A stretch of 64,000 nt of DNA, from contig NZ_PJJS01000053.1 of assembly GCF_002929845.1 (NCBI RefSeq), positions 1-64,000 of the forward strand. The letters run 5' to 3'. The stretch is from Cryobacterium sp. M96. Its GTDB lineage: Bacteria > Actinomycetota > Actinomycetes > Actinomycetales > Microbacteriaceae. Below the pieces are notes generated by a model, which worked only from the letters and a program-made list of their open reading frames with translations, made no database searches and had not been told where the DNA came from. Position numbers and translations under genes: made by a program. Below, piece after piece: positions 1-64,000 of the stretch (position 1 is its first letter; each line of letters starts with the position of its first letter).

Positions 1-70
1 GAAACCTAGACAGGAAGCGGCGTGCGGCCGTTAAGGCGCTCCGAAACACCCACGGATACAGCAGGGGAGC

Positions 71-92
71 CAAAATCTCCGCCGAATTCGTT
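71..92 (+). repeat. Copy of a short dispersed repeat (half of the 11.3-kb inverted repeat)
   Basis: This 22-nt stretch contains AATCTCCGCCGAATTCGTT. It matches, with one or two differences, both arms of the inverted repeat at 11,321-11,407. It is a single half-element here, in sequence with no recognisable gene. The match was seen by eye; how often it occurs in the genome is unknown. Confidence 0.5.
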
Positions 93-364
93 CAGCGGCG
101 TTGCCGCACGGCCTCGGACTCGGAGCAGGGCGTTCGGGCACACTGCGTTCGGCACGCACGGTGATCCCGCGTAGCGGTCCACTGCTCGTCTACGTCGGCA
201 CCAGGAACAACCGCCCCGAAACCCCCAATTCGTGATCCATCATCGCCCGCAGCCGTCAGGATTCGCTCATCGAGGCGTAACGGTCAAATTGAACATAGAT
301 TTCGAATAGCACTTATCCACAATAGGAAAGACCCTCATTTCTTTGTTTTAATTTTGGCAACCTT

Positions 365-960
365 TTGTTTGTGATCAACCTCTGGGAAAGCTTCGAAGCG
401 GTTGCCGTGCCCGGCCCGTCCGCGGCGGCCCGGGCGGTCGCTGAGTGGCAGGCCCTCGCGGTGGGGCGTGGGGAGTCTCTGCGGTGCTCGGCGGTGTTCG
501 GCGGTGCGCGGCTTCGACGACGACGACGACCTGCTGCAGGTGACCGCGGCGGTCGGGGTCCACGGGAGACGGGTGGACGCGGTTCGGGTGGCGGCAGCGG
601 CCGAGGTCGCCGACCGGTCCAGGCCCGACGCGCTCGCCGTCAGAGATCTGATCAGCAACGGCGGCCAACAGAAGGCCGTGATCAACGATGGCGGACGCAT
701 CATCGCCCGGGGCGCACCGGAGCGTGCTTTCTCCGCGCGGAGCGACGGGCCATCCGCATGCTGCGCGGAGCCGCACAGACCATGGCACCACCCCGGCTCG
801 AAACCGGGCCCCACACAGGGCGAAACACGACCAAATCCCGCACCCACACCCACACCGACACCGACATCGACACCGACACCCGCACCCGCACCCGCACCCG
901 CACCCGCACCCGCATGACGGCCACCATCGAACGGAAAAACGCAACCCGGGACGACGAGTA
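365..960 (+). pseudogene. Relic of a DUF222/HNH (13E12-type) endonuclease-family gene
   Basis: Pieces of a DUF222/HNH protein can be read in two forward frames. The first piece resembles the DUF222 N-terminal helix and includes LLQVTAAVGVHGRRVDAVRV and AEVADRSRP. It runs directly into a piece typical of the region just before the HNH core, with QKAVINDGGRIIARGAPERA and FSAR. The frame then shifts, and RRAIR plus a Pro/Thr/Arg-rich tail follow. Most of the DUF222 domain and all of the Cys/His HNH core are missing. At about 170-200 residues in broken frames it is far below the usual 400-500. A frameshift near 500 and one near 745 are needed to join the pieces. The tail is encoded by the hexanucleotide repeat at 841-914. 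The family is abundant in Micrococcales and often decays. The assignment rests on recognised motif wording only. Confidence 0.5.
841..914 (+). repeat. Hexanucleotide simple repeat (CACCCA / CACCGA / CACCCG)
   Basis: About 74 nt of tandem six-base units: CACCCA-type, then CACCGA-type with one CATCGA variant, then a run of CACCCG. Read forward they encode alternating Pro-Thr then Pro-Ala, or His-Thr / Arg-Thr in other frames. The repeat lies in the 3' part of the DUF222/HNH relic. Replication slippage is the likely source. Confidence 0.85.
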
Positions 961-1172
961 AGGGGGTACTGGGCCCTAGGCTCGACCGGTTCGACCAACG
1001 TCACGGGGTCCCTGGCCGGGTTGGGTCTCCAGGGTCTCGCACGCTCGACCACCGAGGGGGAGCCGCCGGAAGGACAGCCTGAAGGACAGCCGGAATTGCC
1101 CTGGCCCACCGGGTGCCGTAACTTCTGAATCGGTGCTGTTCGCTGCCGCGCCGAGTCGAACCGGAGTTAAAC

Positions 1173-2663
1173 ATGACCACAATCGAGCTGCTCGTCTACG
1201 CCGACCGCCTGGGCGGCACCATCCACAATCTGCAGACGCTGCTCGACGGCCCTCTGAGGGCCTTCGGCAGCGTGCACGTGCTGCCGTTCTACGTTCCCTT
1301 CGACGGCGCGGATGCCGGCTTCGACCCGATCGACCACACCGCGGTCGATGCCCGACTGGGCACCTGGGACGACATGCGCAGCCTCGCCGGCACGCGCGGG
1401 CTCACCGCGGACCTCATCGTCAACCACGTCTCCTCCTCGTCGGTCGAGTTCATCGACTGGCTGGCCCGTGGCACCGCCTCCACCTCCGAGGGCATGTTCC
1501 TCACCTTCGACACCGTGTTCCCGAACGGCGGCACCGAGAAGGACATCACGGCGTTCTACCGGCCGCGACCCGGACTCCCCTTCACCGCCTACCAGGGCGC
1601 CGACGGCAGCCGTCACCTCGTCTGGACGACCTTCATGCCCACCCAGGTCGACCTGGACGTGAACCACCCCGCGGCCCTCGCCTATCTGCGTCGGGTGTTG
1701 CAGACGCTGGCCGCCGGCGGCGTCACAACGGTGCGGCTCGACGCCGTCGGCTACGCCGTGAAGACCCCCGGAACCGACAGCTTCATGACCGAGCAGACCC
1801 TCGAGTTCGCCCGCACGGTCGTGGCCATGGCCCACGAGGAGAGCCTCGAGGTGCTGGTCGAGGTACACGCGCACTACAGCCAGCAGCTCGCGATCGCCCC
1901 GCTGGTCGACCGCGTCTACGACTTCGCGCTGGCACCTCTGCTTCTACATTCGCTCGGCACCGGAACCGTTGACCGCCTCGCGGACTGGCTCAAGATCCGC
2001 CCCGCGAACGCCATCACCGTGCTCGACACTCACGACGGTATCGGCGTCATCGACGCGGGCCCGATCGGCGACAAGCCGGGCCTGCTGACCCAGGCCGAGA
2101 TGATCGACATCTTCGCGCGGGCGGAGCGTGCCACACACGGCCACTCCTCCATCGCATCCGTCGTGCCCGAGTGGTTCACGCTGCCGCACCAGATCAACGC
2201 GACGTTCTACAGCGTCCTCGGCGGCGAGGAAGTGCCCTATCTTCTGGCCCGCGCCGTGCAGCACTTCCTGCCCGGCCGACCGCAGGTGTACTACGTGGGA
2301 CTGCTCGGCGGCCTCGACGACACCGAACTCTTCGAGCGCACCGGCAATGGCCGCGACGTCAACCGCCACGTTTACACGGCGGAGGAGGTCGAACGTGCCC
2401 TCGCGACCGACGTGACCCGGGCCCAGCTCGGCCTGACCCGCATCCGCAGCACGCACCCGGCCTTCGACGGCGACTTCTCCTGGACGGCCATCGGCGACGA
2501 CCGACTCGAACTCCTCTGGACCGGTACGGACGCCGTCGCGCGACTCACCGTGGCCATGACGCTGGACTCACCGAGCCTCCGCATCGAGCTGACGGATGCC
2601 GGACGCACGCAAGTGCTCGACACCGTCACATCCGTCGCCGCCTGGGAGCCCCCCGCGCGCTGA
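1173..2663 (+). CDS. Sucrose phosphorylase (GH13 subfamily 18)
   Basis: A 496-residue cytoplasmic enzyme expected to cleave sucrose with phosphate to alpha-D-glucose 1-phosphate and fructose, with retention of configuration. The N-terminus (MTTIELLVYADRLGG) and DAGFDPIDHT are typical of GH13_18. The catalytic triad is visible: the nucleophile Asp in VRLDAVGY near residue 190, the acid/base Glu in LVEVHAHY near 230, and the transition-state Asp in LDTHDGIG near 288. These spacings match the Bifidobacterium enzyme. Length is normal for the family (about 490-505) and there is no signal peptide. The ATG was chosen because it begins the conserved first beta strand. No sugar transporter or regulator flanks it; the CorA gene follows after 36 nt on the same strand. 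Closely related GH13_18 enzymes act on sucrose 6'-phosphate or glucosylglycerate, so substrate specificity is less certain than the fold. Confidence 0.88.
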   Translation: MTTIELLVYADRLGGTIHNLQTLLDGPLRAFGSVHVLPFYVPFDGADAGFDPIDHTAVDARLGTWDDMRSLAGTRGLTADLIVNHVSSSSVEFIDWLARGTASTSEGMFLTFDTVFPNGGTEKDITAFYRPRPGLPFTAYQGADGSRHLVWTTFMPTQVDLDVNHPAALAYLRRVLQTLAAGGVTTVRLDAVGYAVKTPGTDSFMTEQTLEFARTVVAMAHEESLEVLVEVHAHYSQQLAIAPLVDRVYDFALAPLLLHSLGTGTVDRLADWLKIRPANAITVLDTHDGIGVIDAGPIGDKPGLLTQAEMIDIFARAERATHGHSSIASVVPEWFTLPHQINATFYSVLGGEEVPYLLARAVQHFLPGRPQVYYVGLLGGLDDTELFERTGNGRDVNRHVYTAEEVERALATDVTRAQLGLTRIRSTHPAFDGDFSWTAIGDDRLELLWTGTDAVARLTVAMTLDSPSLRIELTDAGRTQVLDTVTSVAAWEPPAR

Positions 2664-2699
2664 CCTATTCGATCGGTCGAGATCGGGCTTGACTGGAGT

Positions 2700-3674
2700 G
2701 TGCCCACACCCCGTACCCGCTGCTACCGCGACGGCTCTCTCGTCGACGAGGATTTCCCGCTCGCCGAGGTGTCTGAGCACCTCGCCCTGTCCGGCGCCGT
2801 CGTCTGGGTGGACCTCGCCGATCCCGGCGAAGTGGATCTCGTCAGCCTCGCGGGCGAACTGGGCCTGCACGAGCTGGCGGTCGAAGACGCCCTGACGCTG
2901 CGGCAGAGGCCCAAGCTCGACCGCTACCCCGACCACCTGTTCCTGTCCGCGTACTCGGCCGAATTCGGCGTGGCGACCGCTCAGGTCACCACGCACGAGA
3001 TCGCGGTGTTCATCACCGACCGGGCCTTGGTGACCGTGCACACTGAAGGCTTCGACCTGGAGGCCGTCGTGGCCCGCTGGGATTCGGCCTCCGATCTGGC
3101 CCGGAACGGAGTGGCCTTCCTCCTGCACGGGCTGCTCGACCACCTCGTCGACGGCTATTTCGACGCCGTTGAAGCACTGGACGAACAAGTCGAAGAACTC
3201 GAGGACCAACTCTTCCTGCCTGGTACCAAGCAGGAAGCGGTGCAGCGGGCCTCCTTCGAACTGCGCAAGAGTCTCGTGACGATACGCCGGGTCATCCTTC
3301 CTATGCGCGAGGTCGTGAACACGCTGCTGCGGCGCGATCTGCACCTGCTGCGGGACGAAATGGGTCCCTATTTCCAGGACGTATACGACCATGTGCTTCG
3401 CGTCATGGAATGGACGGAGAGCCTGCGTGACCAGGCCACCGCCATCCTTGAGGCGAATCTGGCGATTCAAGGCAACCGGCTCAACGTGATCACGAAGAAG
3501 GTGACTGGTTACGCGGCCATCATCGCCGTGCCCACAGCCATCACGGGCTTCTACGGGCAGAACGTGCCCTACCCCGGCTTCGCCCAGCCGTTGGGCTATT
3601 ACAGCTCGGCCGCGCTGATCGTGGGGCTCTCGGCACTGCTCTACGTGCTGTTCAAGCGCAACGACTGGATCTGA
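2700..3674 (+). CDS. CorA-family Mg2+/divalent cation transporter
   Basis: A 324-residue membrane protein of the CorA family, which forms pentameric channels for Mg2+ (or Co2+/Ni2+/Zn2+). Residues 1 to about 255 form the cytoplasmic domain with long charged helices (FDAVEALDEQVEELEDQLF and on). Two transmembrane helices close the protein. The first (VTGYAAIIAVPTAITGFYG) runs into the selectivity loop, and the second is YYSSAALIVGLSALLYVLF, followed by a short positively charged end (KRNDWI). The signature loop reads YGQNVPYPG rather than the textbook YGMN, so the Gly-x-Asn core is kept with Gln in the middle. I took the GTG start because it directly precedes the conserved N-terminal strand; the 36-nt gap to sucrose phosphorylase would allow cotranscription. 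Transported ion is not decided by sequence. Confidence 0.85.
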   Translation: MPTPRTRCYRDGSLVDEDFPLAEVSEHLALSGAVVWVDLADPGEVDLVSLAGELGLHELAVEDALTLRQRPKLDRYPDHLFLSAYSAEFGVATAQVTTHEIAVFITDRALVTVHTEGFDLEAVVARWDSASDLARNGVAFLLHGLLDHLVDGYFDAVEALDEQVEELEDQLFLPGTKQEAVQRASFELRKSLVTIRRVILPMREVVNTLLRRDLHLLRDEMGPYFQDVYDHVLRVMEWTESLRDQATAILEANLAIQGNRLNVITKKVTGYAAIIAVPTAITGFYGQNVPYPGFAQPLGYYSSAALIVGLSALLYVLFKRNDWI

Positions 3675-3693
3675 CGCTCCATGCGTGAAGAAC

Positions 3694-3867
3694 TTAGTGC
3701 TTGAAAGCGTCCTTGACGTTTTCGCCGGCCTTCTTCACACTCGCCGAAGACTGCTCCGCCTTGCCGTCGGCAACCTTGGAATCATCCTTGGTGACCTTGC
3801 CCACGGCCTCAGTGGCCTTGCCCTTGAGGTCCTGGGCGGCGTTTTCGATCTTGTCGGATGCACTCAT
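3694..3867 (-). CDS. CsbD-like small stress protein
   Basis: A 57-residue, highly charged Lys/Asp/Ala-rich protein. It starts MSASDKIENAAQDLKGKATE and has the CsbD-family pattern of short amphipathic repeats (LKGKATEAVGKVTKDDSKV, then DGKAEQSSASVKKAGENVKD). CsbD proteins are general-stress proteins of unknown biochemistry in many bacteria. A GGGAAG ribosome-binding site lies just upstream of the ATG. It converges on the CorA gene with 19 nt between stops and sits beside the sigma / Asp23 / Dps stress cluster, which fits a stress role. The family call is by composition and repeat pattern. Confidence 0.78.
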   Translation of the reverse strand: MSASDKIENAAQDLKGKATEAVGKVTKDDSKVADGKAEQSSASVKKAGENVKDAFKH

Positions 3868-4175
3868 AGTGTCTTCCCTTTCCAGTGGTGTTGCGTCGCT
3901 GGCAGCCAGGCGCGCGTGCCCCAGACGTATGCGGTCGCAGCCGTCGAGTCCCCGGCGTCATCATCATCATCGGCCGGACCGACGAGCAACGAATCGAACG
4001 TGGGCATGACGGCACCGGCGGATATGCTGTCGTCGACGGCGGGTGAGTGGAACATCGGGAATCCTTCCGTTCTGCGGCTGACAAAGGCTGTCAGTAATAC
4101 GACGTGTGTTGTGGCATATTTGTCACACGGATTTGTCAAGTAATTTTTGGACACGGCGGGTGAGAGGGTGGAGAA
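3868..4175. other. Divergent intergenic region between csbD-like gene and ECF sigma gene
   Basis: These 308 bases hold the upstream regions of two divergent genes. A reverse-strand frame (about 3,864-4,154) could encode a short Asp-rich peptide, but it overlaps the csbD-like start and has no recognisable domain. The part near 4,090-4,150 is visibly AT-richer than its surroundings and probably carries promoters. I could not assign exact -10/-35 boxes. Confidence 0.4.
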
Positions 4176-4757
4176 ATGATGCCAACGACCCCAATCCGGG
4201 CACCGCTCGCATCTCCGTTTGAGTCATTCACCGACCAGACCCTGGCCGACCGCGCCGCCGACGGGGACATTCGGGCGTTCGAGGCGCTCGTGCGTCGCTA
4301 CGGCCCACTGATGCGGGTGTATGCCAGCCGGGTCCTGGGATCAAATGACGAGATGGACGACGTCGTTCAGGAGTCCTTCATCACCGCCTGGCAGCAGCTG
4401 CCCACTCTCGACAACGGCGCCGCCGTCAGAAGCTGGTTGATGCGGATCGTGAGCCGGAAAAGCGTCGACCGGCTACGTGCCCGGCGTCCGCACCTCAACG
4501 TCGATCTCACCGACGCCCCGGCACCGGAGAGCCACTCCCCCCATAGACTGGCGGAGGTGGAGTCTCAAACCGAAGCTCTGACGCGTGTCCTCGGCGATCT
4601 GCCGGAAGACCAGCGCCGTTGCTGGATGCTGCGAGAACTCGCGGAATGCAGCTACGGCGAGATCGCGGAGGAACTGGAACTTCCCGTTTCAACGGTTCGT
4701 GGGCTTCTCGCCCGAGCTCGGAAGACTCTGCTCCAAGAGATGGAGGAATGGCGATGA
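4176..4757 (+). CDS. ECF-type RNA polymerase sigma-70 family sigma factor
   Basis: A 193-residue alternative sigma factor with only regions 2 and 4. Region 2 (about residues 20-95) includes the core-binding segment DEMDDVVQESFITAWQQLP. Region 4 (about 130-190) contains LPEDQRRCWMLRELAECSYG and the helix-turn-helix IAEELELPVSTVRGLLARAR that reads the -35 element. The linker between them is short, as in ECF factors. The stop overlaps the start of the Asp23-type gene, which implies translational coupling. No classical zinc anti-sigma factor follows. The N-terminal part of the next protein is the only neighbour that could play a regulatory role; that is inference. It likely directs expression of this stress cluster. 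Confidence 0.88.
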   Translation: MMPTTPIRAPLASPFESFTDQTLADRAADGDIRAFEALVRRYGPLMRVYASRVLGSNDEMDDVVQESFITAWQQLPTLDNGAAVRSWLMRIVSRKSVDRLRARRPHLNVDLTDAPAPESHSPHRLAEVESQTEALTRVLGDLPEDQRRCWMLRELAECSYGEIAEELELPVSTVRGLLARARKTLLQEMEEWR

Positions 4758-5356
4758 TGAACCCCTCCGATGAGCTCGCGGGCCACACCTTCGAAGAACT
4801 GAGCGACTACCTCGACCGGGACCGCACCCCCGCAGACCCGAGCATCGACGGCTTCCCCGAGTGCGAGATCGCCCTGCGCGGCATGCAGCGGCTCCGGCGC
4901 ACGCAGCGCGCCCTGCTCCGGAAAGACGTGGAGCGCGAATCCGAGCGCGAGGACAGCTGGGTCAACTCGATTCTGCAGCACATCAATCTGGAGGCGCGCG
5001 CGGGCCGGGACATCCCGATCAGCCACCCCTCCCCCACCGCTCGCCTGAGCGTGACCGAAGGTGCGGTGCGCGGCATTCTGCGTGCCGCCGGTGACGGCGT
5101 GCCGAACATCATCGTCGGCCGGTGCCGCCTCGACGGCGAGGTCAGCGAGCCCGGCGCACCCGTCACCGTGCGCGTGGATGCCACGGTTCTGGAGGGCAAG
5201 AACATTCCACCGCTCGCCGAGCAGCTCCGGGAGGCTCTTTACACCGCACTTAGCCAGCACACGGAACTCGCCGTCGAGGCCGTCGACATCACCATCCGCG
5301 ACCTGTACCAACCCGTACCCCCGCCGGCGAAAGCGAAAGCGAGCAGCGATGAGTGA
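4754..5356 (+). CDS. Asp23/Gls24-family envelope stress response protein with N-terminal extension
   Basis: About 200 residues. The N-terminal 95 residues (ELSDYLDRDRTPADPSIDG, then an Arg-rich helical stretch) resemble the leader of actinobacterial proteins found beside ECF sigma factors. The C-terminal half (ARLSVTEGAVRGILRAAGD and on, ending in TELAVEAVDITIRDLYQP) has the Asp23/Gls24 beta-alpha pattern. Asp23 proteins associate with the membrane and respond to envelope or alkaline stress. Three in-frame ATGs are available (4,748, 4,754, 4,757). The GGAGGA at 4,742-4,747 best serves 4,754, six bases downstream. The stop overlaps the next start by 8 nt. Whether the N-terminal part binds the sigma factor is untested inference. 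Confidence 0.75.
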   Translation: MMNPSDELAGHTFEELSDYLDRDRTPADPSIDGFPECEIALRGMQRLRRTQRALLRKDVERESEREDSWVNSILQHINLEARAGRDIPISHPSPTARLSVTEGAVRGILRAAGDGVPNIIVGRCRLDGEVSEPGAPVTVRVDATVLEGKNIPPLAEQLREALYTALSQHTELAVEAVDITIRDLYQPVPPPAKAKASSDE

Positions 5357-5735
5357 CGCCCTTGCACCTGGAGCGCCGCCGCCCGACCCCGGGACGCCGG
5401 CCCAGCTGACCGCTCAACTCGAGGGGGCGGTGCTGGCAGTCCCCGGCGTGGATACGCTGTATTCGGCAGCCCCGCTCGTGGCAACCGTGGTCGCCTCGGT
5501 GATCGCAACCACCGTCGAAGCCGTGACCGGCAAGCCGCGGTCGACCAGCTCCGTCTCCGTCTCCGTCTCCGAGAAGGAGGGCGGCCTGAAGATCGCGGTC
5601 AAGATCGGCGTCGCCGCACCCTTCGCGGCCCCCGACGTGAGCCGCCGCGTGCACGATGCGATCACGGATCAGCTCGACCAGAACGGTAACCCGGTCGTGA
5701 CCGAGATCGCGGTCACCGTGGCCCGGATCGACTGA
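5349..5735 (+). CDS. Small Asp23/Gls24-like protein
   Basis: A 128-residue protein. It begins with a Pro/Ala-rich stretch, then a helical segment with a hydrophobic run (LYSAAPLVATVVASVIATTV). The C-terminal portion (GLKIAVKIGVAAPFAAPDVS, then VVTEIAVTVARID) looks like the Asp23 beta-strand core. The ATG lies 8 nt inside the previous gene, so the three genes 4,176-5,735 form one tightly coupled operon. In Micrococcales, several Asp23 paralogues commonly sit in a row after an ECF sigma gene, as here. The run of Ser-Val (SSVSVSVSE) comes from a short TCCGTC repeat in the DNA. Confidence 0.65.
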   Translation: MSDALAPGAPPPDPGTPAQLTAQLEGAVLAVPGVDTLYSAAPLVATVVASVIATTVEAVTGKPRSTSSVSVSVSEKEGGLKIAVKIGVAAPFAAPDVSRRVHDAITDQLDQNGNPVVTEIAVTVARID

Positions 5736-5782
5736 CCGGGTTCGCGGTCACTCCGGTTGGCCACCGGTCCTCACGGCGGCGT

Positions 5783-5797
5783 CACACCCCGGGTGTG
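5783..5797. promoter_or_regulatory. Perfect 7+1+7 palindrome upstream of dps
   Basis: CACACCCCGGGTGTG is a perfect inverted repeat with one central base. It lies 35 nt upstream of the dps start and 48 nt after the end of the Asp23-type operon. No T-run follows, so a repressor or activator site is more likely than a terminator. The regulator is unknown. Confidence 0.4.
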
Positions 5798-5832
5798 TAG
5801 CGTGAATACCCACACGACCTAAGGAGTCACCA

Positions 5833-6306
5833 GTGAGTCAGATAATCGACATCGGTATCCCGGATCAGCAGCTCGAGAAGATCGTTCACGGCCTGTCCCG
5901 GGTGCTGGCGGACTCGTACACCCTGTACCTCAAGACTCACAGCTACCACTGGAACGTCGTTGGCCCCATGTTCCACTCTCTGCACACCATGTTCATGGAC
6001 GAGTACACCGAGCTGGCCCTGGCCGTCGACGACATCGCCGAGCGCATCCGTGCACTGGGCACCCCGGCGCCGGGCACCTACCGTGAGTTCACCGAGCTCG
6101 CCGTCGTGCGCGAGGACACCGACCTGCCGGATGCCCCGGAGATGCTCCGTCGTCTGGTCGCCGCCCACGAGGCCACGGCCCGCACCATCCGGGAGGTACT
6201 GCCCCTCGCCGAGGGTGCGCCCGACCAGGTCTCCACCGATCTGCTCGTGCGTCGCCTCGACGTGCACGAGAAGACGGCGTGGATGCTGCGCAGCATGCTG
6301 GCCTGA
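5833..6306 (+). CDS. dps: Dps-family DNA-binding ferritin-like protein
   Basis: A 157-residue mini-ferritin. Dps dodecamers oxidise Fe2+ with hydrogen peroxide, store iron and can shield DNA. All four ferroxidase ligands can be placed with canonical spacing: His39 and His51 in HWNVVGPMFHSLH, then Asp66 and Glu70 in VDDIAER. Length is typical for Dps. The GTG start follows AAGGAG at 5,821-5,826 by six bases, a strong ribosome-binding site that decides the start. It has its own short upstream region with the palindrome at 5,783-5,797. It lies beside CsbD, ECF sigma and Asp23 genes, making a compact stress region. Confidence 0.92.
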   Translation: MSQIIDIGIPDQQLEKIVHGLSRVLADSYTLYLKTHSYHWNVVGPMFHSLHTMFMDEYTELALAVDDIAERIRALGTPAPGTYREFTELAVVREDTDLPDAPEMLRRLVAAHEATARTIREVLPLAEGAPDQVSTDLLVRRLDVHEKTAWMLRSMLA

Positions 6307-6321
6307 GCCTGCCAACTGCAT

Positions 6322-6606
6322 TCAGTCGCCCAGAGCACGGCCGATCCGATCGATCACCTGGCCGACGAGCGCCTGCTGTTCTCCAACGCTGAATTCGACC
6401 CACCAGAACGGGGCCACATCGGCCGCCGCCGACAAGGCGTGTGCCGCCATCGGACCTAGACGTGACGTGACGTGACGCAACAGGGTGCGCCGGCTGGCCC
6501 TGGCGGCGGATGCGACGTCCGCCCCGCTGCAGGCATCGAATTCGCGCTTCCGGAAGAGCCGCAAGGCGATCAGCGCCAGCTCGTTCGGATTCCATGGCAC
6601 CCGCAT
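6322..6606 (-). pseudogene. TetR-family regulator, internally deleted
   Basis: The reading frame is open for 94 codons, about half the normal TetR length. The first part has the TetR DNA-binding helices ([20 protein letters not shown], then [19 protein letters not shown]). It then jumps straight to what looks like the C-terminal helices (FSVGEQQALVGQVIDRIGRA). The ligand-binding middle is missing. At the join the DNA carries a triplicated GTGAC unit (GTGACGTGACGTGAC, 6,462-6,476), a plausible slippage or deletion scar. It is divergent from an SDR fragment, a common TetR-SDR arrangement. Confidence 0.65.
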
Positions 6607-6740
6607 TCGCCCCGTACCGTTTGCAGGGCCAGACGGCCATCGTGACCGGTGCGGGGTCCGGGCTCGGCCGGGCCCCGGCCATCCGTTTCGCCAGCGAGGG
6701 TGCCCGGGTCATCGCGAGCGATGTGTCCCCGAACGGATAA
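6594..6740 (+). pseudogene. N-terminal fragment of a short-chain dehydrogenase/reductase (SDR)
   Basis: The 48-residue frame holds the SDR Rossmann entry: [20 protein letters not shown] followed by [15 protein letters not shown]. It contains the TGxxxGxG cofactor motif (TGAGSGLG). The frame stops right after the second beta strand, where a full enzyme would continue for about 200 residues. The downstream sequence to 6,811 shows no continuation. It sits head-to-head with the broken TetR gene, so both members of a regulator-enzyme pair have decayed. Confidence 0.75.
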
Positions 6741-6811
6741 ACCAGTTGGCCGTCCTGCCGGCCGACGGCGGCCAGGCCGCGATCTGGGGCGAGCACGCCC
6801 GGACTCGTGCG

Positions 6812-9694
6812 CTATGCCCCGCGTCGGGCCGCCGCAACCGCGCTTCCAGCCATCGGGTCCCAGGTCGCGCTCGGGCGGCCCAACAGGTAGCCCTGGGCAA
6901 GCACGGCGCCGCTGGTGCGGAGACTGTCGAGCTGTTCCGTGGTCTCCACCCCCTCGGCGATCACCTCCACGTCGAGCTTCGACGCCAGCGCCAGGATTCC
7001 CTGCACGAGGGAGACGGAGGAGGCGTTGGGAAGGTCCTGAATGAAGCTGCGGTCGATCTTGATCTGGTCGACGGGAAGGGTGTTGAGCCAGGCCAGGGTC
7101 GAGAAGCCGGTGCCGAAATCGTCAAGGGAAATGCGGATGCCCAGGCGGCGCAGTTCCACGAGGCGCTCGACGATGCCGGGGAGGTCGACCAGTGACCTGC
7201 TCTCCACCACCTCGAGGGTCAGTCGCTCCGGTGCGAGGTCGTTGCGGTTGAGAGCCGTGCGAACCGTCGACACGAGTCGGCAGTCCAGAAGGGTGGCGGC
7301 GTCGAGGTTGACCGCGACGCCTAGAGGCCGAGCGCCTAACTGCGGCCACTCGACCACGTCCCGGCACGCGGTCGCGATCACCCACAGATCCATCTCGGTG
7401 ATGAGGCCGCGTTCCTGCGCCAGCGGCAAGAAGGCGCCCGGGGCCAAAACGCCCAGTCGCGGGTGCGCCCAGCGGATGAGGGCTTCCGCACCCACCACCG
7501 TCTCCTCGCCGAAACGGGAGATGTCCACGACAGGTTGGTAGTAGAGCCTCATCTCGTTCGCCTCGACGGCACGGGCCAGCTCGACCAGCAGTGACGTGTC
7601 GGTGTCCCCCGGTGATTCCGGGTTCGATGATGCACTGCCCGGCACCTCGGTGCGGGCGACGGCGATCTGATTCCGTCCCGTTCTCTTTGCGTCGTACATC
7701 CCGGCGTCGGCCGCGTCGAGGAGCTGCTCGCCGCGACCCCCCTGTCCACTGTGCGAGGCAACACCCACACTGGCGGAGATGCGCACGTGCTGGCCGGCCA
7801 GGTGGAAAGGGGGATTCAGGCAGCCGACTACTCGGTGGGCCAGCTCGATGGCCGAATCTTCGCCGTCGAGATCGGTGACAAGCACCGCGAACTCGTCGCC
7901 GCCGAGGCGGCCGATAGTGTCATTGGTTCGAACCTCGGCGCGCAGGCGAGCCGCGACCTGCCGCAGCAGCTCGTCCCCGGCGCGATGGCCCAGCCGGTCA
8001 TTGACGCGTTTGAAGTTGTCGAGGTCGCAGAACAGCACCGCCGTTCGGCTGTGAGGCTGGCACTCTGCCAGGGCGGTGTCGAGCAGCAGCGCGAACAGCG
8101 CTCGGTTGGGCAAGCCTGTCAAGGCATCGTGCTGGGATTGGTGCCTCACTGTCTCGAGCAGCCGGGCCCTTTGCATGGCCGTTTCTCCCTGGTGGCTGAC
8201 ACCTTCGATCAGGGTGATGGCCTCCGCCAGGACCTCGGCCGCGACGGGGGCAACCCAGCAGGCCGTTGCGACGCCCATCAACATATCCCCGGCGAGAAGG
8301 GGGACGGCGACCACGTTGTGTGAACCGATGGCACGGAGCAGCTCCGCCAGGGCCGGGCTGGCGTCGTCAGCCGTGATCAGAACGCGTTCCTGCCGTCTGA
8401 GAACGCCGAGAAGCTCCGGCGTCTGCTCCACAGTCAGCGTCGTACGCATGAAGAATTCGCGATCGGCAGGCTCGAAACCGACGGCTGAGGCAGGGCGAAG
8501 CTCACCAAGGTCGGCGTCCCAGAGGAGAACGGATGCCGCGTCACTGCCGACGATCGCCGCCAGTGCCGACGCGATGACTTCCGCGATCGCCTCGACGCTG
8601 TCGCTGATCGCCAGTTGGTGGGCGAGGTTGAGCAGTGCGGTCGTGCGAACTCCCTCCCGGCGGGATTCCTCGAGAGCCGTGAACAGGTCCAGGGCTGCGG
8701 CCGCGTGTCCGGCGTAGGCCTCGAGCAGGGCCCGATCTCCTAGCATCGCGGTGTGTCCCTCCGTGAACACGGCGGCCAGATGCCCGTGGATCCTGCGATT
8801 GGAGGCGATGTCAACGACCAGCGCGCGCTCGCCCAGTTGCTCTCCGCGCAGCATCCGTGCCACGAGATCGGCGCCACGTTCGTCGCCAAGCCCTCGGTGG
8901 CGGACCAGCGGCGCGCCGCCCCCGGCAGGTTCGACGATGAGGAGGTATGACGGCGCGAGCACGGCGGAGGCGGCGCGATCGACGATTCGGGCGAGCACCT
9001 CGTCGACATCGTCGCTGCTAACGAGGTCAGCCGCGGCCAGTTGCACCTCCCGCACCTTGTCGCGCAGTACGCCGAGGGATGCGTCGACCCAGCGACTCCG
9101 CGTGCGCCAGGACCACCAACGCACCCGCGTTGACCAGGTCAGCACGTATTCGCACGCCGGGTAGCCGTCCGATTGGCACTGCGGGTGGCTGATGTGGGCA
9201 AGGGCGAGTCCGAAAATGGCCGGCACGGACGAAAACAGTCCCTGGGCGTATTGGCAGTCGAGTCGGGACGGACGATAGCCGTCGTGGAGGCGGTAGCGCA
9301 CGGTCGCGCTGGTCTGTCCGACCCGGACTGCATCCATCGTCGACGTTGTGGTGAACTTCGGCACCATGCGTGGCAGCTGACGAAAAATTGCTCCAGGTGA
9401 GGCGAACACACTCAGGAGCTGCACCAGCACGGGCTGGACGTCACCGCGGACCGCACCGGTACCCACGGTGAACATGGTGTTCGGGTCACCGAGCACCGCG
9501 GTTGCGGCCTCGAACAGCCGGATTCGGGTGGCGTAGCTGACCCACGCGGACGTGTTCTGGAGAGTCTTTGCATCCTGCTGTACGCCCGCCCGGGCGAGCA
9601 CCTCGATGACGGCTCCCTCCCCACCGCGCTCACGCACGTGGCGCAGGAGTAGGCTGATAGTCGTGTTTGCGGTTTCGCGCGGCTCTGTGTCCAT
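6812..9694 (-). CDS. Multidomain diguanylate cyclase/phosphodiesterase (GAF-GGDEF-EAL)
   Basis: A 960-residue cytoplasmic signalling protein for cyclic di-GMP turnover. Residues 1 to about 190 look like a small-molecule/heme-type sensory domain of the V4R or heme-NO-associated kind, with the Cys-bearing HPQCQSDGYPACEYVLTW at its end. Two GAF-like segments follow to about 500. The GGDEF domain carries an intact active site (RLGGDEFAVLV, near residue 598). The EAL domain has an intact signature (VVGAEALIRW, near 738), DDFGTGFSTLAWL and AEGVETTEQL. Both catalytic domains therefore look active. The sensory-domain name is tentative. The gene stands alone between broken genes. No transmembrane segments are visible. 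Confidence 0.85.
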   Translation of the reverse strand: MDTEPRETANTTISLLLRHVRERGGEGAVIEVLARAGVQQDAKTLQNTSAWVSYATRIRLFEAATAVLGDPNTMFTVGTGAVRGDVQPVLVQLLSVFASPGAIFRQLPRMVPKFTTTSTMDAVRVGQTSATVRYRLHDGYRPSRLDCQYAQGLFSSVPAIFGLALAHISHPQCQSDGYPACEYVLTWSTRVRWWSWRTRSRWVDASLGVLRDKVREVQLAAADLVSSDDVDEVLARIVDRAASAVLAPSYLLIVEPAGGGAPLVRHRGLGDERGADLVARMLRGEQLGERALVVDIASNRRIHGHLAAVFTEGHTAMLGDRALLEAYAGHAAAALDLFTALEESRREGVRTTALLNLAHQLAISDSVEAIAEVIASALAAIVGSDAASVLLWDADLGELRPASAVGFEPADREFFMRTTLTVEQTPELLGVLRRQERVLITADDASPALAELLRAIGSHNVVAVPLLAGDMLMGVATACWVAPVAAEVLAEAITLIEGVSHQGETAMQRARLLETVRHQSQHDALTGLPNRALFALLLDTALAECQPHSRTAVLFCDLDNFKRVNDRLGHRAGDELLRQVAARLRAEVRTNDTIGRLGGDEFAVLVTDLDGEDSAIELAHRVVGCLNPPFHLAGQHVRISASVGVASHSGQGGRGEQLLDAADAGMYDAKRTGRNQIAVARTEVPGSASSNPESPGDTDTSLLVELARAVEANEMRLYYQPVVDISRFGEETVVGAEALIRWAHPRLGVLAPGAFLPLAQERGLITEMDLWVIATACRDVVEWPQLGARPLGVAVNLDAATLLDCRLVSTVRTALNRNDLAPERLTLEVVESRSLVDLPGIVERLVELRRLGIRISLDDFGTGFSTLAWLNTLPVDQIKIDRSFIQDLPNASSVSLVQGILALASKLDVEVIAEGVETTEQLDSLRTSGAVLAQGYLLGRPSATWDPMAGSAVAAARRGA

Positions 9695-9841
9695 CGTCTT
9701 GCACCTCTCAACTCTTTATCGACGGGTTTCGGCGTGGGGTAAGCGCGGAAATCGGTTCAGGACCGTCATCCGCTTGTCGAACGCCTCCAATCGTGCCACC
9801 AAGATCTCCTGTCGTGACACGTGACGCGCGAATGAAGACGC

Positions 9842-11182
9842 GATGAGCGAGCGCTACCCCGTCATTTGTGTGCGAGGCTTTTCTGACAGCAGAACGTCCT
9901 GATCAATGCCTATCCCGGAACGCTGGAACCGGACTCCGTTTGGATCCACCAGTTCCACGACGCCGCATGGGCACATTCGGGGTCGAGCCGCAATCGTACG
10001 ACATCGGCCGCGCGGCCAGGGGTCTCGTCGATTTCATCGATCTGGTGCATGCCAAGACTCGCGGCGGACCACCCGTCTACCTCGTGGCGCACTCCATGGG
10101 CGGGCTGATCTGCCGCACCGTCCTGCAGCGCGAACTGGCCGACCCCGCCGAAGCGGTGTCGAAACTCTGCACGATCGGGACCCCGCATGGAGGAATCTCC
10201 CCCGAGCTCGGCGGGCCGATCGGGGGCTGGCTCATGGACCGGTTCGGGCCGCTGGGCAGCGATATCTTCTCCCCCGGCACATGCAGGAGTACATGCTGTC
10301 GGCCACCCACGACCCTGCCCGGGAAACCGACCCGAAAACGGGCCGGTGGGACCCCCGGGCATGGTGGGCTCCTTCCCTCCCTCCCGCATCCTCAGCATCG
10401 TCGGCACGAATTCACGCGACTATTCCGTGGCCGCCGGGCTGTCATCCGCGGTCATGGGCGTGCAGAGCGATGGTCTCGTCGCGATCCGCAACGCTTACGT
10501 TTACGGGGGCGCGCGGGCCTACATCCATCGCTCCCACTCGGGTCGATACGGCTTGGTCAACTCCGAGGAAACGTACCAGAACCTTTCCCGCTTCCTGTTC
10601 GGCGGGTTGCGGGTGGAGGTCGCCCCGCACGGGGTGGAGCTCGATCGCAACGACCGCATCTGGCAGGGCGAGGCGAGGCTGGCCATCCGTGGCGTGCCTG
10701 CGCTTATTCATGAGCAGACGGCCGATCATTATTGCCCGATCGATCTGAACGCCACGGAGAAGGGCATCGCCGGGCCCCTGTCACCGGTCCCGTCGATGAC
10801 AATCTTCCTGCAGCCGAAGAACGTGCGTAAGTGCCGCTACGCCCTCGACCTCAACCTCAACCTCAAGATCATCTCACTCAAGGAGACGGGCGGCACCCTC
10901 GGTTTCGGGGGACACCTCGAGCAGATCGCGGACTGGCAGGACACGCTCATCGTCGACGTCGAGGTGAACGACAAGGGCGCGGCCAGAAGCGTGATCTGGG
11001 AGTGGAACAGCACCCTCGCCGTTCGAATCGCCGAACAAGCAGAGCTGCCCAACCAGCTCGACTGGGCACCGGGCAAGTCCAGCGACGGGCAATGGCAGCT
11101 GCCGGTTCCCATCGTCCCGATGGGGCAGGCGGTGCTCGGCAGCCACGCGCGCCTCCAGGTCAGCATCGGCCTCTGGGCCTGA
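9842..11182 (+). pseudogene. Alpha/beta-hydrolase (lipase-like), several frameshifts
   Basis: A single lipase-like protein can be followed only by changing frame about four times. It starts MSERYPVICVRGFSD at 9,842. NVLINAYPGTLEPDSVWIHQ follows in a second frame, then DIGRAARGLVDFIDLVH and the nucleophile elbow VYLVAHSMGGLICRT in a third. Near 10,280-10,360 a short stretch (HMQEYMLSATHDPARETDPK) is in yet another frame. From about 10,365 a long open frame runs to 11,182. The catalytic Ser sits in AHSMGG. The C-terminal part (about 270 residues) is undamaged and shows beta-rich segments of unknown role. Multiple lesions argue for a true pseudogene. No neighbour suggests a pathway. Confidence 0.75.
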
Positions 11183-11320
11183 GCGGCCGCCTCGCGCGAT
11201 CGACCCGATCCTGATCACGCATCACCGCCCGGACCCCACCGGGACGTAGGCGCCCCTGTGCGCCATCCACCCTGGCCCCTTCTCGACCGCGGACCGAGGG
11301 CGACAGTCCAGCCCGACGCC

Positions 11321-11407
11321 GAACGAATTCGACGGAGATTTTGCTCTAGACCGCCCGTTCTCGGTGGGAATGGCCGGATTTTGGCAGAATCTCCGTCGAA
11401 TTGGTTG
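11321..11407. repeat. 87-bp inverted-repeat element (REP/MITE-like)
   Basis: The left arm (11,321-11,344) and the reverse complement of the right arm (11,384-11,407) agree at about 21 of 24 positions around the core AATCTCCGTCGAATT. About 39 nt of unrelated sequence separates them. A third copy of the arm lies at 71-92. It is intergenic, between two pseudogenes, and no coding capacity is seen. This could be a mobilised hairpin element or an extragenic palindrome. Confidence 0.55.
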
Positions 11408-11466
11408 GGGGCGCACGGCAGGCAGTCGGGGCGGCTCCGCCCCGAGGCAGGTAGCACCGGCGCACG

Positions 11467-11876
11467 TCAGGCCGTGGGCCGGTAGCGCCGTGGGGCGGAG
11501 GCCTGGGCGACCAGGGCGCGCAGGCTGTCGAGGCTTCCGGTCACAAGACCTTGGGCACGGGCCTGCACGAGCACGTTTTCGATCGCGGTGGCCTCGACGG
11601 GGCCGGCCAGCACGGTCAGCCCCGTTCGGTTCGCGGTGAGCTGGCAGAGAAGGTCGTTCTGCGACCCACCGCCGACGATATGCACCGCGCGGATGCTCCT
11701 TCCCGACAGCTCGCTCGCGACCCGGAGGGTCTCGGCATAGGCAGCCGCCAGGCTCTCGACGATGCTGCGCATGAGTTCGACCGGGGTGCCCGGCACCGGC
11801 AAGCCGTGCTCGGCGCAGTAGGAACGGATGCGCGCCGGCATGTCCCCGGGTGCCAGAAAACGGGGGTCGTCCACGG
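11467..11876 (-). pseudogene. rhaB: C-terminal remnant of rhamnulokinase (FGGY family), fused to an ABC ATPase relic
   Basis: About 135 codons in open frame with the ABC-transporter relic upstream. The sequence DPRFLAPGDMPARIRSYC, then LRVASELSGRSIRAVHIVGG and GSQNDLLCQLTANRTGLTV, followed by GPVEATAIENVLVQARAQG, is the C-terminal domain of L-rhamnulokinase. That domain binds ATP; the GGGSQND loop is characteristic. The N-terminal sugar-binding domain is missing. The junction near 11,876 joins it in frame to an ABC ATPase fragment, so the open frame encodes a chimera with no sensible function. This tells us a rhamnose transport and catabolism locus once lay here. Confidence 0.75.
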
Positions 11877-12610
11877 CGAAGGTCACGTCTGCGAAGAGGC
11901 CGGCGCGGCCGAGCCCCTTCACGGAGAGCACGGTGTCGCCCACCGGGGCGACCTCCCGCATCACGGTGATGCGGTCGCAGACGGCGAACACCTCGTCGAA
12001 GCGGTGCGAGATGAAGAGGATGCTCGCGCCCTGGGCCCGCAGGTTGCGGGCAACCTGGAACAGGCGCTCCACCTCGATGTCCGAGAGCGCGGCGGTCGGC
12101 TCATCCATGACGAGCACCGTGGCGCCCTGGGAGATGGCCTTGGCGATCTCGATGATCCGCTGGTCGGCGATCGACAGTCCCTCGACCGCTCGGTTGGGAT
12201 CGATGCGCACGCCGAGCTGGTCGAACAGGTCGCGGTGGCCGTGCGCACGGAGGCCCGGCTGATCAGGCCCAGCCGGCCTTTCGGCTGGCGCCCAATGAAA
12301 ATGTTCTCGGCCACTGTGAGGTCGGGGAACAGGGTGGGTTCCTGATAGATCGCGGAGATGCCGGGGGCCTTGCTGTCGGCCACGGTGCGGAACGACACCG
12401 GCTGCCCGTCGACCTGGAACTCGCCGGCGTCGAGGCGGTAGAGCCCGGCCAGGATTTTCACGAGGGTGGACTTGCCGGACCCATTCTCGCCGACCAGGGC
12501 ATGGATCTCACCGGGGAGGATTTCGATGTTCCCGTCTGCGAGGGCGACGACCGGTCCGAATGGCTCAACGGCACCGACAAGGGTGAATCGTTTCAGAGAA
12601 CGTGTATTCA
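11877..12610 (-). pseudogene. Sugar (rhamnose-type) ABC transporter ATP-binding protein, broken
   Basis: The upstream part reads FGPVVALADGNIEILPGEIH, then the Walker A LVGENGSGKSTLVKILAG and the Q-loop ISAIYQEPTLFPDLT. A frameshift near 12,220 moves to a second frame with IADQRIIEIAKAISQGATVL, Walker B VLVMDEPTAALSD and the H-loop FISHRFDEVF. The protein then skips about 25-30 residues and shows the start of a second ABC half (GDTVLSVKGLGRAGLFADVT) before joining the rhamnulokinase tail. Sugar ABC ATPases of the carbohydrate-uptake type 2 class are about 500 residues with two NBDs, so most of NBD2 is lost. The 5' end is also unclear, since a LacI-type operator lies in the extended frame. Confidence 0.8.
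12584..12595. promoter_or_regulatory. LacI-family operator candidate 1
   Basis: TGAATCGTTTCA has the TGAA...TTCA ends and central CG typical of LacI-family operators. It lies just upstream of the recognisable part of the ABC ATPase relic. A near-identical site is at 12,707-12,718. Confidence 0.5.
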
Positions 12611-12706
12611 GCGAATATACGGATTGGTTGGGGCGTCCGTCGACAGCAGAAAAAGTGCGATCCCCCAAATGAGATTCAACCGAGACTTCGAATAGGTCTC
12701 GTGTAT

Positions 12707-12718
12707 TGAGTCGTTTCA
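12707..12718. promoter_or_regulatory. LacI-family operator candidate 2
   Basis: TGAGTCGTTTCA differs by one base from the site at 12,584-12,595 and lies 64 nt before the LacI start codon. Two such sites between divergent genes suggest that the LacI protein controls both itself and the lost sugar operon. Confidence 0.5.
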
Positions 12719-12781
12719 ATCTGCGGCGCGGTGATTCACACTTCACCTAGAGGCAGCAAAGCGCAAGGCGAAAGGGTGACG

Positions 12782-13792
12782 ATGGCAACGGTGAGTGTGC
12801 GCGAAGTCGCGGCTCGCGCCGGGGTGTCGGTCGGCACCGTCTCCAATGTGCTCAACCGGCCGGGCAAGGTTTCCCCGGCAACCGTGGAGCGGGTGCAGAC
12901 GGCAATCTCCGCCCTCGGCTTCGTGCGCAACGACGCTGCCCGGCGACTGCGGGCCGGCCGCAGCCGCAGCATCGGGCTCGTCGTGCTCGACGTCGCCAAC
13001 CCGTTCTTCACGGATGTCGCGTGCGGCGCCGAGGACCGGGCCGCCGAAGAGGGTCTCACCCTGCTCCTCGGCAACAGCGACGAGAACATCGACCGAGAGA
13101 GTGCCTACCTCGACCTGTTCGAAGAGCAGCGTGTGCACGGCGTCTTGATCTCCCCGCTCGGCGAGGTCGGGGACCGGCTCATGCGGCTGCGCGCCCGCGG
13201 CACCCCCACCGTTCCCGTCGACCGGCAGACGGCCGTCCACAGCTTCTCCTCCGTGGCCGTCGACGACGTGGCCGGCGGGCACCTCGCCGCGGAGCACCTG
13301 GCCTCGATTGGGCGCACCCGGATCGCGTTCGTGGGTGGGCTGCAGAGCATCCGTCAGGTTGCCGACCGGCTGGAGGGCGCGCGGCAGGCCGTGCGGGAGC
13401 ATCCGAACGTGTCGCTCGAGGTGATCAGCACGGAGTCCCTCTCGGTGCTGCAGGGGCGTTTCGTGGGCGAGCAGTTGCGCGCCCGCGACCCGGTCGACCG
13501 GCCGGACGCCGTGTTCGCGGCGAACGACCTGCTCGCCATCGGCGTGCTGCAGGCCCTGAGCATGCTGGGCGATGTGCGGGTCCCCGAAGACGTGGCGCTC
13601 ATCGGCTACGACGACATCGCTTTCGCGGCGGCAGCCATCGTGCCGCTCTCCTCGATCCACCAGCCGAGCGCCCTGATCGGCCACACGGCCGTCGACCTGC
13701 TGCTGCGCGAAGCCACCGGCGGCGACGATTTCGTGCACGAGCAGATCGAGTTCCAACCGGAGCTGATCGTGCGGGAGTCCACCGCCGGCTGA
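12782..13792 (+). CDS. LacI-family transcriptional regulator
   Basis: A 336-residue sugar-responsive repressor. Residues 1-50 form the LacI helix-turn-helix and hinge (VREVAARAGVSVGTVSNVLN, then AARRLRAGRSRSIGLVV). The remainder is a periplasmic-binding-protein-like sensor domain with the usual ANPFFTDVACGAED-type start and late IGYDDIAFAAAA. The ATG at 12,782 follows an AAAGGG site closely; a GTG two codons earlier is an alternative. It is divergent from the broken rhamnose-type ABC ATPase, with two operator-like sites between them, so its original inducer was probably rhamnose or a rhamnose-derived sugar (inference). The protein looks intact although its target genes are broken. Confidence 0.88.
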   Translation: MATVSVREVAARAGVSVGTVSNVLNRPGKVSPATVERVQTAISALGFVRNDAARRLRAGRSRSIGLVVLDVANPFFTDVACGAEDRAAEEGLTLLLGNSDENIDRESAYLDLFEEQRVHGVLISPLGEVGDRLMRLRARGTPTVPVDRQTAVHSFSSVAVDDVAGGHLAAEHLASIGRTRIAFVGGLQSIRQVADRLEGARQAVREHPNVSLEVISTESLSVLQGRFVGEQLRARDPVDRPDAVFAANDLLAIGVLQALSMLGDVRVPEDVALIGYDDIAFAAAAIVPLSSIHQPSALIGHTAVDLLLREATGGDDFVHEQIEFQPELIVRESTAG

Positions 13793-13852
13793 CTGGGTCC
13801 CGCTCCTTCCGCCCGGGCATCCGCTGGCGATTCCGCTCCTAAACTTGACCGC

Positions 13853-14686
13853 ATGACACTGCAGCCCCTGCTCAACAAAGACACCCGCCTGTGCATCTCC
13901 CTGGCCGCCCGGCCCAGCAATTTCGGCACGCGTTTCCACAATTACCTGTACGCCGAGCTGGGGCTCGATTTCATCTACAAGGCGTTCACCACGACGAATC
14001 TTGCCGCCGCGATCGGCGGCGTGCGTGCGTTGGGCATCCGTGGCTGCTCCGTGTCGATGCCCTTCAAAGAAGATGTCATCGCCCTGGTCGACGAGTTGGA
14101 TGACTCGGCGAGCGCCATCGCGTCGATCAATACGATCGTCAACGACAACGGTTGCCTGCGGGCCTCGAACACGGATTACATCGCCGCCGCCGATCTGATC
14201 CGCGCGCGCGCCCTCGACCCGACCACTCCGTTCCTGCTCCGCGGCAGCGGCGGAATGGCGAAGGCCGTCGCCGCGGCCTTCCGCGATTCCGGGTTCGAGC
14301 ATGGCACCTTGATCGCCCGGAACGAGGCCCGAGGCCGGACTCTCGCCACCGAGCTCGGCTACCGCTGGGCGGCCGAGCCGACCGGTCTCACCGCACCTCT
14401 GCTCGTGAACGTCACCCCGATCGGCATGACCGGCGGTGCCGAGGCGAACGACCTGTCCTATTCCGCCGAGGTGATCGCCGACGCGACCTGCGTGTTCGAC
14501 GTGGTGGCGTTGCCCGCGGAGACTCCGCTCATCCTGGCCGCGCGCGCGGCAGGTAAGACCGTGATCACGGGGGCCGAGGTCATCGCTCTGCAGGCAGCGG
14601 AGCAGTTCGAGCGCTACACCGGGGTGCGGCCGGGGCCGGAGCAGGTCGCCGCGGCATCCGCCTTCGCCCGCACTCACGCACGGTAG
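13853..14686 (+). CDS. Shikimate 5-dehydrogenase-like protein
   Basis: A 277-residue oxidoreductase of the AroE/YdiB superfamily, which reduces 3-dehydroshikimate or related hydroxy acids with NAD(P)H. The catalytic Lys lies in VSMPFKEDV near residue 70. INTIVN and ASNTDY provide substrate contacts, and the Rossmann loop is LLRGSGGMAKAVAAAF. The N-terminus (LAARPSNFGTRFHNYLYAEL) lacks the Ser-x-Ser found in true AroE substrate sites (it reads ARPSNFG). This points to the separate SDH-like group rather than the biosynthetic enzyme. It stands alone on the forward strand after the LacI gene (60 nt gap) with a strong terminator 138 nt downstream. Metabolic role not decided by context. Confidence 0.82.
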   Translation: MTLQPLLNKDTRLCISLAARPSNFGTRFHNYLYAELGLDFIYKAFTTTNLAAAIGGVRALGIRGCSVSMPFKEDVIALVDELDDSASAIASINTIVNDNGCLRASNTDYIAAADLIRARALDPTTPFLLRGSGGMAKAVAAAFRDSGFEHGTLIARNEARGRTLATELGYRWAAEPTGLTAPLLVNVTPIGMTGGAEANDLSYSAEVIADATCVFDVVALPAETPLILAARAAGKTVITGAEVIALQAAEQFERYTGVRPGPEQVAAASAFARTHAR

Positions 14687-15054
14687 CGCGCGCCTGAACC
14701 AAGTCGACGCCGAAGCAGGTTGCTTCAGTCGGCGTTCACGTGACTTGACCGGGGCCCTCGTTGCCTCCAGGGGATCCTCGTCAGGAAACGCCTCCCCACG
14801 AGGACAATCCACCCCGGTAACGACGAATGGCCTCCGAAATCTCGGAGGCCATTCGTTTTAAGACCTGTTCTAAGACCAGAATCAACCAGTTCTGAGCACG
14901 ACCCTGTGGCGGGCTGTTCCTATAACTCACAGGCCACTGAATCAGTGGGCAATTTTTTGGTACTTTCGCGTACATCCTCTGCGCTCTGTCAAATAATCCT
15001 CTACCGGCCGAGCAACGTGGCCAACTCGTCGAGCGACTCCCCCGTAATCGTGAA
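14687..15054. other. Intergenic region with several hairpins, no gene seen
   Basis: These 368 bases hold an imperfect hairpin around 14,703-14,733 (CGCCGAAGCA against TGCTTCAGTCGGCG), a weaker one near 14,775-14,802, and the strong terminator at 14,824-14,859. No protein or RNA gene is recognisable. Confidence 0.45.
14824..14859 (+). terminator. Rho-independent terminator
   Basis: A perfect 14-bp stem (arms 14,824-14,837 and 14,842-14,855, left arm CGAATGGCCTCCGA) with a 4-nt AATC loop is followed by TTTT. On the forward strand it would end transcription from the shikimate-dehydrogenase-like gene. On the reverse strand no T-run follows. Confidence 0.85.
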
Positions 15055-15402
15055 CTACTGGGTGACACCCTCGAGTAAAATCGCGAGCTCGTCGAGTACG
15101 ACGTCCCAGCCCTCTCGGTTCTGCTCAAAACGTTCGCGACGGTAGCGGGTGCCGCCGGGGAGTGTGTCGAAGCCCGATTCGATCACCGTGACATCCGTCC
15201 CGGTACCAGCATCGGCGATGGTAAAGCGCACGTGCGTCGAGTACTCGTCGAGCTCTTCTGCGGGGATTCCCGACCAACGGAAGCCGAACGAGCCGTCGGG
15301 CACCACCTCGGTGATTTCGATCGGGAAGCTGCCGTAATCATCCCAGTCGATGCTGCCAGTAGCACCGGGCTCGAGCGTACCCATGATTGCGTATCTGTTC
15401 AC
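15055..15402 (-). pseudogene. SRPBCC / AHSA1-domain protein, N-terminally truncated
   Basis: The 115-codon frame carries the later strands and the long C-terminal helix of an AHSA1-type SRPBCC fold: GSIDWDDYGSFPIEITEVVP, FGFRWSGIP, then GTRYRRERFEQNREGWDVVL. Family members are about 145-160 residues. The first helix-grip strand and helices (about 40-45 residues) are absent, and nothing upstream of 15,402 supplies them. Either the gene was cut at its 5' end by a rearrangement or it is expressed from an internal start as a short protein. The first option fits the decayed surroundings. Confidence 0.6.
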
Positions 15403-15919
15403 GGGCGGGAGAGCTCCGTGAACGCGAGTGGCAACGCATTAGTGGTCGGTCTAAGTTCCTTGCCGACCGTGCCACGCAGGCAACGCAAGGCAACCCGACT
15501 GCCCAACGGGCATGGGGCCGGTATGTTCAACGACTCGACGTCGGGACCGCGATGTCCACTCCAACTACAAGGCCAACTGGCCACTCAAGGTGCTACCCGG
15601 CGCCGCAGACGGCGCAGAACTCGACCCGCCGCTCCGAACATAACCGCGCGCACCCACTCGGCACTCATCACTCCATCGCACGAGCAGGACAATTCGCAGC
15701 GCCGAAAAGCGGCCGTTCGAGCATCCCTGGCCGTGCATCGTCATTTAATCCGCAGCCGCCAGCCCGCATGAGTTTCCTCTGCCCTCTGCCTCGCTTCCAC
15801 TGGAGGTGTTGACCCGTTTTTGCTGGATAAGAGACATTTGTGTCAGAAGTGCCCGCCAGAATGAGCTTGTCTACGTCACATCACGGAAAGATGGCATCAT
15901 GCCCAAACCGCTTTAAATC
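15403..15919. other. Region without a recognisable gene
   Basis: 517 bases with stops in all frames or only compositionally odd Arg/Pro-rich readings. No family motif, tRNA or insertion-sequence end was recognised. The base composition near 15,815-15,900 becomes more mixed just before the HNH gene, which could mark the edge of an inserted segment. Confidence 0.4.
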
Positions 15920-16897
15920 ATGCTGCTCATTGCGGCGCCCCTCGTCCTTGGCGGAACCACCGGAAGCGGAGTTGCCGCCTTGGCCGCGCTTGCACTGGTT
16001 CTGATCGCCAGCCCGATCATCTGGAAGGTCCGCAAGGATCGCTATTTCAGTTCCGACCAGTTCCAAACATTGCGATCCGAGATCGCCGTCGTTGTCGCCG
16101 AGCACAACGAGGTCGTGAACTACGTGGCCGAGATCCGCTCACAGGGCTCATTTGAGCTGGGAGCGTCCTCAGCGGGTCAGTATGCGCACCTGGCCATGTT
16201 TGAGAACAACTCGGCGTGGAACAATCGGCGCGACCGCAACGTCTCCGACTACGCGCCGCAAGTGCACAACACATCTCTCCAGGTCGTCCGCAATGCCAGC
16301 GTCGAGCCGATCAAGTACGTCATGAAGTACTTCTCCATCAAGGCCGACCAGGAGACCCTGGCTGACGTTCAGCGTGTCGCCGAGGACATCTCGCGGCTGG
16401 AGGAGGCGGTCTCCAACGTCAAGGGTCGCGAGGCAGAGATCACCGCGAGAATCAATCCGCCGAAGTTCATCCTCAAGCGTCACGCCGACGAGTTCTGGAA
16501 CCAGATCGGTGCCCACCTGTCGCCCATCGAGGTGCCGTACCCGGTTTACAAATTCCAGTACACCTCCGCAGGAGGCAACAGCGGTCAGGCATCGACCATC
16601 GCACTCGACACTCCCACCCTTGATGCACTGTCCGCGACGCTCGTCCAGAAGATCCGCTGGACGAAGTCGGCCGCTGGGCAGCGCACGCTGATGACGGTGC
16701 GACTCCGAGGCGAGATCAAGCAGCGCGACCGCTACGCCTGCTTGCAATGCAGCGTCTCGGTGGCTGCCAAGCCGCACCTTTTGCTCGAGGTCGACCACAT
16801 CATGCCGGTGTCCAAAGGCGGTCTCAGCACGCCCGAAAACCTCCAGACGCTCTGCTGGCGGTGCAACCGAACGAAGGGCTCAAAGGTCCTCGCGTAG
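15920..16897 (+). CDS. Membrane-anchored HNH endonuclease
   Basis: A 325-residue protein in three parts. Residues 1-38 form one long hydrophobic segment (PLVLGGTTGSGVAALAALAL, then VLIASPIIWKVRK) ended by positive charges, so the bulk should be cytoplasmic. Residues 40-260 are helical, with a probable coiled coil (ETLADVQRVAEDISRLEEAV). Residues 270-325 form an HNH nuclease: a CLQC pair, LEVDHIMPVSKGG with the HNH His, ENLQTLCWRCNRTKG with the second Cys pair and the Asn. All zinc and catalytic residues look intact. The ATG is preceded closely by an in-frame TAA. The gene is isolated. The layout of membrane anchor, coiled coil and nuclease resembles defence effectors, but that is inference. 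Confidence 0.8.
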   Translation: MLLIAAPLVLGGTTGSGVAALAALALVLIASPIIWKVRKDRYFSSDQFQTLRSEIAVVVAEHNEVVNYVAEIRSQGSFELGASSAGQYAHLAMFENNSAWNNRRDRNVSDYAPQVHNTSLQVVRNASVEPIKYVMKYFSIKADQETLADVQRVAEDISRLEEAVSNVKGREAEITARINPPKFILKRHADEFWNQIGAHLSPIEVPYPVYKFQYTSAGGNSGQASTIALDTPTLDALSATLVQKIRWTKSAAGQRTLMTVRLRGEIKQRDRYACLQCSVSVAAKPHLLLEVDHIMPVSKGGLSTPENLQTLCWRCNRTKGSKVLA

Positions 16898-17048
16898 CTC
16901 AGCGCGGCCAGAGCCGTCATGTTGTTCCTTTCGTGTGCGCCGATGGGCGTTCACTTATCGGGATTTGTCTATCTCCCGACGATGTCCGAGGCGGAGGATG
17001 ATCACAATTAACTGGTCGTCGTGAAGGCTGTCCTGTCGTAACCGTGGG

Positions 17049-17198
17049 TTAAACCCTGCTCGGGAGTACCGGTTTATGGCCGCCGAGGCTGAGCATGGTG
17101 AGGGCGATCAGGCGTCGGGGATGTGAAGCCGAAAGCGATGCGGGTGATGAGTCGGATCTTGGTGTTCATGGATTCGACCCGGCCGTTGGCTGATCCGA
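17049..17198 (-). mobile_element. Remnant of an ISL3-family transposase (C-terminal end)
   Basis: On the reverse strand the sequence reads ANGRVESMNTKIRLITRIAF then, after a one-base frameshift near 17,120, DALIALTMLSLGGHKPVLP and a stop. This is the characteristic C-terminus of ISL3-type transposases. Only about 50 codons remain. The fragment abuts the 3' end of the ABC ATPase gene, whose stop lies at 17,199-17,201, so insertion and later deletion happened right at the operon end. No terminal inverted repeat was identified. Confidence 0.75.
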
Positions 17199-18773
17199 CT
17201 AAGCCGTGGCGTGCGCGGCGAGCAGTTCTCGGGTGAACGGATGCTGCGGCGCAAGAAATAGCGCCGCAGCCGGTCCCTGCTCCACGACAACGCCATCCTT
17301 CATCACGAGGATGTCGTGGCTGAGCGCGCGTACCACTGCGAGGTCGTGCGAGATGAACACCATCGCCAGCCCCGTCGTCTCCTGCAAGGATGCCAGCAGC
17401 TTGAGCACCTGGGCCTGAATAGACGCGTCCAGCGCCGACACCGGCTCGTCGCAGACCAAGATACTCGGCTGCCGGGCCAGCGCCCTGGCGATCGCCACGC
17501 GCTGGCGCTGCCCGCCGGAGAGCTGGTGCGCCCGCCGCCCCAGCAGGGAATCGTTCAGTGCCACCAGCTCGAGTAGCTCGATCGCCCGCGCCCGGCGTTC
17601 GCGCCGTCGACGCCGCCCGAGCCGGGTGCCATCCAGAGCGATTGCCTCCGACAGGATCTGCAGTACTGTCGCCCGCGGGTCGAAGGCACTCAGGGAGTCC
17701 TGGTGGATGATCTGGATGCCGCCGCGTCGGGCCCGCCGCGTCGATTCCGGCACTCGGCTCCAGGGCTCACCGTGCATCAGAACATCGCCGCGGTCCGGGG
17801 TTTCCGTGCCCAGCAGCATCCGTGCCACCGTGCTCTTGCCCGACCCCGACTCGCCCACGATGCCCACGGTGTGGCCAGCACGCAGCTCGAACGAGACCCC
17901 GTTCACAGCGTGTAGCTGCGCGGCCGCCTGGCCGTAGGTCTTGGCGAGGTCCCGCGCGGCGAGCACCACGGGGCCGGTGTTCGGCGGGGCCGGCGGTCGG
18001 CTCTGCGACGCCGCCGCCAGAAGCTCGCGAGTATACGGATGCTGCGGCGCGGCGAACAGGTCGGCCGCAGGCTGCAACTCGACGAACCGCCCGTCTTTCA
18101 TCACGGCGATGTCGTCGGCGAGCTGGCGGATAATCGTAAGGTCGTGGCTGATCAGCAGCAGCGCGAGGCCCGACTCCTTCAGCTGGCGCAGCAGGACCAC
18201 AATCTGGGCCTGAACGGTCACGTCGAGGGCTGTAGTGGGTTCGTCAGCGATCAGCACGGCCGGCGAAGCCGCGAGGGCCGAGGCGATGAGTGCGCGCTGG
18301 CGCAGGCCACCAGAAAGTTCGTGCGGGTAGTGACGCACGCGCATGGCGGGCTCTGGTATGGCCACCTGATCGAGCAGCTGCAGCACCCGGCCGGCACGGT
18401 CGGCGCGGCCGAGTGTGGGTTCGTGCACCTCGAGGGGTTCGGCCACCTCGGCGCCCACCCGGCGCAGCGGGTCAAGGGAGACGAGGGCGTCCTGGCTCAC
18501 GAGGCCAACGCGGGCACCGCGCAGGCGTCGCCAAGCCGGCTCGGTCAGGTCTCGAGCGTCAACTCCGGCCACGGTCAGTTCCTCGGCGGTGACCCGTGCG
18601 CCCTCCGGGGTGAGTCCGATCAGGCTGCGGCCGGTCACCGTCTTACCGGCACCGGACTCCCCCACTATGCCGAGGCATTGCCCGGCGGCAATGCTGAACG
18701 AGACGCCGTCGACCACGGCGGTCGCCGAGCCCGGCAGAACCACGCGCAGGTTGCGCACCGTGATGACGCTCAT
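17199..18773 (-). CDS. Peptide/nickel-type ABC transporter, fused ATP-binding protein (DppD-DppF-like)
   Basis: A 524-residue ATPase with two complete nucleotide-binding domains. NBD1 has Walker [15 protein letters not shown], signature [15 protein letters not shown] and Walker [15 protein letters not shown]2 has Walker [15 protein letters not shown], signature [15 protein letters not shown] and Walker [12 protein letters not shown]. It powers uptake of oligopeptides, dipeptides or nickel together with the two permeases and the lipoprotein upstream. I chose the ATG at 18,773 because it overlaps the permease stop by 4 nt. The final residues (LLAAHATA) are directly followed by an ISL3 remnant, but the protein seems complete, ending after the usual [14 protein letters not shown] motif. 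Confidence 0.92.
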
Positions 18774-19615
18774 CGCTGCCGCCGCGCGCTTCGGGCCTGC
18801 AGGTGTCGGCCTAGAATGCTTGTCGACACCACGGTGGCGGTGATCACGAGCCCGGGGAACACGGCGATCCACCAGGCGCTGGCGAGAAAATTGCGGCCTT
18901 CCGAGAGGATGAGTCCCCACTCCGGCGTTGGCGGCTTCGGCCCGAGGCCGAGGAAGCTCAGGCCGGCTGCGGCAGTGATGGCGGTGCCGACTCCCATGGT
19001 GGCCATGACCAGCAGCGGGCCGAGGGTGTTGGGTAGCACGTGGCGCAGCACGGTCACCGCGGGCGACACACCAAGCGTGCGCGCGGCCTCCACGTAGCCG
19101 GCGCGCTTGACCACGAGGGTTTGCACCCGGGCGACGCGCGCGTATGAGGGGATCACCGCGAGGGCCACGGCCACGAGCAGGCTCGCCTCCCCCGGGCCGA
19201 TGATTGCGATCACGATCAGGGCCAGCAGAAACTCCGGGAAGGCCATCACGATCTCGATGGCGCGGCTCAGCACACCGTCGCCGAGGCTGCGCATAAGCCC
19301 AGCGAATGAGCCGATCACGAGCCCCACGACCAGAGCGATCAGCGTGGCACCGAAGCCAATGGCGAGCGAGTACCGCGAACCGTAGATCACCCGTGCGAAC
19401 ACGTCGCGGCCAGTCTGGTCCGTTCCAAACGGATGCCCGGGGCCGGGCGCCAGCAGCGCCTCACCGATGTCGGTGCGCAGGGGGTCAGCGGCGGTGAACA
19501 CCCCGGGCAGAAGGGCCGACACCACGAGGAGCACGAGGAACCCGGCGGCGGCCCAGAGTGCCGGGGCGGGCATCCGCTTGACTCGACGTGACCGGACGGC
19601 GACGAGGACGCTCAT
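18770..19615 (-). CDS. ABC transporter permease (DppC-like)
   Basis: A 281-residue inner permease of the peptide/nickel class. It shows an N-terminal membrane helix (LWAAAGFLVLLVVSALLPGV), the conserved HPFGTDQTGRDVFARVIYGS of DppC-type subunits, and several further helices. The binding-protein-dependent EAA-like loop (YVEAARTLGVSPAVTVLRHV then LPN) contacts the ATPase. The stop overlaps the ATPase start by 4 nt, and the ATG overlaps the upstream permease gene by 4 nt, so the genes are translationally coupled. Length is normal. Confidence 0.92.
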   Translation of the reverse strand: MSVLVAVRSRRVKRMPAPALWAAAGFLVLLVVSALLPGVFTAADPLRTDIGEALLAPGPGHPFGTDQTGRDVFARVIYGSRYSLAIGFGATLIALVVGLVIGSFAGLMRSLGDGVLSRAIEIVMAFPEFLLALIVIAIIGPGEASLLVAVALAVIPSYARVARVQTLVVKRAGYVEAARTLGVSPAVTVLRHVLPNTLGPLLVMATMGVGTAITAAAGLSFLGLGPKPPTPEWGLILSEGRNFLASAWWIAVFPGLVITATVVSTSILGRHLQARSARRQR

Positions 19616-20577
19616 GCGTAGGCCTGCTTAGTCTCCAGGCGCGGGTCGATGCGGTCGGCGACAAGGTCGACGAGCAGGTTGATCACGGAGAAGGCCACCG
19701 CGGCGAGCACGATAATGCCGAGCACCACGGGTACGTCCCGGTCAACGATGGCGTTGAGGGCTACGCGGCCAAGCCCTGGGCGGGCAAAGACGGTCTCGAC
19801 CAGCACCGACCCGCCGAGCAGCGAGCCGACCATATACCCAGTGAGCGTGATGCTGCTGGCGGCGGCGTGGCGCAGGGTGTGGCGCACGACGAGCCGGGTG
19901 TGGCTGGCACCACGGGCACGCACGGTGTCGACGAAGGGCAGCGCTGCTGCGTCATCGAGGCCCTGCCGCAGCACCTGGCTGATGATGCCGGCCACCGGGA
20001 TGGCGAGGGTCGCTGCTGGCAGGAGGAGAGCGCCGAACCCCACCGTGGCGACGACCGGAAACCAGCCAAGCCCGAAGCCGAAGACGCTAATCAGCACGAG
20101 ACCGATCCAAAACGTGGGCGACGACACGGCAACGAGTTCGAGCAGGCCGGCCAGCGGTGCTGTGCGCCGGCCGCGCCCGATCAATGCCGACCCGAGCGCG
20201 AGCAGGAGCGCGAACACAACGGCGAGGGCCATCAGCTGCACGGTGGGCACGAGTTGCTGGCCGATCACGTCGGCGACGGGTTGCTGCCTGCGGTACGACG
20301 TTCCGAGGTCGCCCTGCACGAGGCGGCCGAGGTAGCCGAGGTATTGCACGAGAAGCGGGTCGGCGAGGCCCCAGTCTTCGCGGATCTGGTCGCGTACCTG
20401 TGTCGAGACGTTGCCGAGCCCGATGAGCACGTTCACCGGGTCGCCCGGGATCAGCCGCAATGCGAAGAATCCCAGCGTGGCGGCGCCCCACACCACAAGC
20501 ACCATGCCGCCGAGCCGACCGAGCAGGCGAGCGCCCGGTCGGCCAGCGCCGCGTGCGTGCCCGTGGCGTTCGATCAC
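19612..20577 (-). CDS. ABC transporter permease (DppB-like)
   Basis: A 321-residue permease. The first membrane helix (GGMVLVVWGAATLGFFALRL) leads into IPGDPVNVLIG, the hallmark start of DppB-type subunits. The EAA loop (TVRARGASHTRLVVRHTLRH) and the C-terminal PGLGRVALNAIVDRD segment are present. I prefer the GTG at 20,577, which overlaps the stop of the binding-protein gene by 4 nt. A longer in-frame reading to 20,715 lies wholly inside that gene and is Arg/His-rich, so it is rejected. It pairs with the DppC-like permease to form the channel. Confidence 0.9.
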   Translation of the reverse strand: MIERHGHARGAGRPGARLLGRLGGMVLVVWGAATLGFFALRLIPGDPVNVLIGLGNVSTQVRDQIREDWGLADPLLVQYLGYLGRLVQGDLGTSYRRQQPVADVIGQQLVPTVQLMALAVVFALLLALGSALIGRGRRTAPLAGLLELVAVSSPTFWIGLVLISVFGFGLGWFPVVATVGFGALLLPAATLAIPVAGIISQVLRQGLDDAAALPFVDTVRARGASHTRLVVRHTLRHAAASSITLTGYMVGSLLGGSVLVETVFARPGLGRVALNAIVDRDVPVVLGIIVLAAVAFSVINLLVDLVADRIDPRLETKQAYA

Positions 20578-22226
20578 GGAGCGGTCGTGAGGGACGCCTC
20601 GTAAAAGAGCGGCTGCCCGTACAGGTCGAAGCTCAGGTTCTCGATGGTCTTGCTGTATGCGGTGATCGCGGTGGGCACGGTGATCGGAACCATGGCGACG
20701 TGGGTAGCGTTCCACTGCTGTAGCTGCTGGTAGAGGGACTCGCGTTCGGCCGGGTCGCTCGTGGCGATGGCGTTGTCGAGAAGCGTGTCAACGACCGGAT
20801 CGGCGGTGGATGAGCCGTTCTTGTAGCCGCCGCTGTGCAGGTGGGCGCGCAACACGTCGGCGTCGACACTGGGAAAACTCCAGTCTGATAGGTCGTAATT
20901 ACGCTGGTCGAATGCTTCGTAGTACTGGGCGATTTCACGGTTGTCGCGCACAATTTCAAAGCCGATTTCGCGCAGGTCCGACTGCACGACGTCTCCGAAG
21001 CTCGCGTTGGCATCGGAGACAGGGTTATAGGCGAGCCACTGCGCGCTGAGTCGGGCTCCGTCTTTCATGCGGTAGCCCTCGGAGTCGCGCTCGGTCCAGC
21101 CGGCCGCGTTGAGCAGGGCATTAGCCTGATCGGGGTCGAAGGCCCAGCTGTCTTCGAGGCTCGGATCGTAGGAGTTCGGGGTGGCCGGGGAGAGGATACT
21201 CCACGCGCGTTCCGCCTGCCCCTGGTAGATGCTCTCCACGGCCGGACCGATGTCGACTCCGAGGGCGAAGGCGCGGCGCACATTCTCGTCGGCGAAGACG
21301 CCGTGCGCCTCGTTGAGGAACAGGGTGTACGGCAGGCCCGGCATGGTCACGTTTTCGATAGTGAACTCGTCACCGATCTGTCCCACGGCGTTCGGGGTGA
21401 TGTCGCTGGCGATCTGTGCTTCACCGCTCGTGAGTGCGCCGGTGCGAACCGACGATTCGGGCAGGATGCGGAACTCGAGCGTGTCGATGGCCGGCGCGCC
21501 CCGGTGGGTGCTGCCATCCGGTGCCCAGTTATAGTTTTCGTTCGCGGTGAAGACGATGCTCTGGTCTGGCGTGTACTCGCTCAACACGTACGGGCCGGTG
21601 CCCACCGAGATGCCGGGGCCGCCGGCGGGCAGCTGGGCTGCGTTCTCACGCAGCGCCGCGGGCGAGTAGAAGCCGAGCTTGGCGGTGCTCACGGCCTGCA
21701 AGAACGGGGCGTAGGGCTGGCTGAAGTCGACCCGCACGGTGTACTCGTCAACGACCTCGGTGCCCGCGTAGAAGCCACCGGTTTCGGCGTACCCGATGAG
21801 GCTGGCGGCATCCGCTGACGCCGTTTCGGGAGCGACCACGTGCTCGAAGTTGGCCTTGACGGCCTCGGCGTTGAAAGGCTCGCCATCGTGGAAGGTGACG
21901 TCATCGCGCAGGTCGAAGGTGTACTGCAGGCCGTCGTCGGAGATCTGCCACGACGTGGCGAGCCACGGCACGAAGGAGCCGTCGGCCTTCTGATAGACGA
22001 GCGAATCGAAGGAATTGCGCATCACGAGGGCGGTGGCTTGGAAGGCCGATGAGTGAATGTCCATCTTGCCGCCGCTGAGCGTGCCACCGTTGATGGCGTA
22101 GGTCAGGGTAGTGGAGTCGGCCGCGGTGTTCTGGGCGGTGGCACTGCACCCCGTAACCACAGCGACGGTGGCGATAATGGCAGCTGCGGCGCGCAGCCAG
22201 GATGTTGTATGGGCGCGAGAGCGCAT
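20574..22226 (-). CDS. Extracellular solute-binding lipoprotein (SBP family 5, DppA/OppA-like)
   Basis: A 550-residue substrate-binding protein. The N-terminal signal ends in a lipobox (VVTGC, Cys27), so it is a lipoprotein on the outer face of the membrane. The family 5 fold is visible in WLATSWQISDDGLQYTFDLR, FHDGEPFNAEAVKANFEHV and GTGPYVLSEYTPDQSI. It is the first gene of the four-gene operon read from 22,226 down to 17,199, and determines ligand choice: peptides, nickel complexes or other small molecules. The sequence alone does not decide the ligand. No dedicated regulator adjoins it. Confidence 0.92.
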   Translation of the reverse strand: MRSRAHTTSWLRAAAAIIATVAVVTGCSATAQNTAADSTTLTYAINGGTLSGGKMDIHSSAFQATALVMRNSFDSLVYQKADGSFVPWLATSWQISDDGLQYTFDLRDDVTFHDGEPFNAEAVKANFEHVVAPETASADAASLIGYAETGGFYAGTEVVDEYTVRVDFSQPYAPFLQAVSTAKLGFYSPAALRENAAQLPAGGPGISVGTGPYVLSEYTPDQSIVFTANENYNWAPDGSTHRGAPAIDTLEFRILPESSVRTGALTSGEAQIASDITPNAVGQIGDEFTIENVTMPGLPYTLFLNEAHGVFADENVRRAFALGVDIGPAVESIYQGQAERAWSILSPATPNSYDPSLEDSWAFDPDQANALLNAAGWTERDSEGYRMKDGARLSAQWLAYNPVSDANASFGDVVQSDLREIGFEIVRDNREIAQYYEAFDQRNYDLSDWSFPSVDADVLRAHLHSGGYKNGSSTADPVVDTLLDNAIATSDPAERESLYQQLQQWNATHVAMVPITVPTAITAYSKTIENLSFDLYGQPLFYEASLTTAP

Positions 22227-22366
22227 AAATGGGGTCTCTTTCTCAGGTGCGGATCAAACTAGCAACTAATTGACTCCGCCCATCAAACGTACCTTGCCCG
22301 TGGAGCAGGCCGGCCGGAACGAGTGACCGCGTAAACCGCCTTGCGCGAACCCGCGACCAGTCCGAG

Positions 22367-22483
22367 GTGGAGAAAGTCCTCTGGATGATCGCCGTCGTAT
22401 TCGCGCCTCTACTCGGCGCGCTCGTTTGGTATTTAGCCGGGCCACACCCATTCGGCCTTCGACTCACACGCCAGGTTCGATAG
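22367..22483 (+). pseudogene. Short PLDc_N-domain (cardiolipin synthase N-terminal type) remnant
   Basis: A 38-codon reading, VEKVLWMIAVVFAPLLGALV then WYLAGPHPFG, matches the single-helix PLDc_N membrane motif with its Trp, Pro-Leu-Leu-Gly and Trp-Tyr-Leu-Gly pattern. Coding character continues upstream to about 22,330 (LARTRDQSE) without a clear start. Full PLDc_N proteins have a preceding helix that is absent here. It may be a remnant or a very small membrane peptide. No phospholipase catalytic domain follows. Confidence 0.45.
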
Positions 22484-22686
22484 ACCTCGACCTTCATTTC
22501 CCTTTGCGGAAGGGGTTCCTTGGCTGGCCTATCGCCGGCTCTCCCCCCGTTTTGATTCCGTCCCGTGATTGCTCGGCCCCTCATGACATCAATTGCACTC
22601 CGTGACATGGGGATAAAGTGGGAATCACCGATGGTCGCCTGGTTTCACGCCCACGTGTGCACGGTCGAGGGCGTGGGAGGCAACCG

Positions 22687-24096
22687 ATGGGCACCTTCCT
22701 CAGCACGTTTCTCTCCGATTCCGCGGAACTTCCGGAGCTAGCCGATCGTGTTCGTTTGTCCGGGCCGGTGCCGCTTTCGTCGCCTTTGCCTGTCGGGGAT
22801 CTTGCCGCGGACAGCATCGCAGCGACCAAGCTGATGGCCTCGTTACTGCACCTTGTCCGTTCGGAAGTGCGGGATCCGAAGGCGGATGAAGTTCCGCGGG
22901 TGGGCTCTGCGCCGCAACTGGTCGCCGGCGCCTTCCGGAGTGACCAACTATTTCGGTGGAACGGGGACCCCGCGCCAGCGTGGGCGCCCCTGTCCGGATT
23001 CTTCGCCTCGAGCGACGGTTGGGTTCGCACTCACGCCAACTATCCCCATCACGAAGCGGCTTTGCGCTCACTACTGAGATTGGATGGCTCCGCCACCACC
23101 GAGGCTGTCGCTCGCGCAATTTCGCGCCGCAGCGCCCTCGATCTGGAGGATGAAGCATCAGATTCTGGTGCGGTGATCAGCGCGGTTCGCAGCCCGAGCA
23201 GTTGGAGAGGACATCCTCAAGCCCAATCCCTGAAAGCAGCTCCCTTCATCAGCCTGGTGCAGCAGGCAGGAGACTCGGGCCTCCATAGCCTGGGGTCGGC
23301 CGACAGACACGCGCCCCTGGAGGGCGTTCGGGTGCTCGACTTGACCCGCGTCATAGCCGGGCCGGTGGCCACTCGCAGCCTCGCGTTCTTCGGGGCAGAT
23401 GTCCTTCGCATCGACAATCCTGGCATGCCGGAACTCCCCTGGCAGTACCTCGACACCGGGCAAGGGAAGCGTTCCGCGCTCCTTGATCTCGGCTACAAAC
23501 CGGATCGAGACCGCCTCGAACAGCTACTGACGGAAGCCGACGTTGTTGTCTCGGGATACAGACCGAACAGCCTCAACCAATTCGGCCTCTCGCCGGTCGA
23601 ACTCCACAACCGCCATCCAGGGCTCGTTATCGGCCGGGTGAGCGCGTGGGGGCAAAGCGGACCTTGGGCCGAGCGCCGAGGATTCGACAGCATCGTCCAA
23701 GCAGCCAGCGGCATCGCCCAGATTCACGCAGACGGCACCGGCAGGCCAGGAGCTTTGCCGGCCCAAGCACTGGATCACTCCGCCGGGTACCTACTTGCCG
23801 CCGGGATCATGTCAGCACTTCGACGTCGCCACCTCGACGGGCACGGGTGGACCGTCGACATTTCACTGGCCCGGGTCGCTCACGAGCTACTCGCCCAGCC
23901 TCATTCCCCGCAGACCGAAGCCGGCCCATATGAGATCCAAACCGTGAACGCGGAAACGTTAGAAGGGACCGTCACCTGTGCCGCACCCGCGATCAGCATT
24001 AGCGGCGGTCCGAATCGCTACAGGTGGATCGGCAGCCAGTGGGGAGCGGACCAGCCGGAATGGGCCGAGTCACGATCCGCCAGCGGCGAGCGATAA
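22687..24096 (+). CDS. Class III (CaiB/BaiF-type) CoA-transferase
   Basis: A 469-residue enzyme expected to move CoA between carboxylic acids. After a family-variable N-terminal 190 residues, the CoA-transferase III core begins at PLEGVRVLDLTRVIAGPVAT. GADVLRIDNP, then DVVVSGYRPNSLNQFGL, SAWGQSGPWAERRGFDSIVQ and LDHSAGYLLAAGIMSALRRR follow. The Asp in RGFDSI lies where the catalytic Asp is expected. The ATG at 22,687 was preferred; a start 69 nt earlier gives only an Arg-rich leader. No acyl-CoA pathway genes are adjacent, so the substrate is unknown. Its 3' end faces the truncated flavoprotein gene at 24,165-24,260. Confidence 0.82.
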   Translation: MGTFLSTFLSDSAELPELADRVRLSGPVPLSSPLPVGDLAADSIAATKLMASLLHLVRSEVRDPKADEVPRVGSAPQLVAGAFRSDQLFRWNGDPAPAWAPLSGFFASSDGWVRTHANYPHHEAALRSLLRLDGSATTEAVARAISRRSALDLEDEASDSGAVISAVRSPSSWRGHPQAQSLKAAPFISLVQQAGDSGLHSLGSADRHAPLEGVRVLDLTRVIAGPVATRSLAFFGADVLRIDNPGMPELPWQYLDTGQGKRSALLDLGYKPDRDRLEQLLTEADVVVSGYRPNSLNQFGLSPVELHNRHPGLVIGRVSAWGQSGPWAERRGFDSIVQAASGIAQIHADGTGRPGALPAQALDHSAGYLLAAGIMSALRRRHLDGHGWTVDISLARVAHELLAQPHSPQTEAGPYEIQTVNAETLEGTVTCAAPAISISGGPNRYRWIGSQWGADQPEWAESRSASGER

Positions 24097-24164
24097 GTCC
24101 CACCCGGAAGGTGCGCCATCGGCAAGTGCAGCATGGCGAAAGCCGCCCGCTGAAGGTTAGTGTC

Positions 24165-24260
24165 GCGCCATCCCTGTGCAGCGCACCTGTTGGCTGCTGT
24201 GGTGCCGGCCATTTCGGCACCGATCACGAACAGGTCGTATTCCTTACTTATGCCGCTCAT
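24165..24260 (-). pseudogene. N-terminal fragment of a pyridine nucleotide-disulfide (mercuric reductase-like) oxidoreductase
   Basis: The first 31 residues, MSGISKEYDLFVIGAEMAGT then TAANRCAAQGW, form the FAD-binding Rossmann strand and loop of a class I flavin disulfide reductase. The GxGxxG-type motif reads GAEMAG, with Glu in place of the expected Gly. After Trp the similarity stops abruptly and the redox CxxxxC motif is absent. The ATG overlaps the thioredoxin-like gene's stop by 4 nt, so it was once cotranscribed with it under MerR control. About 430 residues are missing. Confidence 0.72.
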
Positions 24261-24556
24261 GCTGTAGTGATCGCATCGCGCAGTTGCTCCAGTGTTGGGG
24301 CGCCGGCTAGTCCCGTGGGGGTCTTGTAGATGCGGCAGGCCAGCCCGACCGACGCCGATAGGTCGGGAAAAAGGTCTGTTCCGTCCATCAGCATGCTCGG
24401 AGATCCCCGAAAACCGATTGTCTCTGCGTCTTCCAGATTCTCGACCAACCGCCGGGTCACAACGATGCCGGGGCATGCAGCCGCGATCAACGCCAGCCGC
24501 TCAGCAGCGATTTTCCAGTTCGGGCACCCATCGAAGTACTGCAACGTAATATCCAT
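24257..24556 (-). CDS. Small thioredoxin-like protein of a MerR-controlled operon
   Basis: A 99-residue protein beginning MDITLQYFDGCPNWKIAAER. The beta-strand, then Cys-Pro-x-Trp at the start of the first helix, is the thioredoxin-like pattern seen in small actinobacterial proteins encoded beside MerR regulators and mercuric-reductase-like flavoproteins. The active site has one Cys (Cys11, CPNW), so monothiol chemistry or metal binding is more likely than disulfide exchange. A longer in-frame reading to 24,724 overlaps the divergent merR gene and its operator, so the ATG at 24,556 was chosen. Next to it is the flavoprotein fragment. Confidence 0.72.
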   Translation of the reverse strand: MDITLQYFDGCPNWKIAAERLALIAAACPGIVVTRRLVENLEDAETIGFRGSPSMLMDGTDLFPDLSASVGLACRIYKTPTGLAGAPTLEQLRDAITTA

Positions 24557-24572
24557 GCCTTCACCGTAAACG

Positions 24573-24588
24573 TTGCACCGCAGTGCAA
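24573..24588. promoter_or_regulatory. MerR-type operator dyad
   Basis: TTGCAC-CGCA-GTGCAA is a perfect 6+4+6 inverted repeat in the 54-nt gap between the thioredoxin-like gene and the divergent merR gene. MerR-family regulators bind such dyads in the spacer of a promoter. It is the likely control site for both genes. Confidence 0.7.
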
Positions 24589-24610
24589 GGTCAAGTGGTG
24601 AAATGGGAAT

Positions 24611-25015
24611 ATGCAGATTAGAGACCTGGCCATCGCGAGCGGCGTAACCGCACAGACGATCCGGTTTTATGAGCGGCGCAGCCTGTTGGATCACGCCGAA
24701 CGTGGGGGGAACGGTTACCGCCACTACAACGAAGCGGCCCTATCGCGCCTGCGGTTCATTCGGTCTGCCCAGACGGCTGGTCTGACATTGGCCGAAATTG
24801 GCGGCATCATCACTGTTAGAGAAGCTGGCGAGGTGCCGTGCGAACACGTCTCCAACCTCCTCTTGAAAAGACTTGCGGATGTGCACCGCCGCCAACAAGA
24901 ACTCGTACTCCTTGAAACAGAGCTGCAACACATCATCGACGCGAGCCAGCATCTCGACCCAGGCGATTGCGAAGCGGGCGGTGTCTGCCACGTCATCACC
25001 CACGCTCACCAGTAG
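24611..25015 (+). CDS. MerR-family heavy-metal-responsive regulator
   Basis: A 134-residue regulator. The N-terminal winged helix-turn-helix is clear (MQIRDLAIASGVTAQTIRFY, then ERRSLLDHAERGGNGYRHYN). A long dimerisation helix follows. Three Cys are placed as in metal sensors: Cys77 (VPCEHV) at the start of the dimer helix, and Cys120 and Cys126 (GDCEAGGVC) in the C-terminal loop. This matches the three-Cys pattern of Hg(II) sensors more than copper sensors, although Zn(II) or Cd(II) sensors are also possible. It is divergent from a thioredoxin-like gene with a dyad between them. Confidence 0.85.
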   Translation: MQIRDLAIASGVTAQTIRFYERRSLLDHAERGGNGYRHYNEAALSRLRFIRSAQTAGLTLAEIGGIITVREAGEVPCEHVSNLLLKRLADVHRRQQELVLLETELQHIIDASQHLDPGDCEAGGVCHVITHAHQ

Positions 25016-25369
25016 CGCGCAACGTTCACCCATGCCATGAAGCGATGCGAATTCACCGCCATCTAGCGCTGCCATTCACACAAAAGAACCGAATCTGTCA
25101 CCTATGCGGCCACTGATTCCAATTCCCGCAAAGACTGCCGCTCCTTCGAACCCTCATCGGCGGATGACCGCAGGACGACGTGCCTCAGGGCACGCGCCCA
25201 CCTGGCGCAGCGGGATTTGTGGAAGTACCTACCGATCCTCCGTGACGGATCGAAGCACGAATGACTAGCGGAAGTGTGCGCTGGGCCGGCCCGCCCGGTG
25301 GGGCATCTGCTCCTGTCCCGAGTTGCAGGATTGCCAGGGACGAAACGTGAGCGTTGAAGGCAAGACCGC
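25016..25369. other. Region without a recognisable gene
   Basis: 354 bases between merR and the GGDEF relic. No complete frame with a recognisable family was found on either strand. The readings on both strands are Arg/Ala-rich. The last part may belong to the decayed upstream portion of the GGDEF gene. Confidence 0.35.
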
Positions 25370-25610
25370 ATGGGGACGGCCGAGCCACACCAGTACCTGA
25401 CCGCGCGCATCGCCGCTGCTGTCGGCACCGAACTGAGCATCCATGGGCGCCACACTCTGCCCACGGTAACGATTGGCATCGCATTGTTTACGGAACACTC
25501 GACAATAGCCAGCCTGGTGCGCGACACCGATTCCGACCTGTTCCACGCCAAGCGATCCGGTCGCGGTCATTGGCAGCTCTACAACGACACGATGCGCTCC
25601 GAGAGCGGCC
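25370..25610 (+). pseudogene. C-terminal fragment of a GGDEF domain protein
   Basis: The readable part (YLTARIAAAVGTELSIHGRH, then VTIGIALFTEHSTIASLVRD, then LFHAKRSGRGHWQLYNDTM) is the last third of a GGDEF domain. It has the late TVSIGIA-like strand and the helix ending AKRSGR. The GGDEF active site itself and everything before it are missing. The frame runs on into the 3' end of the opposite SRPBCC gene. This is a relic of a diguanylate cyclase gene, unrelated in position to the intact one at 6,812-9,694. Confidence 0.7.
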
Positions 25611-25613
25611 CGG

Positions 25614-26117
25614 TCAAGACTGGGCTTTCGCCCCTACGTCGATGGAGACCTCGGCGATCCGCTTGATCGCTGCGAGGGTTTTCGGTATGCCACCGAGGGC
25701 CTGCTGGGTGCGGTCGGTGATCTGAGCGTGCGCCTTTTCGCCGAACTTCTCCTCGAACATGGCGATCCCGTCCGGCAGGAACTCCCAGGACTCGGTGAGC
25801 ATCGTCCCGGTCTCCGCGGCGGTGAAGCTGAAGCCCCAGCGCACGAAGCTGCCGCCCACCACCCAGGCGAACTCACGTCCGTGCTCTGCCGTCACCACCT
25901 CGGACCGGGTCTGCCAGGTCCGGTGTGGGAGCTCGTTGTGCCCGGTGAACCAGGCACCGACCCGACCGGCCTCGGCCTCGTCATCCCACCAGCATGACGT
26001 ACAGACCGGGCTCCACTCTCCGGTGCGGGTGATGTCGGAGAGTAGGTCATAGAGAAACGCGGCCGACGCCTCGACGATGATGGACTCCTGGTGGCTGAGG
26101 GTGCTCGTCTCATTCAT
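25614..26117 (-). CDS. SRPBCC-fold (polyketide cyclase/START-like) protein
   Basis: A 167-residue protein with a full SRPBCC fold: the first strand and helix (ESIIVEASAAFLYDLLSDIT), Trp-rich loop (TGEWSPVCTSCWWDDEAEAG), central strands (GREFAWVVGGSFVRWGFSFT) and a long C-terminal helix. Such proteins bind hydrophobic ligands, and many in actinobacteria have unknown ligands. Two Cys close together (VCTSCWW) are unusual and could bind metal or form a disulfide. It may be cotranscribed with the DsbA-type gene 22 nt upstream on the same strand. Confidence 0.8.
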   Translation of the reverse strand: MNETSTLSHQESIIVEASAAFLYDLLSDITRTGEWSPVCTSCWWDDEAEAGRVGAWFTGHNELPHRTWQTRSEVVTAEHGREFAWVVGGSFVRWGFSFTAAETGTMLTESWEFLPDGIAMFEEKFGEKAHAQITDRTQQALGGIPKTLAAIKRIAEVSIDVGAKAQS

Positions 26118-26139
26118 GCATTTACCCTAATGGAGGGGG

Positions 26140-26877
26140 TCATTTCTGCTGCCGCCGGCTGCCGCCGTGCCAGTCTTCTTGCTTTCCGACCGTGTCCGCG
26201 TCGACTCCGAACGCGGCCAGCTGTGGCTGCTCGCGCAGGCTGCGCTTGAGTTCGGCAAAACCCGGGAAGCGGGCCAGCCCGACCACGTGGTCCCACAACT
26301 CGACCGCCGAGTCCTCGTGTGGCAGCCGGCTGATCACCGGCCCGAAGAAGGCCGCACCGGCGGGCGGCTCGAAGTGGATGATGGGCGTGCCCACGTCTTT
26401 TCCCGTCAGCGAGAGTGCCTCGTCCGTCTCCTGCTGGATCTCGATGTCCCATGACTCGTCGTCGAGAGCTTCCGCCAGCTCGGGCGGTAGGCCCGCCTCG
26501 GCGAGGATCGGCTCCGCAAACTCACGCGTCCCGCGGAGCTCACGCACCTCACCCTCGGTCCGATGGTTGTCCGGGCCGGGGGCGGTGTCGAAGATGTGGG
26601 TCCCGAAGGCGGCGTATAGCGGCGCCATCGCCTCGCGGCCGTGCTCCGCTCGCGCGCGGGCGGCTACCCGCAGGAGCCTGAGTCCGGCGGTGTGTCCAGC
26701 TTCGTACTCGGAAGGGAAGTGCGTGTCGTAGTCGACCTGGGCATTGATCAGGCGTAACGAGATGAACCGCCAGTCCACGGTGTAGTCGCGTTGCTCCTGC
26801 ACCTGCCGCACCCACTTGCTCGTCATCCAGGCGAAGGGGCAGACCGGGTCGAAGTAGAAGTTGATGTCAGCGTCCAT
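26140..26877 (-). CDS. DsbA-family protein of the mycothiol-dependent (Rv2466c-like) group
   Basis: A 245-residue thioredoxin-fold protein with a helical insertion. The N-terminus (INFYFDPVCPFAWMTSKWVR) and the late cis-Pro region (GKDVGTPIIHFEPPAGAAFF then GPVISRLP) match the actinobacterial mycothiol-dependent nitroreductase/DsbA group typified by Rv2466c. There the active site is CPWC, whereas here it is Cys13-Pro-Phe-Ala, so the resolving Cys is absent. A monothiol mechanism using mycothiol would fit. It is cytoplasmic and lies upstream of the SRPBCC gene with a 22-nt gap. Mycothiol dependence is inferred from the family. Confidence 0.78.
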   Translation of the reverse strand: MDADINFYFDPVCPFAWMTSKWVRQVQEQRDYTVDWRFISLRLINAQVDYDTHFPSEYEAGHTAGLRLLRVAARARAEHGREAMAPLYAAFGTHIFDTAPGPDNHRTEGEVRELRGTREFAEPILAEAGLPPELAEALDDESWDIEIQQETDEALSLTGKDVGTPIIHFEPPAGAAFFGPVISRLPHEDSAVELWDHVVGLARFPGFAELKRSLREQPQLAAFGVDADTVGKQEDWHGGSRRQQK

Positions 26878-27129
26878 GCGTCCACCCTAGGTCAGTGCCG
26901 CAAGCACGACCGAGATCGATTTGGCGAGGTGGACTCGATGGGTGCCTCGGGATGACGTATCGCTCAGAGTCGCATTCATTACCTTGGTGCTTACACGGTA
27001 AGTGACACGCGCTCCTCCACTTCTGGGCATGTCGTGCGAACGATCGCTGCCGAACGCCACAAACACTTAGCGTCGGGTATTTGAATAGGCCACAAGCCAC
27101 CCTCGGTTCTCCACCGTTCCGAGCTGTGA

Positions 27130-27720
27130 CTCTGGGGCGGATCCTGGGGCTGCACACTGGCCCTCACCTATGCCGAGTGCTACCCGCAGCACGTGCGCAC
27201 CCTAGTCCTGGTCTCCGTCACCATGACCCAGCGCAGCGACGTGCGCTGGCTCCGCCACGAGACCGGCCGCTACCTGCCCGAGAAATGACAGCGCTTCCAC
27301 GAGGGAGTCCCCGCCTCCGAGCGCGACGGTGACCGCGTCGCCGCCTACGACCGCCTACTCAACCACAGCGACGACGCCACAGTGATACGCAGCGCAGCGC
27401 TGGTGCGACTGGGGAGACGCCGCCGTCTCGCTCGAACACGGCTCGGCACCCAGCCCTCGCTTCACCGACCCACATTCCAGCTACAGTTCGCCCGCATCGT
27501 GACGCACTACTTCACGTACGGGGCCCGGCTCGAGGAAGACCAACTGCTGCGTAATGATGACCGTCTCGCCGGAATCCCCGGCGTCTTGCTCCACGGCCAG
27601 CTCGACCTCGGCGGGCCCGTCGACGTGCCCAGGTGCTGGCACAGGCCGGACCAGATGTAACCCTCCACGTGATCCGTGCAAGTGGACACCAGTGCAACAA
27701 CGAGACGACCGAGCGTTACG
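27130..27720 (+). pseudogene. pip: Proline iminopeptidase-type alpha/beta hydrolase, broken
   Basis: The nucleophile-elbow region (ILGLHTGP / GSWGCTLALTYAECYPQHVR depending on frame) is followed in one frame by TLVLVSVTMTQRSDVRWLRH and ETGRYLPEK, then a stop. The same frame resumes with QRFHEGVPASERDGDRVAAY. Another frame continues with FQLQFARIVTHYFTYGARLE and RLAGIPGVLLHGQLDLGGPV. These are characteristic of proline iminopeptidase (removes N-terminal Pro). The catalytic Ser position reads Cys or is lost (GSWGC). The first 100 or so residues are missing and at least one stop and two frameshifts are present. Confidence 0.72.
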
Positions 27721-27885
27721 GAGATCCCATGCACCGCAGGATATGAGGCCGGAACACTAAGCGGGCGGTCTTGAAGCGGTTCGCATCCAAGGTCGCTCTG
27801 ATCGCTGGATATTTTCACTTAGGAGTGAACCACTCCTGCGCGATCTAGTGTGTCACTTAACCTAGGCGCCTCATATCGGGCGGAT

Positions 27886-28715
27886 TCAAGTGGTGTCTGC
27901 AACACCGGTTTGATTGGTTGGGTTCGAGGTTAGCGTGGCGAGGACCTCTGCGGGCGTTCGGTAGCCGTGGCGTTTGCGGGGCCGGCGGTTGAGTTCCGCA
28001 GCGACGTTCTCGAGGATCCCGGGCCCGTGAAAGGACAGGTCTGTGCCTTTTGGAAAGTACTCGCGCAAGAGCCCGTTGGTGTTCTCGTTGCTGCCACGCT
28101 GCCAGGGCGAGTGCGGAGCGCAAAAGTAGATCGGCATCCCGGTCGCCATCGTGATTTCCTGGTGTCGAGACATCTCCGCTCCCTGATCCCAGGTGGTCGA
28201 ACGGCGCAGCTGTTCGGGGAGGGTATTCATTGCCACGATCATCGCGTCGGCCACGGTGCGAGCGGTGTGATCCCCGGGCAAATGCAGCAGCATCACGTAT
28301 CCCGTAGTCCGTTCGAGAAGGGTTCCGATCGCGGACTTCGACGAGGTCGAGCCGATGATCAGGTCGCCCTCCCAATGCCCGGGAACGGCGCGGTCCTCGA
28401 TCTCCGGCGGCCGGTCGGAGATCATCACCATCTCCCGGAACCTCTGCGGCCGCGGACCCTCCGACCGCTGCGGGCGCCGTGTGACACGCCCTGACCGCAA
28501 CGCGGTGGCAACTTTCAAGCGCAACGATCCGCGGCCCTGCACGTAGAGGGCCTGGTGGATCGTCTCGTGTGACACCTGCATCTCCGGATTCTCCGGATGT
28601 TCGACTTTCAGTCGGCCCGCGACCTATTCCGGGCTGAACCGATCGGTGAGCATCACGGCGACTTGTTCCCGTAACGCTAACCCGTCCAGCTTTCGGGCTC
28701 TTGGCCGCGATGTGG
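27886..28715 (-). mobile_element. IS30-family transposase, truncated and with a premature stop
   Basis: The long open part (231 codons from 28,581) has the IS30 DDE core. It begins QVSHETIHQALYVQG; GHWEGDLIIGS carries the first Asp, TTWDQGAEMSRH the second, and RGSNENTNGLLREYFPKG the Glu. Upstream, LDGLALREQVAVMLTDRFSP continues the same protein but ends in TAG at 28,624-28,626, where related proteins have Gln (a CAG to TAG change). The N-terminal helix-turn-helix is missing: similarity ends at about 28,715, where flavohemoprotein sequence on the other strand begins. No terminal inverted repeats were recognised. The copy cannot transpose by itself. Confidence 0.85.
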
Positions 28716-29148
28716 TCCTGGAGTTCACCGGCCGGCCGGTGGTTCTCGCCAGCGCTGGAATCGGCGTCACGCCCATGGCGGGCATGCTCTCCCACCTTGT
28801 GATGACCGGCAGCCAACGAAAGGTGGCTTTTCTCCACGCTGGCAACTCAGCAAACACCTTTGCCTTGCGTAACCAAATCAGGGCAGACTTGGCAAATTTC
28901 CCGACGCATCCCTGATCACCTGGTATGTGGAACCCACGAAATCCACGCAGACTATCGACGGCGAACTCGCCGGATTCATGGACGTCAGCACCATCGAACT
29001 GCCCACGGACGCCGAATACTACCTGTGCGGCCCGCTGGTCTTCATGCAATCCGTCCGCAGCGCGCTAATCGCCCGCGGCGTACCCGCAAAAGACATCCAA
29101 TACGAAGTCTTCGGCCCCGACCTGTGGCTAGCCGACTTCCAATCGTAA
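28708..29148 (+). pseudogene. hmp: Flavohemoprotein (nitric oxide dioxygenase) C-terminal remnant
   Basis: The reading DVVLEFTGRPVVLASAGIGV then TPMAGMLSHLVMTGSQRKVA is the NAD(P)H-binding part of a flavohemoprotein reductase domain. A stop after LANFPTHP (28,913-28,915) coincides with a frame change. The next frame continues with GELAGFMDVSTIELPTDAEY, YLCGPLVFMQSVRSALIARG and DIQYEVFGPDLWLADF to the natural end. The globin and FAD domains are gone, replaced by an IS30 fragment. The insertion plus a frameshift inactivated the gene. Confidence 0.82.
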
Positions 29149-29181
29149 GTTGTTCCAACCTGTCGGTCAGTGCGTGGGATG

Positions 29182-30960
29182 TCAGATGGATTGCCGATAG
29201 CCGAAGAACTCATGGTCGTTGTCGTACCCACCCAGACCACCGCCGACCTCGGAGAAGTCTTCGACGAATTCGATGCCCTTAATCCACTTGACCAGCTTGA
29301 AACCGAGCTGCACCTCGTTGCGCAACCGCAGCGGAGCACCGTGACCGAACGACAGCGTTTCATCATTCATGTCATAGGCCAGCATGGTCAGTTTGTAACT
29401 CATCTGCTCGATCGGTTGAGCGTCGTAGTAAATCCCACCATCAGAACCGACCGCAAAGGAGTAAAAAATCACCCACTTCGCTTCCGGCTTCGGCTTCGCG
29501 ATGTCAAGAATGGTCTGCATTGAGACGCCGCCCCACTTCGCAACACCCGACCAGCCCTGAATGCAAAAGTGCTGCGTGATTTGCTCGTGGTGTGACAGCG
29601 CCCGTAATTGCTCAAGGTCCAACTCCACCGGATTATCAACGAGCCCACCGATTTGCAGCTTGTAATCCGTGAAGGTGCCAGCTTGGAGCTTCTTGTACTC
29701 CTCCGATTCCGGGAACTTACCGTTATGCCAGAAATAGGGAGAGATATCTTTCTCCGTGTACTGACCCGGCTTCGAATCGATGTGCTCGAACAACCGCTGC
29801 GCGGGACCGATCAGCGCATACCCCACCTTCTGCACCACACGCGGATGCCGGTACGTGAACGGTGTCGCCGCCACCCAGCCGACGATGATGACCACCATCG
29901 AGGCGGCGAAGATCAAAAACCCGACCCAGGAGCTGTCGTCCCGTGACGCGTACATGTGGTTGAGGTTGCGGAGGGCGCCGGTGGTCAGCACGAGGGTCAC
30001 GTGGATGATGATGAACATGACGAACCAGGCGAGCACCAAGAAATGGAGTGATCGTGCGACCTGGATACTGAAGACCGAACTGATGGTCCGGAATTTGGTC
30101 GACAACGCCGGTGACATCCCGAGCCCGGTGATGAGAGCGGCCGGAGCGGCGATGAACACGGTGATGAAGTAGGCGATCAGTTGCAGACCGTTGTAGTTGA
30201 CCCAGCCGTTTTCCGTCGGCCAGTCCAGCGACAGATATTGGATTGCGACCGAAATGGAATGCGGGATGACGTCCCAACTCATGGGGACCAAGCGCATCCA
30301 CTGGCCGGTGACGAAGATCAGAACGTAGAACACGATTCCGTTGAGTAACCACAACGTGTCAACGCCGAGGTGCCACCAGCGGGCGAGCCCGATGGAGTGA
30401 CGACGCCCTGGCAAGCCGACGCCGTCCGGCAAGGTGATCGAATCCTGCTTCGACGTATACAGCGGATCACTCGGCACCGGCTTCTGCATACGCAACCAGT
30501 CTTTACCCGGTGTGGAGTGTCTGGACCAGTACAAACGCGGGTGATCGGCGATGATTGTGACGCCGGAGCGGATGATGAAGATCATCAGAAAAGCATTCAG
30601 GAAGTGCTGCCAGCCCAGCCATGCAGGGAAACCCACCGGCGCGTTCTCCGGAAGCTCAGACTCGCCCGGATACTGTTGAATGAAATCCTGCACGGCAGGG
30701 AGCTCGCGTATCCCCTTCGCTACCGCGATGCCGATGACCAGGAGCACCAAGCCGATCGGAATCAACCACAACAGGTTGAACCACTTGCTCTTACCAATTC
30801 GCACCCGCGGAGCGACACCGTACTGTGCTGGGAGACCGCCTGCCCAGTGTTCGTCGACCGCGGTGTAGTGCGTGCTGTCAAGCTCCGAACGGAAGCTTCG
30901 CATCCCCCCCGGCCCACGATCGGGGGCGGGAACATTCTGATCTTCCAGTCCGGACATCAT
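29182..30960 (-). CDS. Cytochrome b561-type membrane protein fused to a sulfite-oxidase-like molybdopterin domain
   Basis: A 592-residue protein. The N-terminal 60% has about five to six membrane helices (NLLWLIPIGLVLLVIGIAVA, HFLNAFLMIFIIRSGVTIIA, TLWLLNGIVFYVLIFVTGQW, SLHFLVLAWFVMFIIIHVTL and more) with His residues suited to bind b-type heme. The C-terminal third is a sulfite-oxidase/MsrP-like molybdopterin domain. HFCIQGWSGVAKWGG carries the Cys (near 466) that coordinates molybdenum, followed by DETLSFGHGAPLRLRNEVQL. In Gram-negative MsrPQ the two parts are separate proteins; here one polypeptide would pass electrons between membrane and cofactor. The substrate is unknown. It starts at ATGATG overlapping the stop of a GNAT-type frame. 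Confidence 0.82.
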   Translation of the reverse strand: MMSGLEDQNVPAPDRGPGGMRSFRSELDSTHYTAVDEHWAGGLPAQYGVAPRVRIGKSKWFNLLWLIPIGLVLLVIGIAVAKGIRELPAVQDFIQQYPGESELPENAPVGFPAWLGWQHFLNAFLMIFIIRSGVTIIADHPRLYWSRHSTPGKDWLRMQKPVPSDPLYTSKQDSITLPDGVGLPGRRHSIGLARWWHLGVDTLWLLNGIVFYVLIFVTGQWMRLVPMSWDVIPHSISVAIQYLSLDWPTENGWVNYNGLQLIAYFITVFIAAPAALITGLGMSPALSTKFRTISSVFSIQVARSLHFLVLAWFVMFIIIHVTLVLTTGALRNLNHMYASRDDSSWVGFLIFAASMVVIIVGWVAATPFTYRHPRVVQKVGYALIGPAQRLFEHIDSKPGQYTEKDISPYFWHNGKFPESEEYKKLQAGTFTDYKLQIGGLVDNPVELDLEQLRALSHHEQITQHFCIQGWSGVAKWGGVSMQTILDIAKPKPEAKWVIFYSFAVGSDGGIYYDAQPIEQMSYKLTMLAYDMNDETLSFGHGAPLRLRNEVQLGFKLVKWIKGIEFVEDFSEVGGGLGGYDNDHEFFGYRQSI

Positions 30961-31415
30961 GTCGTGAGCTTAGCAACCGCTAAAATGCCAGCACCAGATT
31001 GACGGGATCTCGCAACCGAGTCACTTTGTGCTCGGACGGCAACGACCGCAGCAATGGCGATTTCCGTCGCGAAACCTCGCCCCCACGTCGCCGGGGAGAG
31101 ACGGTACCCGAGGTTCCAGACGGGCGCTGGAGTCATGTTCACTCCACCCGTACCGACGAACGTGCCAGCTCTCAGCGCATCATCCGATCCCCGGTCGCCC
31201 ACACGAACAGCCCATTGACCAATGCCATGTTCTCGCCGGCTCTTGATGGCGTCGTCGACGATCCTTCTGGACTGCTCTCGAGTGTTGTGACGACCCACGG
31301 GCAAGTGCCGCCACGTGTCGGGATCGCTGAAGACGCCAAAAACTGATTCGAGATCGTCAGGAGACAGAGGTGAGAATGCAAGGCGAACATCTGGCGCTAA
31401 ATCTAAATTCGTCAT
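30957..31415 (-). pseudogene. GNAT-family N-acetyltransferase, C-terminally damaged
   Basis: The 152-codon frame starts MTNLDLAPDVRLAFSPLSPD and shows the RimJ-like pattern: WRHLPVGRHNTREQSRRIVD, then GIGQWAVRVGDRG, GTGGVNMTPAPVWNLGYRL and the acetyl-CoA loop ATWGRGFATEIAIAAVVAVR. After that the conserved segment with an Asn and hydrophobic strand is replaced by SDSVARSRQSGAGILAVAKL, so about 25-30 normal residues are lost. The stop overlaps the start of the molybdopterin-oxidoreductase gene by 4 nt. It may be a weakly functional short version; damage is more likely. Confidence 0.6.
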
Positions 31416-31559
31416 CAAGACCATTGTTCCCAATCTCGGCGACACTGAGCTGCGGGCTGTCCGCAGGCCGGACCTCGACGAACGCAGATTCGGCGCCAAG
31501 TCACCGAGGTCCTGAAGTTTCGGGGGAGTGGCGGTTGGGAACGACCTAGGCTAGCGAGC

Positions 31560-32027
31560 ATGACGGTTGAACAGGTTGAGCAAGGACCGCGCCAAGTCGC
31601 GCGCACTGTCGAGGTGCCGGCTTCGGCCGACGACGTCTTCGCGTTGGTGGCTGATCCGCACCGTCACGGTGAGCTGGACGGCTCGGGCACCGTCCGCGAC
31701 ACAGTGTCGGGTCCGCGGCGGCTCAGCCAGGGCGCACAATTCTCGGTAGCGATGAAGCAGTTCGGCATCCCGTATCGCATTACCAGCACGGTGACGCGCT
31801 TCGAGGACGGTCGGCTTCTGGAATGGCGTCACCCAGCGGGCCACCGGTGGCGCTGGGAACTCACACCACTCACGCTCACGTCTACGCGCGTCACTGAGAC
31901 GTTCGACTACAGCACCGTCCCAGCCGTGCAGGGCAAGGTCTTTGAGTTGCTCGGCGTTCCTCGGAAGAACGCCGCCGGCATCGAAGCCACCCTGCGCCAA
32001 CTCGCGTCGCGCTACGCCCGCGCTTGA
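31560..32027 (+). CDS. SRPBCC-fold (polyketide cyclase-like) protein
   Basis: A 155-residue protein with a complete SRPBCC fold: ARTVEVPASADDVFALVADP (first strand and helix), GPRRLSQGAQFSVAMKQFGI, GRLLEWRHPAGHRWRWELTP and a C-terminal helix (AGIEATLRQLASRYARA). Members bind lipid-like ligands, and this one has no assigned ligand. The ATG directly follows the last reverse-strand gene by about 145 nt. It is the third SRPBCC-type sequence in the window, but its wording is not close to the other two, so recent duplication is unlikely. Confidence 0.8.
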   Translation: MTVEQVEQGPRQVARTVEVPASADDVFALVADPHRHGELDGSGTVRDTVSGPRRLSQGAQFSVAMKQFGIPYRITSTVTRFEDGRLLEWRHPAGHRWRWELTPLTLTSTRVTETFDYSTVPAVQGKVFELLGVPRKNAAGIEATLRQLASRYARA

Positions 32028-32261
32028 CTGGACGGTGCTCACGTCCTGACCGGACGCCGAGACCCCCGTCTGCACGGCGTACGCCTCGCCAGATGCTGCC
32101 AGCGGTGCGGCCGGGAGGTCGCAGCGACAGGGCCGCTGGGGAGACAGCAGCACACGACGAGCTACTCCCACCCGCTGGAGTACGCAAACGAGCCTCCAGC
32201 GCCGCGACGCCTTCCTTCCACGTGGCACCTTCGGCACTCGTCGTTGCGGTGATCGTTGGTG

Positions 32262-32700
32262 TTGCGAGACGTTGATCCACAGCGAGAGGGCTTGGAGGCA
32301 CGAGGGTTCACTGTCGTCGGCCGATCTTGGAGTGCCCGGCTTGAACTGGCGGATCCGCCAAATCTGTCGAACTTCCGCCTGGCGCTCTCGCGAGTTCAGG
32401 CTGCCGGACTCAGCGTTTTCGAATTGACTGTGACCTCCTCGGCCGATCTGTATGAGCTGGAAAAGACAAACAACGCCGACTACCCATTCACGCCAGCCAC
32501 CCCGCACGAGCTGTTGGATGCCGATGCCACTCAAGACCTCTGGAACCGGGGCTTTCGCGTGTTTGGCGCGTACGACCGCGACGAACTGGTCTGGGCGACC
32601 CTCAACGCACATCGCGATCGCCACGTTGAGACGGAATGCACGTCGGTGTTGGCCAGTCATCGAGGCCGCGGAAGCCCTAGCTATGGCGTTGGCTATCCCC
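32262..32700 (+). pseudogene. GNAT-like acetyltransferase fragment
   Basis: An open frame reads RDVDPQREGLEARGFTVVGR, WSARLELADPPNLSNFRLAL and GAYDRDELVWATLNAHRDRH, then VETECTSVLASHRGRG. This follows the double-GNAT pattern in which the last segment (TSVLxxHRGRG) is the acetyl-CoA-binding turn. Immediately after it the frame is lost: the continuation [14 protein letters not shown] lies in another frame and then meets the 3' end of the amylase gene at 32,701. The N-terminus is also short, with only a TTG/GTG available. Both ends look cut. Confidence 0.55.
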
Positions 32701-34125
32701 TTACGTGCGGGCTCCGGCGTGCAGGGCGATCGAGTCGCCGGCGCCCACGGTAGCGGTGAAGGTTCCGTCAGCGGCGACGAAGTAGCTTGGGCCCGAGCAG
32801 GAGCCGCCCGCGCCGGGGTCGCCGTGCTGGACGTCGCAGTAGCTTCCTGCGGGCAGGGAGGTCTTGAACGTCTGGCTGATCGCGCCACCCTCGTGGTTGA
32901 TCACGACGAAGCCCCCACTCCCCCGACCGAAGGCGATCGCGTTGTTGCCGTTAGACCACCAGTTCGTCACCGAGGTGCCCGTCACGGTATTGCGGAAGGC
33001 GACCATGTTCGCGATCTGCCGCCAGGCGTGCTGGCACTTCCAGCCGTCGCTGTAGCAGGCGTTGACCGTTCCGCCAGTCGGCGGGCCGGCATCCGTGTTG
33101 CTGAATTCATAGCCCGAGTACACGTTCGGCGAGCCGTAGGGCCAGGCGAGCATGAAGATGTTCGCGAGCGTGTAAGTGTTGCCGTCCTTGTAGCTGAGGG
33201 TCGAGCCGTTGCGCTCGGTGTCCCAGTTGTCCACGAAGACCCGCGCCTTGTTACTCGCGAGGTAGCCCCAGGACTCGCCCCATGTGTTCAGGTAGGCGAT
33301 CTTGTCGCTGGTGAACATGCGTTTGAGGTCGAAGGCCCCACGGAATTCGTCGACATCGCCGGTCGAGGTGTATTCGCCCGGCTGGACCGCCTCGTTCCCG
33401 CCGGCGATGACCTCCTGCGCCCAGTAGACGCTCGAGTTGGTCAGCTTTGCTTTGATGGCGGAGAGGTCGGCCGCGGCCATGTGCTTGGCGCCGTCGATCC
33501 GGAAACCATCGACGCCGAGGGCGCTGAGGTGGTTGAGGTACGCCGCGATGGTGGACTGCACGTAGGTGCTCGCCGTGTCGAGATCGGCGAGGCCGACGAG
33601 CTCGCAGTTCTGCACGTCGGAGCGGTCGCTGTAGTTGGTGATCGGGGTCCGGCAGGAGTGGAAGTCCTGGTTCTGGTAGTAGCCCGGGTAGTCGTACTTG
33701 CTGTAGACGGTGCCCCCCGTGCCCGTGCCGGAACCCGCACTCATATGGTTGATCACCGCGTCGGCCACGACCTTGACACCGGCGGTGTGGCAGGTGCTGA
33801 CCATGCTCGAAAAGGCGGCCTCGTTGCCGAGTCGCCCGGCGATCTCGTAGCTGACCGGCTGGTAGGAGGTCCACCACTGCGAGCCCTGGATGTGTTCCTG
33901 GGCCGGCGAGACCTCGACGAATCCATACCCCTTGGGACCGAGGGTATCCGTGCAGGCCCGGGCGACCGATGCGAAGGACCACTCGAAAAGCGTCGCCGTG
34001 ACGTCCTTGGCACCCGGCGGACTCGCATCCGCCCGGGGCGTTGTCACTCCTACATCGAGGCTCAGGGTCAGGACTAGGGCCAGGCCGGCCACCGCTGCAA
34101 ACAACGGACGGGTTGATCTGCGCAC
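32701..34125 (-). CDS. Secreted alpha-amylase (GH13, Streptomyces-type)
   Basis: A 474-residue extracellular enzyme that hydrolyses alpha-1,4-glucan bonds. Residues 1-34 are a classic signal peptide ([20 protein letters not shown], then ADA before SPPGA). The four GH13 regions are seen: [16 protein letters not shown] with the nucleophile Asp near 211, AQEVI with the acid/base Glu near 238, and [10 protein letters not shown] with the third Asp near 302. [20 protein letters not shown] is the typical start. A C-terminal beta domain finishes the protein, with no separate starch-binding domain. Two CcpA/LacI-type operators lie about 130-155 nt upstream, pointing to carbon-source control. The gene is monocistronic. 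Confidence 0.93.
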
Positions 34126-34251
34126 GATGAAACTCCTTGTCGCGCGCGCCAGCGAACCACGCCGACGCGCTCCATTGGGAACGGGCGATTGCGAGCGGGC
34201 CGCGGAAGCGGAACTCGGTAAACGAGGTACTACACCCTCGGGTCACGCTAC

Positions 34252-34282
34252 TGCAAGCGCTTGCAATAGTGCAAGCGCATGC
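34252..34282. promoter_or_regulatory. Tandem LacI-family operators upstream of the amylase gene
   Basis: TGCAAGCGCTTGCA at 34,252-34,265 is a perfect 14-bp palindrome with the LacI/MalR-type central CG. A second, imperfect copy, TGCAAGCGCATGCC, starts at 34,270. The two are spaced 18 nt start to start. The sites lie 127-157 nt upstream of the amylase ATG (reverse strand), a normal place for repression by a maltose-type LacI regulator. Confidence 0.75.
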
Positions 34283-34402
34283 CGAGTTATTGTGCGCCAG
34301 CCCCCTAATACTCGCCCGAGGGCTGGTGGAATCCTTCCGGAACGCCGGCGAGGGGTGCTCTCACCCTCGTCGGAAGTCGCCCGAAAGACGAGTCCGGAGG
34401 CG

Positions 34403-34690
34403 ATGAAGCCGAAAGGCCGACCAGACAAGGACGGATTCCAGCGCTTCATCTATCCCACACCCGGCACCTACATGGCCATTGACCGCGCCAACGGGAAGCG
34501 AGTGAAACCCCAGACCCCAGCGAGCATCACCATTCCGCAGGATGCTGGAGCACCCGCCGCGAGGAATCAGGGCCCGCGACGCTCTCTCGCCACGCCCTCT
34601 TTCTTCCCGCCAAATTGTGGACAGCATCAGGCGGTCGCAGGAAAGACGTTCCGGTGCCGATCACAGCGATTGGGCGGATCATGTCGTTGA
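34403..34690 (+). CDS. Small hypothetical protein or fragment
   Basis: A 95-codon frame beginning MKPKGRPDKDGFQRFIYPTP then GTYMAIDRANGKRVKPQT. The first 45 residues look protein-like, with mixed charges and aromatic residues. The rest is Arg/Pro-rich and may be non-coding. A GGAGG lies only two bases before the ATG, an awkwardly short spacing. I do not recognise the family. It may be the tail of a lost gene. It lies in the roughly 600-nt gap between the amylase and TauE genes, where the only other features are the amylase operators. Confidence 0.3.
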   Translation: MKPKGRPDKDGFQRFIYPTPGTYMAIDRANGKRVKPQTPASITIPQDAGAPAARNQGPRRSLATPSFFPPNCGQHQAVAGKTFRCRSQRLGGSCR

Positions 34691-34721
34691 CGTTCGGGGA
34701 TCGTGGCTTTCGTCGGTCGTT

Positions 34722-35275
34722 CTAAAGAGTCAACACGCCCTGGACCACTGTTGCTAGGGAGCCGATACCCGCGATGGCCAGGACCGCCTTTTTCGCGACC
34801 GACTCGTTGATGGTTGAACTGAGGAGGTTTCCGATCACGAGACCTGCCACCGCGGCTCCCACCGCGACCGCCCATCCTGCCGTCGGGAGGTCAGGCACTC
34901 CCCGTGCGAGCAGCGACAGAACGTTCAGACCGGCGAAGTAAAGCTGGACGGTGGCCAGATACTCTTTGTACTCCCAGTTGGTGGAGTTGGCATAGATGGC
35001 GATTGGCGGCCCGCCCACGACTGCGGTCACGTTCATGAATCCGGACAGGGCGCCGGCGATTCCGGTGCCCCGCGCTCCTACGAAGAGCTTGCTTTTGCGC
35101 AGGAATACCGTCGCGGCCAGAGCAGCGAGCGTCACGCCGCCGATGAGGATACCGAGCCAGCTGGCCGGCAGCGACTTTGCGATCAGGGTCCCGGGGACGA
35201 TCCCGATCGCGGAAGTCACCAGCAACAGGGCCGCCACACGGATGTTCACGTCGGACCACAGCGTGATCGCACTAA
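34722..35275 (-). pseudogene. TauE/SafE-family sulfite/sulfonate exporter, N-terminally truncated
   Basis: About 180 codons cover the second half of a TauE/SafE transporter: VAALLLVTSAIGIVPGTLIA, LGILIGGVTLAALAATVFL, the conserved GIAGALSGFMNVTAVVGGPP loop, and two C-terminal helices. The first repeat (about 70-80 residues with three helices) is absent. Upstream of about 35,275 the frame continues with unrelated Arg/Cys-rich sequence. The break lies about 140 nt from the serine-recombinase gene, so site-specific recombination or an excision may have cut it. The remaining half is unlikely to transport. Confidence 0.7.
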
Positions 35276-35418
35276 CTAGACATTCGCCGCAACATGCGAA
35301 AACACGATCGCGGCCAGTACGATGAGCTGATTGGTTAGCTGGATCGTAGTACGTCGGCGAGGAGCTGGGCTGGCGTCCAACTCTTCCGGCTCGCGCCGGG
35401 GTCAACATAACGAGGCCT

Positions 35419-36060
35419 GTGGGGGCGCCGTCGGTGCTGATGAGGTGCAGTGAGGCCCCGGAGCCAGCGGCTGAACTTCAGCTGGATGCGCTGGCCGCCG
35501 CCGGGGTGCAGAAGCGAGATGTGTTCGCTGATATCCCGCCCGGGAGTGAGACCGCGATTGAGCGGCCGGGGATGACGAAGTTGCTCGAGTATGCCGATCC
35601 TGATGACACTGTCATGGTGTGGCGGGTGGATCGCTTGGGACGATCGTTGATCGATGTCCTGAATACGGTCACTCTGCTGCGCGAGCGCGGCGTGAATGTG
35701 CGGTCCATTTCGGACGGCATCGACCCAGCCACCACCACCGGACGGCTCATGCTAAACATGCTGGCCACTCTCGCCGAATACGAACGGGAACTCATCGTCG
35801 AGCGCGTCACCTCTGGCATCGCCACCGCCCGTCAATCCGGCACCCGCTTCGGCCGGCCTTTTTCAGACCCAGCCGTCATCGCCGACAAACTCGCGATCGC
35901 AACCGCCGCTCGAGCGAAGGGGCGCACCACTGAAGACGCGGCCCACCTCGTGGGCTGGAGCCGAGCGACTCTCTACCGCCACCAACAAGCCTCCTCGTCC
36001 CGCGAGAGCGGCTTAATCTCAAGGACGAGCCGCTCTATTCGCACCGTGACCTTGTTGTGA
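35419..36060 (+). CDS. Serine recombinase (resolvase/invertase family)
   Basis: A 213-residue recombinase. The catalytic domain has a degenerate first motif (VLMRCSEAPEPAAELQLDAL, where typical proteins read YLRVS...), keeping Arg and Ser. The core VMVWRVDRLGRSLIDVLNTV and LMLNMLATLAEYERELIVER helix E follow. A C-terminal helix-turn-helix (TTEDAAHLVGWSRATLYRHQ) binds DNA. The GTG start fits; the protein is only slightly longer than average. It may belong to a lost transposon or invertible segment. A truncated TauE gene lies just upstream on the other strand. The weakened N-terminal motif raises doubt about activity. Confidence 0.8.
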   Translation: MGAPSVLMRCSEAPEPAAELQLDALAAAGVQKRDVFADIPPGSETAIERPGMTKLLEYADPDDTVMVWRVDRLGRSLIDVLNTVTLLRERGVNVRSISDGIDPATTTGRLMLNMLATLAEYERELIVERVTSGIATARQSGTRFGRPFSDPAVIADKLAIATAARAKGRTTEDAAHLVGWSRATLYRHQQASSSRESGLISRTSRSIRTVTLL

Positions 36061-36616
36061 ACTTATTGCCCGGTTTGAAGTAGGCCTCGTAAACTGGTCA
36101 TGTGGACGACTCTCGAAGTTGCCACCACGTCACACCTAAGGGTTGGACGCGGTAGCTGACGGGGTGCCCTCTGTGGAATTCAACACACGCGCAACGATAT
36201 GGCGCTCAGCGGCGCAGAGTAGCCGACGTATAAGGTGACCGCGATTGTGGATGTTCCGCCGCACGTCCCGTGCCTCAGCTTGTGCCTGAGCGACCGGCTT
36301 CCGCAGGTTTTCTGCCGAGCAGCTCGGCTTCGTCGTCTGGCCGTGACACCCCGCCACAGTGACAGGCAGTCCTTTAAACGATCAAGCACACGAACCGATC
36401 GCTCGCAAACCTCTCTCGGGTATTTTTGGGCACGTCCGAGTCGTATCACCAGAAAGCGGCAGGAAATCAGGGACGGCTGTCTGGCCCCACCCCGATGGGT
36501 GGGGCCGACGACCCTGGGTTTCACAGCCCGCCTTTCTGAACATTTTTCGTGGCCGTTGGCTCGAGCAGGACGTCGGCCTGATCTTAGGTACCCGTTCGCG
36601 TCAACGGAGTCAGGAA
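36061..36616. other. Region without a recognisable gene
   Basis: 556 bases. A reverse-strand reading (36,136-36,357) is helical and Arg-rich but has no recognised family or clear start. A perfect 10-bp hairpin (arms 36,483-36,492 and 36,497-36,506, GGCCCCACCC with loop CGAT) lies about 110 nt downstream of the sialidase-like stop on the reverse strand. It lacks a T-run, so it is at most a weak terminator. Confidence 0.4.
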
Positions 36617-37972
36617 CTACGGCTGGTAGAGCTGAATTTGGTCCAGCTCGGCGAAGCCAGTGCCCTTTGTGAAGGTGATCGTGTTGGTGCCGGCCACCAG
36701 AGCGATCGTTTTCTGCGCCCAGCCGAAGCGACCCCAGTTGGGCGTGGCCGGGTACGCCACCGACGAGAGCGCTCCTCCGTTCACACTGACGGTGTGCGTG
36801 CTCGCGGCACCCGTGCCGTTGTCGTAGCGCACGTTCATTGTGTAGTTTCCGGCGGTCGCCACCTGCACCGTGAATTTCACGATGCTGGTGGCGTTGTTGA
36901 TGTTGCCAACCTTGGAGCCGCCCTTAGCATCCGGCTGTGTGACAAGGCTGGTGTCGGTGAGCGACGCCAACTCGGCCTCGTACTGTTGGGCGTTGATCGG
37001 GATGGACCCGACCCGGACGTCGTTATACGTAGTCGTCAGGTTCTCGACGTTGGTCGCCTGGTAAAGCGTCTTGGCATCGGCGCTGCTGTCGAAGCCCTGT
37101 GCGAAGCCGCTGAACGTTCCTCCCTCGGTGTCCGCAGAGTCGTAGGTCACTGCGTACGGCAATTGCTCCCAGGACCCGCTGCCCAGGTTGCGATTGACGA
37201 CAAAGTTCTGGCCTCCGCTGATGTTGCCCGACGCATCGAGCGCCCACTTCGACGAGACCACGATCATACCGTTGGCGGTGCCAGCCGTCGGCACCCAACG
37301 TACCTCGGGGGACGAACCGATGCCGCGCCCATTCGCGAGCACGATCTTGGTACCGATGCTCGTCTCCGGTGACCAGGTCAAACCATCCGGCGACGTCTTG
37401 AAATACACCGGAGCTGTGTTGTTCTGCTGGCTCGGGCGGTTAACCACTTCGAAGGTGGCCAGGTAGCGACCATCGGGCAGCCGCGTCACAGTGATCATGC
37501 CGGGGCGATCACTCGAATTGGTCGGCGCCGAAACGTTCACCACCCCGCCCCAGGTGAGGCCGCCGTCGGTCGACCGGCGGTAGCTCACCGCCTGCAAAAC
37601 GTTGTTGGCCTTCTGCCGCTCGTCGGAGAAGTAGGTGACCAGACCCCCGTTGGCGTCGACAGCGACGGATGGCTCCCAAACCGTCGAGGTGGTGGAGGTC
37701 GGGCTCGGGTCGTACGTGGCCGGCCCTCCGGTGTCAACGGTACTCACGAACGACCAGGTCACCCCGTGGTCGAGGCTCTTGTACATCACCAGGCGGCTGC
37801 TCGAGCGATCGGTGGGCATGATCATGCCCGACAGGAGCAGGGTTCCGGCCGGCATCGTGCCCAGCTGAACCGGTGTTTCGTACAGCGACGGCTGGGAGGT
37901 ACGGGTGAGAGACGGGAACTGCGTGCTCGGCTTGACGGCCGCGATGCGGGTCCAAGAGGTTCCGTTGTTAGT
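36617..37972 (-). pseudogene. Secreted sialidase-like (BNR) glycosidase with C-terminal CBM6/35, 5' end cut by IS21
   Basis: The remaining 452 codons begin inside the protein (NGTSWTRIAAVKPSTQFPSL) next to the IS21 end. They show the beta-propeller with BNR/Asp-box repeats (SLDHGVTW, STDGGLTWGG, SPDGLTWSPE) typical of sialidases and related exo-glycosidases. After about residue 320, YEAELASLTDTSL and NYTMNVRYDNGTGAASTHTV then LDQIQLYQP form a CBM6/CBM35-type sugar-binding domain that reaches the natural stop. The signal peptide and the first propeller blade were lost with the insertion. An internal ATG at 37,855 exists but would give a non-secreted product. Substrate (sialic acid, arabinan or other) is not decided. 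Confidence 0.78.
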
Positions 37973-37974
37973 GT

Positions 37975-40272
<2,298 letters not shown>

Positions 40273-40384
40273 ACTCGGGGACCGGGCGTCTCCTAGCATT
40301 CGTTGCGCGAGACGGGCGGGTGGCGGGTGACCCCGTCCATGGTCCGCACGGGAACCGCCATCGGGACGGTCTGGGTCTGAGTCT

Positions 40385-40780
40385 TTAGAGCGATGCGTGC
40401 CAGGTTCGTCGAGTGGCGAGCCGGGCGGTCAGGAAGAGCGCAACGCCAATGACTCCGAGGATCGCGGCGAAGGTGATTCCCCAGTCCCACACGCTCGACT
40501 GGGTGTGCACCAGGAGGAGTTCGTGGTCGCTCGTGAAATAAGAGCATCGGACTCCAACGGGAAAGAACGAAAGTGCCCCGTCCGCGGTCCATCCTGCTGA
40601 GGGCAGAGCCAGATTGCTTAGCTCGGGATTCTGATAGCAGGATTCACCGATGCCCGCATGTGAGATGAACGCGAGCTGCAGCCCAGCCAAGGCCATGAGG
40701 GCCATCGACGAAATGCCGAGGATCCAAGACCGCGCAGTCACGGCGAGGAGCACGGGAAAAGCCGGTCTTTGCAGTTGCAT
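40385..40780 (-). CDS. Small membrane protein of unknown function
   Basis: A 131-residue protein. It has an N-terminal hydrophobic helix (WILGISSMALMALAGLQLAF), an outside loop of about 60 residues with two Cys (GESCYQNPE, GVRCSYFTSDHELL) and a C-terminal helix (WGITFAAILGVIGVALFLTA) ended by Arg residues. The Cys pair may form an extracellular disulfide. The ATG is preceded by an AT-richer stretch. No family recognised. Codon use is less GC-biased than in the metabolic genes, hinting at acquisition. Confidence 0.65.
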   Translation of the reverse strand: MQLQRPAFPVLLAVTARSWILGISSMALMALAGLQLAFISHAGIGESCYQNPELSNLALPSAGWTADGALSFFPVGVRCSYFTSDHELLLVHTQSSVWDWGITFAAILGVIGVALFLTARLATRRTWHASL

Positions 40781-40988
40781 TTCGTGTACCCCCTACTGAA
40801 TAAACTACGTGCTGCCAGACACCGTGTAAGCGCCTTAAGACTGGAACGAAGGAATCGCCGGCCTACAGAGTCAAAGCCCGTAGCCGAACCTCACACGGGC
40901 AGTTCGCCAGTCGGATTCCAGATGTCTCGGCGCGGTTCGACGGATAGCGAATTGCCGGCGGGCAGTCCCGATTGCGATCCTAGAGTGC

Positions 40989-41357
40989 TCAGTTTTGGTA
41001 GGCGCGTATTGCCAGGAGCGCTGATGTGCGGAGGACCGACGCGCCTCCGATTAGGGTTGTCGCGTAGAAGATTGGGCTGCTGACGGCCGTTGCAATGCTG
41101 TCCAAATCGTGTCGAATAACTGGGAATGCCAGCCACACCGCCCCAAAGAAGGCGATGAGGATCGCATAATTGATGATTCGTGCTTTGCTGTGGCCGAGAG
41201 CGAAGCAGACGGCAATTGGATGCTGAGCCCGAGGGGTAATGGCCAAGAAGCTGGTGCGGACGATCACCAGGAGCTCGGTGGTGTCGACAGGGTTAAGCAA
41301 GATGGCGCCTCGAACCTCGACGTGCAGTGCTCCCCGGGTGATCGGGCGTGTGCGCAT
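40989..41357 (-). CDS. Small membrane protein of unknown function
   Basis: About 122 residues with three hydrophobic segments (AIAVCFALGH-type start, INYAILIAFFGAVWLAFPVI, SPIFYATTLIGGASVLRTSA). The reading continues upstream to 41,414, overlapping the end of the next gene, but the Met at 41,357 avoids that. It lies 23 nt downstream of the hypothetical gene at 41,381-42,127 on the same strand, so the two may be cotranscribed. No family recognised. Confidence 0.5.
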   Translation of the reverse strand: MRTRPITRGALHVEVRGAILLNPVDTTELLVIVRTSFLAITPRAQHPIAVCFALGHSKARIINYAILIAFFGAVWLAFPVIRHDLDSIATAVSSPIFYATTLIGGASVLRTSALLAIRAYQN

Positions 41358-41380
41358 GCCTCTGCGGGGGTATCCGCCCT

Positions 41381-42127
41381 TCAGTGACCGCCGTGCCCGT
41401 TCGCCTGAAACCATTGGGCGTTGAGCCGACGGTTCTCGTTCATGGCCTCTGACAACGACTCGACCATCTCAGGTGCCAGTGCCCATTGCTCTTGCAGGTA
41501 TCCGTACCAGCGCTCGATGTCCAGCGGCGTTTCCACGTAGATCGGCAGAGTGGCAGGCGCACTTGAAAGGGCCTCGGCCGTGATCTCACTCAGCTGATCC
41601 CATTGGCCGGTCCCCAAGTCGACGCCGCGCATACTCTTCACTCGTTTGCGCAGAGATTCGATGGCTAGGCGCCCTCTGTCCGCCTGCATTGCAAGCGTCT
41701 GGGTCTGCACAACGTCCGAGTTGTCGTCATCGGGAACGAACTCTTTCCAGTCACCATAGGCAACGGTGGGGGCTCTTTCAACGATCTCTACGCCCTCACG
41801 CCGGCCGACTGCGTTCTGTGGGTCACGCGCCAAGTCGATGAAGAGTTGTGCCCGCTTCCTGAGCGTGTCCTGAAAGCCGATCTTCAAGGTACTCGCCCCC
41901 ACCGTGAGCTTGGTCCGAAAGACCGTGTTCGCGTGGATCGCCAGTTCATAACTGCCCCACCATTGACTACCGGCGACAAAGCCGTTGGGAGTTCGCTTGT
42001 GAATCCGAAGGTCCATCAGGGTGGCCGCAGTCGCTGCCTTGTCGACAACTGTCTCAACGTCCCATATGAACTTGGTTTCGAGATAAAGGTCGGTCAAGGC
42101 TCTGCCCTCCGCGGTCGTGCTTATCAT
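41381..42127 (-). CDS. Hypothetical cytoplasmic protein
   Basis: A 248-residue soluble protein of mixed helix and strand, without signal peptide or membrane helices. Visible features are a Trp-rich motif (GSQWWGSYELAIHANTVFR), an acidic stretch (EFVPDDDNSDVVQ) and a helical C-terminus ending in His/Gly (ANGHGGH). I do not recognise the family. The frame is uninterrupted and has balanced composition, so it is probably real. It may be cotranscribed with the small membrane protein downstream. Position next to IS21 and a toxin-antitoxin pair suggests accessory status. Confidence 0.65.
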   Translation of the reverse strand: MISTTAEGRALTDLYLETKFIWDVETVVDKAATAATLMDLRIHKRTPNGFVAGSQWWGSYELAIHANTVFRTKLTVGASTLKIGFQDTLRKRAQLFIDLARDPQNAVGRREGVEIVERAPTVAYGDWKEFVPDDDNSDVVQTQTLAMQADRGRLAIESLRKRVKSMRGVDLGTGQWDQLSEITAEALSSAPATLPIYVETPLDIERWYGYLQEQWALAPEMVESLSEAMNENRRLNAQWFQANGHGGH

Positions 42128-42373
42128 AGATAGAATCTACTGAGGTCGCTAGACACAGTCCTATTGGGCGGAATGAGCGCACGCTCATCGGCTATGTCTG
42201 GTAAGTCCCCAGCGTCCCGGTAGCGGAACCCTCTGCGGGCGCTCACAGTGGCGGAGCCCGTGTGCGGGTGCGGTGCGGGCACGTTCGTTCCTGCGCTGTC
42301 GGCTCTGCGAAATAGGAACTGCGTAAGGGCAACGTTTCGGCCTGGTGTGGACATGAGCTGGATGAGAGCAGTT

Positions 42374-42574
42374 TCAGACATCGGAGGCACACATGACCGT
42401 GCCGGACCTCCCGAGGATATCCTGCGCCAATTTCTTCGGGAGAATTTTGTCGCAGCTGGCCAAGGGGGTCTGGGTGCTCTTGTCGGGTTGAGGTTGGGTC
42501 GCACATCCCGTGATAACGGTTCCCAGAATCACTACAAGGACAGCGGCGAAACAGGTCTGGGCAGGCGATCTCAT
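42374..42574 (-). CDS. Small putative lipoprotein, possibly truncated
   Basis: The 66-residue frame has a lipoprotein signal: MRSPAQTCFAAVLVVILGTV then ITGC, with the lipobox Cys followed by ATQPQPDKSTQ. The mature part has a pair of Cys (ASCDKILPKK, GTVMCASDV) and stops at once after the second. Related small lipoproteins tend to be longer, and another frame beyond the stop stays open for about 60 codons. A frameshift near 42,375 may have shortened it. Function unknown. Confidence 0.5.
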   Translation of the reverse strand: MRSPAQTCFAAVLVVILGTVITGCATQPQPDKSTQTPLASCDKILPKKLAQDILGRSGTVMCASDV

Positions 42575-42721
42575 GAAATTGATCGTATCGCCGCTCCGTT
42601 TCAGCATGGACAGGGCCCCTCGATCAAGGTTGGTCGTCCGGCCGCCACTCTGTGAGACACCGTAAGGCGCTATCTGCACTCGCCGATCCGTCGGACTTGT
42701 CGACCTCTATGCTGTGGCTTG

Positions 42722-43270
42722 ATGGGAAACATTAGAGACCTGATGCCCGACGCCGTTGAACAAACTGCTTTGCCAGGGCACACCGGTCGGGTAAGCAAGG
42801 CCCTGTTCACCGTGATCATGCTTGTTGCTGTGTGCGTGATGCTGATTTTCGCTGGCTGGTTCGCCGTCAAAGCTTTCATCTGGCCCATGCAAGAAACGTC
42901 TACGGGAACTTGCGCGGTCTATGACCCGAACAGCTGCGTCGACCTGAAGTTGTCTTTTCTCGAGGGCGTAGGGCGACTCGACCTTCCTGATAACAGCGAA
43001 GTTCTTGATTCCGGAACGGGTAAATTTCTCTTCGCCGGATCTGAGTGGGGGCTCGTGCGGTTGCCTGAGGCTGCTGAACCACCTGAGCTTCCGCCTGTTC
43101 CGGCCGGAATGTTCAACGCGTACCGAATGGAGCGATTCGAGCGACTTGGTTTTGTATCCACCGACGGTGTGATGTCCTTCTCTCACGGCCGATATTTTAC
43201 CGAGGTAATCACAGGGACCGACAGCTCAGGGCGGACCCTGATTCTCATCGATCGCGATTGGAATGGATAA
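42722..43270 (+). CDS. Single-pass membrane protein of unknown function
   Basis: A 182-residue protein. A short cytoplasmic N-terminus precedes one membrane helix (ALFTVIMLVAVCVMLIFAGW). The outside part of about 135 residues has two early Cys (TGTCAVYDPNSCVDL) that may pair, and a Pro-rich patch (EPPELPPVPAG). The ATG at 42,722 is preferred to a TTG one codon earlier. No family recognised. It is divergent from the lipoprotein gene 147 nt away; a shared role is speculation. Confidence 0.65.
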   Translation: MGNIRDLMPDAVEQTALPGHTGRVSKALFTVIMLVAVCVMLIFAGWFAVKAFIWPMQETSTGTCAVYDPNSCVDLKLSFLEGVGRLDLPDNSEVLDSGTGKFLFAGSEWGLVRLPEAAEPPELPPVPAGMFNAYRMERFERLGFVSTDGVMSFSHGRYFTEVITGTDSSGRTLILIDRDWNG

Positions 43271-43426
43271 CGCAGTTTCACGTAGAGGGGACCTTGACCA
43301 CACGCCGGCGCCACGAATAGGATCCGGGGACTTGTGCCGAAGGAGCCGTCGCGTAAACCCCGCCCGGAAGGGATTCGTAGTCGCGTGCGTCAAACGGGGC
43401 AGCAATTGGATCTGCGCGGGCTGCTG

Positions 43427-44158
43427 TTATCCCCAGCTCAGACCGTGGAGCCGCATCGCTGCCTCCACATCTGGGTCACCAGGGCGAAGGTCACCAACAA
43501 CGATATTGCTCAGCTGCGCGCTGAACGCGCCATCAGTCGACCGCTCAAAAATAGTCCACCGTTCCAGATCGTTGCCGTGTCGAGAAAGGAACCGAACGCC
43601 ATCGAACAAGGGCTGTCCGTCGTCGTTTGACATCTCGTAGATCTCGCGGCCGACGCGCTGGGTGAGCTCACGTGGTTCGCTGTTCTGAAGTGCCGACGAG
43701 TCGAAATCAGCCAATCCAAAGCCAACTGTGAGTGCGCCGAAAGTGGGGCGAAGTGCAGCGATCGTTGCGGAGTCTGCGACGTCGCAGTATCTGCCGCTTA
43801 AGTTTGCGCGGGAGGCCTGACGGACGCTGAGCCAGGACTCGTCGACTATGCCGACGGGTACGGACGCATAGAGGGAGGCATCGGCTTCATCGACGCGGAT
43901 GCCGCCCATGTCGGTTTGGAGTATCGGGTCAGGGCGGAAGCGCGCGAGGACTTCGACGAGACAGGCGAACAGGCTCGACCCCGCGTAGATCGTACGGTAG
44001 GCCGAGTCGAGCGAGTCCCAGCGCCCGTTGAATCGGCCGTTGATGGCGTGTGCCCAATCAACCCAGTTCCAGGGAGCCGGCCCGTACCCGATGCGCCAGA
44101 CCTCGCCGGGGTCGGGGCGGACGGCCATGCGATCGGCTCTGTCCGGCGTGTTGTCCAC
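43427..44158 (-). CDS. RES-domain toxin (NAD+-degrading type)
   Basis: A protein of about 243 residues with a RES domain. VWRIGYGPAPWNWVDWAHAI, FNGRWDS, then YRTIYAGSSLFACLVEVLAR carry the conserved Arg, Arg, Tyr and Glu of RES toxins. The late FDGVRFLSRHGNDLERWTIF with its Ser/His region completes the fold. RES toxins such as MbcT degrade NAD+ when freed from their antitoxin. The GTG at 44,158 overlaps the antitoxin stop by one base, giving tight coupling. An ATG at 44,128 is an alternative. Order antitoxin then toxin is standard. Confidence 0.85.
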   Translation of the reverse strand: MDNTPDRADRMAVRPDPGEVWRIGYGPAPWNWVDWAHAINGRFNGRWDSLDSAYRTIYAGSSLFACLVEVLARFRPDPILQTDMGGIRVDEADASLYASVPVGIVDESWLSVRQASRANLSGRYCDVADSATIAALRPTFGALTVGFGLADFDSSALQNSEPRELTQRVGREIYEMSNDDGQPLFDGVRFLSRHGNDLERWTIFERSTDGAFSAQLSNIVVGDLRPGDPDVEAAMRLHGLSWG

Positions 44159-44541
44159 TATCCGACGGCGGCGAACGCGCGAGCAGCGGCCAGCACGCGT
44201 GGGCCAACTTCGTCCGGATTGCCTTCGCGGATGAGTCGTGCCGGCGCGATGTCTTCGAGCTGGGGGTTCATCCCTTGGAACCAGGCCTGAACCACACGAG
44301 GCTGGTCCCGCTCGGTGAGCAGCCCGGCGACCTGGTACGCGAGCCTCAGCCGGCGCGTGACCTCGGCCGGTGGCTTTCGGACGCCATCGGCCCACTGCCG
44401 TACGGCGCGGGTTTCCGTGACGGAACCCAGATAAGCAACCAGCTGGGCGCCCAGGATCTCGCGCAGCTGGCCGACAAGTTCAGCAACATCCGAACGAATG
44501 GAAATCTCGTATGCCCGCAGTCCGGGAGTGGTTAGTGACAT
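44158..44541 (-). CDS. MbcA/ParS/Xre-type antitoxin
   Basis: A 127-residue protein upstream of the RES toxin. AYEISIRSDVAELVGQLREI starts the helical DNA-binding part. AYLGSVTETRAVRQWADGVR is the typical helix-turn-helix-like segment of these antitoxins, and TRRLRLAYQVAGLLTERDQP then AWFQGMNPQLEDIAPARLIR is the toxin-binding MbcA domain that ends in helices near the toxin's active site. It would neutralise the toxin and repress the operon. The ATG at 44,541 starts just inside an AT-rich promoter area. Confidence 0.82.
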   Translation of the reverse strand: MSLTTPGLRAYEISIRSDVAELVGQLREILGAQLVAYLGSVTETRAVRQWADGVRKPPAEVTRRLRLAYQVAGLLTERDQPRVVQAWFQGMNPQLEDIAPARLIREGNPDEVGPRVLAAARAFAAVG

Positions 44542-44840
44542 GTATATAGCCTACCTCCATACCAGTACCAGTGACACTAGATATCCCAGCCCGAATCCCA
44601 CCCAATATGACCGATAATGGTCATTATGTCAGATTTAAAGTGCATCTATTGCAGAATGTGCTGAATAGAGCTCCCCTGATAACGGCTTTGGCGAAAGTCG
44701 AAGACAGCGCGAACTCCCACGATTCACACTGGGATACGGCGAGTTCGGCCGGCGTTTGGCAGCCCCCACGGGTCAGTCGTTGCGTATGTTCACGCCCGTC
44801 CTGCGAAGTCGCTCTTGCCCTGGGCGATTCTGCCGTCTAA
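44542..44840. other. Intergenic region between antitoxin and ABC exporter genes
   Basis: About 300 bases with no gene seen. ATGACC-GATAAT-GGTCAT (44,607-44,624) is a 6+6+6 inverted repeat about 70 nt upstream of the antitoxin start and could be its operator or another regulator's. The stretch 44,585-44,660 is clearly AT-richer than the flanks. Confidence 0.4.
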
Positions 44841-44858
44841 TGTGAGTGAGTGCTCACA
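44841..44858. promoter_or_regulatory. Operator palindrome overlapping the ABC exporter start
   Basis: TGTGAG-TGAGTG-CTCACA is a 6+6+6 inverted repeat. It covers the GTG start of the ABC gene (44,850), so a bound repressor would block initiation or act on a leaderless transcript. The TetR regulator at the end of the same operon is the natural candidate to bind it. Confidence 0.6.
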
Positions 44859-45833
44859 TCAATTATCGAAACGGATACGTCCGCAGCCTCCATCACCACT
44901 GACGGCCTGCTGCGCCAGTTCGGCAGCCTGACTGCACTTGACCGGGTCACCGTGACTCTTCCCCGGGGCGGTGTGGTCGGCCTCCTCGGCCCCAACGGAT
45001 CCGGCAAGTCGACTCTGATCCGCATCCTGCTCGGGCTCATTCCTCCCACGTCGGGCCAGGCCACCGTGCTCGGCCACCCGACCACGAAACCGGCCCGCTA
45101 CGCGGGCGACGTCGGAGCGCTCATCGAGGCACCGTCGTTCGTTCCGGGGCTCTCGGCTCGCAAGAATCTCCTGTCGCTGGCTCGTCTGCGCGGCTTGCCC
45201 ACGACCCGTGTCGCCGAGGTCATTCGCATCGTGGGTCTCGAGGGTCGGGAAAACGAATCCGTTCGCCGCTTCTCTCTCGGGATGAAGCAGCGGCTCGGCA
45301 TCGCCGCGGCGCTGCTGCCTGACCCCGCCCTGCTGATCCTCGATGAGCCCACCAACGGCCTGGACCCGGCTGGGATCGTGGAGATTCGGCAGTTGCTCAA
45401 GACTCTGGCAGCTGAGGGGCGCACGGTGGTGGTCTCATCCCATCTGCTCGCCGAGATCCAGGCGGCATGCGATTATCTCGTCATCATCCGTTTCGGCGAG
45501 CTGATGTTCTCGGGACCGATGGGCGAGCTGCTCGACAAGGCCGGCGCGCGCATCGAGGTTGCCCCGGAGCATCCCGCTGATGTCGACCGGCTGCGCGTTG
45601 CTCTTGCCGCGGCGGGGTGGTCGATCGAGGATGACTCGCTCGTCGTGCACGGCTCCGCCGCCGACGCGGCGGCGCTCAATCGCGCTGCACACGAGGCCGG
45701 CATCACGCTCAGCCGGCTGACCCCGATCGACGAATCCCTCGAGGACGTGTTTCTCGAGATGACGGCGGCACCGACCCGCAACCCAGTAGCTGCCTCTCAG
45801 GGCGCCCGAAAGAAAGCTGCCACCAATGCGTGA
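44850..45833 (+). CDS. ABC exporter ATP-binding protein
   Basis: A 327-residue ATPase of the drug/bacitracin-exporter type. Walker A is LLGPNGSGKSTLIRILLGL, the signature RFSLGMKQRLGIAAALLPDP, Walker B LLILDEPTNGLDPAGI, and the H-loop VVVSSHLLAEIQ. The C-terminal extension after residue 230 (IEVAPEHPADVDRLRVALAA and DESLEDVFLEMTAAPTRN) is usual for this class. It pairs with the permease that overlaps its end by 8 nt. The GTG start at 44,850 has no clear ribosome-binding site and lies in a palindrome, which suggests a leaderless message. Confidence 0.9.
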   Translation: MLTSIIETDTSAASITTDGLLRQFGSLTALDRVTVTLPRGGVVGLLGPNGSGKSTLIRILLGLIPPTSGQATVLGHPTTKPARYAGDVGALIEAPSFVPGLSARKNLLSLARLRGLPTTRVAEVIRIVGLEGRENESVRRFSLGMKQRLGIAAALLPDPALLILDEPTNGLDPAGIVEIRQLLKTLAAEGRTVVVSSHLLAEIQAACDYLVIIRFGELMFSGPMGELLDKAGARIEVAPEHPADVDRLRVALAAAGWSIEDDSLVVHGSAADAAALNRAAHEAGITLSRLTPIDESLEDVFLEMTAAPTRNPVAASQGARKKAATNA

Positions 45834-46620
45834 GCTACGAAGCGAACTCACCCGCCTCAACCGACGGGGAATCTGGCTCGGGTGGCTGGGCCTCATGGCG
45901 GTCTTCGCCGTGCTGATCAACACGGTGATCTACACAATCGCAGCGAACGGGTCTGCACCTCCCGGCGGAGGTCCGGGAGTCGCTTTCCCGAGCATGGCGA
46001 CTCTGGAGAGTTCATCGGGAATCGTCGCGGGAGTCTCCTCGGCGGCCAGCATGTTCGGAGTGATCACGCTCTCGTTCTGGGCCATTGCAACGGCCTCGGA
46101 CTACAGCACGGGCCTGATCCGCCTGCTTGCCGCCGCCCAGCCACACCGCTGGAGGCTGCTGCTCGGAAAGATAGGCGCCCTGCTGATCTGGACGGTCCTG
46201 GCAACGACGGTGGCGGTAGTCGTCAACCTGGCGGCCGCGCTCCCCTCGGCGGAAGCCGCGGAAATCTCGACTGACTTCTGGATGGATGACCTGGTCAGCG
46301 AGATCGCACGCGCCTGGTTGACTTCGTTCAGCGCCAGCGTGGTCTGGGGAATCATCGGACTCGTGCTCGCCCTGCTGAGCCGTTCCTCGGCGATCGCCAT
46401 TTCGGTGGGGGTCGGGTGGGTTCTCCTCATCGAGACGATCATCAAGACCGCGTCGAGTGACGCGGGCCAGTGGCTGCCCGGAACTACTCTCACCGCACTG
46501 GCGCAGGGTGGAACCGATGACCTGTCTTTTGCGGGCGCCGTTCTGATCGGCTGCATCTACGCGGCGGTCGGCCTCATCATCGGGCTTGTGATCTTCATTC
46601 GCAGACCGATAACCGAATAG
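45826..46620 (+). CDS. ABC-2-type exporter permease
   Basis: A 264-residue membrane protein with about six helices (WLGWLGLMAVFAVLINTVIY, MFGVITLSFWAIATASDYST, LIWTVLATTVAVVVNLAAAL, WGIIGLVLALLSRSSAIAIS, and a final LIGCIYAAVGLIIGLVIFIR). SDYSTGLIRLLAAAQPHRWR is the ABC-2 motif after the second helix that contacts the ATPase. With the ATPase it forms an exporter for a peptide antibiotic or other toxic compound; the substrate is unknown. The start overlaps the ATPase gene by 8 nt. Confidence 0.87.
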   Translation: MRELRSELTRLNRRGIWLGWLGLMAVFAVLINTVIYTIAANGSAPPGGGPGVAFPSMATLESSSGIVAGVSSAASMFGVITLSFWAIATASDYSTGLIRLLAAAQPHRWRLLLGKIGALLIWTVLATTVAVVVNLAAALPSAEAAEISTDFWMDDLVSEIARAWLTSFSASVVWGIIGLVLALLSRSSAIAISVGVGWVLLIETIIKTASSDAGQWLPGTTLTALAQGGTDDLSFAGAVLIGCIYAAVGLIIGLVIFIRRPITE

Positions 46621-46637
46621 TCCGATTGGATAGACCT

Positions 46638-47249
46638 ATGACCATCCGCGGAGACAGCACCCGAAAACGCCTCATCGACGCGACCACGGCCCTCGTTCGA
46701 GAGGTCGGCTACGCGAACGTCAGGACTCGCTCGATAGCGGTGGCGGCTGGTGTCGCCGAGGGCACCCTCTATCGGCATTTCGCCGACAAACGGTCACTCT
46801 TCTACGCCGCGGTGCTGGACCGCAACGCACCCATCGTCGCAGCAACGGAGACGCTGCCCTCCCTGGCCGGACAGGGCACGGTACTGGGCAACCTGCTCGA
46901 GGTCGTCCGAAACCTTGCCCAGCTTCAGGAGGACCTGCTGCCGCTGGAGCAGGCGATGATCGCCGACCCGACCCTCGCCCCGCCGCTCGGAGAACGGGCA
47001 CAGATGCCACTGGAAGGGCCGCCAAACGATATCGCCCTGTATCTCGCCGCGGAGCAGAACCTTGGCCGGGTTCGCGCCGAGTGTGACCCTACACTCGCCG
47101 CGATCTCGCTGCTGGCGATGTTGTTCGGGCTTGCCGTGCATCCAGTTTTGGGCAACGATCTCGCGGAATCGGAGCTCCTGAGCGCTTCCGTCAGTTACTT
47201 CGTAGACGGAGTCGGCGCCTCACCCGCACAACCCAAACTCACCGCATAG
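46638..47249 (+). CDS. TetR-family regulator of the exporter operon
   Basis: A 203-residue repressor. The N-terminal helix-turn-helix is clear (RTRSIAVAAGVAEGTLYRHF, ADKRSLFYAAV). The C-terminal helical ligand domain spans the rest. It follows the permease by 17 nt, so it is the third gene of the operon and probably represses it through the palindrome at 44,841-44,858. A drug or peptide exported by the pump may be the inducer. The ATG is preferred to a TTG four codons earlier. Confidence 0.88.
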   Translation: MTIRGDSTRKRLIDATTALVREVGYANVRTRSIAVAAGVAEGTLYRHFADKRSLFYAAVLDRNAPIVAATETLPSLAGQGTVLGNLLEVVRNLAQLQEDLLPLEQAMIADPTLAPPLGERAQMPLEGPPNDIALYLAAEQNLGRVRAECDPTLAAISLLAMLFGLAVHPVLGNDLAESELLSASVSYFVDGVGASPAQPKLTA

Positions 47250-47317
47250 AGGTCGATATGTGCTGAGCTCTGCAACGTCCAGCATGGTGACCGCAACGGC
47301 CGCGGACGCCCGTTCCT

Positions 47318-50300
47318 TTACCGTTCGCGGCCATCGTCGCGAGTGCGCTGCTCAGCGGGTATCGCTTGGTCGCCACGGGTGGTGGCCTGGCGGGCATTCA
47401 CCGTGAGGCCAGCGGCGCGCTGCGCTTCGCGCTGCCGGTCGGCCGCGGCGCGATTAGCGACGCGCATCGCATCGAGCGCTGTGGCTGGCTTCTGCCGGCC
47501 GGCCTCGGGGCCATTCGTCTGGGTGCTCTGAGCCTGGGTGTTCTGCAGTGCGGATACGCGCGCCGCGAGCTCCGCACCAACGCTACGCTCCAGATACGCC
47601 TCAGGGATCGCCTGCGTCTGGGTGGGCTCGACCTTGTACCGGTCACGGAACACGTCGACTTCGGCCGCGAGGCGCACCCATTCCTGCCGGCGGGCGCCCT
47701 CGGCCGGGATGTCGCCGAGCTGCTGCGCCCAGTCGGGCTGTTCGACAGCGATCGCCGTGCCGCGTTCCTCGAGGCGCACAGCGAGGTACTCGTACCGTTC
47801 GGCCAGGTGGTCCCGCCATGCGGGAGCGGTGCCGGCTGCGTCAAGTACCCGGCGATCGGCGATCCACGCCGGTACTTCCGAGAGGTCGACCGCTGACACC
47901 GGAGCCGGGTCGGCGGGGGCTGTTTCGATGCGTCGTTCCATCCGGTGGGAGAGGACCGCGCCGACGTCATCGGCGGTGCCGCGTTCTCGCTCGTTCCACG
48001 ACGCCCGCAGCACCTGAGCCGGGTCAAGGCCTTGGGTTTCAGCGCGGGTGAGGGCGGCGGTGACGGCCCCCCAGCTCTCGGAACCGGTGAGGTTCCGGGC
48101 GTCCTGCTCCCCGAGGGTGTTGCCGACGAGTTGGGTGAAGCGGACGGTGTTGGCGCGTTCGGCGACGTCACCGTATTGGTCGATGAGAGTGACCAGGTTA
48201 TCGACTCGGGCTTGTTCGGCGCGGATGGTTTCGGTGGCGGAGAGCATCCCGTCGCTATGGCCGGCGATGGTGGCCAGGACGTCGCTCATGGGTTGGGCGT
48301 CTTCGGTCTCGACATAGAGATGGTTAGCTTCCTTCCCACGGGTCAACCCGACGTACACGAGTTCGCGGGAGGTAGAGGAGTCGGCGAGGACGTGAGCAGT
48401 GTCCGCGGTCATGCCCTGGGCCCGGTGAATGGTCGACGCGTAGCCGAGCTCGACATTGTTCTGCACGTACTCGGCGGGGAGGGTGATGCGGCCGCCGTGC
48501 CCGGCGTGGGTGACGGTCAACGCCCCGTCGGCTTGCACCTTTCCCACCGTCCAGACGTCACCGTTTTTGACCCGGTCGGTGCCGCGCCCGGTGCGGAGGG
48601 TGGCGTCGTTGAGCCGGGTCACGATCCGGTCGCCCTGGTACGCGGCCAATCCGTCGCGCAGCTGCGAGGACTTCTTCCCGGAGACCAGGCCGGAGCCCAT
48701 ACGGTACGCCTGAGCCCTCGTGTTGAGGTCGGCGACGGTCACGTTTTGTTGGGCGAGCATGACAGTGTTCTTGCCGGTTTCGTCGTCGTGCTGCCAGGCG
48801 GCGAAGACGTGGTCGGTCATCCGGTCGATGCTGCCACCGGTGACCCGGTTGTTGTCCACGTACCAGCGGAACGGGTCCCCCACGGTGGCTGGGTCGCGCA
48901 GCTGCCGGGTTGCTTCGGCTTCGGCTGGGGATGTGAACCGGTGGATCTCCTCGAGCTTGACGGAGCCGACTTCGCGTTCAAGTAGGCGCAGCGCCCCGCC
49001 GGACTCGACGGCGGCGAGCTGACGGTCGTCACCGATCAAACGTACGTGCGCCCCGTGACGCTCGGCAATGCTGGTGACCTTCGCGAGGTTGAGGGTGCCG
49101 GCCATGCCGGCCTCGTCGACGACGATGATGTCCCCCGCCCGCAGCTTCAACTCGTCCGGGTGGCGACTGTCCGGGTTGGCATCCCCGTGGGTGTCGTACG
49201 CGCGGACGAAGGAGTGGATCGTGGCCGCCGGGACCTCGACGGCGTCGCGGAACACGGCGGCCGCCGTCGCCGACGGGGCCAACCCGATCAGGCGGCCGCC
49301 AGCTTGCTCGGTGGCGCGGGCAGCCAACGCGAGGGCGGTGGTCTTCCCGGCACCGGCGGGCCCGGTCGCGACGACGAGGAGCGTACCGGAGGTCGTGAAC
49401 TCACGGGCCAGGGCCCGCTGCCCGGCATCCAAGGGTCCGGTGTGGCGGGCGGCCGCGCGGTCGAACTCGGCCACCGTGATGGGGGCGATCGTGCGGGTCT
49501 GGCCAGCAGCAAGGAGGGTGTCTTCGGCGGCGAGGAGGCCAGTGGAGGTGAAGAGCATGCGGCCCTTGTGCTCGTAGATACTCGACCCATCCCTGCGAGT
49601 CAGAGGCTCAAAAGAACCGTGCGGGGCAGGCGGGGTCACAGCGATCGAGTCCGTCTCCAGTGCACGGCGTGTTATCTGCTCGACGGTGTCTGCGGGTACG
49701 GGTCCGAGGCTGGTTTCTTTCTGGACCCAGCGGCGGGCTTCGGCCTCGATCATGTGCGGACCCCAGACCGCGCGATGCTCCGACACCGTCGCCACGACCT
49801 CACGTGCAGCCCGGTCCACATCCACCAGGCGCGGCTCCCCCGCCCTGCCACTCGTGGCCGGCGCCACGGACCGGGCATCCTTGAGGAGGTTCTCTACCGT
49901 GGCGGTTCCAACGCGTTCCGCGGCCTTGGTAGCCCACTCGGTGCGGAGGCCGGCGAGGGAGCGGGCGTGAGCTTTCGCGGGGCGGGTCTCGAGGGTGGCT
50001 TGCTGGGCGAGCTTGATCCGGGCGACCGCGTCCGGGCTGCGCCCGTGGGTGGCCCGGTAGTCCTTCTCGAGCTGGCCGACGACCTTCTTGATGTCCGCGG
50101 ACCGGGTCGAGAACGCCCCGGTGAGGCGCTCGTCGACACCGGCGATCTCGACCACGGGCCGCTTGCCCGGGGTGACTTCCCGCAGCTCCGTGGTCAGGCC
50201 GAGGCGGGTGGTGACTTCGTCCATGACGCGTTGGTTGTAGAACTCGGACGCGGCAACACCCTGACGGTGGAGGAGCTTGGAATCGATCGTGCGCCACTTC

Positions 50301-51133
50301 CCATCGATACCCTTGACCTTGTTCGCCACGACCAGGTGGTCGTGCAACTGCGGGTCACCATTCCGGGAGTCATAGTGACGGAACCGCGTCGCCACGAGCC
50401 CGCCCTCGACGTCGATCTGTGCGACCCCGTTCGTGCCCGCACGGGTCGCGATCGCTTCCCGCTCGAGGTACGAGACGGTGTCGAGGATCGCGACGGCCTG
50501 GGCATCTTCAATCGTCTTCCGGGTGTCCTCGTCGCCGAGGCCCCAGAGCACGGACACGCTCTTCGCGGGCGAGAACACCAGGTCGAATCCGGCGACAGCC
50601 TGCTGCGTCGGACGCGTCGCCGCTGTGATGAACCGGCCCAGCTCGTCCTTGTCCGCCGGCGGCCGGCCCTTCGCGTCGTGGAACGCCAGGTCGCCCTCAC
50701 GGGCACGGATCGCGCGGCGGTCGGCGACGTTTGGTTCGCGCCCGTTCACCTTCGTGAAGTCGGTGTAGCCGGCGGCGATCTCCGCAGACAGGTCCGTGCC
50801 GTCGACGCTGTAGCCGTAATACGAGCGGCCGAGCTTGGCAGCCTTCGTGGCCTCACCCACGGTCTTGCCCTGCGCCTGCGCCTCAGCAATGATCCGTTCG
50901 GCGTCGGGGTGCAAACCCTCACCGTAGAGGGCCTTCATCTGCTCCTCCGTGACAACCCCGGAGACGCCGAGTGCGGCCAGTCCCCCGCCGACCCAGACAC
51001 CGGGAGGGTTGCCATCCTCGGTGTAGTAATCGCCCAGCTCACGGCCGCTCTCCCGCTTCGAATCACCGGTCGCGACCTCGTTGGTGTAGTACACATACCC
51101 GTCTCCCGCAGAGAGGATATGCATGGTCATCAC
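47318..51133 (-). CDS. MobF-family relaxase-helicase (TrwC/TraA-like)
   Basis: A 1,271-residue conjugation protein. The N-terminal relaxase domain (to about 430) has Tyr residues near the start (YVYYTNEVATGDS), GFDLVFSPAKSVSVLWGLGD, and the HUH metal triad region (GDPQLHDHLVVANKV, near 264). The helicase part has Walker A VATGPAGAGKTTALALAAR near 594, the DEAGM Walker B (IIVVDEAGMAGTLNLAKV), RLIGDDRQLAAVESGGALRL and a late YASTIHRAQGMTADTAHVL motif. The nuclease would nick at oriT and the helicase unwind the strand. The gene begins GTGATGACCATG, with several possible starts at 51,124-51,133. Divergently, a small charged protein gene lies 295 nt away. No type IV secretion or coupling protein is in the window. 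Confidence 0.92.
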   Translation of the reverse strand: MMTMHILSAGDGYVYYTNEVATGDSKRESGRELGDYYTEDGNPPGVWVGGGLAALGVSGVVTEEQMKALYGEGLHPDAERIIAEAQAQGKTVGEATKAAKLGRSYYGYSVDGTDLSAEIAAGYTDFTKVNGREPNVADRRAIRAREGDLAFHDAKGRPPADKDELGRFITAATRPTQQAVAGFDLVFSPAKSVSVLWGLGDEDTRKTIEDAQAVAILDTVSYLEREAIATRAGTNGVAQIDVEGGLVATRFRHYDSRNGDPQLHDHLVVANKVKGIDGKWRTIDSKLLHRQGVAASEFYNQRVMDEVTTRLGLTTELREVTPGKRPVVEIAGVDERLTGAFSTRSADIKKVVGQLEKDYRATHGRSPDAVARIKLAQQATLETRPAKAHARSLAGLRTEWATKAAERVGTATVENLLKDARSVAPATSGRAGEPRLVDVDRAAREVVATVSEHRAVWGPHMIEAEARRWVQKETSLGPVPADTVEQITRRALETDSIAVTPPAPHGSFEPLTRRDGSSIYEHKGRMLFTSTGLLAAEDTLLAAGQTRTIAPITVAEFDRAAARHTGPLDAGQRALAREFTTSGTLLVVATGPAGAGKTTALALAARATEQAGGRLIGLAPSATAAAVFRDAVEVPAATIHSFVRAYDTHGDANPDSRHPDELKLRAGDIIVVDEAGMAGTLNLAKVTSIAERHGAHVRLIGDDRQLAAVESGGALRLLEREVGSVKLEEIHRFTSPAEAEATRQLRDPATVGDPFRWYVDNNRVTGGSIDRMTDHVFAAWQHDDETGKNTVMLAQQNVTVADLNTRAQAYRMGSGLVSGKKSSQLRDGLAAYQGDRIVTRLNDATLRTGRGTDRVKNGDVWTVGKVQADGALTVTHAGHGGRITLPAEYVQNNVELGYASTIHRAQGMTADTAHVLADSSTSRELVYVGLTRGKEANHLYVETEDAQPMSDVLATIAGHSDGMLSATETIRAEQARVDNLVTLIDQYGDVAERANTVRFTQLVGNTLGEQDARNLTGSESWGAVTAALTRAETQGLDPAQVLRASWNERERGTADDVGAVLSHRMERRIETAPADPAPVSAVDLSEVPAWIADRRVLDAAGTAPAWRDHLAERYEYLAVRLEERGTAIAVEQPDWAQQLGDIPAEGARRQEWVRLAAEVDVFRDRYKVEPTQTQAIPEAYLERSVGAELAARVSALQNTQAQSTQTNGPEAGRQKPATALDAMRVANRAAADRQREAQRAAGLTVNARQATTRGDQAIPAEQRTRDDGRER

Positions 51134-51428
51134 CCGCTCACTTTACCTCGTCTATTACTAATGCCAGGGGGTGACAAATACTTGTACGAAGAATGAGGAT
51201 GCAGGGTGGTCACGATCGAAGATTGGGGTGCTCGGATGTTGAGGCTGAGATCGACGGGTGACTGTAGATAGGGGCTATCGAGTTGGCGGAGCAGGCAGTG
51301 CACAGCTCGCAATTGAACGCGCGCCTCCCTGCGCAACCGGGCACCCTCCCCGGCGTTGGCTTTTGGCGGCTAAGCATGCGCGCTGTACTCCCGCATACTG
51401 GTTCTTCACCCACGAAAGGGGTACACCC
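51134..51428. other. Intergenic region between divergent relaxase and small charged protein; candidate oriT
   Basis: These 295 bases are visibly less GC-rich near 51,140-51,240. MobF origins of transfer usually lie next to the relaxase gene and include short inverted repeats before a nick site. I could not identify a convincing nick consensus, so the oriT call is positional. The ribosome-binding site and promoter of the small gene lie at the right end, where AAAGGGG sits about 13 nt before its ATG. Confidence 0.35.
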
Positions 51429-51755
51429 ATGGCCGATGTCCGTAAGTCTGCGAAGCAGACTGCCGCCCGCTCTCGCGCACGCGAGAAAGCAGCAGAGTTC
51501 CGCGCAAAAGAAGACAATCTCGAGCAGCTCGCCACCGACTACTTCGTCGCCACTGACTCGCTCGACGAGATCGACGCGGCAGCACAAGCGGAAATCGCAA
51601 CCATCCAGGAACGCGCAGCGAAACAAAGTGCAATTGCGCGCTCGACCGCTGCCGCAGTGATTAACACCATGGTTGAACTCGGCACACCGCGTGCAGAAGT
51701 TGCCGACCGCCTAGGCATCGCTCTTCGGGAAGTAAAAAAGTCTTCAACCCGTTGA
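51429..51755 (+). CDS. Small charged helical protein, possible relaxosome accessory
   Basis: A 108-residue protein. The N-terminal half is a long charged helix (KSAKQTAARSRAREKAAEFR then AKEDNLEQLATDYFVATDSL), and a coiled-coil segment follows (DAAAQAEIATIQERAAKQSA). The C-terminal 40 residues look like a helix-turn-helix (NTMVELGTPRAEVADRLGIA). It is divergent from the relaxase gene, a common place for plasmid accessory or copy-control proteins. I do not recognise a named family. DNA binding is inferred. Confidence 0.7.
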   Translation: MADVRKSAKQTAARSRAREKAAEFRAKEDNLEQLATDYFVATDSLDEIDAAAQAEIATIQERAAKQSAIARSTAAAVINTMVELGTPRAEVADRLGIALREVKKSSTR

Positions 51756-52022
51756 GCCCATGAACTCGCCTGCATGCAGTTTCCGTAAAAATCGCTCGCG
51801 GCCGCCGCTAGAATTTGTTCGCCTTAGGCGCCCGTATTCCGGGACTCGACCGATCACCCAAACTGGGGATGGCCGGGATATATACTCCGGCATTCGACCG
51901 CACGCCGCACCGTAGGATTCAAATGTGGTGTCAGTCTTCGACACTGACTTTGTGAGAATGCCCTGGGGGGATATGTCTGATTGCAGGAACGTCAGTCCTG
52001 AACTGTTCGCCTGGCCTCCGAG

Positions 52023-55000
52023 ATGTGTCCAGTGAACATCCCGTCGCCGACTCAACTCGCCGCCCGCACCGAGCTGCTTCGGACGAGAGAATCGGCCGAC
52101 AGCATTACAAAAAAGCTGCGGGAGTCTTTCCCATCCGTGCTCTGGACAGCCGAGCAGACCGGCGTAGACATTCGACCGAGCGTCAAGGCCTGGATAGAAA
52201 TAGCCGGCAGCGCGTCAGTTGCCGATTGGGTCGACAATGCAACTTCAGGACCACAACTCGCGATGCGATCCAGGGACGCGGCGGTCACCGACAAGACTCC
52301 CTTGCTCGGGCGGCTGATCCAAGAGGCGCAGCTGTCCTCAAGAGCAACTCAAATTGCTCCCTACCTACAGATGAACGGTATGACGCTCGAGACTTGCCTA
52401 ATTCGAGCTCGTATAAATGTCGCCGGAGCTGCATACGACGCGGCCTTCGAAACATCTTGGGAGCGTCGGACAGTGTTCGCCCGGACACTGAGGCTGGCTC
52501 GCGCATATCTCGAGTTCATACTCGAAGCCGACGAGATCGCTGGACGAGAGCACAATGCGCTGCTAACCGCCCGGCTTGGGATTGCGACGATTCTGACAGC
52601 TCGTTTTGCCCTGGTTAGCGAAGAGGAACTTCAAGCGGCGTGCGCGACTCTGTTGGAAGCACACGACGGAATGAACGAACATGTGCTGACCTATTTCCTT
52701 GAAGGCTGCCTCTGGCTCTACGACGCGTTCGACCTACGAGAATCACTGCAATTAGCCGCTAGAACCATCAATAAACACGATGCATCGACCTCGCCCATGA
52801 ACATATCGTGGGTCCTAAATTCAGCGGCAGTCTGGTCGAAATTGGCAAGCTGTGCCTCGTCCTACCCGGCTCAGAACAGCTTTCTCGACAAGGCTTTAAA
52901 CACGCTCCACCGTGTCGACCCAGAGTCGATTGGTCATGTGATTGATCGCCTTGCATTTGAAATGCAAGACGCTTATCTCTCTGCTCTACGAGATAGAACA
53001 AGCAGTTCGTTGAGAGAACTGGGATGCAGCGGAGTGCGATTCCCGTTCGCACTGCGCACGACTCATATTGACCTGCCGTCAGAGTTTTATGCGTTTGGAG
53101 ATGAAATCGCTGGTCGGCTTCGAGCCAGCGCTTCGGCCGGCAGCTATCTGTACAGGGACGTAACTGCTGAATTGCTTTCGTACATGGCGAGAGATGGGAG
53201 GTCTTCATCAGCCAAGGCCGTCAAACTGGTGACTGAGGCTATCTCTCTTCGCCGAGGGCTGGGAAACCAAAGGCAGCTCAAGGGCAGGCGTGTCGGCCTG
53301 GCGCAAGCGGAAGACCAGCTCTTTCTCGCTGAACTGGCCTCTAACCCGCAAGCCAGAATGCTCGGCCTGCTTTTTCTTGCGAGTGACGCTGATACCAATG
53401 CCGAAAGCGCAACTCGATTGAGCGTTCTCGCTAGGGACATCGAGAACCACGGTCCTTATATAGGCGCACTGCTGCCAGTGGAATCCGAGCTCGCCCTTCT
53501 TATACGTAATGGTGATAGTCGAGCTCTGTATGAACGTGCCGCTCGGGCCGCGACCCAGAGTCACGATCTCGCTCGAATTGCACTCGGCGGGCGAGGGGGC
53601 GTGATCGCGCTGCGTGATTCCGCAACTCGAATAGGCCAGACTTTCGTCTACAAGGTCTCACGAGAAATCGCTCTCGAACGTGATCGCTTAGCGACGGAGT
53701 CGATTACCCAAGCAATCACCGACGCGGGCCTGTCCGAGCGTTTCGGTGTCATCGAACACTTGTCGACGATGTCGCCCGAGGCAGCTGGGCTTGTGGACAC
53801 ATCACCTGACGCAGTCGTGTCGGTCCGCAGATTCCGAAATGGTCGGACACTCCACGCCGTCATCATGGCCGGAGAATTGGGCACACGCAGGCTTGTGATC
53901 CGCACAATCACGTTCTTGGCACTGATCCACGCCAACCCCAGCTATTCCGACGAGGTGTCGGGTGTCAGGCGCTCCATCTGGGAAACAGAAATGGGACGGT
54001 GGCTTCGCTCGATCTCAGTTGGTGAAGAACGCTCTGAGTTCTTCCGTCAATGGTGGCAATGCCTCGAGTCGGCACCCACCTTGCCGCGGCGAGATGCTCA
54101 TGCCATGAACTGGCTGGTCGAGGGTGACGCGCGGATCGTTGCCGTAGATCTCGAATCAATTGGATGGCGGCCGTTCGGGTATGAGCTAGCCCAGTTGTTG
54201 GAGGATACGCCTGTTTTCGATGTTCATGATTGGTCGTCTAGGGCCACGTGCCTGCGCACCTATGTCGAAGATTTAACGCTCTTTGGGGTTGAACTCAAAT
54301 ACTCTGAACAGGAATTGCTGGAGTTCTATGCAGCGGGCGTTCTGGCCCGCGCCGTGCGAACCTTGAGCAGCCCGCTACTCGACAGTCAGTCTCGGGCGCA
54401 CGGTGGTGAACTCCTAGTTTCGGTGGCCAGGGAGTTCACCGGGTCTGCTGTCGGTGCCCTCGCAAACCACTTGGTTCGTGCCTGGGCCAAGCGAACCGGG
54501 ATGGCTTCCGACGATGAACTTGTGCCGCTTGTGGACGCTGAAAGGCGCAGGATCAGTCGCGCAATGTCATTTCATCTCCGTCACAATGAAAAAGCTCCTG
54601 TGACGAAGGATGGGTGGATCCACGCCGAGGAACTGGCAGATCTGCTGACAGTTAACGGACACAAGGTGACCGCTCCTCAACTGCTCTTAATCGCGGGAGC
54701 TCTAGGCGAACCGCGATTTGAACTGGACGGCGATGAAATCCGTTCATCGTATGGTCATTCGACGACCAAAGCTGCGCTTAAATACGAGGCTCGTCGACCA
54801 CCTGAAACACTCTTTCACGCCACTCCCCTCCGCAATCTGCCGTCGATCCTTGAGGCGCAGGACGGTATTCGGAAGGGACAACGCCAGTGGGTGCACATGA
54901 CAGATTCCGTTGATGTCGCACTCAGCGCTTCACGACGCCAGCGCCAGCCAGTAGTCGTATTGGCCATTGATGCTCGAAACCTGGACGGTGTTGTCTTCGC

Positions 55001-55115
55001 ATCAGGGCACACGTGGCTCGCCAAGCGAGTGTCCAATGACGACCTTCGTATTCTGACGATAAGCGAGACGACGGACTTGCTGCTTAAGGAAAAAGACCCC
55101 GCACGCAACAGCTAA
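52023..55115 (+). CDS. Large multidomain protein: helical repeats, APH-like kinase and KptA/Tpt1 RNA 2'-phosphotransferase
   Basis: A 1,030-residue soluble protein. Residues 1 to about 520 are all helical with a repeat-like rhythm. Residues about 525-800 look like an APH-type kinase: a lysine strand FVYKVS near 544, then a catalytic loop RRDAHAMNWLVEGDARIVAV near 690 (Asp and Asn kept, usual His replaced by Arg) and DLES with the metal Asp. Residues about 845-1,020 match KptA/Tpt1, which removes an RNA 2'-phosphate using NAD+: FHLRHNEKAPVTKDGWIHAE, SSYGHST, LFHATPLRNLPSILEA, WVHMTDSVDVALSASRRQRQ and VVLAIDARNLDG. The RH pair, the GHS, the second Arg and the HxT contacts are present. KptA alone is about 180 residues. 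The codons are visibly less GC-rich than those of the polymerase downstream. It sits between relaxase and SOS-polymerase genes. The fusion as a whole is unfamiliar to me. Confidence 0.75.
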   Translation: MCPVNIPSPTQLAARTELLRTRESADSITKKLRESFPSVLWTAEQTGVDIRPSVKAWIEIAGSASVADWVDNATSGPQLAMRSRDAAVTDKTPLLGRLIQEAQLSSRATQIAPYLQMNGMTLETCLIRARINVAGAAYDAAFETSWERRTVFARTLRLARAYLEFILEADEIAGREHNALLTARLGIATILTARFALVSEEELQAACATLLEAHDGMNEHVLTYFLEGCLWLYDAFDLRESLQLAARTINKHDASTSPMNISWVLNSAAVWSKLASCASSYPAQNSFLDKALNTLHRVDPESIGHVIDRLAFEMQDAYLSALRDRTSSSLRELGCSGVRFPFALRTTHIDLPSEFYAFGDEIAGRLRASASAGSYLYRDVTAELLSYMARDGRSSSAKAVKLVTEAISLRRGLGNQRQLKGRRVGLAQAEDQLFLAELASNPQARMLGLLFLASDADTNAESATRLSVLARDIENHGPYIGALLPVESELALLIRNGDSRALYERAARAATQSHDLARIALGGRGGVIALRDSATRIGQTFVYKVSREIALERDRLATESITQAITDAGLSERFGVIEHLSTMSPEAAGLVDTSPDAVVSVRRFRNGRTLHAVIMAGELGTRRLVIRTITFLALIHANPSYSDEVSGVRRSIWETEMGRWLRSISVGEERSEFFRQWWQCLESAPTLPRRDAHAMNWLVEGDARIVAVDLESIGWRPFGYELAQLLEDTPVFDVHDWSSRATCLRTYVEDLTLFGVELKYSEQELLEFYAAGVLARAVRTLSSPLLDSQSRAHGGELLVSVAREFTGSAVGALANHLVRAWAKRTGMASDDELVPLVDAERRRISRAMSFHLRHNEKAPVTKDGWIHAEELADLLTVNGHKVTAPQLLLIAGALGEPRFELDGDEIRSSYGHSTTKAALKYEARRPPETLFHATPLRNLPSILEAQDGIRKGQRQWVHMTDSVDVALSASRRQRQPVVVLAIDARNLDGVVFASGHTWLAKRVSNDDLRILTISETTDLLLKEKDPARNS

Positions 55116-55491
55116 AAGCTGGAGTCATATCGAACGATCGCTAACCGCCCAGAGCAGGAGCGCAGCGGGGGAAGGAGTTTTTGCTGAAACTGTGACGACG
55201 GCTTGACGCCGGCAGCACGCAGTGAACAATCCCCCAGACGAAAAGCAACAAAGTTGACGTGCTCCGACCTATACAGTCGGGCACCAGGACTCCTCGTTAT
55301 TTGGCTTGACCAGCGTCCGAGGAGCCGAACTGGCGACGCCGGCGGGCAGAGTCCGTGTCGTCACCGCGTCGGTGTCTGCCGATGACCTCAACGTCTGTAT
55401 CAGCTCCTGCAACGCAGATGATGCGACTGCGACTTCCGTCTGTCGCAGGCAGCCCTTGCCAGTGTCAGACCCCGGACCTACACTCCCCATA
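55116..55491. other. Intergenic region before the SOS box, no firm gene
   Basis: 376 bases. A reverse-strand frame (stop at 55,269, ATG at 55,490) could encode about 73 residues, Thr/Ser/Ala-rich and starting at the edge of the LexA box, but no family is recognised. The first 80 bases after the large gene are GA-rich. No terminator with a T-run was found. Confidence 0.35.
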
Positions 55492-55507
55492 TCGAATAAA
55501 CGTTCGA
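55492..55507. promoter_or_regulatory. LexA (SOS) box
   Basis: TCGAATAAACGTTCGA fits the actinobacterial/Gram-positive LexA consensus TCGAACNNNNGTTCGA at 11 of 12 defined positions. It lies 38 nt before the TTG start of the DnaE2-type polymerase, as expected for a DNA-damage-inducible promoter. Confidence 0.82.
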
Positions 55508-55529
55508 TAGCAGGGGTTGGAGGTACGGA

Positions 55530-58500
55530 TTGGGACAGAGCTTCCCGCACCTCCGCGTCGCCTCCGCGTACTCGCCGCACTACGGCGTCACCATGCCCGA
55601 AGCCCTCGTCGACCAGGCCTTGGCCGCCGGTGCAGACTTCCTCGCCCTCACCGACCGGGATGGACTATACGGGGCGGTCAAGCACGTGCGGGCGTGTGCG
55701 GACGCTGGGATCCGGGCGGGCCTCGGCGCGGACCTGGCCGTCCACGACGATGAACACCGGCCACTCGGCCGGGTGACCCTGCTCGCGCACGGCGGCGACG
55801 GACGCGGGTATGCCGCGCTCTGCCGGGCCGTGAGCTCCGCGCACGAGGCCGGCCGGGTGCCGAGCATCGACCGGCGACGGCTTGCCACCTGGGCGGAGAG
55901 TCATGCCCTGACTGTTCTCCTCGGGCCGCTCTCTGATGTGGGGCTCGCCGTGGAACGCCGGGACAGCGCGGAATCGGTCGCGGAGTTGCGCGCGTGGCTC
56001 CGGGTCATGCCGATCGGCTCCGTCACCCTCGAAGTCGTCTGCCACCTGGCACCGACCGGCCTGCGTGGTTCCGTGGCCGCCGCCACCCGGATGCTGGGCC
56101 TCGCCGAGGACACCGGGACCCCCGCCATCCTCTCCAACGCCGTCCGCTATGGGGAGCCGGGGGACGCGACGACCGCGGATCTCGCCGACGCCACCCGGCT
56201 CCTCACCCCACTCGCCCAGCTCGAGGAACCGCAGGCAAACGGGCAAGCATGGCTGAAAGACTGGTCGCACATGCGCCAGGTCGCCCGGATGGTCGTCGAC
56301 GCCGGCGCCCGGAACCCCGGCGCCCTCGACCAACTGCTCCGCACCACCCAGGAGCTGGCGGACCGGTGCGCCCTCGACCCCGCCGCGGACATCGGACTCG
56401 GCACACCTCGGATGCCGGAGGCTTCGATCATCGGGGTGGTCGGCGACCCGGTGGCTGAGCTGTGGCGGCGGGCCCGGCACGGCATCGACGAACGTTACGC
56501 CGGCACCACCCTCGTGAGCGCCGCCCACACGGAGCTCGCACATGAGATGGAGACGGTCGAGCACCTTGGGTTCGCCGCCTACTTCTTGACCGTGGCACGG
56601 GTCGCCGACTTGATCCGCGGCATGGGCGTCCGGGTGCAAGCGCGCGGTTCCGGTGTCGGCTCCGTCCTCAACTACGCGCTTCGCACCTCCTCGGTCGAAC
56701 CGATCGAGAACGGGCTCATCTGGGAGCGGTTCCTCTCCCCCGAACGGCAGACCCTCCCCGACATCGATATCGACGTCGAATCCGCGCGCCGCCATGACAT
56801 CTACCGGGAAGTGTTCCAAGTCTTCGGTGCCGACCGGGTATCGCTGATGTCGATGACCAACGCGTACCGGGGGCGGGGCGCCGTCCGGGACGCCGGGCTC
56901 GCCCTCGGCATGCCCGAAGACCAGGTCGCGGCGATCGCGAAGCAGATGTGGCGGTTCAACGCCCGCGACTTCCGCCGGGCGCTCGAGGAGAAGCCGGAGC
57001 TGGCGGACCTTGCCGCGCAGGTGCGTAAGTCGCAGCAGCTGGACCAGCTGGTGGACCTGACCGCGAAGCTCGACCGGCTCCCCCGCCACATCAGCGTCCA
57101 CCCCTGCGGCGTCATCCTCTCCGACACGTCTCTCCTGGACCGGACCCCGGTGCAACGCTCCGGGATGGGGCTACCGATGTCCCAGTACGACAAACACGAT
57201 ATGGACCCGATGGGTCTGATCAAGCTAGACATCCTCGGCGTCCGGATGCAATCGGCGATGGCTTACGCGATCGAGGAGCACCGGCGAATCACCGGGGAGA
57301 CCATCGATCTGGACCGGGTCCCCCTCGACGACGAACCCACCTACGAGATGCTCCGCACCACCCGCACCCTCGGCGTCTTCCAACTCGAGTCCCCCGGGCA
57401 AATGGAACTGATCGGGAAGCTGCAACCTGAAGTCTTCAACGACCTGACCGTAGAGATCAGCCTGTTCCGCCCCGGCCCCATGCAGGCGAACATGCCCCTG
57501 CAATATCTGAAGGCACGGCACGGGGAGGTCGCACCCGACCACATGCACCCCCGGTTCAAATCGTTCCTCGCCGAAACCAACGGTGTCGTCGTTTTTCACG
57601 AGCAGGTGATGCGGCTCTTTGATGAGTTGACCGGCTGCGGGATGGGCAAGGCGGATGTGTTCCGCCGTCACCTCGGGAAATCCGGCGACCTCGCGGAGAT
57701 TGAAGCGTACGTGCGGCAACAGGCCGCCACCCGCGGGTTCCCGGCCCCGGTCATCGACCGGGCGTGGAAGGTGCTGTCCGGGTTCGGCAGTTTCGGCTTC
57801 GCCAAAGCACACGGGGCCGCATTCGCCCGCACCACCTACGAGAGCGCCTGGCTGAAAACGCACCACCCGGCCACGTTCTTCGCTGGGCTCCTCACCCACG
57901 ACCCGGGCATGTGGCCCAAGGACCTGATCGTCGCCGAAGCCCGCAACCTCGGCGTGCCCGTCCTGGGCCTCGATGTGCAGAAGTCCGCGCTGGACTACCG
58001 GGTGGAGCAGCTGGGCGACGGGCAGCTCGCCATCCGCCTGGCCCTGCCCGAACTCGCCGGGTCCAGTGCGGTGGAGCGGCAGCGGATCGCGGAGCATCAA
58101 CCGTTCTCCTCCTTGCAGGACTTCCGCGACCGGGTGCGGCCGCGCCGGCGCACGTTCGAAGCGTTGGCCCGGGTCGGCGCCCTCGACTCGTTCATCGGCT
58201 ACGACCGTGCCCGCCGCGGCGACCTCCTCGCCCACATCCAAGGCCTCGGCGGCAAGGCCCTGCCCGTCGGCCCCGACCAGCTCGCCTTCGACATTGAACT
58301 ACCCCTGCCCGACTTCTACCGGTCGGTCACCGCCCTCGACCTCCGCGGCCGCACCCAAACAGACGTCGAACTCCGAGACCTCGGCCTCGCCGTCAGCCAG
58401 CACCAAATGACCCGCTTCTACCCACTCTTCAAAGAACTCGGAGTCACGCCGGCGTCGGAGCTCGTGAACCTGCCGGGCGGCACCGAGGTACTCGTCGCCG

Positions 58501-58844
58501 GGGTCCGACGCGCCACCCACACACCCCCAATGCGCAGCGGCAAACGCGTAGTCTTCCTCTCCCTCGACGACGGCAGTGGGCCGGTATCCAACGTGGTGTT
58601 CTTCCACGACGCCCAAGCTGCGATCGGGGCACCCGTGTTCCGCACCCACTACGCCCTCATCCGCGGCCGCACCCGGCGCACCGGCGCCCGCGGCGTGTCA
58701 GTGACCGGCGAGCAAATGTGGGACCTGCTCGACGTGGGAGGGAAAGTTCGGGCACGCCAGGCCGCAGAGCAAGAACGGGAGCGGGTTGTGGTCGAGACGG
58801 AGGCCGCGGACAACGTCATCCAGATGTGGAGACGGAGAGCGTGA
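55530..58844 (+). CDS. dnaE2: Error-prone DNA polymerase III alpha subunit (DnaE2-type)
   Basis: A 1,104-residue C-family polymerase. The N-terminal PHP domain (HLRVASAYSPHYGVTMPEAL, LTDRDGLYGAVKHVRACADA) lacks key metal ligands: the first HxH reads Arg-x-Ala and TDH reads TDR. The polymerase site is intact (LPDIDIDVESARRHDIYREV, with LIKLDILGVRMQSAMAYAI and VVVFHEQVMRLFDELTGCG). FAKAHGAAFARTTYESAWLK and a C-terminal OB domain (EVLVAGVRRATHTPPM, VVFLSLDDGSGPVSNVVFFH) follow. DnaE2 acts with ImuA'/ImuB in SOS mutagenesis; neither is in the window. The TTG start has GGAGG six bases upstream and the LexA box 38 nt upstream. Length is normal. Its position next to a relaxase suggests carriage by a mobile element. 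Confidence 0.87.
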   Translation: MGQSFPHLRVASAYSPHYGVTMPEALVDQALAAGADFLALTDRDGLYGAVKHVRACADAGIRAGLGADLAVHDDEHRPLGRVTLLAHGGDGRGYAALCRAVSSAHEAGRVPSIDRRRLATWAESHALTVLLGPLSDVGLAVERRDSAESVAELRAWLRVMPIGSVTLEVVCHLAPTGLRGSVAAATRMLGLAEDTGTPAILSNAVRYGEPGDATTADLADATRLLTPLAQLEEPQANGQAWLKDWSHMRQVARMVVDAGARNPGALDQLLRTTQELADRCALDPAADIGLGTPRMPEASIIGVVGDPVAELWRRARHGIDERYAGTTLVSAAHTELAHEMETVEHLGFAAYFLTVARVADLIRGMGVRVQARGSGVGSVLNYALRTSSVEPIENGLIWERFLSPERQTLPDIDIDVESARRHDIYREVFQVFGADRVSLMSMTNAYRGRGAVRDAGLALGMPEDQVAAIAKQMWRFNARDFRRALEEKPELADLAAQVRKSQQLDQLVDLTAKLDRLPRHISVHPCGVILSDTSLLDRTPVQRSGMGLPMSQYDKHDMDPMGLIKLDILGVRMQSAMAYAIEEHRRITGETIDLDRVPLDDEPTYEMLRTTRTLGVFQLESPGQMELIGKLQPEVFNDLTVEISLFRPGPMQANMPLQYLKARHGEVAPDHMHPRFKSFLAETNGVVVFHEQVMRLFDELTGCGMGKADVFRRHLGKSGDLAEIEAYVRQQAATRGFPAPVIDRAWKVLSGFGSFGFAKAHGAAFARTTYESAWLKTHHPATFFAGLLTHDPGMWPKDLIVAEARNLGVPVLGLDVQKSALDYRVEQLGDGQLAIRLALPELAGSSAVERQRIAEHQPFSSLQDFRDRVRPRRRTFEALARVGALDSFIGYDRARRGDLLAHIQGLGGKALPVGPDQLAFDIELPLPDFYRSVTALDLRGRTQTDVELRDLGLAVSQHQMTRFYPLFKELGVTPASELVNLPGGTEVLVAGVRRATHTPPMRSGKRVVFLSLDDGSGPVSNVVFFHDAQAAIGAPVFRTHYALIRGRTRRTGARGVSVTGEQMWDLLDVGGKVRARQAAEQERERVVVETEAADNVIQMWRRRA

Positions 58845-59161
58845 AGTTCCCGGCGCTATTCACGGGACCGACGTTCCTTTAGACGCGCCTGACTGCGAAT
58901 TCTCCCGGGCGGAGCAAACGGGACGGCCCCTTCAGCAGAAGCTCCCTGGCCGTTTCGTGTCGATTTCCGTACTCGGCAGCACAAATTCCGCACTCGCAGG
59001 CACCGCTCATTTACGCCACCACGGGCCTTGGCTCTGTGCCCATGAGGGTCCCCTTTGGGGCACTGACAGAGGTTCCGCGACCGATCCCGTGAAGAGTTGG
59101 CCTCGAAGATCTGAGCGATGGTAGAGAAACCGGCACGTTCTTGTCTCGCTAGGCTTAGGCG
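58845..59161. other. Region without a recognisable gene
   Basis: 317 bases between the polymerase and a membrane-protein gene. No recognisable coding frame on either strand and no T-tailed hairpin. A short GGTCCCC/GGGGCA inverted pair near 59,046-59,062 is too weak to call. Confidence 0.35.
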
Positions 59162-59611
59162 ATGTTCCGCATCCGCAGAACGCGCTGGAAGATCGGCTAT
59201 ATTGCTGTGGGCGTTGTCGTTATTTTCGTGCTCGAGGCCGCGATTCGTCCCTACATATTCCCGAATCCGATCTACCCATTGATTGCAAACTTACTTGACG
59301 TCCTGCTTTATGTCGGAGGCGTGCGGTCCTTCCGCGGTGCAGGGGAACCAATTGGGCCGCCCCGCTTCTGGTGGAGAATGACCTCTCGTCCGCGAGCCGG
59401 TTTTGTCATCGGGTCGCTGCTTATCCTTGGTACCGCTACCGGCGTGTATGGTGCGGTCTCAGAGCCGCGCGACTTGATTTTCACGTACGTGCTTGGTGCA
59501 GTACTCGATGCGTCATTGGCGTTCTTTTACTTCAGATCGTCCATCCGGCTTCGACGAGTACCCCCGAAGACCGTACAAGAAATGCCCCGTTGGAAGTCGA
59601 TGACCGGCTAG
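59162..59611 (+). CDS. Small membrane protein of unknown function
   Basis: A 149-residue protein with about four hydrophobic segments (IGYIAVGVVVIFVLEAAI, PLIANLLDVLLYVGGV, AGFVIGSLLILGTATGVYGA, DLIFTYVLGAVLDASLAFFY) and a positively charged tail. Composition is typical of an integral membrane protein and the frame is intact. No family recognised. Confidence 0.6.
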   Translation: MFRIRRTRWKIGYIAVGVVVIFVLEAAIRPYIFPNPIYPLIANLLDVLLYVGGVRSFRGAGEPIGPPRFWWRMTSRPRAGFVIGSLLILGTATGVYGAVSEPRDLIFTYVLGAVLDASLAFFYFRSSIRLRRVPPKTVQEMPRWKSMTG

Positions 59612-59846
59612 CTGAGCCGCAACGGCCAGAGCATTGCGCGCTTGGGCTTCCAAAAAGCCACTCCCCCCAAGTCTTCGGTACCTCCGCGAATTCGCCGCCG
59701 AATCTGCGCCGTCAAGGTCCCGCTGCGAAACAGTGAGCGAGCCCAGCCCTGTCTCGGCAATTCATCCCAACTTGTTTCGCTCGAGTGCCAACACACCCGT
59801 TCATTTCCTCGACGCAGGCCGCGCCGCTGAATCGCTGATTTCTGAT

Positions 59847-60494
59847 TCAGGCGGGACCGAGTGACGCGTCACTCGTGTCGGTCAGAAGAGATCGCAAGGC
59901 CATGAAAGCATCATCGTCAATCGGCCGCGCGATCAGGCCTCCGACGACGACGGGCGCGAACGTCACCCGCAGCATCGTCCCGGCATGCAGGAGAGCAACC
60001 TCATAGGCGCGAACTGTGAAGAATCTCGTGAGGCCGCGGGAGACCTCGACGCTTGTCACCTCGCTTCTGGCCAACCGAGCGGTCACGAACGGTGCTTTCA
60101 CTGGGCCATCCCAGAACGTGATCGAATCGGCGTCGATCATGACCACGGCGTAGACCGTGCGTTTGCTCCAAGGTGCGCCCCGCAGTGCGGGAGCCAGGGT
60201 TGCTACATCTGCTTGCAGACCCTCGGTCTTCAAGATGGCGAACGCCTGGCCCTGGTGTTTCTCTTCCAGAACCGTCAGCACGCTCTGGGTCGATGTCGAC
60301 GCGGCACGATACGTCAGCACCACGATGGCAGCCACCACGCACAAGGCAACAATCAGACCGCCAAAGAACACCAATGCCTTCATGGGATCATCGCCCGAGG
60401 CCCGCAGGATCCGATAGATGGTAAGGCCCACCATGGCCGCGCCGAACACAGCCCCCGGTGCGATCACCGTCCAGCGCGGCGAACTCGCCTTCAC
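59847..60494 (-). CDS. Membrane protein of unknown function, second of a coupled pair
   Basis: A 215-residue protein. Two N-terminal membrane helices (VIAPGAVFGAAMVGLTIYRI, ALVFFGGLIVALCVVAAIVV) are followed by a soluble part of about 140 residues of mixed strands (YAVVMIDADSITFWDGPVKA, VTARLARSEVTSVEVSRGLT). That part resembles a PH-like membrane-associated domain, as judged by strand pattern only. The GTG start overlaps the upstream gene's stop by 4 nt, so the two are translated together. No named family. Confidence 0.62.
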   Translation of the reverse strand: MKASSPRWTVIAPGAVFGAAMVGLTIYRILRASGDDPMKALVFFGGLIVALCVVAAIVVLTYRAASTSTQSVLTVLEEKHQGQAFAILKTEGLQADVATLAPALRGAPWSKRTVYAVVMIDADSITFWDGPVKAPFVTARLARSEVTSVEVSRGLTRFFTVRAYEVALLHAGTMLRVTFAPVVVGGLIARPIDDDAFMALRSLLTDTSDASLGPA

Positions 60495-60910
60495 AAGTCC
60501 ACGAGGCTTGCCCTAAATGCCTGAACTCGAGTGCGGTGCTCCTGCCGCGATATCAAGGGTTCCCCAGCCGCACGCACAATGAGACCGGTCGACTCATCCA
60601 CCTGCTCCAAATTCGGATACCCCAACCGACTGGTCGTGTACCCCGCCGCAAATTCCCGCTTCATCTGCTTACCCAAAAGAAATACCGTTAGGAAAGACAA
60701 AATAAGGCTTGCTGATGCGGCGCCCCAGAACGCCACCAACCAAGGGTTCTCAAAAAGCACACCCGAGACCAGGATCATCACTGAACCCGAAATACCTCCC
60801 ACAACCGCTACAGCAGCGAAAAATAGTGCGCTGAGGGCCAAGCGCCACATGGACATTCCCGCAACCCTCGCCCGAACACGAAACTCAAACGATTCACTGA
60901 CTGTTGCCAC
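60491..60910 (-). CDS. Membrane protein of unknown function, first of a coupled pair
   Basis: A 139-residue protein with two hydrophobic helices (MWRLALSALFFAAVAVVGGI, PWLVAFWGAASASLILSFLT) separated by a short loop, then a soluble C-terminal helix (AGYTTSRLGYPNLEQVDEST, GLIVRAAGEPLISRQE). Its stop overlaps the next start. Together with that gene it looks like a two-component membrane complex of unknown role. Confidence 0.62.
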   Translation of the reverse strand: MATVSESFEFRVRARVAGMSMWRLALSALFFAAVAVVGGISGSVMILVSGVLFENPWLVAFWGAASASLILSFLTVFLLGKQMKREFAAGYTTSRLGYPNLEQVDESTGLIVRAAGEPLISRQEHRTRVQAFRASLVDL

Positions 60911-61169
60911 CTCTGAGACTCCCCACCCACCATCACAGTTCTGCCGAGCGTAACACCCACCATATGGGGCTCAGAGGCACCGACGGCCGGCCATTTGAGC
61001 TCTAACGGCGAACTTCACGATCCAACCGGCCAATCTCTGTCGCGACCACCGCACATCCCTGAGATCCGTGAGATCCGACCGTGACCCGCAGGAGGTTCGG
61101 CCTCTGACACAGGCTGTTTACATATAGATCTTTGAAGTTCCTTGGACGAATCGGCGTCGGAGCTTGTGG

Positions 61170-61799
61170 CTAGCGCGGAGCTTCTGAGGGCGCTGAACCG
61201 TCGATTCGATGGGCGATGATCGCGGCGTGGGACCGCTTGCCCGGATCGGTTCGGGTGTTCACCGCCTGAACGTGAAACCCTGCGGCCTCGAGCTGCGTGC
61301 TCATCTCACCGATAGGCCAGAAGTAGGCGGTCGTAACGGCGTGCGGAAACGGCTCGACGGTGTCGCCTTCGAAGAAACCGAGGAGGAGGCTGCCTCCAGG
61401 AGCAATACAGCGGGCGAACTCGCGCAAAACCGCTGGCAAGTCACTCGGGGCAAGGTGGATAACGGAATACCACGCAAGAATTGCAGCTGCGTATCCGTCT
61501 CGGACCTCGAGATTGCACAGTGACGCGACTCGGAACGGGACCGTCGGAAATCTCTTTCTCGCTTGCCCGATGAACGCCTGAACTTGATCGACACCCTCCA
61601 CATCGACACCACGCCGTTTCAGGAAATCGGTCCAATGTCCAGGACCGCACCCCGCGTCGATGACCGCGCCGCGCAGGTCGCGCGCCCACTGGGTGACAAG
61701 CCGCTGATCCGATTCGTGTGTGTGAGCCATCGATCCGAGCAGCGCTGTGTATTCCTCCGCCCGACCGGCGTATGCATCCCGAACCACATTGCCACTCAC
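61170..61799 (-). CDS. SAM-dependent class I methyltransferase
   Basis: A 209-residue methyltransferase. Motif I is VIDAGCGPGHWTDFL, with Asp-x-Gly-x-Gly binding S-adenosylmethionine, followed by the acidic end of strand 2 (GVDVEGVDQVQ). AAILAWYSVIHLAPSDLPAV is motif post-I to III, and LREFARCIAPGGSLLLGFFE is motif IV/V. The GTG at 61,799 was chosen, as a longer reading to 61,970 adds only an Arg/Ser-rich stretch. Acceptor substrate unknown; no pathway neighbours. Similar proteins methylate small molecules. Confidence 0.82.
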   Translation of the reverse strand: MSGNVVRDAYAGRAEEYTALLGSMAHTHESDQRLVTQWARDLRGAVIDAGCGPGHWTDFLKRRGVDVEGVDQVQAFIGQARKRFPTVPFRVASLCNLEVRDGYAAAILAWYSVIHLAPSDLPAVLREFARCIAPGGSLLLGFFEGDTVEPFPHAVTTAYFWPIGEMSTQLEAAGFHVQAVNTRTDPGKRSHAAIIAHRIDGSAPSEAPR

Positions 61800-61860
61800 G
61801 GGACCGAGTCTAGGAGAAGCCCGGAAGGCGTTCCCTACTGACAGTGACCAGGTGGGGCCA

Positions 61861-62475
61861 CTACTTCTTCGATAGGAGCTTCGCACCGTCCGACCGCAGC
61901 TCCCCCGCCGGTGAGACATGGCGGTACAGCGTCTGCCGGGTGATCCCGAGCTCCTTGCAGAGGTCGCCAACCTTCGTTTCCTTCTGACCCATCGCGGCCA
62001 TGGCCAGGCGGACCTTGGCCGGCGTCATCTTGAACGGCCGCCCGCCCGTCCTCCCCCGTGCTCGAGCTGCGGCAAGCCCGGCGACAGTGCGCTCAGAAAT
62101 GAGCGCCCGCTCGAACTCGGAGAGAGCAGCAAAGATTCCGAAGACGAGCTTCCCAGGTGCCGTCGTGGTGTCGATCGCTGCCCCCTCTCCGGTGAGCACC
62201 TTGAGGCCGATGCCACGGTCGGTGAGGTCATGCACCGTATTGACCAGATGACGCAGGTCTCGGCCGAGCCGGTCCAGCTTCCAAACCAGGAGCGTGTCAC
62301 CATGACGAAGCGCCTTCAGGCAGGCCGCAAGGTTTGGCCGGTCGTCCTTCTTGCCGGATGCCTTGTCCTCGTAGAGATCCCCTGCAGCGACGCCGGCGGC
62401 CAGGAGTGCGTCTCGTTGTAGATCAGTGCTCTGCGAACCATCAGCTTTTGACACGCGCATGTATCCGACGAGCAT
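61861..62475 (-). CDS. Tn3-type serine resolvase
   Basis: A 204-residue resolvase/invertase. MLVGYMRVSKADGSQSTDLQ has the catalytic Ser. LLVWKLDRLGRDLRHLVNTV and FGIFAALSEFERALISERTV are the core and dimer helix, and GDLCKELGITRQTLYRHVSP is the C-terminal helix-turn-helix. Length is typical. The sequence is intact. No Tn3 transposase is in the window, so it is an orphan. A candidate res site lies directly upstream of the start, as in Tn3 elements, where the resolvase also represses its own promoter. Confidence 0.9.
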   Translation of the reverse strand: MLVGYMRVSKADGSQSTDLQRDALLAAGVAAGDLYEDKASGKKDDRPNLAACLKALRHGDTLLVWKLDRLGRDLRHLVNTVHDLTDRGIGLKVLTGEGAAIDTTTAPGKLVFGIFAALSEFERALISERTVAGLAAARARGRTGGRPFKMTPAKVRLAMAAMGQKETKVGDLCKELGITRQTLYRHVSPAGELRSDGAKLLSKK

Positions 62476-62485
62476 GCTCGACCCC

Positions 62486-62565
62486 TGTCATTTAAACGTC
62501 CGATTAAGTGACAACGTGATCGTCATCTCAACGGACTCAGAAATTGTCACATAACCAGTCATCTA
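62486..62565. promoter_or_regulatory. Candidate res site of the resolvase
   Basis: The first unit (62,486-62,513) has inverted 10-bp ends TGTCATTTAA and TTAAGTGACA spaced by 8 nt, total 28 bp, the size of Tn3-type site I, where the crossover occurs. About 25 nt further, ATTGTCACATAA gives another half-site (62,537 onward), compatible with an incomplete site II. The region lies just upstream of the resolvase ATG, at the expected place. Confidence 0.55.
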
Positions 62566-62673
62566 TTCTGCGTGCTGCAAACGACGACCAAATCGTCCAA
62601 TGTGACTGTTTGTGCTTTGTGGCGGCGTTCTGTGATCGCTATTTGGCGTATTGAGCTGTATGCCCGCATCGCT

Positions 62674-62695
62674 CCGGAGCCGGAGCCGGAGCCGG
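62674..62695 (+). repeat. Short CCGGAG tandem repeat
   Basis: Nearly four units of CCGGAG (22 nt) immediately precede the 30-bp palindrome. Probably slippage; no coding role supported. Confidence 0.7.
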
Positions 62696-62724
62696 CGTCT
62701 TGTATCCCATGGGATACAAGACGC
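62695..62724. promoter_or_regulatory. Perfect 30-bp palindrome
   Basis: The two 15-nt halves (left half GCGTCTTGTATCCCA) are exact reverse complements with no spacer. The inner part, TTGTATCCCATGGGATACAA, resembles operators of GntR-family regulators that read TTGTAT...ATACAA. No GntR gene is in the window and no clear gene starts directly downstream. A T-run is absent, so it is not a standard terminator. Confidence 0.75.
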
Positions 62725-62919
62725 TGACGATGGTCCCGTCGCCCTCGTTCACCCGGTCCGATGGCTAGAGCGTGATGTGCTGACTGGATCGCCGACGGTG
62801 ATCGAGAATCTCATGCGGAATCGACCAGTCAGCGGTCTCGACTGACCCACCCCAGCAAAGATACACAGACCGATCAAGCCACCAGACCGCGCGGAGGCCT
62901 GACCGGTCACGATATCCGC

Positions 62920-63114
62920 TTACGCGACTTGAGCGAGCGTGAACCCAAACGAGCGCATGAGAGTCATGAACGCTTCAACAATGTCGATGATCCGTCTGAT
63001 GTCCGGGAGCATGGATATCACCGTCCGAAGCCATCGAAAGCGGCCCGGCCAAGCCGAAGGCGCATTTTTCTGATTCTCAGACGGTGCGCTATCGTTGTGT
63101 GCAGAGTCAGACAT
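62920..63114 (-). CDS. Small hypothetical protein
   Basis: A 64-residue frame. The first 25 residues are polar (MSDSAHNDSAPSENQKNAPS), then a helical part with moderate hydrophobicity (WLRTVISMLPDIRRIIDIVE then AFMTLMRSFGFTLAQVA). An AAGGA lies about 12 nt upstream of the ATG. It could be a membrane-associated peptide. No family recognised. Confidence 0.45.
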   Translation of the reverse strand: MSDSAHNDSAPSENQKNAPSAWPGRFRWLRTVISMLPDIRRIIDIVEAFMTLMRSFGFTLAQVA

Positions 63115-63138
63115 GTTCGTGCTTGATCCTTGGTCCAA

Positions 63139-63681
63139 AATGGGGTCCGTTCCTTCGTTGGTGCATGGGGTTTTGCAGGAGTCGGCGGTAACCGACTTTG
63201 TCTTACTTGCTCATAGTTCGGCCCAGACTTGCTAGCTTTCTCGCCAGCGAGTACTGGGCCACTTTTGTTCTAAGCGAAATCTGAAATCTCACGAAGTGGT
63301 TTTTAGCTTCCGCCTAAGTCACAGTTTAGGGCCAAAAAAGAGGCCTCAATCGGGCCATGCGCTCGTCGGATAGCGGGGGTAAGCGGAAGGGTGCAGCCCC
63401 GTTGTCCAAAGGATGTGTGGGAGAGCGATCACTCAGACCTTGGTTCGAAATCGCTCAAACACACGCCCGTCTTCATGAACGATTCGTCGGTTTTGTACCG
63501 TTCAGGGCTTCCCATGACACAGCTCGCCAACCAGGGATGCGGGTGGCGCTACTCAAGGACACAGAGGAAAGTGCCTGGGTCGTCTTCGGTCTACGGCGTG
63601 TCGCGCATTACGGGATGGTTAACTGGCCACTCCTCCACCGGGGCGACCGGTCACGGTGCTCGTTTTAGCTAAGGTCATGGC
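63139..63681. other. Region without a recognisable gene
   Basis: 543 bases. Two short forward frames (63,357-63,668 and 63,391-63,672) overlap each other and show no family features; the sequence near 63,200-63,350 is AT-richer. Possibly decayed DNA. An AAGG about 10 nt before 63,682 serves the next gene. Confidence 0.35.
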
Positions 63682-63993
63682 ATGGCACGTCACGAAGAAA
63701 TCAAGAAAACCGTCAAGAACTACCTCGCCGGCCTTCCCGACGCCGAGGACCGAGCGGAGGCGGCCTACCAGATAAGCCAGGCCTACGCGGATCTGCTGTC
63801 CGAGCTGACTGATGCTGGCAATTCGCTCGACGGCGAGGAGGCAAACTGGGCCTGGGCGAACGACGAGGCTCTGCAAGCAACCATCCGCGCCGCCGCTCAC
63901 AAACGGGACCGAGTCGCGACCATGGACCCTACGGACGCCAGTGTGAAAGAAGTCTTGGGTAACCAAGTGCTTCGCCAGCCCAAAAAGTCGTAG
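63682..63993 (+). CDS. Small hypothetical helical protein
   Basis: A 103-residue, mostly helical acidic protein (KKTVKNYLAGLPDAEDRAEA, AYQISQAYADLLSELTDAGN, EEANWAWANDEALQATIRAA) ending in a basic tail (RQPKKS). The frame is intact and the ATG has AAGG upstream. The family is not recognised. It could be a small DNA- or protein-binding protein; no context, since the window ends 7 nt later. Confidence 0.6.
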   Translation: MARHEEIKKTVKNYLAGLPDAEDRAEAAYQISQAYADLLSELTDAGNSLDGEEANWAWANDEALQATIRAAAHKRDRVATMDPTDASVKEVLGNQVLRQPKKS

Positions 63994-64000
63994 CTGTTCT

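Follow-up and report, generated by a model that had tools for sequence, protein, structure and literature searches.

A single open reading frame in the window (the whole stretch of 64,000 nucleotides from Cryobacterium sp. M96 that was analysed) encoded a protein in which a helical solenoid, an APH-type kinase and a Tpt1/KptA RNA 2'-phosphotransferase were joined. This protein was tentatively interpreted, at a likelihood somewhat short of even, as a single-gene mobile enzyme whose two activities add a phosphate to a substrate, likeliest a nucleic acid, and take it off again, and that would be an abortive-infection effector when triggered.

Architecture of the fusion protein

The three parts of the protein and their principal residues are delimited in Table 1. 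The initial annotation had proposed the same three modules, and these were confirmed by Pfam, PDB, AlphaFold2 and Foldseek, with the architecture also present in 14 further intact proteins. The AlphaFold2 model (pLDDT 84) placed helices from residue 9 to approximately 512, in agreement with the 500 or so helical residues expected in front, and the fold search that had been suggested returned, from the predicted structure, a kinase fold in the middle of the protein (APH(3')) and a Tpt1 fold at its end (KptA). The motifs first noticed were all present: RRDAHAMNW (R689, D691, H693, N696, W697) and VDLES (D709) in the kinase, and RH (853–854), GHS (911–913) and HAT (932–934) in KptA.

Foldseek matches to the helical part were a mixture of weak solenoids (TM by query 0.10–0.33 for the 50 matches listed), and this region is therefore called TPR-like and nothing more; its only match in the PDB profile search was a designed protein (E = 0.0004). 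A promoter and terminator scan performed no better than chance. The possibility of a pseudogene or chance reading frame was ruled out by full-length homologous fusions and by purifying selection, which affected all three parts (dN/dS = 0.21, 0.16 and 0.12, from the only pair in which dS could be used for every part).

Table 1. Coordinates of the fusion gene, its domains and conserved residues within the window
Feature	Position	Strand	Basis
Whole gene, 1,030 aa	52023..55115	+	Open from ATG to stop, stop included; full-length homologous fusions known
N-terminal helical solenoid, residues 9–512	52047..53558	+	AlphaFold2 secondary structure; weak Foldseek matches to TPR-type solenoids
APH-type kinase domain, residues ~513–825	53559..54497	+	Pfam APH E 0.0014, below cut-off; Foldseek APH(3')-Ia
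LGGR (521–524), head of kinase N-lobe, at the position of the nucleotide-binding loop	53583..53594	+	GGR invariant 13/13
K544, probable ATP-binding lysine	53652..53654	+	Invariant 13/13 and 14/14
Catalytic loop R689-R-D691-A-H693-A-M-N696-W697 (RxD replacing HxD)	54087..54113	+	R689, D691, A692, H693, N696, W697 invariant
D709, probable metal-binding aspartate (VDLES)	54147..54149	+	Invariant 13/13
Tpt1/KptA domain, residues ~839–1010	54537..55052	+	Pfam, NCBIfam, PDB, Foldseek
R853-H854, tetrad residues 1–2	54579..54584	+	Invariant 13/13; tetrad as in PMC6333775
R907, tetrad residue 3 (step 2 arginine)	54741..54743	+	Motif match; invariant 13/13; role from PMC6333775
H932, HxT NAD+-binding motif	54816..54818	+	His invariant 13/13; T position is T in ten, S in three
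R954, tetrad residue 4	54882..54884	+	Motif match; invariant 13/13
R972, likely NAD+ phosphate-caging arginine	54936..54938	+	Invariant 13/13; role by analogy with PMC6333775
Junction	55116..55451	.	Same-genus homology starts at 55156 (two loci) or 55450–55451 (two loci)

The kinase domain

Pfam APH matched residues 603–728 under its cut-off (E = 0.0014; 18.9 bits against 23.2); among relatives, the divergent G1011 exceeded the cut-off (27.4 bits, E = 3.5e-6), while G1332 and G1182 gave no match at E = 0.1. When the kinase region was searched as a profile against the PDB, one chance match resulted (E = 0.7). The predicted fold matched APH(3')-Ia in Foldseek (E = 6.1e-5), with TM scores of 0.5–0.6 to APH(3') kinases, and its closest neighbours among the 50 listed of 900 matches were small-molecule kinases, namely APH(3'), macrolide and choline kinases. 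Such neighbours would suit a small-molecule enzyme, in which KptA would act on the product of an attached APH kinase of the antibiotic or metabolite type, and small substrates have been suggested for the APH kinases of conflict systems (PMC7159879). However, a fused eraser that undoes a drug modification is hard to explain, and this alternative was considered very unlikely. Small-molecule enzymes of the APH type are also not usually known to carry a solenoid of 500 residues.

APH kinases have a D-x-H-x-x-N catalytic loop and an HxD histidine. Residues GGR, K544, D691, N696 and D709 showed no variation in 13 of 13 aligned proteins. At the HxD position, Arg replaced His in all 13 of these and in 14 of 14 kinase domains compared, where K544, D691, N696 and D709 were equally invariant. 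G1011 and G1182 have Lys at this position. The catalytic triplet was RRD or RKD. The concern that RxD might abolish kinase activity was thereby weakened, and a dead kinase is contradicted by the same residues; since Arg is invariant along with the catalytic residues, its substitution for His looks like a family feature rather than decay. One relative, G1182 (1,250 aa), retained the helical part and kinase without KptA, and so the kinase may have a separate role of its own.

The KptA domain

Pfam PTS_2-RNA matched residues 841–986 above its cut-off (E = 2.8e-19; 70.3 bits against 26), and the best KptA score among the NCBIfam equivalog models was below theirs (98.4 against 231). The PDB search returned ten distinct Tpt1/KptA sequences (E = 2.6e-18 to 3e-13) and one unrelated match (E = 0.41). 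By Foldseek, the TM score was 0.84 to the solved structure 9ld3; among the matches listed it was 0.78–0.85 to 14 of 18 solved chains and approximately 0.5 to the remaining four. The Arg-His-Arg-Arg tetrad (R853-H854-R907-R954), H932 and R972 were identical in 13 of 13 aligned proteins. In the Runella enzyme, loss of Arg64 slowed step 2 by 210-fold and step 1 only threefold (PMC6333775); R907 matches this residue by motif and is invariant, and full phosphate removal is therefore favoured over mere capping.

The fused KptA domains were nevertheless distinct from others, scoring 58.6–83.3 bits in 12 fused proteins compared with 120.7–150.8 in six KptA proteins without a kinase. In the KptA tree, 17 fused domains were separated from 15 standalone ones (support 98/95), and the distances between domains covaried across 13 proteins (r = 0.74–0.92, p = 0.0001); both results are what would be expected had the domains stayed together. 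The tree fits a single origin of the fusion.

Distribution and mobility

The relatives found comprised 15 intact fusions (14 from Actinomycetota and one from a Thermobaculum metagenome bin), three broken copies (G153, Demequina and G1682) and one protein without KptA. Carriers were few: 5 of 398 genomes in the host's own family (its own included, one copy broken), 2 of 57 in its genus (its own and another, broken) and, in the phylum of Thermobaculum, only Thermobaculum itself among 151 genomes. A profile search of genome contigs gave 24 stretches representing 12 distinct loci; the single-protein search of these contigs gave seven candidate stretches and no relatives. Among viral contigs, the single protein had no match and the profile gave six stretches, none of them relatives. 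In plasmids, the full protein matched 64 records, none spanning 80% of the query, and the 40 of these listed were confined to residues 807–1030, which is the KptA end; with only the solenoid and kinase of the window protein as query, neither plasmids nor phages gave a match.

The G-C content of the gene was below that of its flanks at 18 of 18 loci, a set that includes two split copies and the relative lacking KptA. Because same-genus homology resumed only at 55156 or 55450–55451, the insertion site of the gene is variable; a type I restriction-modification (RM) system occupied this slot in one relative. The gene is mobile, as first suspected, being sporadic (including within its genus), lower in G-C than its flanks and without any widely shared neighbour.

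These features bear on the idea of a reversible RNA-phosphate switch, comparable to ArkI/KptA but contained in one chain and serving tRNA housekeeping or stress control rather than defence. An identical pair of chemistries occurs in archaea and the parts are under purifying selection, although the kinase is without the HGQ of ArkI (PMC9095486). The gene's sporadic and mobile character, and its breakage in three genomes, argue against such a switch, which is quite unlikely. The hosts that carry the gene, moreover, are not known as thermophiles, with the possible exception of Thermobaculum.

Neighbouring genes and the question of defence

Both neighbours named in the initial annotation were real: a TrwC-type relaxase lies at 47318–51133 (TrwC E = 6.5e-85), and the candidate SOS polymerase, at 55530–58844, is of the DNA polymerase III alpha type (E = 1.4e-105). 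They were rejected as conserved partners, since no neighbouring open reading frame of at least 80 aa was common to more than two of 13 loci; a TrwC relaxase was also found upstream at one other locus, from Leifsonia. When 800-bp flanks of 17 loci were compared by tblastx, one weak pair was all that was shared. A toxin-antitoxin pair was rejected on the same observations.

The combination of a solenoid with a kinase is frequent in signalling, and would agree with a kinase that regulates KptA or a protein partner, through autophosphorylation or signalling, while KptA repairs RNA ends made by nucleases. The KptA of phages and cells has indeed been linked to RNA repair (PMC9503650). However, as no gene of any kind recurred beyond two of the 13 loci, there was no repair partner conserved nearby, and the probability of this arrangement was placed low.

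A two-step toxin was regarded as unlikely; here the kinase would prime a hydroxyl of RNA or DNA and KptA would halt after step 1, leaving a blocking phospho-ADP-ribose cap. KptA homologues, including SCO3953 of Streptomyces coelicolor, ADP-ribosylate 5'-phosphorylated RNA (PMC6582358), KptA-like toxins of a capping kind have been suggested (PMC11833690), and the three broken copies are consistent with a costly gene. Against this, an invariant R907 is unexpected were step 1 sufficient, and neither the 13 loci nor the flanks of 17 provided a conserved adjacent gene as a possible antidote.

Defence-type genes were seen at some loci (type IIG RM, AbiU/AIPR with a HerA-like protein, a type II restriction enzyme and an OLD-like ATPase), these neighbour proteins having been picked by hand (ten from seven loci, eight, and ten). 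PADLOC has no model for the fusion protein, and no family matched it up to E = 5. Enrichment was tested by applying PADLOC (E ≤ 1e-20) to the neighbours of 18 focal loci and to control regions, with genes called by a simple composition score rather than a gene finder; 130 of 132 called neighbours were included in the focal set (omitting 55272–55580 of the window and 15782–19000 of L043) and 96 of 96 in the control set. There was no significant enrichment, either by protein (6/130 focal, 1/96 control; p = 0.24) or by locus (3/18 focal, 0/14 control; p = 0.24), where the locus counts may be one too low because a focal type II restriction enzyme match (PDLC03409, E = 1.1e-80) was not assigned to its protein. 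Raw PADLOC families were more numerous in the control set (26, of which 25 were listed) than in the focal set (16). The control matches were PD-T4-6, PglW, C3a189, mad3, mad6, MkoA and one mad8, the first three of which are taken to be kinase-type; mad8 alone was counted. On the focal side, restriction enzymes, AbiU and mad8 were counted, and typeIV_RecD, MkoC, DolB and PDC models were excluded. This choice was made after the lists had been seen and favours defence, yet all four tests gave p > 0.13. Several loci lie close to restriction or Abi genes, but not in any significant excess over control regions; a defence role, as first suggested, is plausible but putative.

Proposed mechanism and significance

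Under the preferred interpretation, a phosphate written and removed by one protein, the APH-type kinase would use ATP to place a phosphate on a hydroxyl of RNA or another nucleotide, which the fused KptA would next transfer to NAD+. The helical solenoid may, as a third step, detect a partner or invader and keep both sites in order. Once triggered, the cycle would consume ATP and NAD+ and free ADP-ribose cyclic phosphate, with the substrate behaving as a catalyst, and through this expenditure would serve as an abortive-infection effector. With writer and eraser in one chain, timing would be needed to prevent mutual cancelling, which is a point against the proposal.

The initial suggestion of a joined writer and eraser gained from the conservation of both active sites, from purifying selection and from the lack of any KptA match besides the fusion in 12 of the 13 genomes searched, namely the window's own and 11 of 12 other carriers searched, a count that includes Demequina with its split copy. 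That the kinase acts on nucleic acid is what we infer. Because most carriers have no other KptA match, the attached kinase, acting in cis, would be the simplest source of its substrate. The target of bacterial KptA is posed as an open question in PMC6582358, where Tpt1 acts in fungal tRNA splicing and most organisms besides plants and fungi are given no known pathway for making RNA 2'-phosphates. Possible outside sources are the ArkI homologues of some bacteria (PMC9095486) and the opening of cyclic phosphates, from which 2'-phosphates may arise (PMC9503650).

No description of a KptA-kinase fusion was found in the open-literature titles and abstract openings listed, although the 2016 RNA-repair survey of Burroughs and Aravind may mention one. 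It is rather unlikely that this is both a one-gene abortive-infection system and the first known enzyme in which one polypeptide writes a phosphate on a nucleic acid and erases that phosphate with NAD+. If the cycle is defensive, it would be a new route for draining NAD+ and ATP; if writing and erasing do occur as proposed, the abortive-infection system would be unlike catalogued NAD+-depleting ones and bacterial KptA would have a natural substrate. Even if defence is not involved, a name such as 'RNA 2'-phosphotransferase' would mask the kinase-KptA architecture.

Comparison with known systems

Archaeal KptA can erase an internal RNA 2'-phosphate made by a kinase (PMC9095486), and the comparison with ArkI/KptA, which act on tRNA 2'-phosphouridine (ArkI modifying U47), holds by analogy: both pair a kinase-written phosphate, here a presumed one, with a KptA eraser. 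The archaeal proteins are encoded by separate genes, however, and ArkI is ePK-type with HGQ and DFE (PMC9095486), whereas the present kinase is APH-type with RRD. Membership of ArkI was rejected on the RRD or RKD triplet, and ArkI appeared neither in the PDB profile search nor among the fold matches listed (50 of 900). With Tpt1/KptA (PF01885; PDB 9ld3, 8tg4, 6ede), the fusion shares the fold, the Arg-His-Arg-Arg tetrad and the HxT motif; its KptA, by contrast, follows a solenoid and a kinase in the chain and belongs to a divergent, lower-scoring branch whose members all fall on the same side of the tree. With APH-type phosphotransferases (PF01636; APH(3')-Ia, MphB, choline kinase), it shares the fold and D-x-H-x-x-N loop, but differs in the Arg in place of the HxD histidine, the Pfam match under cut-off and fusion at both ends. 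NAD+-depleting defence effectors include TIR, SIR2 and similar proteins. The proposed likeness to these lies in NAD+ use: the fusion would likewise consume NAD+ if its cycle ran freely, and would additionally require ATP and nucleic acid.

Domain architecture and active sites

The fusion protein matched PTS_2-RNA (Tpt1/KptA) at residues 841-986 (Pfam, E = 2.8e-19) and, under the family cut-off, APH at residues 603-728 (E = 0.0014). Sequence matches in the PDB comprised ten distinct sequences, all Tpt1/KptA enzymes, and no other convincing match (an extra one had E = 0.41); the protein matched no PADLOC model. An AlphaFold2 model from a 13-member alignment (mean pLDDT 84.1, pTM 0.77) was compared with the PDB by Foldseek. 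Among the best 50 of 900 matches, KptA/Tpt1 chains took the top 18 places, with E values down to 2.1e-8 and a TM by target of 0.78-0.85 in 14 chains and about 0.5 in the other four; next came APH(3')-Ia chains, with E values of 6.1e-5 upwards and a TM by target of 0.53-0.64, along with MphB. Therefore, a kinase fold is predicted in the middle of the protein and a Tpt1 fold at its end, which are the two folds on which the initial annotation had staked its proposal. All its motif positions were found in the sequence, and the 500 or so helical residues it placed in front correspond to the first 512 residues, which are helical in the predicted model (pLDDT 86.4 when modelled separately) and gave weak Foldseek matches to solenoids, e.g., APPBP2, TTC7B and NprR. 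In a viral model library, two of 317 matches were better than E = 0.001, namely a Neodiprion nucleopolyhedrovirus RNA 2'-phosphotransferase and a protein without a name.

Kinase residues G522, G523, R524, K544, R689, D691, H693, N696, W697 and D709 were invariant in all 13 aligned proteins, as were KptA residues R853, H854, R907, G911, H912, H932, R954, H958 and R972. By motif and PDB-match sequence alignment, R853, H854, R907 and R954 were paired with the tetrad Arg18, His19, Arg68 and Arg121, described as essential in CthTpt1 in passages of PMC6333775. The third residue of the HxT motif was T in 10 of 13 proteins and S in three. At the histidine position of the kinase HxD, Arg was present in 14 of 14 proteins, and Lys in genomes G1011 and G1182. 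Since this change is fixed while the remaining catalytic residues are kept, the sequences argue for an active kinase with altered details; of the two effects suspected of RxD, they favour alteration over abolition. For one pair (L032/G1332), dN/dS was 0.21 in the helical part, 0.16 in the kinase and 0.12 in KptA; in a second (L038/L039), synonymous sites were saturated or close to it.

Features located in the window and in other loci (L, locus taken from a genome; G, genome)
Feature	Location	Strand	Description
Fusion gene	window 52023-55115	+	1,030 residues
Polymerase gene	window 55530-58844		alpha-type
Resolvase	window 61861-62475		serine resolvase (Pfam Resolvase, E = 3.3e-44)
Relative in G1182	L054:9478-13230		1,250 residues; helical part and kinase (KRDAHADNW), stops at expected KptA start
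LysR-KptA ORF in G079	L015:640-2052		470 residues; LysR-type regulator (HTH_1, LysR substrate domain), KptA at 291-454
Fic protein in G1492	L079:16256-17638		SoFic-like (PADLOC E = 1.8e-65); upstream side of polymerase gene, ~11 kb off
Pentapeptide-repeat protein in G1332	L053:12364-14049		GC3 0.58 (low); directly downstream of fusion gene

Distribution and origin of the fusion

A single-protein search of the order found matches in 18 of 396 genomes; in 15 of these only KptA was matched, and in three the fusion, counting the own genome and one broken copy. A solenoid-kinase profile matched 5 of 398 genomes of the family, own included, while class and phylum searches matched 8 of 394 and 3 of 396; these last 11 rows comprised the own genome twice, three short matches that were not counted (G1026, G1235, G1279), three repeat carriers (G111, G153, G1283) and three new ones (G1011, G1182, G1332). 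A profile scan of genome contigs gave 12 loci. Counting each carrier once, there were 15 intact fusions (the window, Leifsonia, Rathayibacter, Frigoribacterium, Nocardiopsis, Nocardioides, Haloactinopolyspora, Curtobacterium, a Thermobaculum bin, Promicromonospora, Microbacterium, strain SN12, G427, G1011 and G1332), three broken copies (G153, Demequina and G1682, the last matching only residues 667-1028, in two pieces with a stop within one) and one relative without KptA, in G1182, where the downstream frames contained no KptA domain. The survey of homologues envisaged in the initial annotation thereby found the fused architecture in 14 further intact proteins. The LysR-KptA ORF of G079 could be either a genuine fusion or an artefact.

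A tree was built from 17 fused KptA domains and 15 standalone ones, and a single branch divided the two groups (98/95; 97% of 200 bootstrap trees). Because they fall on opposite sides of this branch, the tree fits a single origin of the fusion; the standalone sample came from the same order only and placement of the long G1011 branch was unsure, so wider sampling could alter this result. The helical part, the kinase and KptA covaried in their pairwise distances (r = 0.92, 0.75 and 0.74; p = 0.0001 each). The KptA tree matches taxonomy only loosely: Curtobacterium and Microbacterium clustered with carriers from other families (support 82/84, not starred), apart from the remaining Microbacteriaceae.

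Mobility and genomic context

Across 18 loci, two of them with a split copy and one with the relative lacking KptA, GC content of the fusion gene was below that of its flanks in every case (p = 7.6e-6), and GC3 was below the neighbour median in 17. Of 57 Cryobacterium genomes, two had the fusion: the window's own and another whose copy is broken. The downstream polymerase gene was common, at ~90% identity, to four loci of three same-genus genomes in which the fusion gene had no match; their homology with the window began at 55156 or 55450-55451, immediately past the fusion gene. On these three grounds (low GC, rarity in the genus and resumption of homology), the supposition that the system is mobile was borne out. 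On the upstream side, one of the four loci (L081) held a complete type I restriction system ~2.9 kb away, and another (L079), with its Fic protein, may be a cargo slot; at the remaining two, one protein tested per locus gave no match.

The polymerase gene itself looks accessory and mobile, because a second such gene exists in the own genome (G000:C32; 70% DNA identity over the tested part) and near copies lie on different contigs in same-genus genomes. A stretch 93% identical to the resolvase region lay near the polymerase copy in locus L080.

No neighbour family was common to more than two of 13 loci, one neighbour pair being a TrwC relaxase in the window and Leifsonia, and the 800-bp flanks of 17 loci had nothing in common except one weak tblastx pair. 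The fusion gene therefore seems to form a single-gene unit. Some of the neighbours picked by hand were of defence type. In Leifsonia, the fusion gene is followed after 32 bp by a type IIG restriction enzyme, and an integrase and a TrwC relaxase lie upstream of it. In Promicromonospora, an AbiU/AIPR gene ends the upstream side at a distance of 458 bp and is itself preceded by a HerA-like ATPase. The upstream neighbour is an OLD/Gabija-like ATPase at 456 bp in Microbacterium and a mad8/HerA-like protein at 1.2 kb in Haloactinopolyspora, while strain SN12 has a type II restriction enzyme on the downstream side, at 3.5 kb. Hand-picked neighbours at two further loci had no defence match, and eight additional proteins gave matches only in loci L041 (MkoC-like) and L040 (weak, Ppl-like); by eye, the surroundings of other fusion loci look housekeeping.

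Against 14 control regions from seven carrier genomes, defence proteins were not significantly enriched (6/130 vs 1/96, p = 0.24; further count 4/130 vs 0/96, p = 0.14), nor were loci with defence genes (3/18 vs 0/14, p = 0.24; further count 5/18 vs 1/14, p = 0.20), and by raw count more PADLOC families were matched in the control (26) than in the focal set (16). A defence role is consequently a plausible reading only: of the mobile defence or stress system first proposed, the defence half did not emerge as a result, despite some defence-type neighbours (p = 0.14-0.24).

A possible kinase-KptA cycle

Each domain taken singly is already known. Among the matches listed, no title, abstract opening or passage described the ordered three-part fusion, its conservation or its mobility; the portions of PMC7159879 covered mention APH-type kinases in bacterial conflict systems and do not mention KptA. 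The fusion is a Tpt1/KptA protein carrying a fused kinase.

Of 12 carrier genomes searched, 11 had no KptA match besides the fusion, and the same held for the window's own genome; Nocardiopsis had a second KptA match. Excerpts of PMC6582358 describe no known pathway to RNA 2'-phosphates in most organisms beyond plants and fungi, though the abstract of PMC6333775 reports evidence, from a bacterium, of an endogenous phosphorylated Tpt1 substrate. Since the fusion is mostly the sole KptA, such pathways are rarely known, and archaeal ArkI is a precedent for a kinase able to supply the phosphate that KptA erases (PMC9095486, in part), the most economical interpretation is that the phosphate taken off by the fused KptA would be one made by the kinase fused to it. 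This reading is tentative, at somewhat under an even chance. The strongest counter-arguments are the existence of the KptA-less relative in G1182, the small-molecule type of the kinase fold, and other possible sources of substrate, such as bacterial ArkI homologues (passages of PMC9095486) or opened cyclic phosphates (passages of PMC9503650).

Loss at the Tpt1 position matched to R907 leaves step 1 almost intact and severely impairs step 2, according to sections of PMC6333775; together with the invariance of R907, this role suggests that the complete KptA reaction matters. If kinase and KptA do act on one phosphate, it would depart as ADP-ribose cyclic phosphate, and an unbraked pair would consume ATP and NAD+, yielding ADP and nicotinamide besides that cyclic phosphate, with the RNA regenerated. 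That such a pair serves defence as a futile cycle is unlikely. If true, the ATP/NAD+ cycle would be categorically new; in archaeal ArkI and KptA, as described in parts of PMC9095486, the phosphate is likewise made by a kinase and can be erased by KptA.
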